Below are positions 1 to 47,135 of a stretch of 47,135 nt of DNA, one piece after another; the first letter of the stretch is position 1, and each line of letters opens with the position of its first letter. The notes under the pieces are model-generated. The model made no database searches, was not told the DNA's origin, and saw only the letters and a list, made by a program, of their open reading frames with translations. Origin of the DNA: an uncultured Campylobacterales bacterium. Lineage in GTDB: Bacteria > Campylobacterota > Campylobacteria > Campylobacterales > Sulfurimonadaceae. Where the stretch lies: NCBI GenBank assembly GCA_903885085.1, contig CAISHH010000131.1, forward strand, positions 1 through 47,135. The letters are read 5' to 3'. The position numbers were made by a program, and so were the translations under genes.

Positions 1-675
1 TAAACTTAATAGAGTAAATAAATAGATGTTTTTAGTATTTATCTTATCAAAAAATAGATAAAATAAAATGCCTATGACAAAAAGTCGAAGTTGAGCAGGA
101 AACTGTACTAAGAGTTTTGAGATACCGAAATGATCAACTATAACTAGATAAGAAACTGATAGCATATATAAGGTGAGTAAAAAATAGATACCAAACTTTT
201 TGTAAATGGCGAAAATAAGAGGAACAAACATATAGAAAATCACTTCATTTTTTAAAGTCCATAAACTACCGTTTATTGCATCTACTTGTAAATTACTCAA
301 TGTACTTCCAACAGATGGGGATAAAAAGTTGAGAAATAATATATTTGATATAAAATATTTTATAATTTGCGAAGCGTTTCCACCTGAAAAGTAGATAAAG
401 AAAAGAGTCTGTAAAATTATCAAAATAGCATAAAGTGGGAAAACCCTGAAAAATCGCTTGATATAAAAGTGCTTTTTATTTTGATCATTGTCAAAACTCC
501 AAAATATCAAAAAACCGCTTACGATAAAAAACATGTCTACCGCATAACCGCTTAAATGAAAAATCTGATTTGAAGAATCAAACTGCATCAAGATGTTCCA
601 ATGCGCAAAAAAAACCAATATTGCAAGAGAAAGTCTGACTATATCAAAGTTATTGGCACTACTAATTTGTTTCAA
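1..675 (-). CDS. Acyltransferase-3 family (OafA/YrhL-like) membrane protein, 3' end truncated by window edge
   Basis: Own reverse-strand reading from TTG at 675: LKQISSANNFDIVRLSLAILVFFAHWNILMQFDSSNQIFHLSGYAVDMFFIVSGFLIFWSF..., typical acyltransferase-3 N-terminus with conserved H in the first TM; open to the window edge. Not in the ORF track. Confidence 0.8.
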   Translation of the reverse strand, partial: MKQISSANNFDIVRLSLAILVFFAHWNILMQFDSSNQIFHLSGYAVDMFFIVSGFLIFWSFDNDQNKKHFYIKRFFRVFPLYAILIILQTLFFIYFSGGNASQIIKYFISNILFLNFLSPSVGSTLSNLQVDAINGSLWTLKNEVIFYMFVPLIFAIYKKFGIYFLLTLYMLSVSYLVIVDHFGISKLLVQFPAQLRLFVIGILFYLFFDKINTKNIYLFTLLSL

Positions 676-1429
676 ACTTATTCCTTACATAGCTTCTTGC
701 ATGCTTCACCAAAGAAAAAAGAATTAAAAACGGTAACACAAAAAACAAAATGTTTTTATATTTTGTAGCTTTACAATACATTTTCATCTCACCTTTTCTC
801 ATAGCCCATCTATTTGCACTCAGTCCACCCTCTGTTAATTGTGGTCTACCTAATTTTACAAGTGGCAAATCAAGATAATAAACATCATATTTTAAAGCTA
901 CTCGAAGCCAAAGTTCATGATCTTCAGTGTATCTCATCGTTTCATCAAAAAACTGAAATTTACTTCTTCTAATAATAATACTTGGTGTGACAGCAAAATT
1001 TTTTAGCAACAATCTGTAAAACGTGATTTTGTCAATATTTATGCTCAAGTATTCTTTATCAAAATTGTTAATAAAAGTATATCCATGTCCCAATATATCT
1101 ACTCTTTCATCTTCTAAAATTTTCACTGTAAGTTCCAATTTCTGAGGATGCCATTCATCATCACCGTCTAAAAAAGCAACATACTCACCAATCGAATTTT
1201 TGACACCTTTGTTTCTTGCAGATGATGGACCACTATTTTGCTGATAAATATATTTATGTTTTATATTTTTATCTTTAAAAAAAATTTCAATGACACTTTT
1301 TGTATTATCACTACTTCCATCATCAACTATAATTATTTCATAATCTTTGTATGTTTGATTGACTACTGATTCTAAGACTTTACGAATTGTTGCTTGTGAA
1401 TTAAAGCAAGGAATGACTATTGAAACCAT
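662..1429 (-). CDS. GT2 family glycosyltransferase
   Basis: MVSIVIPCFNSQATIRKVLESVVNQTYKDYEIIIVDDGSSDNT...FLDGDDEW; GT-A family 2 signature. Confidence 0.92.
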   Translation of the reverse strand: MVSIVIPCFNSQATIRKVLESVVNQTYKDYEIIIVDDGSSDNTKSVIEIFFKDKNIKHKYIYQQNSGPSSARNKGVKNSIGEYVAFLDGDDEWHPQKLELTVKILEDERVDILGHGYTFINNFDKEYLSINIDKITFYRLLLKNFAVTPSIIIRRSKFQFFDETMRYTEDHELWLRVALKYDVYYLDLPLVKLGRPQLTEGGLSANRWAMRKGEMKMYCKATKYKNILFFVLPFLILFSLVKHARSYVRNKFETN

Positions 1430-2352
1430 TAGTTTAAGATTTTCCTGATAAACAATTTTACGACTAGAACCATAGTATTTATATAAACAAAAACGGGATT
1501 GACGCCATGTACTAGCAACAACTTGTGATTTTCAAGATAGGATCTCATTCCACCGCTTTGTCCACCAAGCCTAAACACTCCAGTCGAAAAATCTAATTTA
1601 ACAAATTGAATATTATTTTTTACTAAACGTAATGTAAAATCATAATCCGCACTCAATTTATATCTTGTATTATACAAACCCAACTTTTCATACACCTCTT
1701 TTTTCACAAACATTGTAGGATGTAAAAATGGCATATGTCTAAATAATTTATATTTTATATTATCTATACCTATCGATTTTGCTGTATCAAAAACCTTGCC
1801 ATCTTCATCAGCCAAGTCTAATTGTCCGAATGTAAACATAGCATCAGTATCTGAAAAAAACTTTGCTACATTCTGTAAAGTATCCCTATAAATAAAATCA
1901 TCTGCATTGACAATACCAATAATGTCGCCACTACACAAAGTCACGCCTTTATTCATAGCATCATAAATTCCGCTATCTTTTTCACTCACCCAGTAATCAA
2001 TCTTCTCTTCATACTTTTTGATGATATCTAAAGTTCCATCTGTCGAACCGCCGTCGATGATGATGTATTCTACATTGTCGTAGGTTTGGTTTATAACGCT
2101 TTGTATGGTTTCTTCGAGATACTTTTCGCCATTGTAAACGACTGTAATAATTGAGATAAGAGGTTTGTCTTCATAGCTTTTTTTGAAATAACTTTTTGTT
2201 CTTAATCCACCCTCGCCTTTTCGCTCTTTATGGTTCGGTAGAAATAAAATAGTTTCAAATTTATCCTCTGGTTTATTTTTGATAATTGGTTCTTCTTGTG
2301 TCAATAGTCTTATGGTGCTGAAGTTTTTATCTAAACATCTTGTGTCAGTCAT
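1429..2352 (-). CDS. GT2 family glycosyltransferase with ~65 aa N-terminal extension
   Basis: PLISIITVVYNGEKYLEETIQSVINQTYDNVEYIIIDGGSTDGT motif. Confidence 0.9.
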   Translation of the reverse strand: MTDTRCLDKNFSTIRLLTQEEPIIKNKPEDKFETILFLPNHKERKGEGGLRTKSYFKKSYEDKPLISIITVVYNGEKYLEETIQSVINQTYDNVEYIIIDGGSTDGTLDIIKKYEEKIDYWVSEKDSGIYDAMNKGVTLCSGDIIGIVNADDFIYRDTLQNVAKFFSDTDAMFTFGQLDLADEDGKVFDTAKSIGIDNIKYKLFRHMPFLHPTMFVKKEVYEKLGLYNTRYKLSADYDFTLRLVKNNIQFVKLDFSTGVFRLGGQSGGMRSYLENHKLLLVHGVNPVFVYINTMVLVVKLFIRKILN

Positions 2353-3497
2353 CCTAAAACCTTGCTAATTTTTTCTTTTACAAATTCTACATTTATCTCA
2401 TTTATATCCAAATTACTTCCATAACCATAACTATTGCTAAGTTTTTTATAATCATCCAAATCTGTTTCAATTTTAGGATGATAAATCACATGATAATTTT
2501 CACTCACATTTTTTGGATATGGGGTAAAGCGTCCATAGTGATTTCCGTTAGAGATGACAAATACATTTGTCATCTCTAATGCAACTGCTAAATGAGGCGC
2601 ACTCGTCTCATTTGCTATCATCAGATTTCCGTTATAGATGACATAAAGTAAGTCAATTAAAGACGTTTTACCAACCAAATCAATATACTCGCCACTAAAA
2701 TATTTTCTAAATTTAAAAGCATCATCAGTATCACTTGAAGCACCACACAAAACTATCTCATAGCCATACTTTTCTTTGAGATATTCACCAACTTTGGTAA
2801 ACCCTTCAATATTCCATTTCCTATAGCTTTCGCTCGCACCAATGAAAAGTATCGCATATTTTTTTGGCAATTCAAAAGATAATTTTTTTTCTTTTAAATC
2901 AATATATGGTTGAATAATATCAAGCCTTACATGTAAGAGATTTTCAAAAAATTCTTTGTTTCTACTAAACTCAAACATTAAATCATTTTTTGCATCTACT
3001 AGCTTTGTATAATATTTATCACTGATATTTTTTTGCCAAACTCTTATATTTGAAAAATCTCCAACACTTCCTATCTTTTCATTTGCATGTATAAGTTTTA
3101 CAATAGCATCAGCATAAGAAAACTCTCGACTATATACAGAACTTATAACAACTTCATATCCACATGCCGTAATCTCTTTGAGCTTTTTATATCTATAAAG
3201 AAAATCTTTATGAAACTTATTTCTATCAAGCCAAATAAATTCATCTACAAACTCACTGTCAAGTTCTTTTGATAAGCTTTTCCAAGCATTGTTTCCAAGC
3301 AATGTGATTTTATAATCTCTATACTTTTCACTTTTTTTAAGTACTTCTATAAAGTTTCTAAAAAGTATATAATCTCCAATCGCATCAAAACGAATTATCA
3401 TAAGAGATTTTTGTTGTATCTCCTTTGATGGTTTTATAGTTAAATCTATACAATAGAAAATTATAAATTTTATTAGTGTTTTTAATTTTGGAAACAA
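2349..3497 (-). CDS. GT9 (ADP-heptose:LPS heptosyltransferase-like) glycosyltransferase
   Basis: MIIRFDAIGDYILFRNF... and NGNLMIANETSAPHLAVAL, typical of GT9 family. Confidence 0.8.
   Translation of the reverse strand: MFPKLKTLIKFIIFYCIDLTIKPSKEIQQKSLMIIRFDAIGDYILFRNFIEVLKKSEKYRDYKITLLGNNAWKSLSKELDSEFVDEFIWLDRNKFHKDFLYRYKKLKEITACGYEVVISSVYSREFSYADAIVKLIHANEKIGSVGDFSNIRVWQKNISDKYYTKLVDAKNDLMFEFSRNKEFFENLLHVRLDIIQPYIDLKEKKLSFELPKKYAILFIGASESYRKWNIEGFTKVGEYLKEKYGYEIVLCGASSDTDDAFKFRKYFSGEYIDLVGKTSLIDLLYVIYNGNLMIANETSAPHLAVALEMTNVFVISNGNHYGRFTPYPKNVSENYHVIYHPKIETDLDDYKKLSNSYGYGSNLDINEINVEFVKEKISKVLG
2927..2936. repeat. TTACATGTAA palindrome (first of 16 exact copies; others start at 9609, 10794, 11047, 12006, 16258, 18862, 22099, 22216, 27728, 33728, 35958, 36545, 39358, 42325, 43367)
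   Basis: Exact 10-bp palindrome located by eye; 13 copies intragenic, 3 intergenic. Confidence 0.9.
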
Positions 3498-3498
3498 C

Positions 3499-4269
3499 TT
3501 AAAACACCTTCAGCTTAAGATTTAAATAATCATCCCAAGTTTTACTTTTTAATTGTTTCTGTAATATCTTATGCAAACCAAATTTACTAAACTTTAAAAT
3601 TCTTAACTTAAAGTTTGATATTTTTTTCTCTGAAAGAATATGTAAATTACCATTACTTAAATAGTAAAGATTATATTTTTTAGCAATGAATCTAAATGTT
3701 TTTTTAGAATAAAAAGAAATATGCTGTCCATGATCAAGACCGTAATACCACCAATCTTGCGGTTTTGGAATAGAGTCTGGCAAAAGTTCAGTAGATAAAA
3801 TAATGTTCTTAGAAATTGTCAATAATTTTTCTATTTCATCAAGTGGATTTACAAAATGCTCAAAACTTTCAAAAGTCGTCACAGCTTCGTACTTTTCCCC
3901 ATTTTGATATTCAAACCCTCTTGCAAAAAGATTTGTTGTAAACTTATCATCCCAATAAAAATCAAAACCGATATCTCGCATAAGACGGACAAATACACCA
4001 TATCCACCGGCATAATCCAAGTACTTTGCCTTTTTATCAAAAAATAGACTTAAAAGAATAGTAAGTTTTTTAGACAACAGAAGATTTCTTTGCATATAAC
4101 CAGTATCAGAAACATTTATAGACTCGCCATAAGCTTCTTCTAGCCAAAATGGTTCTTCAGTTTGTAAAAAGCCACAGTGTTCGCAGTGATAGTACTTTAT
4201 TTCATATTTATTCAAAATCTTTGCAGTAAATATTGATTCATTATCACTCTTACAGATTTTACATTTCAT
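3499..4269 (-). CDS. Class I SAM-dependent methyltransferase with N-terminal Cys4 zinc-binding motif
   Basis: CKICKSDN...YYHCEHCGF then YLDYAGGYGVFVRLMRDIGFDFYWDDKF and TTFESFEHFVNP. Confidence 0.8.
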   Translation of the reverse strand: MKCKICKSDNESIFTAKILNKYEIKYYHCEHCGFLQTEEPFWLEEAYGESINVSDTGYMQRNLLLSKKLTILLSLFFDKKAKYLDYAGGYGVFVRLMRDIGFDFYWDDKFTTNLFARGFEYQNGEKYEAVTTFESFEHFVNPLDEIEKLLTISKNIILSTELLPDSIPKPQDWWYYGLDHGQHISFYSKKTFRFIAKKYNLYYLSNGNLHILSEKKISNFKLRILKFSKFGLHKILQKQLKSKTWDDYLNLKLKVF

Positions 4270-5194
4270 TCATCAATCTCTTTATTTTACTCGTAATTCT
4301 CTCAAAAATTGATTTCTGATTAAACATCAATTTTGATGTAAAACAATCCGCCTCATAGTTTTGATGTATCTCTAAAGGATAATTTTTTAAAATGATTTCA
4401 TGAACTTCTAAATTAGCAAATTCACTTTCATTCGTTGTATGTGTTGCATCTTCTCCAAATCCAACATTTGAAATAAGATTAAGATTTGGCAAAATTGTAA
4501 GTTGTTTATTATGCCATAAAGTAAATGTCCATTGATAGTCCCAAGTATCAATAGCTTTTTCTTTCATTTTTTTAAAAACATTAATCCAGTATTTTCTTGT
4601 ATTATCTTTTTGAATTACTTCTTCAATAAATACACTATCGCTAATTGTATTTAGTTCCACATCATAATTTTTCCACCTATTAGCCCAACTTGCCCATCCC
4701 CAGACATGATTATAAATAGAAAAATAATAATCTTCCTCAGCTCTCTTAATTCCTTTTTGAAAGTTATCACCACTAATCTGTCCAATCCTCATATCATCCT
4801 TATACCTTTCCAACAACTCCTCACAAAACCAAAAAAAGCTCTGACTTGGCAAACAATCATCTTCTAGTATAATTCCCATCTCCTCATTTTCAAAAAACCA
4901 TGTGATAGCTCCACTTACGGCATATTTACATCCGAGATTTTGCTCACGAAAGAGCGTTTTAACTTCACACTCCCAGTCTATGTTTGACATAACATAGTCA
5001 CGTACAGCGTTTACTTTCTCCGCCTCGCCATCTTTACTTTTTCTTGCTCCATCTGCTGCAATGTAGAGTCTTGGTGGTTTCGCTTGTCGTATCGCTTCAA
5101 AGACTTGTTTTGTTGTATCAAGACGGTTAAATACCAAAAACAATACTGCTGTGTTTAACGGATGTGGTGGTGTAAATATTTTATCTATCTTCAT
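4259..5194 (-). CDS. GT-A glycosyltransferase (GNT-I/hemolysin HlpA-like family)
   Basis: VLFLVFNRLDTTKQVFEAIRQAKPPRLYIAADGAR...GIILEDDCLPSQSFFWFCEELL. Confidence 0.8.
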   Translation of the reverse strand: MKIDKIFTPPHPLNTAVLFLVFNRLDTTKQVFEAIRQAKPPRLYIAADGARKSKDGEAEKVNAVRDYVMSNIDWECEVKTLFREQNLGCKYAVSGAITWFFENEEMGIILEDDCLPSQSFFWFCEELLERYKDDMRIGQISGDNFQKGIKRAEEDYYFSIYNHVWGWASWANRWKNYDVELNTISDSVFIEEVIQKDNTRKYWINVFKKMKEKAIDTWDYQWTFTLWHNKQLTILPNLNLISNVGFGEDATHTTNESEFANLEVHEIILKNYPLEIHQNYEADCFTSKLMFNQKSIFERITSKIKRLMNEM

Positions 5195-6044
5195 GTTCTA
5201 CCTCAATTATTTCAGCCCATTCTGGTTGAATATCTATATGTGATTCAATTTTACTTTTCCAGCCATACCAATACCTTGGAAAAATAACTTTTTTTCTATT
5301 TTTCATCATATACGCTCCCCACCACGAAAAGCTACTATTTGAGACTATTCCGTATTCACATAAACTCATTATTGCTAAATCCGCAGCCATACTATTGTTT
5401 GAAATTATTTTATTTTTAATATTTTGGAAACAACATTCTACAAAAGAAACATCATCAGATAAAAATATAAAAAAAGGATTTTCTATGTTACAAATAATCT
5501 TTCCCATAGCTTTGTCAAAATAACTTTTTGGTAAATCAATACCTTGTAAACCTAAATAAGATTCAAAGATATAATCACCTCTTCTTACATGTACAAATAT
5601 TGTTGTAAATCCATCTGGAATTTGAGATAAAAAAGATTTTGCTTCTTCTAAATATTTATTTTTAATTTGAAAGTCAACTTTAGTTTCATCAAAGAACTTT
5701 TCAGATTGAAAAAAATTTGTTTCGACCAATGTTATAGGTAATAATCCTTTTATATTTGAAAAGGTCGATAACATCGAAGTAGAATTGTAATCCTGAATAA
5801 TATAAGAAATGATTTTAAATCGCACACAAAACATCAAAGAAGGTTTTAAAAACTTTCGGATAAAAAACTTCCAAGATTTCCCCAATGACAAATGTCTAAA
5901 ATTTATATTATCAATATCAAACCTATCTACAAACTGCTCCATATTGGCAGTGACAATTTGTTCACCATCTTTTGCAATCGTATTTAAAAAGGCATACTGA
6001 AAAAGCTGATTACCAAGCCTGCCATCGGATAAAAATAGGATCAT
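5181..6044 (-). CDS. Alpha-1,2-fucosyltransferase-like GT11 family protein
   Basis: GRLGNQLFQYAF N-terminus and FVHVRRGDYI donor-binding motif; SNSSFSWWGAYM. Confidence 0.9.
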   Translation of the reverse strand: MILFLSDGRLGNQLFQYAFLNTIAKDGEQIVTANMEQFVDRFDIDNINFRHLSLGKSWKFFIRKFLKPSLMFCVRFKIISYIIQDYNSTSMLSTFSNIKGLLPITLVETNFFQSEKFFDETKVDFQIKNKYLEEAKSFLSQIPDGFTTIFVHVRRGDYIFESYLGLQGIDLPKSYFDKAMGKIICNIENPFFIFLSDDVSFVECCFQNIKNKIISNNSMAADLAIMSLCEYGIVSNSSFSWWGAYMMKNRKKVIFPRYWYGWKSKIESHIDIQPEWAEIIEVEHEDR

Positions 6045-6046
6045 TT

Positions 6047-6820
6047 TTAGTTATCCAATTTTTTTAACATATAAAGCCCTGTTCCGAAACCTTTTGAGCT
6101 ATCGTATTTATCATACATCTTTGTACCATAATGATATTTCTCATCTAAAATTTCAAAACCACTAAAAAGTTCTAAAATATAGTCTCTTGTGAACGCTCTA
6201 TGAGCATTAAAATAAATTTTATTTTCATTGTCAATGGGTACACTAAATAAGATCACTCCATCTGTTTTCAGAACCCTACCCAGTTCTTTTATTGCCTTTT
6301 CACTTCCAAATGGATCAAGAGGATCTCCATATCTTCCGAGTCCTATATGCTCTACCACACATAAAGAAGATAATGTTTCAATTGAATTATCTTCAAATGG
6401 AAGTTCAAGAATAGAACCCTTTTGAAAAAATAGATTTGGTAATTCAAGTTCGATTGGACGTATATCTACCATAGTAATTGGCACAAATTGAGATAATATT
6501 CCAATAGTCTTAGCAGAACTTCCAATATCATAATGATGATTTGGTTTTAAATCAAAAATGTGTTTAGCTGCCCAACTATCTTGAAAAAAATATGTTGGTT
6601 CAAGAGGCGTATAACTAAGATTGTCAAAAAGGCAAGGATAATATTCTACATTTTTGAATTGTGGATTTTCACCTAATTTTTTCAAACTCTTCAATTGATT
6701 AAAAAACCATGAAAATTGTTTTATCAAAAAAAATGGTTGAAATTTAAAAAAAGCATCTACCGTTTTTAGCAAAAAATATAGATTCCGTATCAACTGATTT
6801 TTCTTGAATTTATCTCGCAT
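6047..6820 (-). CDS. SAM-dependent methyltransferase-like protein of glycan cluster (DUF268-like)
   Basis: HYDIGSSAKTIGILSQFVPITMVDIRPIELELPNLFFQKGSILELPFEDNSIETLSSLCVVEHIGLGRYGDPLDPFG. Confidence 0.75.
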   Translation of the reverse strand: MRDKFKKNQLIRNLYFLLKTVDAFFKFQPFFLIKQFSWFFNQLKSLKKLGENPQFKNVEYYPCLFDNLSYTPLEPTYFFQDSWAAKHIFDLKPNHHYDIGSSAKTIGILSQFVPITMVDIRPIELELPNLFFQKGSILELPFEDNSIETLSSLCVVEHIGLGRYGDPLDPFGSEKAIKELGRVLKTDGVILFSVPIDNENKIYFNAHRAFTRDYILELFSGFEILDEKYHYGTKMYDKYDSSKGFGTGLYMLKKLDN

Positions 6821-8153
6821 TTTGATGTCCTATATTTATTTTATAAAAAGTCAACATTCCTATGAGTTGAAGTTTTACATTTTCTCTTGTCTTCGCATAT
6901 ATAAAGTCAATCAAAAATGTAGTGACAAAGAAGGAAATTATTGTTGCAACAATAGCACCTTTACTATAATAACGTGGGATTAAATAATAATTTAATCCCA
7001 CATTGATTATAGCGCCAAAGGTCATAGTGATCAAAGAAAATTTAAAAAGATTTTCAATATTAATAAAAGATCCTCTTGCCACTCCCGTATTGGTAAAAAA
7101 TAATCTGATAGCCATCAAAGAGAATAAAACACTTGCTGGTTGATAAGCGATACCATAAAGTAAAACTACAATACGTTCAGAAAATAAGAATATTGGCACG
7201 AAAGTTATTACAAATAATAAAAAGCTCATACGATAATAATTCAAAAACCTTTCTCTGTATAGTAATTCTGAATGTTTTTTTGCATTCACAAGTGCTGGAA
7301 AAATCGAACTATTAAGTAACATAGGAATAAATCCAAAGGTTTCAATTAATCTTAATGCCACACTATAATATCCAACTTCCTTACTACCGATCATCTCTTG
7401 AAGCATGACTTGATCAATTCTTGCTTGTATCATTAAAACTGTTCCACTCAATATGAGTGGCCATGAATCTTTTAAAAGTGAAGAAGCTATAGCTCTATTA
7501 AAAGTCAAATGCTTAACAGCAAATTTTGAATTTTTCAAAAAGAAATACATAAATCCTAAGGCCAACACAACACTATCAAAAACTATCGTCCATGCAAAAG
7601 CTGTGAGCGAAGCGTGGTTTAGTATCAAAATCACTTTTACTATACTTGAAAGCAGTAAGCTGATAACATTTGCAAAGACGATATATTTACCCATAACTTT
7701 GCTTTGAAAGTACATATCTACGACATTAAAACTTTGAAATATTGTCGCACTGGCGATGATGAAAACTAAGGTATTTGTATAACTGTCATTTGAAGTAAAA
7801 TTTACCGCAATAGCTAAGATAACAAGCACTCCAAATGCACCCAAAAGTTTAAGCCAAAAAGCTGTTCCTATGAGTTCATCTCTTCTGCTCTCATCTTTTA
7901 CGAGTTCACGGATGACAATGCCATCAAGTCCAAGTGTTGCAAAAGCGATAAAAAGCCCCACAAAGCTTTGAGCATAAGAGAAAAGTCCAAATTGCTCAGG
8001 GCCAAGATAGCGAGCCACCCAAACACCAACAAAAAGCCCCACTATCATGCGAAGGATTTTCTCACCAAAAAGCCATGAAGTATTTTTAAAGTATTTCATA
8101 AAACCTTCATGGTTTTGGAGTGAGTTGATTTTTGATTTTGCTTTGTTTATCAA
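6810..8153 (-). CDS. Wzx-type polysaccharide flippase
   Basis: 447 aa polytopic; NTSWLFGEKILRMIVGLFVGVWVARYLGPEQFGLFSYAQSFVGLF, typical of Wzx/polysaccharide biosynthesis family. Confidence 0.92.
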   Translation of the reverse strand: MINKAKSKINSLQNHEGFMKYFKNTSWLFGEKILRMIVGLFVGVWVARYLGPEQFGLFSYAQSFVGLFIAFATLGLDGIVIRELVKDESRRDELIGTAFWLKLLGAFGVLVILAIAVNFTSNDSYTNTLVFIIASATIFQSFNVVDMYFQSKVMGKYIVFANVISLLLSSIVKVILILNHASLTAFAWTIVFDSVVLALGFMYFFLKNSKFAVKHLTFNRAIASSLLKDSWPLILSGTVLMIQARIDQVMLQEMIGSKEVGYYSVALRLIETFGFIPMLLNSSIFPALVNAKKHSELLYRERFLNYYRMSFLLFVITFVPIFLFSERIVVLLYGIAYQPASVLFSLMAIRLFFTNTGVARGSFINIENLFKFSLITMTFGAIINVGLNYYLIPRYYSKGAIVATIISFFVTTFLIDFIYAKTRENVKLQLIGMLTFYKINIGHQNAR

Positions 8154-8156
8154 AAT

Positions 8157-9359
8157 TTATTTACTCAATACTTCAAACTTCTCTAACTCGTCGAGTTTTT
8201 CCCATGGATAATCAGACTGCCCAACTTGTCCGCGACTTGCTACATCTGCGTATAAAAATGTCTCTGCGCTTGGCTGATCTAGATTAAACTTTTTCGTTAT
8301 CCAGTTTGGAGTAAGTGAGAAATTTTCGCTTACAAAACTTGAGAGTTTATCATCATCGAGAGCGTCTATGACTGTTCCGTAACTATCTACGGAGACAGAA
8401 GTCGGTTTGGCTACACCTATTGCATATGAGAGTTGTACTGTTACTTTTTTTGCTAGTCCTGCTGCGACGATGTGTTTTGCTATCCATCTTCCTGCGTAGA
8501 GTCCACTTCTATCTACTTTAGTATAGTCTTTAGAGCTTTGTGCACCACCACCTATGGGTGCATAACCTCCAAAGCTATCAACTATGAGTTTTCTTCCAGT
8601 AAGTCCACTATCATGAAGTGGTCCGTGATTTACATATCTTCCTGTAGGGTTTAAATGGATTATGGTATCTTTTGGATCATATAAGTTTGTTGGTAACCCT
8701 GCGTCATCTATAAGACCTTGGAGAAGTTCTCGCACCTCTATTATGTCCATACTCTCCACGCTTGGAGCACTCACGACGATGGTATGTATCTTTTGAGGCA
8801 AACAGTTCTCAAAGTTCTCTTTTGTGCCGTAGTCCATAGTCACTTGTGTTTTTATATCTACGCCAAGTTTATGGCTATGGCCTAGTGCATAGTGGTAAAC
8901 TTTATCACAGATGACTCTTGCATACGTAATGGCTGCTGGCATATAGTCAGCAGTCTCATTCGATGCAAAACCAAACATGATGCCTTGATCTCCCGCACCT
9001 GTTTCGCCATCTTCTTGATCTACACCTTGATTGATGTCTGGTGATTGTTGATTTAAGAGAACTTGTACTTTTACAGTATCAGGAGTCAGTGTTTGAGAAG
9101 GGTTAAAACCTGATTTTCCATCGTATCCTATTTTTATGAGGGCATCTTTTACTATCTTGACATAGTCATTATGAGAAAGGTTGGCTTTACTTGTAACTTC
9201 ACCGCCAATAACTACATGTTGCCCCGCCACGAATACTTCACTCGCAACTCTTGATCTGCTATCTGCAATTATTAGCTTATCGACTATGCTATCTGCAATA
9301 ATATCCGCACACTTGTCAGGATGCCCTGGACTAACAACTTCACTTGTAAATAAATACAT
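8157..9359 (-). CDS. metK: S-adenosylmethionine synthetase
   Basis: FTSEVVSPGHPDKCADIIADSIVD; GAGDQGIMFGFA; GGGAQSSKDYTKVDRSGLYAGRWIAKHIVAAGLA. Confidence 0.97.
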   Translation of the reverse strand: MYLFTSEVVSPGHPDKCADIIADSIVDKLIIADSRSRVASEVFVAGQHVVIGGEVTSKANLSHNDYVKIVKDALIKIGYDGKSGFNPSQTLTPDTVKVQVLLNQQSPDINQGVDQEDGETGAGDQGIMFGFASNETADYMPAAITYARVICDKVYHYALGHSHKLGVDIKTQVTMDYGTKENFENCLPQKIHTIVVSAPSVESMDIIEVRELLQGLIDDAGLPTNLYDPKDTIIHLNPTGRYVNHGPLHDSGLTGRKLIVDSFGGYAPIGGGAQSSKDYTKVDRSGLYAGRWIAKHIVAAGLAKKVTVQLSYAIGVAKPTSVSVDSYGTVIDALDDDKLSSFVSENFSLTPNWITKKFNLDQPSAETFLYADVASRGQVGQSDYPWEKLDELEKFEVLSK

Positions 9360-9451
9360 TTATATTTCTCCTAATAATTTTTCATCTAAAATAAATTTAT
9401 TAACATTTTCTTTAGGACAAGACATCAAGTCAAAAACTAAGTCTATCAATG

Positions 9452-10471
9452 TTAGACACTCTCTTCCCACGCATAAGCACTTTCACAAATAAGTGCCAAA
9501 TCTTCATATTTTGGAGTCCAGTTCATTTTACTTTTTATCTTGCAATTATCTGAGATAAGTGTGGCTGGATCTCCTGCTCTACGTGGTGCCATATCGACTT
9601 GAAACTCTTTACATGTAACGTTTTTCATTGTTTCTATCACCTCTTTTACTGAGTAACCTTTGCCATATCCTGCGTTAAAGATATCGCTATCATCCTCCAC
9701 AAGATAATCAATAGCTTTTATGTGTGCATCTGCAAGGTCATCAACGTGGAGGTAGTCTCTCACGCCTGTGCCATCAGGAGTGTTAAAATCATCCCCAAAT
9801 ATCGCCATTTTTTCACGTTTACCAACTGCACACTCAGAAGCTATTTTTATAAGATGCGTCGCATTTGGAAAACTTTGTCCTATGCGTGGAGTAAGTTTTC
9901 CATCTATATAATTGATATCTGCTCCAGCAACATTAAAGTATCTAAATATCACGTATTTAAAATCTTTATACGCCAAAGCTGTATCTTGGATAACTCTCTC
10001 GCTCATAAGTTTACTCATGCCATAAGGATTTATAGGAGATGTTTCGTAACTTTCATCGATTCCAGTTTCAGAAAGATTTACAGGCTCACCATAAACTGCC
10101 GCCGTACTTGAAAAGATAAATCTCTTCACATCGTTTGCCACCGCACAGCGGATCAGATTTGTCGTGTTTACTGTGTTATTCATATAATATTTCAAAGGGT
10201 TTTCAACTGATTCAGGAACTACGATAGATGCTGCAAAATGGATAATAGTATCTATGTTATTCTCTTTTAAAACTTCACAAACTGTGTCAAACGCATTTAA
10301 ATCAATTTGGACAAATTTAAAAGCTCGTATGCTTTTTAAAGTATCAAGAGTTTTTGCGCTTCCGGTACTGAGATTATCTAAAATTGTAATGTTATGTTTT
10401 GAAGTTTCTAAGAGTTGTTTTGCCACATGTGAGCCTATATATCCAGCTCCGCCCGTTATGAGTATATTCAT
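9452..10471 (-). CDS. galE: UDP-glucose/UDP-GlcNAc 4-epimerase
   Basis: MNILITGGAGYIGSHVAKQLL; SSTAAVYGEP; YGMSK; GTGVRDYLHVDDLADAH. Confidence 0.95.
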   Translation of the reverse strand: MNILITGGAGYIGSHVAKQLLETSKHNITILDNLSTGSAKTLDTLKSIRAFKFVQIDLNAFDTVCEVLKENNIDTIIHFAASIVVPESVENPLKYYMNNTVNTTNLIRCAVANDVKRFIFSSTAAVYGEPVNLSETGIDESYETSPINPYGMSKLMSERVIQDTALAYKDFKYVIFRYFNVAGADINYIDGKLTPRIGQSFPNATHLIKIASECAVGKREKMAIFGDDFNTPDGTGVRDYLHVDDLADAHIKAIDYLVEDDSDIFNAGYGKGYSVKEVIETMKNVTCKEFQVDMAPRRAGDPATLISDNCKIKSKMNWTPKYEDLALICESAYAWEESV

Positions 10472-10528
10472 CTGTCCAACTTTAATAATTATTTTATATT
10501 TGAGACTATTATTTTATCCAATTTTCTC

Positions 10529-11341
10529 TTAATACGCAGTAGTTAAAGAGTTTAAACGTTCTTTATAAAGTTTTTCATCTTCTAGTTTTTGATGCTTTTT
10601 TGCGCCTTGAAGTAGGATAGTGTACTTTTGCACAAGCATCTCTCTGACCTCATCTTCTCTTATATGATGAGCCAAAAGTTTTTCCAAAGCAATAACTCGA
10701 AATCTATCCATTCCCCAATATTTCATAGAGAGTTGATCCTCATGTCCTCCATATTTGATAGTCATTTTTTGCTCAACCAAACCCACTTTATGCTTACATG
10801 TAAGCCTCAGCCAAAGATCATAATCCTCGCAAACTTCGAGATTTTCATCAAACACGCCTATCTCTTCGAAAAGGTTTTTATGTATCAAAACTGATGAGGG
10901 CGCGATGATGCAGTGAGATAGACATTGTGAAAAAACCTCTCCGCTGTGTTTTTGAAACTTTTTTGGGATTTTCACCTCTTTGCCATCACGTATCCAAAGC
11001 TCATCCGTGTAGGAAAACAGTAACTCTTTTTCCGCTGCATGAAGGCTTACATGTAAAGCAAGTTTTTCTTCGTGCCACGCATCGTCTGAATCTAAAAAAG
11101 CTATCCATTCATGTGAACAAAGCGATATACCAAGATTACGAGCAGAGGAAACTCCGGAATTATTTTGATAACGATAGATGATGGAAGGAAAATCTTGAAG
11201 GATTTTTGCGGTTTCATCTCTCGAGCCATCATCGATAACGATCACTTCTGAGGGCGAATGAGTTTGAGCAAAGACCGATGTCAATGCTCTTTTTAAAACT
11301 TCGTAACGGTTGTACGTAGGGATGACTACGGAGATTTTCAC
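10529..11341 (-). CDS. GT2 family glycosyltransferase
   Basis: MKISVVIPTYNRYEVLKRALTSVFAQTHSPSEVIVIDDGSRDET...FLDSDDAWHEEK. Confidence 0.93.
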   Translation of the reverse strand: MKISVVIPTYNRYEVLKRALTSVFAQTHSPSEVIVIDDGSRDETAKILQDFPSIIYRYQNNSGVSSARNLGISLCSHEWIAFLDSDDAWHEEKLALHVSLHAAEKELLFSYTDELWIRDGKEVKIPKKFQKHSGEVFSQCLSHCIIAPSSVLIHKNLFEEIGVFDENLEVCEDYDLWLRLTCKHKVGLVEQKMTIKYGGHEDQLSMKYWGMDRFRVIALEKLLAHHIREDEVREMLVQKYTILLQGAKKHQKLEDEKLYKERLNSLTTAY

Positions 11342-12372
11342 CAGACTTTTAACTCATTATAGATACTGTCACGTTCTACGGGAATAAATCCGCTGTTTTT
11401 GATGAGCTGTACAAAATCTTCAAGCACTACACCGTTGGCACTCTTAGCACCTGCCGCAGAGTTTATAGACTCTTTTTCTATCGTTCCGTCCATATCATTT
11501 GCTCCAAATTCTTGAGCTACAAGAGCGAGATTGACCGTTGAAGTCACCCAGTAGGCTTTGAGATTTGGCACGTTATCAAGCACCAAACGGCTTATCGCCA
11601 TCGTACGTAAAATCTCATTTGCGGTGATATCTTTTTTGATATTTAAAAAGTTGTTTTCAGTCTGATATACAAGCGGGATAAAGCAATTAAAACCGCCTGT
11701 CTCATCTTGCAAATCGCGAATTCGCATCATATGATCGATGCGGTGTTCACGGCTTTCTATATGTCCAAAGAGCATCGTGACATTGCTTTTCTTGCCTCTC
11801 TCATGCCATTTTCTGTGTATCTCAAGCCATTGCTCGGAAGTGACTTTCCCTTTACAGATAAAATCCCTAACCTTTTCATCAAAGATCTCAGCGCCGCCAC
11901 CAGGCATAGAATCGACTCCGTTTTCAACCATAAGATCCAAAATCTCATCATAGCTTTTGCCGTACTCTTGGGCTAAAAAGTTGACTTCAGCGGCTGTGAG
12001 AGCCTTTACATGTAAGTGCGGATACTCTGTTTTTATTCTTTTAAAAATCTCCAAGTACCATTCTAAACCCGTATTTGGATTGTGAGCAGAGACGATATGC
12101 ACCTCTGTTATACCACGAGAATCTATATCTTTGACGATATTCATGATCTCATCGTGGCTCATTGTGTATTGGTTTGGATTTTTTCTGCTTGCGCTGTATG
12201 CACAAAATTTACATACATCTTTACACACATTTGTCGGGTTGATATGACGGTTGATATTAAAATAAGTCTTTTTACCGTGAAGTTCTTTTCTTTTCTGATC
12301 TGCCATCTCAGCTAAATCAAAAAACTCCATGTCATACATCTTTAACGCTTCATCAAAAGAGATTCTGCTCAT
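11338..12372 (-). CDS. mqnE: Aminofutalosine synthase (radical SAM, futalosine menaquinone pathway)
   Basis: NRHINPTNVCKDVCKFCAYSASRKNPNQYTMSHDEI with CxxxCxxC; SMPGGGAEIFDEKVR. Confidence 0.92.
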   Translation of the reverse strand: MSRISFDEALKMYDMEFFDLAEMADQKRKELHGKKTYFNINRHINPTNVCKDVCKFCAYSASRKNPNQYTMSHDEIMNIVKDIDSRGITEVHIVSAHNPNTGLEWYLEIFKRIKTEYPHLHVKALTAAEVNFLAQEYGKSYDEILDLMVENGVDSMPGGGAEIFDEKVRDFICKGKVTSEQWLEIHRKWHERGKKSNVTMLFGHIESREHRIDHMMRIRDLQDETGGFNCFIPLVYQTENNFLNIKKDITANEILRTMAISRLVLDNVPNLKAYWVTSTVNLALVAQEFGANDMDGTIEKESINSAAGAKSANGVVLEDFVQLIKNSGFIPVERDSIYNELKVW

Positions 12373-12409
12373 ACTTTACCTTTTAGAAAAATTGCTTAAA
12401 ATTTAGTTT

Positions 12410-12446
12410 ATTTTACGGACTCGAATTATAACCAATATACTATAAT
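12410..12446 (+). promoter_or_regulatory. Candidate sigma-70-type promoter of glnD
   Basis: TATAAT at 12441-12446, about 27 bp before the glnD ATG in the divergent mqnE/glnD gap; -35 not clear. Confidence 0.45.
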
Positions 12447-12473
12447 GTTAAAAATTTAACAAAAGATTTTAAG

Positions 12474-14981
12474 ATGGATATCATACTTCAGATTGAAGAT
12501 ACAATTGAAAGAAATGGCTCGGATTTTGAGCTTTCAAAAGTTTTTAAACAATATATTAAAGAATACAAAGACTCTCTTCCTGCCCTTTTTGAGAAAAATC
12601 AAGGAAAAGATTTTCTGGTAAAACACACAAAAGAGCTTGATAAAATTATCGTTCTTATGTACAAAACAGTACTTCGCCGTATCTTTGGTATTTATGTGCC
12701 GATGAGCGGTTCTGTGCCTATTACAATAATTGCACTTGGAAGCTATGGACGCGAACAACTCTGCGTTCATAGTGATATCGATCTGATGATTGTTTATGCA
12801 AAGTGCGATGGCTATAACACCGATTTTATCATAGAAAAATTTCTCTATCTTGCATGGGATGCAGGCTTGAAGCTCGGTCATCGTGTGCATGAACTGCGCG
12901 ATATCAAAAAAGCAGCTAGTGAAGATGTCACCATAAAAACGGCTTTAATGGAATCGCGCTATATTACAGGCTCCACTTTTACTTGGCAAGGAGTTCAAAA
13001 AGAGCTGGGTAAAGCAAGACTCACAAATCGAAAAGAGTTTTTACTAGCAAAAATTGATGAAGCGACGGCAAGACGTAAAAAATACCCAACTTCCATGCAG
13101 CCAAATATCAAAGAGAGTATTGGTGGACTTCGCGATTCTCAACTTCTTTATTGGGTAGCGAAGAGTATCTATGATGTACAAAACCTTAAAGATCTTTGCG
13201 GCATCATCTTTACCGATGAAGAGTACAATGAATACCGTGTTTCACTTGAACTTCTCTTTCGTGTGCGAAGTGCTTTGCACCTTGTAAACAATAAACAAGA
13301 AGATAGACTCAGCCTTGGACAAATGCCTCAAATCTCACAAATGCTTGGGTTTAAAAATGAAAAAATAATGGCCACAAAAATCTTTCAAGCACTTTGGAGA
13401 ATCAATAACTTTTCTCAGATATTTGTTAAAAAGATGGTTCGAACCTATCTTGTAGACCTGCATAATTTTTCAAAAATCAAAAAGGCAAGAATTGAACATG
13501 GCATTTATGTTATGGATACAAGACTTTATGCGTCCTATCACCTCAAACCTCAATCTATTGAGAAGTTACTAGATGTACTCCTTAGCTTGCCAGATCAACA
13601 CTACAGATATGATTCTGGATTTTTAAATCTCTTTACATACTCCATCATAAAACATCCATTTCATACAAAAGTCTACAATCAGCTTCGAGAGCTTTTTAAA
13701 CGTGCCAACAGTTACTGCTTTTTAAAACTCTTTTATGATGCTGGAATCTTGCATCAGTTGATTATTAGTTTTAGGAAAGTGATGTTTTTACCACAGTTTG
13801 ATGGCTATCATCATTATCCAGTCGATATACATTCCATTAAATGTGTGCAGGCTTTGGAAAGAATTAAAGAGCCTTTTATTTTGTCTATCTATGATGCTTT
13901 TAGTATAGAAGAGAAACTACTCTTAAAAATAGCTGTTTTACTTCATGATACGGGAAAAGGAAGACGTCAAGACCATAGTGAAGTCGGCTCAAAGATTATT
14001 GTTCAGTTTGCAAAACAGCTCAAATTTAAAGAAGAGATGACTGAGCGAGCCTCACTGCTTATCAGACATCATATTTTAATGAGTGGTGTTGCCTTTAGAG
14101 AAAACATTTATAATGAAAAAACACTCTATAAATTTTTATCGAGTATCAAGGATGAAAAGAATTTAAAACTTCTCTACGTCTTGACATACGCCGATATCAA
14201 CGGTGTTGGTAAAGGTGTTTATACCTCTTTTAGCGCAAAACTTTTAAAAGAGCTTTATATCGGCGCACTTGAAGTCGTCAAGCAAACGGATAGAATCACT
14301 GATGCCACAAAACGTCTACAGATTGAAAAAAAGATTAAAAATTCTGAACTTTATAGCACTTTATCAACCATTGAGCAGAAAAAAGTATTACTAGTCGAAT
14401 CCAATCTTTTTTATTTCAAATACACTCCTGAAGAGATTATAAAGATTGCAAAACAAGCGAAAGAAACTCAAAAGTATAGCTACAGCGTAACAAATACGAC
14501 GAGGCTCAGTATAGAGATCTATAGAAAAGTTCCGCTAAATATCTCTTATCTTCTTGCAAATCTCAGCTACCTTGATGTTGGTTCTATGGATATTTTCACC
14601 CTTTTTGATGGAATAAAGTATTTCAAAATAGAGTTTTCACAAAATATAGAAGATGATACGATAGAACAAATTGAGCAGATTATAGAAGACTCTTTTGATA
14701 TGAGTAAAAATATCCTTATCAATAAACCAACCATAAAAAGAGATGAGATAAGTATTGACTGCGAACACTCTCAAGCTTATGCCCAACTCACTATAAATAC
14801 AAAAAACCAGCGCGGTTTACTCGCATATATCACGGATATTTTTGAAAAAAATCATATAGAAGTTTTAACAGCGAAAGTAGACTCAACCAAGACAAGAGCC
14901 AGAGACAACTTTTTAATAGAAAAACAAAACAATCTATGCGATAATGTCGAAAATATTTTTAAATCATTGAGTGAAGGATAA
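12474..14981 (+). CDS. glnD: PII uridylyltransferase / uridylyl-removing enzyme
   Basis: GSYGREQLCVHSDIDLMIVY nucleotidyltransferase motif; VLLHDTGKGRRQDHS HD motif; C-terminal ACT region (NQRGLLAYITDIFEK). Confidence 0.93.
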   Translation: MDIILQIEDTIERNGSDFELSKVFKQYIKEYKDSLPALFEKNQGKDFLVKHTKELDKIIVLMYKTVLRRIFGIYVPMSGSVPITIIALGSYGREQLCVHSDIDLMIVYAKCDGYNTDFIIEKFLYLAWDAGLKLGHRVHELRDIKKAASEDVTIKTALMESRYITGSTFTWQGVQKELGKARLTNRKEFLLAKIDEATARRKKYPTSMQPNIKESIGGLRDSQLLYWVAKSIYDVQNLKDLCGIIFTDEEYNEYRVSLELLFRVRSALHLVNNKQEDRLSLGQMPQISQMLGFKNEKIMATKIFQALWRINNFSQIFVKKMVRTYLVDLHNFSKIKKARIEHGIYVMDTRLYASYHLKPQSIEKLLDVLLSLPDQHYRYDSGFLNLFTYSIIKHPFHTKVYNQLRELFKRANSYCFLKLFYDAGILHQLIISFRKVMFLPQFDGYHHYPVDIHSIKCVQALERIKEPFILSIYDAFSIEEKLLLKIAVLLHDTGKGRRQDHSEVGSKIIVQFAKQLKFKEEMTERASLLIRHHILMSGVAFRENIYNEKTLYKFLSSIKDEKNLKLLYVLTYADINGVGKGVYTSFSAKLLKELYIGALEVVKQTDRITDATKRLQIEKKIKNSELYSTLSTIEQKKVLLVESNLFYFKYTPEEIIKIAKQAKETQKYSYSVTNTTRLSIEIYRKVPLNISYLLANLSYLDVGSMDIFTLFDGIKYFKIEFSQNIEDDTIEQIEQIIEDSFDMSKNILINKPTIKRDEISIDCEHSQAYAQLTINTKNQRGLLAYITDIFEKNHIEVLTAKVDSTKTRARDNFLIEKQNNLCDNVENIFKSLSEG

Positions 14982-14987
14982 CTATAA

Positions 14988-16802
14988 ATGTGTGGAATTG
15001 TTGGATATATAGGTTCAAAAAAAACGAAAGAAATCTTACTTGAAGGCCTTGCAGAACTAGAATATCGCGGATACGATTCTGCAGGAATAGCTGTATTACA
15101 ACATGATGATTTTGCAGTCTATAAAGCGGTAGGCAAACTTGTCAATCTCCAAGAAAAAGCGCACGATTTTGAACCAACAGGTTTTGCCGTTGGTATCGGT
15201 CATACACGATGGGCAACACATGGCAAACCGACAGAACTCAATGCCCACCCTCATCTTGGTGACAGTTCGTACGTCGTTCATAATGGGATCATAGAAAATT
15301 ATGCTGAGCTTAAACGTGAACTTCAAAGTGAAGGTGTCCACTTTCTCAGTCAAACCGATACAGAAGTGATCGTCTGGCTTTTTGAAAAGGAGCTTAGAGG
15401 TTCAGCTTCTGCCTTTGAAGCTTTTTCAAAAACTATTTCTCAACTCCAAGGTGCGTTTGCAATTTTACTTGTTACAAAGAGTGAAGAAGACACGATCTTT
15501 TTTGCAAAACAAGGCTCACCTATGATTCTTGGACGTGATGAAGAGAATGAAAAATATTTTGCTTCTTCGGATACTCCACTTATTGGCAAATGTAGCGAAG
15601 TTGTTTATCTTGAAGATGGCGATTTCGGTTTTGTTAAACCTGAAGAGATAATGCTTTTAGATAAAAATGGCAACAAAAGAGTTCCTCATTTCACTAAACT
15701 TTCTACAAATAAACTCTCAGCTCAAAAAAATGGGTATAGATTTTTTATGGAAAAAGAGATCTATGAGCAATCTGACGTTATAACGGATACTCTTTTAGGG
15801 AGACTTTCAGGTTCAGAGATCATTTTTGAAGAGCTAGATAAAACTCTTTTTGATGGGATCAACGAGATAAAACTTTGCGCATGTGGAACATCTTATCATT
15901 CAGCACTGACAGCAAGCTACTTACTTGAGCGATACGCGAAGATCAGAGTTTCTGTAGAGATCGCAAGTGAATTTAGATATAAAGAACCACTATTATGTAA
16001 AGATACTCTCTTTGTTGCAATCTCACAAAGTGGTGAAACAGCCGATACTCTTGAAACTTTGAAGATGGCAAAAGAAGCGGGACTAAAAACGCTTGTTATC
16101 TGTAATGTCGATAACTCTTCTATGGTTCGTCTCTGCGATGCTTCTATACTCACACGTGCAGGAATCGAAAAAGGTGTTGCTTCTACAAAAGCTTTTGCAA
16201 CTCAGGTGGCTGTTTTTTGGATGCTTTCTCTTTACATCGCAAAACTCAAAGATTCCCTTACATGTAAGCAGATAGAAGATCAGGTTATGCTCTTACGTGA
16301 AGTTCCAAGAGCAGTTAAAGTACCAGATGGCCTACATGAAAAGATCACAAGACTTTCAAAAAGATATCTTCACGGGCACGGATTTTTCTTTATCGGACGA
16401 GATGTGTTTTATCCACTTGCCTTAGAGGGTGCGCTAAAACTCAAAGAGATAAGTTATATGCATGCAGAAGGATATCCATCTGGCGAGATGAAACATGGTC
16501 CTATCGCTTTGGCTGATCCTGAGCTTTTTACTATCGCCCTGCTTCCACAACATAAGTTATATGAAAAAAGTAAAAGTAATGTAGAAGAACTCAGTGCGAG
16601 AGATTCAACTATTTGCGCCATTAGTCCTATTGAGTTTGATAAAGCGGATGACTTTATCCAAACATCAAATGCCAAAGACTATATGCTTGAATTTTTTGAG
16701 ATGATGGTCGTGTTACAGTTATTATCACTTGAAATTGCCATCAGACTCGGAAATGATGTAGACATGCCAAGAAACTTAGCAAAAAGTGTTACAGTAGAAT
16801 AA
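14988..16802 (+). CDS. glmS: Glutamine--fructose-6-phosphate aminotransferase
   Basis: MCGIVGYIGSKKTKEILLEGLAELEYRGYDSAGIA; SIS domains; C-terminal MPRNLAKSVTVE. Confidence 0.98.
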   Translation: MCGIVGYIGSKKTKEILLEGLAELEYRGYDSAGIAVLQHDDFAVYKAVGKLVNLQEKAHDFEPTGFAVGIGHTRWATHGKPTELNAHPHLGDSSYVVHNGIIENYAELKRELQSEGVHFLSQTDTEVIVWLFEKELRGSASAFEAFSKTISQLQGAFAILLVTKSEEDTIFFAKQGSPMILGRDEENEKYFASSDTPLIGKCSEVVYLEDGDFGFVKPEEIMLLDKNGNKRVPHFTKLSTNKLSAQKNGYRFFMEKEIYEQSDVITDTLLGRLSGSEIIFEELDKTLFDGINEIKLCACGTSYHSALTASYLLERYAKIRVSVEIASEFRYKEPLLCKDTLFVAISQSGETADTLETLKMAKEAGLKTLVICNVDNSSMVRLCDASILTRAGIEKGVASTKAFATQVAVFWMLSLYIAKLKDSLTCKQIEDQVMLLREVPRAVKVPDGLHEKITRLSKRYLHGHGFFFIGRDVFYPLALEGALKLKEISYMHAEGYPSGEMKHGPIALADPELFTIALLPQHKLYEKSKSNVEELSARDSTICAISPIEFDKADDFIQTSNAKDYMLEFFEMMVVLQLLSLEIAIRLGNDVDMPRNLAKSVTVE

Positions 16803-16867
16803 GAATTTATAAACTATTAACATTTATTTCAGTAACCTTACTGTGACAATAAAACAGTAGGGTGAAT

Positions 16868-18703
16868 ATGAATACAAAAAATAAATTTCTTTTAATGGTA
16901 GCTCTTATGCTCGCGGCACTAGCCACCGCAACAATAATCAATGTAGGCCTCAACTTCAGAGAGTTTGCTATAAACTCAGCCTTAGATAAAGCGAATCTCA
17001 CAGCAAATATAGTCAAAGATGGCTTGACCTCACATATGGTCAACGGCATGATGGACAAAAGAAAATACTTTCTTGACACTATTACACAAAATGGTGAAAT
17101 CAAAAAATTATGGATAGTTAGAGGGCAAAAAGTTGTTAATCAGTATGGCCCTGGATACAGCTACGAAAATCCTCGCGATGCTATCGATGGACAAGTCCTT
17201 GCCTCAGGTACCATGATCAAAAAAATCTCTGAAAGTGCTGACTCTGTAAAACTTCGTATTACTATTCCCTATAAAGCAGATGTCGCTTCTAGAGTAAGTT
17301 GTCTTGAGTGTCATAAGGTAAATGATGGAGATACTCTAGGTGCTATCAGTATGGAATTTGATATTGATAGTGTTAGAAATGCAAGTACGATAACCATTCT
17401 AAAGATTTTTGCTATCAATCTCATCTTTCTTATTATCGCTCTTCTTATTTTAAACCATTACATCAAGCCGTATATGGATCTTTTTACAAATCTAAGAGAT
17501 GGTATCAAAAAAGCTCACAGTGGCAACTTTTCATATAGATTTCAAACAACAGTAGCTGGAGAAGGAAGAGAAGTCACAGATCAGATCAATACACTTTTTC
17601 AGAAGATGGAAGAGACCTTTGGAGAGATTAAACATAGTCTTACCACCTTTGTGACAAAATCAAATCTTTCATGTTCAGATCCACTTTTTGAAGCAAAGAT
17701 AATCATAAAAGAGCTTTCTGATATTTATAAATTTAAAAAGACTATAGAACTTGATGATACTAAAGATCTTGTATATCAAAGATTAGTCACTGTATTGAAA
17801 GAAAAATACAATATAAAAAACTTTTCACTCCATGAAATAGATAAACTTACGAAAACAAGACTCCTTATATATACGTCTGGTGACACAAGTTGTTCCTCGG
17901 CTGTGGATAAAAATGCAGATCTTTGCAGAGCTTATAGAACTGATTCTGAAGTAGTTTCTACAGATTTTCCAAACCTATGTGAAAGTTGTAATGACTTAGG
18001 TCATGATTATATTTGTGTTCCTTTTGATATCAACGATGAAGTTTCTTTAACACTCAATATTATCATAGATGATTTGTCTGCATTTGACACGATCCATGGA
18101 AATACAACCAGCATCAAAAACTATCTTGAAGCAGCAAAACCTGTGATAGAATCTAAAATATTAACAGACAAACTCAGAGACACTTCACTTAGAGATGGAA
18201 TGACCGGTCTTTACAATAGAAGATTTTTAGAACAATTTATAGATAAACTGGCAAAACAAGCACTTCGAGGTGAGATAAATTACAGTGTATTAATGCTAGA
18301 TATTGATTACTTTAAAATGGTTAACGACACTTATGGTCATGATATTGGAGATATTGTTATCAAAGGGCTCTCTGAAGTTCTATCTAAAAATATAAGAGGC
18401 TCAGATTTGGCGATACGCTATGGAGGAGAAGAGTTTGTTATCCTATTACACAACTCAACACTCGAAGGATCTTTAGAAGTTGCTGAGAAAATTCATAAAG
18501 AGTTCAACAGACAAAAATTTCAAATTGGCCAAGAAGTACTACAAAAAACTATTAGTATCGGTGTAGCGCAATTTCCAAGTGATGCTGCTTCTATTTGGAA
18601 GTGTATCAAATTTGCTGATACAGCACTCTACTATGCGAAAGAGCATGGAAGAGATCAAGTAATCAAATTTGTGCCAGAGATGTTTGAGGGTGAAGATTTC
18701 TAA
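16868..18703 (+). CDS. Membrane-bound diguanylate cyclase with CxxCH-containing periplasmic sensor domain
   Basis: GTG at 16862 or ATG at 16868; two TM segments; periplasmic SRVSCLECHK; C-terminal GGDEF domain with variant YGGEEF (AIRYGGEEFVILL). Confidence 0.93.
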   Translation: MNTKNKFLLMVALMLAALATATIINVGLNFREFAINSALDKANLTANIVKDGLTSHMVNGMMDKRKYFLDTITQNGEIKKLWIVRGQKVVNQYGPGYSYENPRDAIDGQVLASGTMIKKISESADSVKLRITIPYKADVASRVSCLECHKVNDGDTLGAISMEFDIDSVRNASTITILKIFAINLIFLIIALLILNHYIKPYMDLFTNLRDGIKKAHSGNFSYRFQTTVAGEGREVTDQINTLFQKMEETFGEIKHSLTTFVTKSNLSCSDPLFEAKIIIKELSDIYKFKKTIELDDTKDLVYQRLVTVLKEKYNIKNFSLHEIDKLTKTRLLIYTSGDTSCSSAVDKNADLCRAYRTDSEVVSTDFPNLCESCNDLGHDYICVPFDINDEVSLTLNIIIDDLSAFDTIHGNTTSIKNYLEAAKPVIESKILTDKLRDTSLRDGMTGLYNRRFLEQFIDKLAKQALRGEINYSVLMLDIDYFKMVNDTYGHDIGDIVIKGLSEVLSKNIRGSDLAIRYGGEEFVILLHNSTLEGSLEVAEKIHKEFNRQKFQIGQEVLQKTISIGVAQFPSDAASIWKCIKFADTALYYAKEHGRDQVIKFVPEMFEGEDF

Positions 18704-18847
18704 AATCTTTCTTACATCAGGGCTAATCACTGTTAATACAGCTATAAACTTTCTTAGCTATGTTGTGATTCTTGTCAGAAGTGATTGGCTTTCTGACAAA
18801 AAATATATCTTTAAATCAATGTATTTTTATAAGAGGGAATACAGGTT

Positions 18848-18873
18848 CCTTACATGTAGAGTTACATGTAAGG
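18848..18873. terminator. Hairpin between convergent genes made of CCTTACATGTA-GAGT-TACATGTAAGG
   Basis: Perfect 11-bp inverted repeat with 4-nt loop between the + diguanylate cyclase and - mrp; termination role inferred. Confidence 0.55.
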
Positions 18874-18881
18874 AGTAAAGA

Positions 18882-20063
18882 TTAATGACAACCACATCCT
18901 GTGCCACAGCTCTCAGAGCTTTGTTCTGGCTTTGCAGGTGCTTTTGGAGTAGCCGCAGCAGTTGAGCAAGCGCTTACGCCTGGAGGTGTATTTGGCTGAA
19001 TAGCTTGGTTATCTACTCCGCCATCTGCATTTACTTTTTCTATCATAGCCCATACTTTTTCAGCAGCAGCCATATAACGTTTTGCAGTTTCACTTGTTGG
19101 AAGAACATAAACGATAGGTTTCCCCTCATCTCCACCAGTTCTTACAGCCGGCTCAATTGGAATCTCTGCAACGATAGTTGTGTTAAACTCATCAGCCATA
19201 GGTTGTGTCGTGCCTTTTCCAAAGATATCATATTCTACACCAGTATCTGGAGCGATAAAGCCACTCATATTTTCAATGATACCCGCTATTGGAATGTTCA
19301 ATTTTTTGAACATATCTAGAGAGCGGCGTGAATCATCAAGTGAAACCATTTGTGGTGTTGTAACGGTTAGACCTGCAGTTACAGGAACGCTTTGCGCCAA
19401 AGTAAGCTGAGCATCACCGGTTCCTGGAGGCATATCAATAACCAAAACATCTAATTCAGACCATAAGATATCACGTAAGAACTGCTCGATCGCTTTCATG
19501 ATCATAGCTCCACGCCAGATAAGTGACTGACCCTCTTCCATGAGTGAACCCATAGACATCATCTCGATACCATAAGCTTTGATTGGAAGAACTTTATTTC
19601 CGTTGATCTCAGGCTTGAGGCTCTCAACACCAAGCATACGAGGAATATTTGGTCCATAGATATCAGCATCTAAAAGACCTACTTTTTTCCCTTGCATTGC
19701 AAGTGCGATAGCGATATTGACTGATGTAGTTGATTTACCAACTCCACCTTTACCTGAACTTACCATCAAAAAGTTCTTTACTTGCGGAGCGATATTTTTA
19801 CCGCGTGATGAACTCTCGCGAGGCATTTTTGGAGCGGCAACGTTGATATTGATCTCTGTTGCTCCTATTGCTTTTAATTCAGCTGTTGCTTCATCTTTAA
19901 TCTGTGCCGCCACTTCTGGTGCACTTGATGTAATATCAATAGTCAAACTTACCGCCGTACCACTAACATTGATGCTATTAACAAATCCAAAAGTCACGAT
20001 ATCCTTGGTAAAACCTGGATACATTACTTTAGAAAGTGCAGTTTTTACATTTTCTTGAGTCAT
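18882..20063 (-). CDS. mrp: Mrp/NBP35-type P-loop ATPase, Fe-S cluster carrier (N-terminal MIP18/DUF59-like domain, C-terminal Cys-rich tail)
   Basis: MVSSGKGGVGKSTTSVNIAIALAMQGKKVGLLDADIYGPNIPRMLG; C-terminus CGTGCGCH. Confidence 0.95.
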   Translation of the reverse strand: MTQENVKTALSKVMYPGFTKDIVTFGFVNSINVSGTAVSLTIDITSSAPEVAAQIKDEATAELKAIGATEININVAAPKMPRESSSRGKNIAPQVKNFLMVSSGKGGVGKSTTSVNIAIALAMQGKKVGLLDADIYGPNIPRMLGVESLKPEINGNKVLPIKAYGIEMMSMGSLMEEGQSLIWRGAMIMKAIEQFLRDILWSELDVLVIDMPPGTGDAQLTLAQSVPVTAGLTVTTPQMVSLDDSRRSLDMFKKLNIPIAGIIENMSGFIAPDTGVEYDIFGKGTTQPMADEFNTTIVAEIPIEPAVRTGGDEGKPIVYVLPTSETAKRYMAAAEKVWAMIEKVNADGGVDNQAIQPNTPPGVSACSTAAATPKAPAKPEQSSESCGTGCGCH

Positions 20064-20280
20064 TCTTTCTCCTATAATTTTGTATTGAATTAAATGTTAC
20101 TTTGTCTAAATAGAGTTATATCAAAAGTTCATTAATCTTATCTGAATAGATTATCTCGATCTTTTATTTTCAGCAAAAGAGGATAAAAAGTATCTTGTTT
20201 TACACAATGAAAATAAATAATACCTAGATGTCAAATAAAATGAAGTAAAATCGCCGTCCGCGTGGGACAACGATAGAAAG

Positions 20281-21666
<1,386 letters not shown>

Positions 21667-21805
21667 CTATTTTCAAACTCTTTATGTACTTATACAAGAG
21701 GGCACAAAAATCTACCATCTCTATAATCATTCATATAAAATATTTCAACTAGTTTTAAAGTTATAGAATTTTACACAAACAAGATAAAAAAAAGCTTTTT
21801 ATATG

Positions 21806-21839
21806 TATAATTTCGTAACAGTTTTACCGATACAGGAGA
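21806..21839 (+). promoter_or_regulatory. Candidate -10 element (TATAAT 21806-21811) and Shine-Dalgarno (AGGAGA) for ispDF
   Basis: TGTATAAT about 33 bp before the TTG start; AGGAGA shortly upstream. Confidence 0.5.
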
Positions 21840-21843
21840 CTTT

Positions 21844-22965
21844 TTGTCTGATTTAACGCTCATAATACTTGCTGCTGGAGATTCTACACGTTTTAAAACC
21901 CCCGTTAAGAAGCAATGGCTCCGAATCGGCATGGAGCCTTTATGGAATTTTGTAGCTTCTAGATTTGAAAAAACAGAAAAATTTTCCAAAATCATCATTA
22001 CAGCTTCAAAAAACGATGTTTCATTTATGCACAGCTACACAGAACATCAGGTCATCCAAGGCGGAGCAACTCGTCAAGAATCACTCAAAAATGCTCTCTT
22101 ACATGTAAGCACTCCTTATGTTCTCGTCACAGATGTTGCACGTGCCTGTATCAGCGATCTTCTGTTACAAAGAATTTTAGATAAAAAAGATAAAGCCGAC
22201 TGCATCATTCCTGCCTTACATGTAAGCGATACTATTGTTTATGAACACGACACTGTAGATCGAAATAAAATCCTCCGCATCCAAACACCTCAACTTTCAC
22301 GCACAGATGCTTTGAAGCAAGCACTCCGAACTGAGACTGAATATACAGATGAAAGTAGTGCCATCGTTGCAAACGGCGGCACAAGAGTTTTTGTTGATGG
22401 TGAAGATGAGGCATTTAAACTCACATTTGCTGGAGATATCAAAGAACTCGGATGTTTACAAGCACCCTCAAATGTTACATTAGTCGGCAACGGTTTTGAT
22501 GTTCATGCTTTTGATGATAAGGGTGAAATGTTTTTATGCGGTGTGAAAGTCGAAAGTGATTTTGGATTTCTTGCGCACAGTGATGGCGACGTTGCAATTC
22601 ACTCACTTATCGATGCACTTTTGGGAGCTGCTGGGATGGGTGATATAGGAATGCTTTTCCCTGATAATGACGCTATATATAAGGGAATTGATTCAAAGAT
22701 ACTTTTACAAGATGTCGTCAAAAAGCTTACAGGCTTTGGATATGCAATTGTAAACGTCGATATCACTATCATCGCAGAAACTCCACGTATCGGAAAATAT
22801 AAAGATGAGATGAGAAAAACTCTCTCAAAAATACTTGAAATCCCCATATTTTGTGTAAATGTCAAAGCGACAACTACGGAAAAACTTGGATTTATAGGAC
22901 GCAACGAGGGTGTTGGCGTTCTTTGTACTGCATCATTAAACTACTACAATTGGACAAATAAGTGA
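21844..22965 (+). CDS. ispDF: Bifunctional IspD/IspF enzyme (MEP pathway), TTG start
   Basis: IspD half: LTLIILAAGDSTRFKTPVKKQWL; IspF half: VGNGFDVHAFDDKGEMFLCGVKVESDFGFLAHSDGDVAIHSLIDALLGAAGMGDIG. Confidence 0.95.
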   Translation: MSDLTLIILAAGDSTRFKTPVKKQWLRIGMEPLWNFVASRFEKTEKFSKIIITASKNDVSFMHSYTEHQVIQGGATRQESLKNALLHVSTPYVLVTDVARACISDLLLQRILDKKDKADCIIPALHVSDTIVYEHDTVDRNKILRIQTPQLSRTDALKQALRTETEYTDESSAIVANGGTRVFVDGEDEAFKLTFAGDIKELGCLQAPSNVTLVGNGFDVHAFDDKGEMFLCGVKVESDFGFLAHSDGDVAIHSLIDALLGAAGMGDIGMLFPDNDAIYKGIDSKILLQDVVKKLTGFGYAIVNVDITIIAETPRIGKYKDEMRKTLSKILEIPIFCVNVKATTTEKLGFIGRNEGVGVLCTASLNYYNWTNK

Positions 22966-23849
22966 AAATATTAATTATCGAAAATGAGATCTATTTAGCA
23001 CAAAGCATTGCAACAAAACTGGGTGAACTCGGTCACATCTGTGACATGTGTACCTCTACGAAAGATGCCCTAAAAAGTAATCTTTATGATGTCGTTTTAC
23101 TCTCTACCAATATCAATGGTCAAGATTTCAATCCTATTATTGAAGCTTTCAAAAAGTCTATTGTTATATTGATGGTTTCATATATCAGCAATGATACTGT
23201 CTCAAAACCACTCTCCTTAGGCGCAAAAGATTACATTCTTAAGCCCTTTATGATAGAAGAACTCATCCGAAAAATCAACCATTTTCAAGATTATGAACGT
23301 CTAAAGCATCAATCAGAATCATATGAGCGATACCTTAATCACAATTTTGCATCTATTACTGATGAACCAAATATTTCAAATATGGAACTTCCGATTTTTA
23401 TCTCGTGTAATTTTCAAAAGTATTCAGATTCATTTGCTTTTAAATATGCAAATAAACAAAATAAGCCACTCTATTTTGTCTCTTTAACTAATCCTAAAGC
23501 GATAAGTGAAATCTCGATGCTACCAATTAGCACCATCATCTATGTTACAGATTTTCAAGTGATCAAAAAGTCTGATAAAAAAGAGTTTTTGGATCTTATT
23601 AAAGGGAGAAATGTTATTGTTTCTAGTACAGATAAGATAGATGATGTAGACTATGAGATCATCGATATCAAAAGTGATAACAACATTTTCGATCAAAGTG
23701 ACATCCTTCCTATCGAGGATTATGTCAAATATATTGTGTTAAACTACCAACATAAATTTCCAGATACAGAACTCTCTAAAAAACTTGGAATATCTCGAAA
23801 AAGCTTATGGGAAAAGAGAAAGAAATATGGCATCGCAAAGAAAAAATAG
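22962..23849 (+). CDS. Atypical response regulator (receiver-like domain plus Fis-type HTH), likely not phosphorylatable at the usual Asp
   Basis: MKILIIENEIYLAQSIATKLGELGHICDMCTSTKDALKSNLYDVVLLSTNINGQD...AKDYILKPF; C-terminal LSKKLGISRKSLWEKRKKYGI. Confidence 0.8.
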   Translation: MKILIIENEIYLAQSIATKLGELGHICDMCTSTKDALKSNLYDVVLLSTNINGQDFNPIIEAFKKSIVILMVSYISNDTVSKPLSLGAKDYILKPFMIEELIRKINHFQDYERLKHQSESYERYLNHNFASITDEPNISNMELPIFISCNFQKYSDSFAFKYANKQNKPLYFVSLTNPKAISEISMLPISTIIYVTDFQVIKKSDKKEFLDLIKGRNVIVSSTDKIDDVDYEIIDIKSDNNIFDQSDILPIEDYVKYIVLNYQHKFPDTELSKKLGISRKSLWEKRKKYGIAKKK

Positions 23850-25017
23850 AGTTCTTGTAATCGACTCTGAAGCGGCTTCAGCTTTAGAGTTTTTAAAAGC
23901 TGGGCTTTTATATCCAGTTGTCTCATTAATGAATAAAACTGAAGTTTCGGAAGTTCTCTCAACCTCAACAGTAAATAAAAAAATATTTCCCTTTCCTTTT
24001 ATCCTTGCACCCTCTGGAAAACGTAATGAAGTGGTTCTTCAAGAGATGCATGCAGGTGAAAAACTTGATCTTATATGTAATGGAGAGCTCTTTGCCACAC
24101 TTATTGTAGAAGAGGTTTTTGAGATTGACCCAAAAGAGAGGCTTCGCCATATCTACGGAACAGATGATGAAACACATCCGGGAGTAAGATCGACTAGTAA
24201 AAGACTTGGTAAATATGCTGTTTGTGGTGATTATACACTCGCTCATGAGATTCCAGATCTTCATAAAGAGTATATCAAAGAAGCTATAGAGCTCTTAAAT
24301 GCTAAAAATATCACGGCTATTATGATGGCAGTAAATCCTCTTCATCGTGCACACGAGAAGCTTATAAGACAATCTTTAGAGTCAAGTGATCTGACTGTCA
24401 TATTTCTACTCAAGCCTTATGAAACTGCTGACCTTCAATATAACCTCAGATATGAAGCTTTGAAATACTTTATTGACAACTATTTACCAAAAAATAGAGT
24501 TATTATTGTTCCATTGGAAACTAACTATATCTTTGCAGGGATCAATGAGATCATCATCGATGCTATTGTTGCAAAAAACTATGGCTGTACAAAACTTACC
24601 ATTGGACCAAATCATGCAGGTCTTGGGATGTATTATGATAGCAATACAAACAAATCTATTCTTGATCGTGTAACTGATATTGGCATCAATATCTCTATTG
24701 CAAGTGAATATGTTTACTGCAATATATGTAAAACACTTGTCAGTACAAATACCTGTCCACATGGTCAGCACCACCATATCTCTTATCATGCAGAGTCTAT
24801 TTTGGAACTTTTAAAACTTGGTATTGTTCCTCCAGCAGTACTTGTGAGAAAAGAGATCTCGGCGCTTTTGCTCTCAAAAATGTTTAAAAATAGATTTAAA
24901 AATCTTGAAAAGATGTATTACAATCTTCTTCCTATCGGCGGCCTTTTAGAGAGCCATACGGAAGAAGAGTTTTACAAAGAACTTATGAATCTTTACCAGA
25001 CAACATCACTTACTTAG
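23827..25017 (+). CDS. Sulfate adenylyltransferase (ATP sulfurylase)-like protein with divergent active-site motifs
   Basis: GTDDETHPGV, MAVNPLHRAHE (HxxH kept), TIGPNHAGLG, fold-level similarity to ATP sulfurylase; probable start ATG 23827 (track ORF from 23785). Confidence 0.75.
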   Translation: MASQRKNRVLVIDSEAASALEFLKAGLLYPVVSLMNKTEVSEVLSTSTVNKKIFPFPFILAPSGKRNEVVLQEMHAGEKLDLICNGELFATLIVEEVFEIDPKERLRHIYGTDDETHPGVRSTSKRLGKYAVCGDYTLAHEIPDLHKEYIKEAIELLNAKNITAIMMAVNPLHRAHEKLIRQSLESSDLTVIFLLKPYETADLQYNLRYEALKYFIDNYLPKNRVIIVPLETNYIFAGINEIIIDAIVAKNYGCTKLTIGPNHAGLGMYYDSNTNKSILDRVTDIGINISIASEYVYCNICKTLVSTNTCPHGQHHHISYHAESILELLKLGIVPPAVLVRKEISALLLSKMFKNRFKNLEKMYYNLLPIGGLLESHTEEEFYKELMNLYQTTSLT

Positions 25018-25024
25018 GATTTTA

Positions 25025-25534
25025 ATGAACCGTTTTTTTATCACTCTATTTTACAGTGGACTCTCGCCAAAGGCTCCTGGAACGATGGGTTCTATAGTCG
25101 CACTGCTTATTGGAATTCCTGCCCTTGCCTATCTTGGTAATCAGCTTATGTTTACACTTACTCTGCTTATCTCAGCGATTGCTATCAAAGAGATCAATCG
25201 CTATGAAGCGTCAAGTGCTACTCATGATGATAAAAGTATCGTCATTGACGAACTTGCGGGAATGTGGTTTGCCCTTTCTTTTGCACCAGGGACGATGCTA
25301 AACTTCAGTGATATTTTTGATTTTTCTAATGGTTTTTTGATTCAATCACTTTTAGCATTTGTACTTTTTAGATATTTTGATATAGCAAAACCTTCCATAA
25401 TAGGAAGAATCGATAGAAATATGAGCGGAGGTCTTGGAGTGATGCTCGATGATATCGTTGCAGGTTTTGCCGCTGGAATATCTGCAGCGGTTTTATGGCA
25501 AGTATGGTTAAAACTTCTACCATATTTTGTATAG
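25025..25534 (+). CDS. pgpA: Phosphatidylglycerophosphatase A
   Basis: YSGLSPKAPGTMGSIVALLIG; VIDELAGMWFAL; DIAKPSIIGRIDRNMSGGLGVMLDDIVAG. Confidence 0.93.
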   Translation: MNRFFITLFYSGLSPKAPGTMGSIVALLIGIPALAYLGNQLMFTLTLLISAIAIKEINRYEASSATHDDKSIVIDELAGMWFALSFAPGTMLNFSDIFDFSNGFLIQSLLAFVLFRYFDIAKPSIIGRIDRNMSGGLGVMLDDIVAGFAAGISAAVLWQVWLKLLPYFV

Positions 25535-25540
25535 AAAAGC

Positions 25541-25577
25541 CTTACACCCACAGGGCACTCCGCATGTAGAGTGCCCT
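25541..25577. repeat. Short intergenic repeat copy A with hairpin AGGGCACTC-CGCATGTA-GAGTGCCCT (possible bidirectional terminator)
   Basis: Perfect 9-bp stem 25552-25560/25569-25577 between convergent pgpA and gdhA; related to copies at 39376-39408 and 41610-41640. Confidence 0.7.
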
Positions 25578-25618
25578 CTACGTAGAAATATATCTTGGAT
25601 TTAAGAGTTTAATAAATC

Positions 25619-26977
25619 TTAAATCCCCTCAGCAATCATCGCATCAGCAACACGTTTAAATCCTGCGATATTTGCCCCATCTATGTAATTCCCTTCCACT
25701 CCATAATCTTTTGCTGTTAAAGCGATCCGCTTACAAATCTGTTGCATTGTTTCTTTGAGCTTTTCGTCCACTTTTGCAAAAGACCATTTTTGCATAGACG
25801 CATTTTGACTCATCTCAAACTCACTCACAGAAACTCCACCAGCATTTGCAGCTTTTGCAGGAGCGAAACATATTTTATGAGATAAAAAGAGCTCCGTAGC
25901 TTCCGGAGTTGAAGGCATATTTGCTCCCTCACTCACTGAAACACAACCGTTTTTTATAAGATTATCTGCATCAACCTTTGTCAGCTCATTTTGCGTCGCA
26001 CATGGAAATGCTGCATAACAAGGAATTGCCCAGACAGAATGTCCTCCATCAGGATAATCGGCTACTGGAATATAATTAGCCGCTCTATTGACGCTCAGGT
26101 ACTCTTCTAGAGAAGCACGTTTTTCAAGTTTGATCTCTTTAATCAATTTTAAATCAATTCCTCGGCTATCATATAATGTCCCCGCAGAATCCGAACAACT
26201 AACAACTATGGCTCCAAGAGACTGCAGTTTTTCTATAGTATAGATTGCTACATTTCCTGCTCCACTAACTGTGCAGACTTTCCCTTTAAGTGGCTCTTTT
26301 CTCTCATGCTCCAGCATTGCTTCTGTAAAATAAACAACACCATATCCTGTTGCTTCGGGGCGCATCAAAGAGCCACCAAAGATAAAAGGTTTTCCAGTTA
26401 GAACACCATCATATGTAGATGTTATTTTTTTATACTCACCAAAAAGATACCCTATCTCACGTGCACCTACGCCAATGTCACCTGCTGGCACATCCATTCT
26501 CGGCCCGATGTATTTGTGTAGTTCTGTCATAAAAGCAGAACAAAACTTCATAATTTCAAAATCACTTTTACCTTTAGGATCAAAATCACTTCCACCCTTT
26601 GCCCCGCCTATTGGCAAACCTGTAAGCGAATTTTTAAGTATTTGCTCAAATCCTAAAAATTTGAGTATTCCCTCATTTACTGTTGGATGAAAGCGAAGTC
26701 CTCCTTTATATGGTCCAAGAGAGTTGTTAAACTGTACTCTATATCCTGTGTTTACCTGAATAACTTGCTTATCATCCATCCATGTAACTTTAAATTTTAT
26801 GATTCTATCGGGAATGATGAGACGATCTAAAATGGCATATCTTTTATACTTTGCATCTGATTCAAGTAAAGGTGTAATAGAGGTAATTACCTCTTCCATT
26901 GCCTGAAAAAATATTGCATCATCCGCACAATTTGAGTGTTTAAATTTATCAAATTCATTTTTTATAATATCTAACAT
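25619..26977 (-). CDS. gdhA: NADP-type glutamate dehydrogenase
   Basis: GYRVQFNNSLGPYKGGLRFHPTVNEGILKFLGFEQILKNSLTGLPIGGAKGGSDFDPKGKSDFE. Confidence 0.97.
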   Translation of the reverse strand: MLDIIKNEFDKFKHSNCADDAIFFQAMEEVITSITPLLESDAKYKRYAILDRLIIPDRIIKFKVTWMDDKQVIQVNTGYRVQFNNSLGPYKGGLRFHPTVNEGILKFLGFEQILKNSLTGLPIGGAKGGSDFDPKGKSDFEIMKFCSAFMTELHKYIGPRMDVPAGDIGVGAREIGYLFGEYKKITSTYDGVLTGKPFIFGGSLMRPEATGYGVVYFTEAMLEHERKEPLKGKVCTVSGAGNVAIYTIEKLQSLGAIVVSCSDSAGTLYDSRGIDLKLIKEIKLEKRASLEEYLSVNRAANYIPVADYPDGGHSVWAIPCYAAFPCATQNELTKVDADNLIKNGCVSVSEGANMPSTPEATELFLSHKICFAPAKAANAGGVSVSEFEMSQNASMQKWSFAKVDEKLKETMQQICKRIALTAKDYGVEGNYIDGANIAGFKRVADAMIAEGI

Positions 26978-27026
26978 CTTTTCTCCATCTGACTTAATCT
27001 CATTTATTATAGCAGATGTTAAAAAA

Positions 27027-27827
27027 TTAGCTTCTAATCTCTTTTTGATTTGTTAACTGTTGTAAAAAGTTTGAAATATTTATGAGTGAAAAAGTAATCA
27101 AAAAAATCAAAAGTCCAGGAAAAAAGCTGACCCACCAAGCGATTTGTATTACCTCTTTTCCATCACTCATAATACTTCCCCAACTCATCTGCGGAGCCAC
27201 AATACCAAGACCTAAAAAGCTCAAAGCCGATTCTGAAAGGATCGCACCGCCAACTCCAAAAGTAAAACTGACAAAAAATATTGGTGCTAAAAGCGGCACA
27301 TAATATTTTAAAATTATCTTTGCCTTGGAAACATTAGCAATACGAAGTATCTTAATATAAGGCTGTGCGTTAATAGAGTAGCTTTCACTTCTTACGAGTC
27401 TCGCTGTTGTCATCCATCCAGTTATAGAGATGATAAGGACAAGTACCCAAACCGAGGCGTTCACATAACTCACAAGCGCTAAGAGTAAAAAGAAAGTTGG
27501 AAAAGTTAAAAATAAATCTACTATTAAAACAAAAGTTTTATCTGTTTTACCTTTAAAATATCCTGCAGTAGCACCGACTATAAGACCAATAAATGTGGAT
27601 AAAAAGGCACTGAGTATTCCAATGAGTAAAGAAACCTGTCCTCCTTCTATGAGACGGGCAAGAAGATCACGACCTAGTCTGTCAGTTCCAAGAAGATATG
27701 TAGGTGAAGGTGCACTTAATATTGCGCTTACATGTAAGACCGTTGGAGAAACGGAATAAAATAAAGATCCTACAAAACTAAAAAGCATTACAAAAATTAA
27801 AATCGCAATGCTAAAGTAAGGAATCAA
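27027..27827 (-). CDS. ABC transporter permease, OppC/DppC (peptide/nickel) family
   Basis: HVSAILSAPSPTYLLGTDRLGRDLLARLIEGGQVSLLIGILSAFLSTFIGLIVGATAGYF; SALSFLGLGIVAPQMSWG. Confidence 0.92.
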   Translation of the reverse strand: MIPYFSIAILIFVMLFSFVGSLFYSVSPTVLHVSAILSAPSPTYLLGTDRLGRDLLARLIEGGQVSLLIGILSAFLSTFIGLIVGATAGYFKGKTDKTFVLIVDLFLTFPTFFLLLALVSYVNASVWVLVLIISITGWMTTARLVRSESYSINAQPYIKILRIANVSKAKIILKYYVPLLAPIFFVSFTFGVGGAILSESALSFLGLGIVAPQMSWGSIMSDGKEVIQIAWWVSFFPGLLIFLITFSLINISNFLQQLTNQKEIRS

Positions 27828-27839
27828 ATAAAAATCACT

Positions 27840-29708
27840 TTATTGTTTGATACCAAGAAGTGTAGTCATCATTTGATCAATAGTCGTAATAATTTTTGCA
27901 CATGCACCATATGAAGTTTGATACTTAATAAGATTTGTCATCTCTTCATCCATATTCACTTTTGAAACAGAATCATACTCCTGCTGTGCTGCCGTGTAAC
28001 GGGCTGTTATTGTATCATTTGCAGCTATTGCCGCATTTGTTTGAGATCCAACAGTTGTGGCAATAGTATCAAACATCCCATAAGTTGTATCACTATAAGT
28101 AGCACCACTATTTTTTTGTGTAAATTTGATATTTTCAAACTGTGACTGAACCATTGCCATAGCGATTGCATTATTACCTGAAGTTGGTGCTGTGTTTGCG
28201 GCAATTTGTGTAGGATCTTTTTTGAGTTTACTAGCCAGATCTATATTACTTGCATCGGTTCCATCAAAAAATTTATTGAGCCCCATAGCTCCCGCAAAAT
28301 TTGTTCCCGAACCAAAACTATTATTTGAATCTAAATTGTCTTTGATAGCGAAAGTATACCCTTGCGATTGCAAACTGCTATCTTTTAAATTGATCCCTAA
28401 CGAGCCATTTGAATAACTTACAGAAAGAAAAGAATTAACATCATTATTTGCATTATTATCAGCATTATCATCTTTACTTGCTGCAACTTGTGCTTGAATA
28501 GAGTTTGAACCTGAAGTAAAAGTAGTCAAATCATCAACATTAATAGTACGCTTTGCAGCTACATTTCCATTAATATCATATACGATTAAGTCAAAACTTC
28601 CTTTTTTTATTCCCAAACCTGTATTTGTAAGTGCATCTGAGGGATTTGAGATCACTGGATTTGACTGCATAGAAGTTGTTGCACTCTGCGCATAAACATT
28701 GTTTGTACTTTGAATCAAACCTGTTGCAAACATATCTAATTGATCACTTATACCCTGAAGGAGACCATTTATCGGCTTTCCATCAGAACCTATGTCAGAT
28801 CCTCTAAGATTTAAAAGAGCACCGACACTGCCACCAGTTATATTTTGAGTAAATGGTATCTGAGCACCATCTTGACGTTGATAGTAAAGCGAATACATAC
28901 CACTTTTACTTGAGGTATTATCCAAACCTATAGGATGATAACCCGATCCATCAACAATATTGAAACCATTAATACTGATACTATAACTGCCATTTTTAAT
29001 TGCCAGATTGGAATCGACTGCATTATTTGACTCTATCTGACCAGACATCACATTTGCACCGACAAGGTTAGCTAACGAAAGTTCAAGAGTACCTCTTTGA
29101 TCTCTTAAATCGTTTGCATTATTTGCACCACCTGCTTCAGTAGTTCCAATAGCTGTATTTAGATCTGCAATCTGTTTGGCTATATTATTCACTTCATCAA
29201 TATTCGTTTTTAGTTGATCGTTCAGCTGACTTTGAAGCGAAGAAACCTGTGCTTGTGTTGTTTGAATATGTTGCGTTAAGACTTGTGTTTGCTGTGAAAG
29301 TGCTACTTTTACCGCATTGTTATCAGGATTATCCGCCAAAGATTGCCACATATTATAATAAGCACTCAAATCTGATTTGATTCCAACACCGTCTATTTCA
29401 GGAAAATAAGTTGAAACCTGTTGCAATGTACTTTTTGTAAAATCTGATGCCTGTTTATCAGCAGAGGATGAGGTATAACTGTTAAAAGTAAATTGATCAA
29501 AAATACGTGCAATTTGTTGTATTTGAGTTCCATTGCCTACTGCACCTGGAGTAAGATTGATTGGTGGAGCAGCCTGCGTCATTACTCGCTGACGACTGTA
29601 TCCATCGGTATTGGCATTTGTAATATTGTGTCCAGTCGTATCTATTGCAACCTGTGCTGCATTAAGTCCTGAATATCCGATGCTAAGAGAGTTAAATATT
29701 GATGCCAT
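27840..29708 (-). CDS. flgK: Flagellar hook-associated protein 1
   Basis: MASIFNSLSIGYSGLNAAQVAIDTTGHNITNANTDGYSRQRV; C-terminal VNMDEEMTNLIKYQTSYGACAKIITTIDQMMTTLLGI. Confidence 0.95.
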   Translation of the reverse strand: MASIFNSLSIGYSGLNAAQVAIDTTGHNITNANTDGYSRQRVMTQAAPPINLTPGAVGNGTQIQQIARIFDQFTFNSYTSSSADKQASDFTKSTLQQVSTYFPEIDGVGIKSDLSAYYNMWQSLADNPDNNAVKVALSQQTQVLTQHIQTTQAQVSSLQSQLNDQLKTNIDEVNNIAKQIADLNTAIGTTEAGGANNANDLRDQRGTLELSLANLVGANVMSGQIESNNAVDSNLAIKNGSYSISINGFNIVDGSGYHPIGLDNTSSKSGMYSLYYQRQDGAQIPFTQNITGGSVGALLNLRGSDIGSDGKPINGLLQGISDQLDMFATGLIQSTNNVYAQSATTSMQSNPVISNPSDALTNTGLGIKKGSFDLIVYDINGNVAAKRTINVDDLTTFTSGSNSIQAQVAASKDDNADNNANNDVNSFLSVSYSNGSLGINLKDSSLQSQGYTFAIKDNLDSNNSFGSGTNFAGAMGLNKFFDGTDASNIDLASKLKKDPTQIAANTAPTSGNNAIAMAMVQSQFENIKFTQKNSGATYSDTTYGMFDTIATTVGSQTNAAIAANDTITARYTAAQQEYDSVSKVNMDEEMTNLIKYQTSYGACAKIITTIDQMMTTLLGIKQ

Positions 29709-29711
29709 GAC

Positions 29712-30140
29712 CTACGCTCTAATTTCCAAAAATGATGGGTTTTTTGACGCAACTCTTTGATATCCATTCATCTCTGTAGGAACGATACGCTCTAACAAAG
29801 TATTATAAAATGAACTGACGGTCAAAACCATTTTTGCATATTTTTGATTTGTTATTCTTAAGTTTGAAAGTTCATCTCTTAGTTCACCAAGGGCACTGTG
29901 CTCTTCACCATTTAACAAATTTGCAAGATCCTTCTGCGGATTTGTGCTCATGAGTTTTGATATTTCATGATCAATCATAGCTTTTTTAGATTCAAAACTT
30001 TTAATTTTTTCATCTTTAAGCGGTAGACGATCAAACTGAGGAGTTTGCTTTGCTTCCTTTATGTCCTCAATATCAGTCTCTGTCATGCGTATAAGATCTT
30101 TTAAGTCTCCAACCGCACTTTGTAAATGATGTAACAGCAT
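29712..30140 (-). CDS. FlgN-like flagellar chaperone
   Basis: 142 aa coiled-coil-like protein between flgK and flgM; operon position and helical content. Confidence 0.6.
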   Translation of the reverse strand: MLLHHLQSAVGDLKDLIRMTETDIEDIKEAKQTPQFDRLPLKDEKIKSFESKKAMIDHEISKLMSTNPQKDLANLLNGEEHSALGELRDELSNLRITNQKYAKMVLTVSSFYNTLLERIVPTEMNGYQRVASKNPSFLEIRA

Positions 30141-30157
30141 TTTAAACTCCTGATTGT

Positions 30158-30367
30158 TTATTGCATTAACTCATCGGCAATACGCTTTGAAAGCGTAGAG
30201 AGATCAAGCTTATATTCTCCAGATGCTATTGAACCTTTTAACTGATCGACTTTACTCATATCAGCATCTTTATTCATTTGCTCTGTTTTTTTTGTATTAG
30301 ACTTTACTTCAGCATTTGTACTTTGAAAAGCCGCACTTCCAACCGCGCTATTTAACTGATTTATCAT
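30158..30367 (-). CDS. flgM: Anti-sigma-28 factor FlgM-like
   Basis: 69 aa; VDQLKGSIASGEYKLDLSTLSKRIADELMQ matches FlgM C-terminal region. Confidence 0.8.
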   Translation of the reverse strand: MINQLNSAVGSAAFQSTNAEVKSNTKKTEQMNKDADMSKVDQLKGSIASGEYKLDLSTLSKRIADELMQ

Positions 30368-30447
30368 CGGTAATCCTTGCCTCTCATATAAAGAGTAGTA
30401 TTTAGTTTATTATTTATACTCTCATATCGGCAAATACACATTTTCTT

Positions 30448-30768
30448 TTAACTTGGCTTGACTTGTTTTTGACTCAAAAAATCATATAACATCTGTGAAA
30501 ATCCAAAACTTCCAGCACTTTGCTTGCTGAGTTCATCACGATACATAGACTGATACATCTTATCTCCTGGATCATTTTGAGAACTAAAAAGACTCTTTTC
30601 ATCCTTCATCGCATCATCCATCATCATTTTTATGATAACCGATTCAAATGCATCCGTCTGCTCACGCAGTTTTTTATCATCTTGTGTTGCTGTGATCTTT
30701 GGAGTAGAACTCACATCATTGGACAATAAAGCTTGTTGCATAGATGTTGAACCTATAAGACTGCTCAT
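30448..30768 (-). CDS. FlgJ-like rod-binding protein (no muramidase domain)
   Basis: LREQTDAFESVIIKMMMDDAMKDEKSLFSSQNDPGDKMYQSMYRDELSKQSAGSFGFSQMLYDFL. Confidence 0.85.
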   Translation of the reverse strand: MSSLIGSTSMQQALLSNDVSSTPKITATQDDKKLREQTDAFESVIIKMMMDDAMKDEKSLFSSQNDPGDKMYQSMYRDELSKQSAGSFGFSQMLYDFLSQKQVKPS

Positions 30769-31814
30769 TATATAACCTCCAGTTCAGCTGAGATTGAACC
30801 CGCACTTTTCATCGCTTCAAGAATTGAGATAATCGCTTTTGGAGTCGCACCCAATTTTTGCAACGATCTTACAATATTTGCGACCGTTGTTGTTCCTGTT
30901 TTCGTGTACACCTCATTTTGATTTAAGCCAATGACAAGATCATTATCTAGTTTCACAGCTCCTGCTGGAGATTCAGCTTGTGCAGATGGCTTTATTTTTA
31001 TTGTAATGTCCCCTTGAGTGATCACAACTGGCTTCACTTCTATATCAACACCGGCGATGATAGTTCCAGTTCTTTCGTTGATAACTATTTTACTCTCTGG
31101 CGTGTAGTCCATATTAATATTTTCAACTTTAGAGAGAAACTCTACCATTGACTGATTTGTCGGTCGTTGTAGTTTAATAGTACGAGAGTCAAGAGCTACC
31201 GCTATTTGTGAATTATATGATGCATTGATAGCTTTTTGCACAGCAACTGCATTTTCAAAGTTTGATTCTTTCAAAGAGAGTGTCGCGTATTGCTGATGAG
31301 CGATATCGACATCTATCTCTCGCTCTATCATTCCGCCGCCATACACAAGTCCAGCAGTTGGATGAGATTCTGCACCTGCTCCACGCTCATTTTTTCCACC
31401 GATACTTACAGGACCCTGAGCAAGTGCGTATATCTTTCCATCGACTCCCTTTAGAGGTGTCATCAAAAGTGTACCACCTTGTAGCGACTGTGCATCTCCA
31501 ATAGAAGAGACTGTCACATCTAGTTTATCGCCCTGTCTTGTAAATGCGCCTATTTTAGCCGTTACAACAACAGCCGCAACATTTTTAGACTTGATATCTG
31601 CAGGATTCATATCGATATTCATCGCTTTAAGCATATTTGCGATTGATTGAAGTGTAAATTTTGAAGTTGTGCCATCACCCGTTTTTTTCAAACCGACAAC
31701 CAAAGAATAACCAATTACCTGATTTTCTCTGACGCCGACGATAGATGTAACATCTTTAATCTTCGTTGCCTCAAGTGCTAATGACAGTATTAAAAGTAAT
31801 AAAAATGATTTCAT
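30768..31814 (-). CDS. flgI: Flagellar P-ring protein
   Basis: KIKDVTSIVGVRENQVIGYSLVVGLKKTGDGT; LLMTPLKGVDGKIYALAQGPVSIGG. Confidence 0.96.
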   Translation of the reverse strand: MKSFLLLLILSLALEATKIKDVTSIVGVRENQVIGYSLVVGLKKTGDGTTSKFTLQSIANMLKAMNIDMNPADIKSKNVAAVVVTAKIGAFTRQGDKLDVTVSSIGDAQSLQGGTLLMTPLKGVDGKIYALAQGPVSIGGKNERGAGAESHPTAGLVYGGGMIEREIDVDIAHQQYATLSLKESNFENAVAVQKAINASYNSQIAVALDSRTIKLQRPTNQSMVEFLSKVENINMDYTPESKIVINERTGTIIAGVDIEVKPVVITQGDITIKIKPSAQAESPAGAVKLDNDLVIGLNQNEVYTKTGTTTVANIVRSLQKLGATPKAIISILEAMKSAGSISAELEVI

Positions 31815-31861
31815 TGCTATCCTTGCTTCTTAAGAGCAAAGTAGCAATTTATGTTCCAAAA

Positions 31862-32449
31862 TTAGTTATAGTAAGTTAAAGAAGTGTTTCCGAATTTTTT
31901 TGTTTTCATTTTAGTGTACTCACCTATTATTTCAGGCAATTCAAGTGAGCTCATATGCTCTATAATAACCATTTCACAAAGCTCATGAGGAAACTCAGCA
32001 ATGAGTTCAATCATCTTGTCATAGATATCTTCCATCCCCTCACGAACGGAAAAAGGAGGATCGATATAGAGATAAGCACTTTCTCCTAAATTTTTAACTC
32101 TATTCATGGCTGTTTTGATATTTGTAAAACTATCCCCACTCAATACTTCACATACAGCAGGATTCGTTTGTGCAATATTTTCATGTAATATTTTTAGAGC
32201 ATCTCTGTCTTTTTCCATAAAAATGATCTTTTTTGCTCCGCGACTCAGTGCTTCTAAGCCTACAGATCCGCTCCCTGAAAATACCTCAATAAAAATAGCA
32301 TCCATGATAGCAAACTGAATTGTATTGAAAAAAGATTCCAATACTATGACTTTTGAAGTACGTGTTGTTGTTTTGGAAGGAAGTTTAAGAGTTTTTCCCT
32401 TGTACTTGCCTGCAATAATTTTTTTTGTAAAATTTGTATTATTTTTCAT
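31862..32449 (-). CDS. rsmD: 16S rRNA (guanine-N2)-methyltransferase RsmD
   Basis: IIAGKYKGKTLKLP; AIFIEVFSGSGSVGLEALSRGAKKIIFME; YIDPPF. Confidence 0.88.
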   Translation of the reverse strand: MKNNTNFTKKIIAGKYKGKTLKLPSKTTTRTSKVIVLESFFNTIQFAIMDAIFIEVFSGSGSVGLEALSRGAKKIIFMEKDRDALKILHENIAQTNPAVCEVLSGDSFTNIKTAMNRVKNLGESAYLYIDPPFSVREGMEDIYDKMIELIAEFPHELCEMVIIEHMSSLELPEIIGEYTKMKTKKFGNTSLTYYN

Positions 32450-32837
32450 AAAACGCTCTTATTGTCTTGATTAAATTTTCTTGATACTCTTGTGTAAGTT
32501 GCTCGATTCTATCTTGTAAAAATTTAAAATCTAACCCTTTATCTGTAGTTTCAAAACTTTCTTTTTGTTCTAATTCTTCTATCATAGAAAGAAAACTTTT
32601 ACTTTCTTTCTCATCGTTCATCACTTTTTCTAAAGCCAAAACAAGCTGAGATTTTGAGAATGGTTTTAGTAGATCTCCGTCACTCTCATTTGAGATGTAG
32701 AGTATTTTTTTATCGATATCAAGTTTTTGATCACTCACAACGATATCGCAGTTTTTAATGGGACTGAGCTCTTTATCTAAAAATAGTTCCACACTTCTTT
32801 GAAGAAGCGGAGATTCGCATTTGACAGCTACTCGCAT
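32439..32837 (-). CDS. Hypothetical protein, possible degenerate receiver-like domain
   Basis: CDIVVSD...KKILYIS...LLKPFSKSQLVLALEKV resembles late receiver-domain elements; no clear family. Confidence 0.5.
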   Translation of the reverse strand: MRVAVKCESPLLQRSVELFLDKELSPIKNCDIVVSDQKLDIDKKILYISNESDGDLLKPFSKSQLVLALEKVMNDEKESKSFLSMIEELEQKESFETTDKGLDFKFLQDRIEQLTQEYQENLIKTIRAFYEK

Positions 32838-32840
32838 CTG

Positions 32841-34973
32841 CTAGATCTTTAACTTATATATTTTTGCATATGGAGTCATTTCAACTGGTTCATAAAGATT
32901 TTTATCATAATGCTCAAGTACAAAAAGTTGCACGTATGTAGAATTAAAACTTGCTTCATCGAGAATCAAAAATTGCCCATAACTTGCCAAATAAATCACA
33001 GTAATGCTTGCCATAGAGTTTAACTGTTTGGTGTCAATACTGAGTTTTCCATCTTTTTTATATCCTGTTTTTATAAATCTGTTGATCGGCATCTCTTTAT
33101 CTCCAAACTTCACACTGGCAGTTGTTTTGTTGATAGAAATTCCGTTTTGAAGATAGATAAAATGTTCATCTTCATTGCTCGCTTGCGAAGCGAAGAAAAT
33201 AGGATCTGCGTATCTGCTGCCACTCATAAGATCAAGATTTGAAAAGAGTGTAACAGTCGGATAAATACTGAGCATTCTATATGGAAGATAAAGGTACACA
33301 TCTTTTGTCTTTTTAGGCAAAGTAATATTTGCCCCACTCTCTAATGCACTTAAAAAATCGTTTGTGTCTTTAAAGCCGTTTGCTTTTGTCATCTCTTCTA
33401 TATTTGAAGCAATTTTAGTCTGGTTTGCTTCACTTTTTTTAGCATTTTCTTCTGCTATCTTCGTTGCGTGCGCGTCATATTCCACATCAAGTCTTGCCAT
33501 TTTAGCTGCAGCGTCTTGGGGCTTTGTTAAAATATAACTGACCGGAAAGTTCACATCGCCATCATGCTTTGCACCATCCACCAAAGTAAACATATCTGCA
33601 TAATAACGAAGAGGATAGCCATAATCCCACCAACTGATAATATAATCTTCTCTACTTGTTTTTTGTTTTAATTTATCAAGTATAACGACTTCATCTTTAT
33701 TAAAAACAGTTGGTACTTGATACTCTTTTACATGTAAGACATTTGGAAGTAAAACCAAAAGTGCCCCGACAAAGAGCGTCGCATACTGCATAAAATAACT
33801 CGGCATCTTGTTTGCAAGCTCAGAAATAATAAAAGCAACACCAAAAGCCAATGGAACGACAGCATAGATAGTAAAACGAAGTCCGCCGCTCTCTGCTAAA
33901 AAGCCAAGACCAATCAATGGAAGCGCTAAAAGCATCACACGATATCTATAAGAAAGCCAGATATATCCTGCAATTGAGAGAATAAATGTAATAGGATTCC
34001 CGCTGATCCTACTTGCAAATTCAGAAAATGGGACATGTCCCGCTTCACGAACAGTTTGCATAACAGTAAAGAAATGTAGTCCAAGTCCAGCAGTTGAAGC
34101 ATCTACACTATCTCTAAAAATATATAGTTTTAATCTTATTGTGATAGGGTCCAAACCACCGCTTGCAAAAAATGCAAGAACTCCTGCTCCTAAAATATAA
34201 TACATATATTTGTCAAAATTTTTATTTTTAAAAATGAAATAAAGAGCCACAACAATAGGTAAACGAATAAGTTCACTCGTCATCATCATCGCAAAAAGCA
34301 TAATTGCCAAAAGTTTAAAATTGTAACTATTTTTTCTATCGAAGAAAAGTGCATAAACAAGGATAAGTCCAAAGAAAGCAGATTCTAGTGCAATACTTTG
34401 TGGATACCACCATCTGTAAACTAGGATATCAAGCGCGGTAATAAGAAGGAATTTATCCTGATTTGAATTGATTGCCCAGATAATAGACCAAAGTAAAAAA
34501 GTCGGTAAAACGATAGTAAGCATATCCGTATCATAATATCCGACCATAGTACGGTTATAGTAACTCCAAGCAATTGAAGCAAGAAGAGCCGCAATAAAGC
34601 CCATATCCAGACGTTTAATACTATATGAAATCAAGATAATCGGTATGACAAGAAGCGAACCTAAGAATGCAGGTAAATAAAAGACAATACTCTCAAATGA
34701 AAAAGGCAATATTTTCACCAATGCATATGTTAACTGAGAAGTAGCACCGTCCACAGGGGAAAGGTCACCTGATTGATGAAAACCGGCAACAAGATCTCTT
34801 GCACCCTCTGCAAAGAAATACCCATCATTCGTATTTATCATAAATTGTCCGTTAAACATAAACGGTTCGTATCCATGAAACTGATACACCCAGATCAACC
34901 GTACTGCGATACTAAATAGATACGCTATCGTAATAAGTAACAGTACTTTTTTATTCTCTTGCGAAATTGTCAT
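32841..34973 (-). CDS. pglB: STT3/PglB-type oligosaccharyltransferase
   Basis: 710 aa; ISWWDYGYPLRYYADMFTLVDGAKHDGDVNF (WWDYG), YYDTDMLTIVLPTFLLW (acidic loop motif), many TM helices. Confidence 0.9.
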   Translation of the reverse strand: MTISQENKKVLLLITIAYLFSIAVRLIWVYQFHGYEPFMFNGQFMINTNDGYFFAEGARDLVAGFHQSGDLSPVDGATSQLTYALVKILPFSFESIVFYLPAFLGSLLVIPIILISYSIKRLDMGFIAALLASIAWSYYNRTMVGYYDTDMLTIVLPTFLLWSIIWAINSNQDKFLLITALDILVYRWWYPQSIALESAFFGLILVYALFFDRKNSYNFKLLAIMLFAMMMTSELIRLPIVVALYFIFKNKNFDKYMYYILGAGVLAFFASGGLDPITIRLKLYIFRDSVDASTAGLGLHFFTVMQTVREAGHVPFSEFASRISGNPITFILSIAGYIWLSYRYRVMLLALPLIGLGFLAESGGLRFTIYAVVPLAFGVAFIISELANKMPSYFMQYATLFVGALLVLLPNVLHVKEYQVPTVFNKDEVVILDKLKQKTSREDYIISWWDYGYPLRYYADMFTLVDGAKHDGDVNFPVSYILTKPQDAAAKMARLDVEYDAHATKIAEENAKKSEANQTKIASNIEEMTKANGFKDTNDFLSALESGANITLPKKTKDVYLYLPYRMLSIYPTVTLFSNLDLMSGSRYADPIFFASQASNEDEHFIYLQNGISINKTTASVKFGDKEMPINRFIKTGYKKDGKLSIDTKQLNSMASITVIYLASYGQFLILDEASFNSTYVQLFVLEHYDKNLYEPVEMTPYAKIYKLKI

Positions 34974-35006
34974 TTTTTCTCTTTTTACTAATTTTTTCGA
35001 GGCGTA

Positions 35007-35717
35007 TTATAGCATCTTCATGTAATACTCAATGGAGTATCGCATATCTTCATCTAGTGACTCAACACTACTTAGCACCCAACTGAGATATGCCCCATCA
35101 TTCATAGCTATCTCTTCTATAAAACGACCCTTATATTTTCCAAAACTCAGCTTTTGTATCAGGACTGGATGAGAACTGAGTTCTTGGAGTTTTTCATCAT
35201 CTGCCATATCATTTAAGTAGCTATGTAAAAGCCTTGTATGTAAAGCATCACTGAGTACTTCGTGAGCACATAATTCTATCCCAAGCTCATCTGCAACTTT
35301 TTTCTCATTTTTATAAAGTTTGAGTTCATATCGAAGATACTGCAAAGAAAACTGCTCACATTCTTGTATCAAAGCTCTTGTGCATTTAAGAGTGTCAATA
35401 AATGCTCCACGAAAAATGAAGCCCTCATATTTAAGCATGGCAATATCAAAAGCAATATTATGGCCAACAAAAGTTGTATCAAGCGTGTTATATTTTCCTA
35501 GTATCTCTTTTATTTGAGAATTTTCAAAACTCTTTTTCTCTTTGAGCATTTCATCTGTTATATGGTTTATAGCCGAAGCTTCTGGACGCATCTTTTTGGG
35601 AGGTTTAATCAGTTCTTTATATACTAAAATCTCTTCATCTAATACGATCAAACCAACAGCACATATTCTGTCATTTTGCTCTAGTCCCGTGGTTTCCACA
35701 TCAATATAAATCAGCAT
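35007..35717 (-). CDS. DnaQ-like 3'-5' exonuclease (DNA polymerase III epsilon-type)
   Basis: MLIYIDVETTGLEQNDRI (ExoI DxE), TFVGHNIAFDIAMLKYEG (ExoII). Confidence 0.88.
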   Translation of the reverse strand: MLIYIDVETTGLEQNDRICAVGLIVLDEEILVYKELIKPPKKMRPEASAINHITDEMLKEKKSFENSQIKEILGKYNTLDTTFVGHNIAFDIAMLKYEGFIFRGAFIDTLKCTRALIQECEQFSLQYLRYELKLYKNEKKVADELGIELCAHEVLSDALHTRLLHSYLNDMADDEKLQELSSHPVLIQKLSFGKYKGRFIEEIAMNDGAYLSWVLSSVESLDEDMRYSIEYYMKML

Positions 35718-36241
35718 TCTTGAAGTTTCACTCCTTTACATCTGTATCCCATCAACGGCAAAGTGATTCCTCCTGAAATAAGGATAAAAATATACATCAC
35801 ATAAATATTGTACCAATTATAAGAGTTTAGTAAAAAATAGCTCACGATAAAGGAGAAAATCATCAAAGTAGATATAGACCAAATCATCGACATCATCCAT
35901 TTGCGAAAAAGAGGCGTGATATCGCCATATCCAATGGTTTCTATCAGTTCCTCACCATTACATGTAAACAGTTTTAGGACATATCCTTCATGGCAGTGAT
36001 TGAAAAGATGTTTAAGTCCGCGAAACAAAGAAACTAGAAGTGTCATACTCCAAAAAATTATAAACGAAAATTGAAAAATTGTGCCTAATGCGAGAAGAAA
36101 CTCTTTTTCAAGAGGAGGCATTCCTTTTGAAAAATATATTGCTCCACTCAGTAAAAAAGCAAGTATAAAAGCATAAAGTAAACTTTCTACACTGAGTCGC
36201 AGGGCCCAAGAAAGCCAAAGTTTAAACCAAAATCTACGCAC
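35711..36241 (-). CDS. Hypothetical membrane protein with a TIGYGDITP segment
   Basis: About four hydrophobic segments; GEELIETIGYGDITPLFRKW. Confidence 0.7.
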   Translation of the reverse strand: MRRFWFKLWLSWALRLSVESLLYAFILAFLLSGAIYFSKGMPPLEKEFLLALGTIFQFSFIIFWSMTLLVSLFRGLKHLFNHCHEGYVLKLFTCNGEELIETIGYGDITPLFRKWMMSMIWSISTLMIFSFIVSYFLLNSYNWYNIYVMYIFILISGGITLPLMGYRCKGVKLQEC

Positions 36242-36659
36242 TTGTATGTGACTCTAAGAGGTTATGATAATGCTCTAACGTCATAAAACTTTTTTCAAAT
36301 CTCCAACGAAGCACGAATGCAACAACATCATTTTTCAGTTTTTCATCTACGTTTTCAACACGTCCAAAATATGCAAGTGAGATATTTTTACTTTTTATCA
36401 CCGCTTCTTTATCATAAGATATTGCTAAGATTTGAAGATATTTTCCTTTTTTTATTTCACCTAGATTTTCGTCTTTAAGTGAGACTCCGGAAAGATTTAT
36501 AGCTTTAAAATGAAATAAATCTGAAAAGTCATCTATCTTTTGGTTTACATGTAAGCTCTTGTACAGCTCTTCAAGTAATTTAAGGTTCTCTTTTCTCGTC
36601 ATCTCATATCCAGATATTTTGGAGGTGAGATTTTTCAATCTATCTAATGCACTACTCAT
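36234..36659 (-). CDS. Conserved hypothetical protein
   Basis: 141 aa ORF overlapping the downstream membrane gene by 8 bp. Confidence 0.65.
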   Translation of the reverse strand: MSSALDRLKNLTSKISGYEMTRKENLKLLEELYKSLHVNQKIDDFSDLFHFKAINLSGVSLKDENLGEIKKGKYLQILAISYDKEAVIKSKNISLAYFGRVENVDEKLKNDVVAFVLRWRFEKSFMTLEHYHNLLESHTSA

Positions 36660-36731
36660 AATTTATAACTTCCTTTTATGCAAAAACAAACTTTAAAAAG
36701 ATATAATATCTTAAAAAAGATAAAGACAAAC

Positions 36732-37994
36732 ATGGATTACTTAAAGATACAAGGCAACACAAAACTTGGCGGAACGATAGAAATATCAGGTGCAAAAAAC
36801 GCAGCTTTACCTATCATAGCAATGACTCTTTTGGCAAAAGGTGATTTACAGATCACAAACCTTCCAGAAGTTGTTGATATCAAAACACTTCTAAAACTTC
36901 TTGGTAATTTAGGTGCCCAGTACACATTTGCAAATAATACTTTAGATATCAACACATCAACTGTGCATCACACAAAAGCGACTTATGATATCGTCAAAAC
37001 AATGCGTGCATCCATCTTGGTTTTAGGACCTCTTTTAGCACGTTTTGGACATTGCGAAGTTTCTCTTCCGGGTGGTTGTGCTATCGGTCAGCGACCAATA
37101 GACTTGCACCTCAAAGCACTTGAACATATGGGCGCAAAGATCACCATCGAAGCAGGTTACGTCAAAGCCGAAGCGCCAGATGGCTTAGTCGGTTGTGATA
37201 TCAACTTTGATAAGATCACAGTCACAGGAACAGCAAACATCATTATGGCAGCAGCTCTTGCTCGCGGAACAACGACTATCAATAACGCAGCTCGTGAACC
37301 TGAAGTGGTACAACTATGTGAAGTTTTAAGAGACAGCGGTGTGAAGATCGATGGAGTTGGAACTGCAATATTAACTATCGAAGGTTCGGACAGAGAACTT
37401 ATTGACATCAAAGCATTTAGCGTTATCCCTGACCGTATCGAGATCGGCACTTATCTTTGTGCAGCCGCAATTACATATTCTGAACTCACTCTTAATAAAG
37501 TAAGATTAGGTCATCTTGGCGCAATAATCTCAAAACTCGAAGAGATGGGTTGTAGCTTTACAAAAGGGGAAAATACTCTCACTATTCATCCAGCAAAAGT
37601 TATCAAAGCAGTAGATATCGTAACTCAAGAGTACCCAGGATTTCCTACAGATATGCAAGCTCAGTTTTTAGCTCTTGCCACTCAAGCAGAAGGCGTTTCA
37701 ACGATAGAAGAGAGGTTGTTTGAAAATAGATTTATGCATGTGAGTGAATTACAACGTCTTGGTGCAGATATCAAGCTTAACGGTCATACAGCGACCATCA
37801 AAGGTGCTACAAAACTTTCAGGTACGGATGTTATGGCAACAGACCTTCGTGCATCTAGCGCACTTGTTTTAGCGGCAATGGTAGCTGATGGAGAAACAAG
37901 TATTCATCGTATCTATCACCTTGACCGCGGATATGAAAAGTTAGAGAAAAAACTCGAAGCTGTTGGAGCAAAAATAGAAAGAGCAAAAGAGTAG
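36732..37994 (+). CDS. murA: UDP-N-acetylglucosamine 1-carboxyvinyltransferase
   Basis: [61 protein letters not shown] 36732 preferred over track start 36678. Confidence 0.97.
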
Positions 37995-38001
37995 AACTTT
38001 T

Positions 38002-38379
38002 CTACTCTTTAAAAACAATCATCTCGTAGATACTTTTTTTCGTCACCAAAGACTTGTCTGGTGCCACCGAAGAAGAGTTTCGTAGGCGAGAAATCTCATG
38101 ACGCAGTTCTGCAATCTCAAGCTCCATATCATCTATCTGATCTTTTAGGCGTATTGCCACATCCACACCTGCGAGATTTACCCCAAGCTCACGTGTTAAG
38201 CGCAAAATCATTTTAATTCTATCAATATCTCGTTGTGAATACATACGAATACGCCCATCAGAACGTGATGGAATTATGAGATTTTCTCTCTCGTACTGGC
38301 GCAATGTCTGAGGATGAATCTCCAAAATCTTAGAGACAACACTTATGAGATAAACGGGTTCATCATAATGGTGTGGCAT
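38002..38379 (-). CDS. hspR: HspR-type MerR-family heat-shock regulator
   Basis: DEPVYLISVVSKILEIHPQTLRQYERENLIIPSRSDGRIRMYSQRDIDRIKMILRLTRELGVNLAGVDVAI; directly downstream of cbpA. Confidence 0.92.
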   Translation of the reverse strand: MPHHYDEPVYLISVVSKILEIHPQTLRQYERENLIIPSRSDGRIRMYSQRDIDRIKMILRLTRELGVNLAGVDVAIRLKDQIDDMELEIAELRHEISRLRNSSSVAPDKSLVTKKSIYEMIVFKE

Positions 38380-38382
38380 ACT

Positions 38383-39261
38383 CTACTCCTGTGGTAATTT
38401 TTCTTGCATCATTTTCACTAATGCTTCATCTAAACTCTCAACTTGTGGTAGAACTATATTTGCTTTGAGATACAAATCCCCTCTACTATTTGTTTTACGG
38501 TTGAGGACACCCATCTCTTTAACGCGAAAACTTTGTCCATTTTTCGTGTTTTGTGGAACTTTAAGTTTGATCTCTTTTTCAAGCGTTTGGATACTGATCT
38601 TATCTCCAAAAAGTGCTGCATGAAGTGGTACATCAAAAGTTTTGACCAAATTATCACCATCTCTTTCATACTCACTCGAAGTTGCAACATTTATCTTTAA
38701 AAAAAGATCTCCTGCACGTCCACCTTGAGCGTGCCCTTTTCCTCGCACACGAAGTTTTTCGCCACTTTTTACGCCAGCTGGAACTTTGATATCAAATCTT
38801 TCACCATTGACAGACACTGAATGAGAACCGCCAAGTATTGAGACGACAAAAGGGATGGTAACATTGGATTCGATATCAAGATTTGTTTCTTGTTGAAATC
38901 CTCCGCCGCCAAATCCGCCACTACCAAAGCCACCACGTGAGCCACCGCCAAAACCACCGCCTCCGCCGAACATATTGCGAAGGATCTCATCAAGGTCGAC
39001 ATTGCCACCGCGTGAACTCGCGAAGTCATGAAAGTTTTGTCCGCCAAACATAGAGTCACCATGCTGGTCATACTGAGCGCGTTTTGTCTTATCGCTCAAA
39101 ATCTCATACGCGGCATTGACCTCTTTAAATTTATCTTCCGCATCTGGCTCTTTGTTGATATCGGGATGAAATTGACGTGCAAGTTTTCTATACGCTTTTT
39201 TTATTTCTGCTTCTGATGCACCTTGTGCAATACCTAAAGTATCATATAATGATTTACTCAT
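38383..39261 (-). CDS. cbpA: DnaJ-family co-chaperone (CbpA-like)
   Basis: J domain [56 protein letters not shown]-rich linker; no Zn-finger Cys repeats. Confidence 0.93.
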
Positions 39262-39375
39262 ATTTTTTATCCTGATAATATATATTGAATTGTTATACCA
39301 GATTATATCACAAAGCTTGAGTCAGTGTCAATCAAGTTTTTTGAAGAAGTTTTGCAGTTACATGTAAGCAAAAAG

Positions 39376-39408
39376 GCTTATGCCCACAAGGAGCACTTTA
39401 CATGCAAG
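39376..39408. repeat. Short intergenic repeat copy C (GCTTATGCCCACAAGGAGCACTTTACATGCAAG)
   Basis: Alignable with copies at 25541 and 41610; lies just after an exact TTACATGTAA at 39358-39367. Confidence 0.6.
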
Positions 39409-39416
39409 AGAGATTT

Positions 39417-40952
39417 CTAATGAAGAAAGTGTCTTGTCTCAGAGAAGTAAAGTGCCATGCCATGCTCGTTTGCAGCATCTATAACCTCATCATCACGAAT
39501 ACTTCCACCCGGCTCGATCACGCTTTTTACTCCCGCAGCCGCAGCCGCATCGATGCTGTCACGGAAAGGGAAAAATGCCTCTGAAGCTAATGCCGCTCCA
39601 CTCACATCAAGACCCATCTCTTTTGCTTTTTTAAGCGCACATTGAGATGCATCAACGCGAGATGTCATACCCATTCCCACAGCTACCATCGCAGAGTTTT
39701 TCACATAAACGACACAGTTTGATTTTGTCAAAGATGCCACTTTATAAGCGATCTCCATATCTTTGAGTTCTTGCTCGGTTGCTGTTTTTGCGCTTACAAG
39801 TTTCGAGTTTTTGACCTCATCTTCACCAACTTTATCCGCGTCTTGGAAAACAAAACCGCCGTCAATATGTTTGAAATCATAAGTGTCATTTGCAAGAACT
39901 AGCTTATCACTGCCATACTCAAAAAGTTTGATACGTTTTTTTGATTCAAACACTGCTTGTGCTTCTGGCGTAAAACGTCCAGCGATGATCACTTCTAGGA
40001 AAATCTCATTCATTTTTTCTGCCAAAGCTTTATCCACTGTACCATTTACAGCCACAACACCGCCAAATGCTGAAACTGGATCACATTTAAGTGCTTCTGT
40101 ATACGCTTCTAAAAGGTCATCTTTGATTGCAAAACCACATGGATTTCCGTGTTTTACGATACATACCGCATTATCATCGCCAAAAGCCGCGGCGATCTTC
40201 ACTGCACCGTTAATGTCAGTAAGGTTATTAAAACTCGCTTCACCTTTGAGTGTCGTGAAGTTTTTAGAAAAGTATTTGTCAAACTCGTACAACGCACCCT
40301 TTTGGTGAGGATTTTCGCCATAACGAGTATCCATCACTTTATTTCCAACGATGAACTGTTTTTCGCCCATGCCGTTGTTGAAGCGTGAGTTCATGTAGTT
40401 TGCTATCATAGAATCATACGCCGCGGTATGCTCGTACGCTTTTATCATGAGTGAGCGTCTAAACTCTACGCTGTTTATCTCTTGCTCTATTGCATTTAGA
40501 ACTAGTGAGTAATCGCTTGGATCAGTCACAATGATAACACTGTCAAAGTTCTTTGCAGCACTTCTTACCATCGCAGGACCGCCGATATCGATGTTCTCGA
40601 TGATCTCTTCAAAATCATCCGTTCTCTCGATCGTCGCTTTAAACGGATAAAGATTTACACACACCAAGTCAATTGCCTCAACACCGAGCTCTTTTGCCTG
40701 ATCCAAATGAGACTGTTTGTCACGGCGATGTAGAATACCACCGTGAACGTATGGATTTAAAGTCTTAACACGCCCCTCAAAACACTCAGGAAACTTTGTC
40801 ACCTCATCAATCTCTATTGCTTTAACGCCATTTTCCACTAAAATTTTATATGTTCCGCCTGTCGAAATAATCTCAAATCCGTTTGATACTAACGACTTTG
40901 CAAATTCGACGATGTTGCTCTTATCGCTAACACTTAGTAATGCTCTTTTCAT
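39417..40952 (-). CDS. purH: Bifunctional AICAR transformylase/IMP cyclohydrolase
   Basis: [79 protein letters not shown]. Confidence 0.97.
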
Positions 40953-41086
40953 GAAAGACCTTATAAAAATAAATTGCGGAATTTTATCCTATCGGAGTTT
41001 ATACGAAGGTAAACTCTTGAAGTTATTGACCGTAATCAACAAGTTTTTTTGTAAAAATTACTATAATTCAAGTCAAAAAAGGATCT

Positions 41087-41506
41087 CTTATCATCTATGC
41101 AATTATCCATACCATCCATCTTTATTCTATCTTCATCTACGGCGGATTTCTTTTTGTCGACAATCTTTTTCTCTCCAAAATAGCGCGTACTCTCGGCGAA
41201 GATGAAGCCAAAAAAGCTAAAGAAGCAATAATGGTACATGTAAGAAAAGTAGTGCCTTACGCGCTGATGGTCGCCGTGGCAAGCGGACTATATATGTTTT
41301 CTCAAATCTTTGGAGAGATAAAAGACGAGGGATTCAGCCGTTTTCAGATCATGCTTGGTATCAAAGCTTTTTTTGGTATTTGGCTAGGATTTCGCGGTAT
41401 CAATCAAAAGTTCTTTAGTATCAATCCATGGGTATTTAAAAGCCATCTTTTCCCGCTTATACTTGTCGTTATTATGATTTTTTTGTCGCAGTTTATGTAT
41501 TTGTGA
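41087..41506 (+). CDS. CopD-like small membrane protein; N-terminus lacks an in-frame ATG
   Basis: The frame of track ORF 41231-41506 continues upstream: LIIYAIIHTIHLYSIFIYGGFLFVDNLFLSKIARTLGEDEAKKAKEAIMVHVRKVVPYALMVAVASGLYMFSQ. Confidence 0.7.
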   Translation, partial: LIIYAIIHTIHLYSIFIYGGFLFVDNLFLSKIARTLGEDEAKKAKEAIMVHVRKVVPYALMVAVASGLYMFSQIFGEIKDEGFSRFQIMLGIKAFFGIWLGFRGINQKFFSINPWVFKSHLFPLILVVIMIFLSQFMYL

Positions 41507-41609
41507 GTCTGATGCTGAAGAAGCTGTGAGGGGTTTAAAAAAACTCTTCCTTATAAAGTTTATATGATCGAGAAATATTAATTTTTAGTTAAAAAGTGCA
41601 AAGGAGAAC

Positions 41610-41640
41610 GCTTACACCCAAGGGTGCTTCGCATGTAAGG
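41610..41640. repeat. Short intergenic repeat copy B (GCTTACACCCAAGGGTGCTTCGCATGTAAGG)
   Basis: Nested inverted repeats CACCC-AA-GGGTG inside CTTAC...GTAAG, between convergent genes. Confidence 0.65.
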
Positions 41641-41670
41641 ATTTTAGAATAGAAAAGATTTCAATTCCCC

Positions 41671-41997
41671 TTAATACTCAAACATCTTCACTAACATATT
41701 AGAAATACTTTTCGACACCTTTTCATCAACTTCGCCAATTTTTTTTACTAGCCTTGCCTTATCGACAGTTCTAATCTGATCTAACAATACCAATCCATTT
41801 TTATCTTCAAATTTCATCCTCGGTCTAAATATAAACTCAAATCCCTTGCTCGTCATAGGTGCTACGATAACGGTGTTTAGTACATTCATCTCATTTGGCG
41901 AGATTACTATGCAGGGACGTGTCTTTTGTATTTCAGATCCGATTGTGGGATTGAGTTTCACTAGATATATTTCAAATCTCTTGATGTCGACTACCAT
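41671..41997 (-). CDS. MazF/PemK-family endoribonuclease toxin
   Basis: VDIKRFEIYLVKLNPTIGSEIQKTRPCIVISPNEMN...VIVAPMTSKG; overlaps antitoxin gene by 7 bp. Confidence 0.93.
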   Translation of the reverse strand: MVVDIKRFEIYLVKLNPTIGSEIQKTRPCIVISPNEMNVLNTVIVAPMTSKGFEFIFRPRMKFEDKNGLVLLDQIRTVDKARLVKKIGEVDEKVSKSISNMLVKMFEY

Positions 41998-42257
41998 TCG
42001 TAGTCATCCAAATCGCTGTCATGAAGCAGATCGACTAAAAGCGCTTCATCTGTTTTGTTTTTATTGGCTAATAATACACTCTTGATATTTTCTTTCCAAA
42101 TCTCTCTTGCGACGTTGTTTACGGGTTTGATCAATAGACCATTCTCAACAACTTCAAATTCAAGATTTACACTTTCTAAGTGAGCTTGTTTTATGATTGT
42201 TTTTGGAAGCCGAATACCTTGTGAGTTTCCGATCTTAATTAAAGTCGTCATCTTCAA
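41991..42257 (-). CDS. MazE/AbrB-family antitoxin
   Basis: MKMTTLIKIGNSQGIRLPKTIIKQAHLESVNLEFEVVENGLLIKPV; SpoVT/AbrB-type N-terminus. Confidence 0.93.
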   Translation of the reverse strand: MKMTTLIKIGNSQGIRLPKTIIKQAHLESVNLEFEVVENGLLIKPVNNVAREIWKENIKSVLLANKNKTDEALLVDLLHDSDLDDYEW

Positions 42258-42267
42258 CTCCTTTTTT

Positions 42268-42290
42268 AAGTAATTATATTGTAATTACTT
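42268..42290. promoter_or_regulatory. Candidate MazE/MazEF autoregulatory operator
   Basis: Perfect 9-bp inverted repeat AAGTAATTA-TATTG-TAATTACTT immediately upstream of mazE. Confidence 0.6.
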
Positions 42291-42363
42291 TTTGATGTCA
42301 AATATACTTACATCAAAGAGAACTTTACATGTAAATCATTTCAAGCTTAACTAGCGTAATGCT

Positions 42364-42804
42364 CTAACTCTTGTCACCAAAAACAATTCTATCAAGACTG
42401 AATTTCCCAGCACCTGATGTTATGAAGATCAATAGAAACAGCATATAATACACTGGTATTTCAAAACCATTATCACCACATGAGAAACCATTGTGAAGAT
42501 GAACGGTGACGATCGCAACTAACATGACGACGATAAGAGGGATGGAGATCAGTCTTATCAAAAAACCAAGAGTTAAGAGCACAACGCCCGCCATCTCGGT
42601 GCTTGCAGCCATATATGCATTTAAAGTGGGAAAAGGTATTCCAAGTGTCCCAAACCAACTTGCAACTGAATCAATATCGCTCCATTTCATCATCGCAGGT
42701 CCATAAAAACCATATGCCACAATCAGCCGTGCAAACAACAAGGAAATCGATTTACCATATCCACTCACATGAGAATATTTTAAATACAACTGTTTAACAT
42801 TCAT
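42364..42804 (-). CDS. DoxX family membrane protein
   Basis: SLLFARLIVAYGFYGPAMMKWSDIDSVASWFGTLGIPFPTLNAYMAASTEMAGVVLLTLGFLIRLISIPLIVVMLVAIVTVHLHNGFSCGDNGFEIP. Confidence 0.9.
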   Translation of the reverse strand: MNVKQLYLKYSHVSGYGKSISLLFARLIVAYGFYGPAMMKWSDIDSVASWFGTLGIPFPTLNAYMAASTEMAGVVLLTLGFLIRLISIPLIVVMLVAIVTVHLHNGFSCGDNGFEIPVYYMLFLLIFITSGAGKFSLDRIVFGDKS

Positions 42805-42848
42805 AGTAGACTCCTATTTAGAGGTTGTCTAAAAAATTGACGGCAAAA

Positions 42849-43076
42849 CTATTTTGCGTCACCGCATTTACCTGCACCACATTTTGCAGACTTTTTAGGT
42901 TCAGGTTTTTTATTTGCACCACATTTAGCGTCAGCTTTCATTTCCATCTTTTTAGCTGATCCACATTTTGATGTGGTTTTATTTGCATCACTTTTCATAT
43001 CTGCTGCACTAAGTACCGTTGTACTCATTCCTATAAAAAATGTAACTCCAAGTAGTAATGAGATGAATTTTTTCAT
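42849..43076 (-). CDS. Small secreted KCG-repeat, Lys-rich protein (bufferin/HvfA-like candidate RiPP precursor)
   Basis: MKKFISLLLGVTFFIGMSTTVLSAADMKSDANKTTSKCGSAKKMEMKADAKCGANKKPEPKKSAKCGAGKCGDAK; signal peptide, all four Cys in KCG; AGGAAA Shine-Dalgarno before this ATG (track start 43112 is upstream). Confidence 0.8.
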   Translation of the reverse strand: MKKFISLLLGVTFFIGMSTTVLSAADMKSDANKTTSKCGSAKKMEMKADAKCGANKKPEPKKSAKCGAGKCGDAK

Positions 43077-43246
43077 TCTATTTCCTTTTTTTTGTTTCAA
43101 GAGTTGTGACACTAAAATTTATCACAAGCTGATTTTACAACATTGTATTTTTCAAAACCTTTTAAAACTCTGCTTGCTGATTTTTTTAAAGTAATTATAA
43201 TATTTTCTTATTTATTATAAAGAATTGATTTGAAGTTTATTGAAGA

Positions 43247-43267
43247 AGCCCGACATTCTGTCGGGCT
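43247..43267 (-). terminator. Rho-independent-type terminator of purL
   Basis: Perfect AGCCCGACA-TTC-TGTCGGGCT hairpin just downstream of the purL stop; weak T-rich tail on the minus strand. Confidence 0.75.
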
Positions 43268-43290
43268 AGAAGTTTGACGAAAAAGGTACT

Positions 43291-45501
43291 CTATCTTTGG
43301 TTGATGACAGCGGCAAAAGTGTTAAAGAATTTATCTTGTAACTCTTTCATTCCCATCATCACATTGTTACATGTAAAGTGTTCGCCACCAACTGTACCGA
43401 TTTTTTGAAAAGTCAGTTTTGAAGCCATCTCTTCGAATGCTTTGACGTTTTCAGCTTTTACTTCGATGAGTGCACGTGAGAAACTTTCAGAAAAAATATC
43501 TCTCTCATCAATTACGTCCATACCTACGTTACAGCCAAGTCCACTTACAGCGCTCATCTTCGCCAAAGCGATAACCGCTCCGCCTGAGCTACAATCTTTT
43601 GCACACTCTAGAAGTCCAAGTTTATTTGCTTCGATCACTAATTCCCAAAGTGCGAGCTCTTTGACGTAGTTTATCTCAGGCATTTTTCCTGCGACTACGT
43701 TGTAAAGCTCTTTCATGTAAAGTGATCCGCCAAATTCTGTCTTAGTATCGCCTACAAGATAAAGAACGTTTCCATCTTTTTGGAAGCTTGACATCAACAC
43801 TTTGTCTTGGTCATCATTGACACCGACAGTCGCGATTGATGGAGTTGGAAAAACTGAGATTTTGTCTGTTTCATTATAAAGAGAAACATTCCCGCCGATG
43901 ACTGGAGTCGTAAGCTCTAAACACGCTTCTTTGATACCAAGACAACCTTGTGCAAACTGCCACATAACTTCTGGATTTTCAGGGTTTCCGTAGTTAAGAC
44001 AATCTGTAATAGCCAAAGGTCTTGCACCGCTCATCGCTACGTTTCTACCACTTTCGATAACTGCCGCAGCAGCGCCGTTGCGAGGATCAACGTAACAATA
44101 ACGCACGTTACAGTCAGCGCTCATTGCGAGTGCTTTGCCATTCTCTTTTATTCGGATAACAGAAGCGTCTAAACTTCCGCCTTTTTTGATCGTGTTTGTT
44201 TGTACCATTGAGTCATATTGCTCATATATCCACGATTTATCTACGACTTCCATAGATATGATAAGTTTTGCAAACGCATCTTGGTTGCTTACTTTGTCAA
44301 AATCATTCAGAGTCACATCACGAATCTTATCCAAGTATGCAGGACGAGAAGTCGGGCGGTCGAGTATTGGTGCTTCTTCACTTACAGGATCAACTGGAAC
44401 ATCTGCACATTTTTCACCATGCCAGAAAAGCTCCATTCTGCCAGTCGCAGTAACTTCGCCTACAACAGCCGCATCCAAATCCCATTTTTCAAAGATATCG
44501 ATGATAGCTTGCTCAGAGCCTTTTTTCGCACAGATAAGCATACGCTCTTGAGATTCACTAAGCATAAACTCATACGGAGTCATTCCCTCTTCACGAGCTG
44601 GAACACGGTCAAGATGCATAATCATCCCGCTTCCTGAACGTCCAGCCATCTCAAATGAGCTAGAAGTTAGACCCGCCGCACCCATATCTTGGATACCTAC
44701 AACGTAATCAGTTTTGAAAAGCTCTAAACACGCTTCAAGAAGAAGTTTTTCAGTAAACGGGTCACCCACTTGAACAGTCGGGCGAAGAGATTTAGACTCT
44801 TCTGTAAAACTGTCAGAACTCATAACCGCTCCGCCTAGACCATCACGTCCAGTTTTACTTCCTACATAGATAACAGGATTGCCGATACCCTCAGCTTTTC
44901 CATAAAATATCTCATCGCTTTTTGCAAGACCTAAAGTAAATGCGTTAACAAGGATATTTCCATTGTAACAATCATCAAAACTTGTCTCACCACCAATAGT
45001 CGGAACACCCATACAGTTGCCGTATCCGCCGATACCCTCAACGACACCACGAACCAAAAAACGTTGGTGTGCACTGACTTTGTCACCGCGAAGGACATTA
45101 CCAAAACGAAGTGCGTTCAAGTTTGCTATAGGACGAGCGCCCATAGTGAAAATATCACGCATGATCCCGCCAACTCCCGTTGCAGCACCTTGATACGGTT
45201 CTATAAAACTTGGGTGGTTGTGTGATTCCATCTTAAATACAGCCGCATAACCGCCGCCAATGTCGATAACACCAGCATTTTCACCCGGACCTTGGATAAC
45301 CCATGGAGCTTTTGTCGGAAAACCGTTTAGATGTTTTTTAGAAGATTTATAACTACAGTGTTCACTCCACATAGCTGAAAAAATACCGAGTTCTACGAGG
45401 TTTGGCTCACGCCCTAAGATGTTTTTGATATTTGCATAATCAAGCTGGGAAAGTTTGTGTTGAGATAGTAATTTATCTATATCTGGAAGTTGTTGGCTCA
45501 C
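43291..45501 (-). CDS. purL: Phosphoribosylformylglycinamidine synthase subunit PurL
   Basis: [61 protein letters not shown]. Confidence 0.97.
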
Positions 45502-45559
45502 GGAAAATTCCTAAAATTTTGGTTTTTAAGCGCGAATTATATCACATAAAAACAAAATA

Positions 45560-47135
45560 TTAAATTATTGGATTCTCAATTAAATGGGCTCTTGGTTTAC
45601 CGATATAATAGCCTTGAATATAGTTTGCACCCATTATCTCAAGCATCTCCAAACTCTTTTGATCTTCAACAAATTCAGCAATCGTTTTCATGTCAAGAGC
45701 ATTCGCAAAATCTATAATAGTTTTAGTAATAATCTCAGATTGTTTACAGTGGGTAATATTTTTTACCAACGAAGCATCAATTTTTAAATAATCTACTTGT
45801 AACTCTAAAATATGTACAAAATTTGAATAACCGCTTCCAAAATCATCAATTGCGATTTTACAACCATATTCTTTGACTTTTTGAATAAACTTTTTCATTA
45901 CATCATAATTTTGTATCTCTTCTGTTTCAAGGATCTCAAATACAACTCTTGAAGGGTTATGGAATGTTTTCAAACTATCTATAATAAACTCTACAACTTC
46001 ATGTGTCTTAATATCTTCCATGGAAATATTGATAGAAAACTCATATTCTTTATCTTTAAAAAACTCAAATGATTTTGTCACTATCATTCTAGTCAGCTGT
46101 GGATAAAGCTTTGATTTAATCGCTACATTAAGAAAATGAAGAGGAGGAATGACAAAACCACGATCATCAACAATTCTTGCTAAACACTCATATTTTTCTA
46201 TTTTTTTAGATTGGAGATTATAAATAGGCTGAAAATATGGAACGATTTGGTCATTATTTAAAGAATTTTTTAACAAGGTTACTTTTTTAATATTATCCGA
46301 AATTTTCGATTCAGTATTGAGTTCTTGGGTGTAGACAACAAAATCTTTATTATTTTTTTTTGCATTATGCAGTGCCATATCTGCTTTAGTGAGTATCCCA
46401 TCAGATTCAACAGTGATACCAACACTGAAATTAATACCTATACTTTGATTTAATGTCTCAAATTTCATTTCAACTAACTGAAGTACAATACTTTTTACAT
46501 TTTCTATAAAATCTGCTCCACTCAAACATTCTTTATCAAATATTGCAAACTCATCACTTGGCAGTTTATAAACATGTAGATTACGAGAAAAAACCAATTT
46601 TTGAAGACTCAAGGCCACTTGCAGCAAGATACTATCAGCCACTTCATAGCCATAAAAATCATTAAGGTCTTTGAAACTGTCAATATTAAGAAGTGCCAGA
46701 TTTGCACTTTCTTCATGATCTATGACTTTTATATCACTCAGAAGTTGATTACGATTTGGCAGATTTGTCAATTTATCAGTCACAAAAGATTTTTCCAGTT
46801 TTTCTTTACTCTCTACAAGGCTTGTAATATCTGTTCGTGTGGTCAAATATTCAACAATATTTTCATCTTTGTCCAATATAGGAGTGATAAAGATGTTATT
46901 AATGAACGTCGTTTGATCTTTACGAAGCCCTTTTATCATTCCCGACCACACTTGTTTGGATTGAATAGTTCGCCACATTTCATAGTACACACTTTCTAGT
47001 GTTTCTGGATGTTTAATAATGCTATGAGTTTTCCCTATAAGTTCCTCTTTTGAGTAGCCTGAAAGTTTTATAAATTGCTTGTTTACGTAGGTAATGACAC
47101 CTTTTATATCTGTACTTGTCAAAATGGTGCTACTA
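45560..47135 (-). CDS. PAS-GGDEF-EAL signalling protein, 5' end truncated by window edge
   Basis: ITYVNKQFIKLSGYSKEELIGK (PAS), TDKLTNLPNRNQLL (GGDEF domain), YECLARIVDD and IDDFGSGYSNF (EAL); reading frame open to the window edge (TILTSTDIKG). Confidence 0.92.
   Translation of the reverse strand, partial: SSTILTSTDIKGVITYVNKQFIKLSGYSKEELIGKTHSIIKHPETLESVYYEMWRTIQSKQVWSGMIKGLRKDQTTFINNIFITPILDKDENIVEYLTTRTDITSLVESKEKLEKSFVTDKLTNLPNRNQLLSDIKVIDHEESANLALLNIDSFKDLNDFYGYEVADSILLQVALSLQKLVFSRNLHVYKLPSDEFAIFDKECLSGADFIENVKSIVLQLVEMKFETLNQSIGINFSVGITVESDGILTKADMALHNAKKNNKDFVVYTQELNTESKISDNIKKVTLLKNSLNNDQIVPYFQPIYNLQSKKIEKYECLARIVDDRGFVIPPLHFLNVAIKSKLYPQLTRMIVTKSFEFFKDKEYEFSINISMEDIKTHEVVEFIIDSLKTFHNPSRVVFEILETEEIQNYDVMKKFIQKVKEYGCKIAIDDFGSGYSNFVHILELQVDYLKIDASLVKNITHCKQSEIITKTIIDFANALDMKTIAEFVEDQKSLEMLEIMGANYIQGYYIGKPRAHLIENPII

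Follow-up and report, generated by a model that had tools for sequence, protein, structure and literature searches.

The KCG-HvfX locus of the window and its relatives among the Campylobacterota

The window (the complete stretch of 47,135 nucleotides analysed here) encodes a KCG-repeat secreted peptide and its membrane partner HvfX, with no MNIO enzyme. KCG-HvfX loci of this MNIO-less type predominate in the phylum Campylobacterota, where they are associated with a gene pair coding for a gluconate-dehydrogenase subunit-3 family protein (GDH3) and a GMC flavoprotein. This association of KCG peptides with a flavin enzyme pair unrelated to MNIO suggests that they are handled by an undescribed and possibly oxygen-free route. 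A probability of roughly 0.5 is attached to the reading that this periplasmic flavin/iron-sulfur GDH3-GMC module replaces the O2-dependent MNIO as the oxidative partner of the KCG peptides.

Features of the locus and absence of MNIO

The peptide gene (42849..43076, minus strand) codes for a product of 75 aa, MKKFISLLLGVTFFIGMSTTVLSAADMKSDANKTTSKCGSAKKMEMKADAKCGANKKPEPKKSAKCGAGKCGDAK, in which all four cysteine residues fall within KCG motifs. The N-terminus, judged by eye, represents a typical Sec signal, and the translation thus bears out the first-pass annotation, which had described a signal-peptide protein with every Cys in KCG. The best curated model, NF050137 (HvfA-family KCG domain), matches the peptide with 17.9 bits, which is just below the cut-off of 19.5, and the KCG peptide of a sister cassette (L130) clears the same model with 36 bits. 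Its conservation indicates that the ORF did not arise by chance: an orthologue sharing 73 % amino acid identity is present in a genome of the same genus (G007), with the gene order purL-KCG-HvfX-mazE-mazF as in the window, and eleven more relatives occur among the GTDB genomes. Comparison of the window gene with that of G007 gave dN and dS values of 0.18 and 1.03, respectively (NG86), with the resulting dN/dS of ~0.18 representing a rough estimate for so short a gene. The G007 orthologue retains just the C-terminal KCGAGKCG pair, with two of the four KCG motifs lost and two cysteines left, which indicates that the Cys number of the peptide is labile; the terminal KCGAGKCGDAK is identical in both.

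The adjoining HvfX gene (42364..42804, minus strand) is located 44 bp downstream of the peptide gene, where a DoxX gene on the same strand had been annotated, and codes for a four-helix membrane protein of the DoxX family (PF07681). It scores 119 bits (cut-off 80) with the NCBIfam equivalog model NF050144 ("HvfX family Cu-binding RiPP maturation protein"), which it thereby passes, and has a dN/dS of 0.06 between the window and G007. Its AlphaFold model has a mean pLDDT of 91, with a weak match to NACHO/TMEM35A (DoxX-like) alone in Foldseek, which gives no function. With the HvfX assignment clearing a curated cut-off, the earlier proposal stands that the window encodes a KCG precursor resembling HvfA/bufferin, accompanied by HvfX/DoxX but lacking MNIO. 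The mazEF and purL genes flank the pair, as also noted previously.

By eye, Shine-Dalgarno sequences precede both genes, with that of the peptide gene (AAGGAAATAGA; 43077..43087, minus strand) situated 5' of the ATG. A hairpin observed by eye between purL and the peptide gene (AGCCCGACAGAATGTCGGGCT; 43247..43267, minus strand), which was not called by the terminator scan, probably terminates purL, so that the KCG-HvfX pair probably forms a separate unit. Upstream of the peptide gene, a dyad (TACAATGTTGTA; 43136..43147, minus strand) is identical in G007 and absent from the other cassettes examined, and is a possible genus-specific operator or regulator site. An operator common to the KCG and GMC genes was considered and rejected, as motif comparison gave none that is shared and the dyad is restricted to the genus. 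A perfect promoter for mazEF (TTGACA-17-TATAAT, 12/12) is located at 42273-42301 on the minus strand.

The first-pass annotation had further proposed that the peptide is modified in trans by an MNIO encoded outside the locus, and that MNIO and its partner protein be sought genome-wide with HMMs. The PF05114 (MNIO) profile found no match in the genome from which the window derives (2.34 Mb, 100 % complete), with control genomes positive, and no DUF2063/HvfC partner was found in this genome. With both missing, the in-trans option fails and its likelihood is considered virtually nil.

Distribution of KCG-HvfX partners across the phylum

Among 298 genomes of the phylum Campylobacterota, MNIO is present above the cut-off in 13 and HvfX in 42, with 33 of the latter lacking MNIO. 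The KCGxxKCG pattern was detected at DNA level in 46/298 genomes, against 4/298 for a frame-shifted control in which the spacing is off by one base. Approximately sixty loci were retrieved and their neighbouring genes clustered. The MNIO loci are mostly organised in the order KCG-MNIO-DUF2063-HvfX, while the MNIO-less loci very often add GDH3 and GMC. The resulting compact KCG-HvfX-GDH3-GMC cassettes are conserved, either on the same strand or divergently, with overlapping HvfX/GDH3 and GDH3/GMC reading frames in several loci, and include those of named Sulfurimonas and Sulfurospirillum MAGs. Of 43 GMC loci, roughly 28 encode a KCG peptide and/or HvfX within ~2.5 kb of GMC, and neither GMC nor GDH3 occurs locally in any of the MNIO loci retrieved.

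The association of GDH3-GMC with KCG-HvfX, and its near mutual exclusion with MNIO/DUF2063, are also evident at genome level. The GMC profile (A1) has strong matches in 45 genomes, including that of the window, and GMC and HvfX co-occur across the 298 genomes (p = 6e-24). The 42 HvfX genomes comprise 31 with GMC only, eight with MNIO only, one with both and two (G190 and G298) with neither (Fisher p = 3.3e-6); as this co-occurrence is phylogenetically clumped, a genus-level test was added (p = 0.004). Similarly, 31 of the KCG-pattern genomes contain GMC, nine MNIO, none both and six neither (p = 4.5e-6), with approximately four of the last six representing chance or non-peptide matches. DUF2063 is found in 12/13 MNIO genomes, and in 0/39 MNIO-less ones, among them the genome of the window. 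The partner type switches at least nine times on the (weakly supported) HvfX tree, which argues against a single inherited split. The peptides of the two locus types look alike, with 73 % (MNIO) and 71 % (GMC) of their cysteines within KCG. In the one genome with both systems, Sulfuricurvum MAG G066 (L275), the KCG-MNIO and KCG-GDH3-GMC clusters are located apart and each encode a KCG peptide of their own, providing a natural test bed.

GDH3-GMC was also observed with no KCG peptide detected nearby in six Campylobacterota genomes (G196, G226, G252, G281, G288 and G337) and in two, possibly three, gammaproteobacteria; a close GMC homologue occurs in 3/299 Pseudomonadota genomes.

MNIO-less precursors have previously been reported in 67/2583 Buf_EGKCG genomes, and were read as rare and either unmodified or non-functional (PMC12452194). 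What published mining treats as rare leftovers is thus common phylum-wide and is accompanied by a conserved enzyme pair of its own. Of the earlier description of the window as a reduced locus, the absence of MNIO is upheld, but "reduced" does not suffice for an arrangement which is the rule in the phylum and is associated with GDH3-GMC. No relevant report of HvfX or MNIO with GMC, or of DoxX with GMC or GDH3, was found in the literature searched, which was that outside subscription.

An FMN glutamate-synthase-like protein (cluster c7; PF01645) follows HvfX in several loci (e.g. L145 8040-9797 and L168 7355-9106). It does so in MNIO as well as GMC genomes, and was therefore rejected as MNIO replacement. 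A Met-rich version of the KCG peptide is encoded immediately ahead of GDH3-GMC in G095, the single f18/g35 genome examined (L255 5921-6337); this Met/Cys-rich peptide contains KCGSGMM/KCGDGMM motifs.

Features of the GDH3 and GMC proteins

In the genome of the window, GDH3 (C125:30940-31443; E 1.8e-45) and GMC (C125:31454-33118; E 4e-280 with the A1 profile) are encoded outside the window as an orphan pair adjoining queC. They are unlinked from KCG-HvfX, as is the case in its genus, while in most relatives the two pairs share an operon. GDH3 was identified through PF13618, with scores of 27 and 31 bits (cut-off 23.4); sequence searches against the PDB gave nothing useful. All GDH3 sequences read incorporate a Tat-like [RK]R-x-hydrophobic start. 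The GMC family matches PF00732 and PF05199, and is nearest by sequence to the FAD-dependent glucose dehydrogenase 6A2U (E 4.5e-63) and the fructose dehydrogenase 7W2J, with which Foldseek agrees.

In 6A2U, Cys212, Cys218 and Cys222 bind a [3Fe-4S] cluster beside a "hitchhiker" gamma subunit, and His476 and Asn519 form the catalytic pair (PMC6719666). The three cysteines map in the alignment to three invariant ones of the GMC family described here. His476 is, however, replaced by Leu in every member examined, and Asn519 by Pro in nearly all and Ala in a few, but is never Asn. The GMC of the window's genome has the GMC fold and the three 3Fe-4S cysteines, with Leu and Pro at the catalytic positions. 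In contrast, four canonical gluconate-dehydrogenase-type GMCs of the phylum (G218, G206, G292 and G166) retain both His and Asn at the equivalent motifs. The AlphaFold model (mean pLDDT 70.5) is poor around the active site, and the assignment of the catalytic residues derives from the sequence alignment alone. No CxxCH ORF is present within 2.5 kb of the GMC gene in the window's genome, and a cytochrome c gene is missing beside GMC in nearly all loci. On these features, the GMC protein is probably a periplasmic FAD/[3Fe-4S] electron-transfer flavoprotein, and the loss of the catalytic pair makes it unlikely that the enzymes of this family are ordinary alcohol or sugar dehydrogenases.

Comparison with known systems

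In nontypeable Haemophilus influenzae, the HvfABCX (oxazolin) operon includes an MNIO which activates O2 and converts the KCG cysteines to copper-binding 5-thiooxazoles prior to export (PMC13419390). The system of the window resembles HvfABCX and the bufferin EGKCG clusters (PMC12452194) in its signal-peptide precursor with KCG repeats and its HvfX/DoxX protein. It differs in the lack of MNIO (HvfB) and DUF2063 (HvfC), with GDH3-GMC linked or co-occurring instead, and in its AGKCG/SKCG rather than EGKCG motif; the expected hallmarks of an HvfA/bufferin EGKCG precursor also include a 5-thiooxazole (minus 4 Da) on Cys and copper binding.

The KCG-linked GMC shares its fold, the three [3Fe-4S] cysteines and a subunit-3-type Tat hitchhiker partner with the direct-electron-transfer FAD-GDH gamma-alpha complex of Burkholderia cepacia (6A2U; PMC6719666) and the Gluconobacter fructose dehydrogenase (7W2J). 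Unlike these, it is linked to KCG/HvfX, has non-His residues at the His105 position besides the substitutions of the catalytic pair, and in nearly all loci has no multihaem cytochrome c gene alongside. The canonical GMCs of the phylum are likewise encoded as a GDH3-like and GMC pair, but are only ~25 % identical to the KCG-linked family and do not occur near KCG peptides. The best NCBIfam match of the KCG-linked GMC is MftG, a mycofactocin-oxidising GMC dehydrogenase, with 50-54 bits, far under the equivalog cut-off of 387. MftG is a GMC flavoprotein which acts on a RiPP-derived molecule and feeds respiration.

Proposed role of GDH3-GMC and alternative explanations

In the favoured reading, the window would encode the peptide/membrane half (KCG peptide and HvfX) of an MNIO-free KCG-metallopeptide system, and GDH3-GMC, comprising a Tat-exported GDH3 escort and the FAD/[3Fe-4S] flavoprotein, would form the oxidative half. 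The Sec-exported peptide would meet the GDH3-GMC complex in the periplasm, where the KCG thiols may be oxidised by the FAD of GMC, or may serve as a redox or metal site that it turns over. The electrons would pass out by way of the [3Fe-4S] cluster and might reach the quinone pool through HvfX, with HvfX being the membrane component common to the MNIO and GDH3-GMC systems. The outcome could be a copper-binding periplasmic peptide made without O2, while the MNIO and DUF2063 counterpart uses O2 in the cytoplasm. Many Campylobacterota are microaerophilic or anaerobic. More tentatively, and with some doubt, GDH3-GMC may represent a new RiPP-maturing class, i.e. a periplasmic, Tat-exported, O2-independent FAD/[3Fe-4S] dehydrogenase that acts with HvfX as membrane partner on the exported peptide, oxidises its KCG cysteines and has on repeated occasions taken the place of the O2-dependent MNIO and DUF2063 in microaerophilic and anaerobic members of the phylum.

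If the GMC pair does mature the peptide, a second, O2-independent chemical route to cysteine-based metallophores would exist, and the uncharacterised HvfX would be assigned a function at the membrane/periplasm side. Failing that, a GMC family with a lost catalytic pair has still been identified, with a test substrate at hand.

Several observations count against replacement of MNIO by GDH3-GMC. The pair is unlinked from KCG-HvfX in the window's own genus, neither enzyme accompanies the HvfX of G190 and G298, and MNIO acts before export while GDH3-GMC would act after it. Furthermore, the separate peptides of the two systems in G066 indicate that these are not strictly interchangeable. The first of these points, together with the lack of MNIO and DUF2063 in the window's genome, is also compatible with a less likely but serious rival explanation, in which the KCG peptide buffers Cu or Zn through unmodified thiols with HvfX as membrane partner, requiring no maturation enzyme, and the link with GMC reflects shared ecology or regulation. 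Antoine et al. have suggested that the rare MNIO-less precursors may need no post-translational modification (PMC12452194), and proteins of other kinds found in copper or respiratory contexts can carry bare KCG tails. The operon-level linkage of GDH3-GMC with KCG-HvfX and the near exclusion of MNIO are, however, difficult to account for if GMC has nothing to do with the peptide.

The genomes with GDH3-GMC but no nearby KCG peptide imply that the substrate may be something else. GDH3-GMC, possibly with HvfX, could then be a periplasmic respiratory or detoxifying enzyme, served by the KCG peptide through metal supply, electron shuttling or thiol protection instead of modifying it. The GMC scaffold is that of electron-transferring dehydrogenases, and the DoxD-type relatives of DoxX are quinone-linked, both of which fit such a role. 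This explanation is nonetheless rather improbable, as the catalytic His and Asn of GMC are lost, and similar HvfX proteins and KCG peptides pair elsewhere with MNIO and DUF2063, in systems that use the peptide as substrate (PMC13419390). Decay of a former MNIO cluster, to which the two remaining cysteines of the G007 orthologue might point, is considered very unlikely given the dN/dS values of both genes, the identical peptide terminus and retention of the gene pair in both species, and the persistence of KCG-HvfX across many MNIO-less genera.

KCG motifs also occur on proteins other than these peptides. In the window's genome, a DsbD_2/TauE-SafE-type membrane protein with the KCG tail KMKCGPAMKCAAGKCGTGKCGSKQ is encoded (C76:27272-28066; L163 8273-9067) directly upstream of ccoN of the cbb3 oxidase, a copper-enzyme context. 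In other loci (L118, L113, L107 and L167 3651-4025), KCG motifs are present at the end of a cytochrome-c-like protein, in a secreted protein resembling FixH and in a lipoprotein encoded beside a P-type ATPase.
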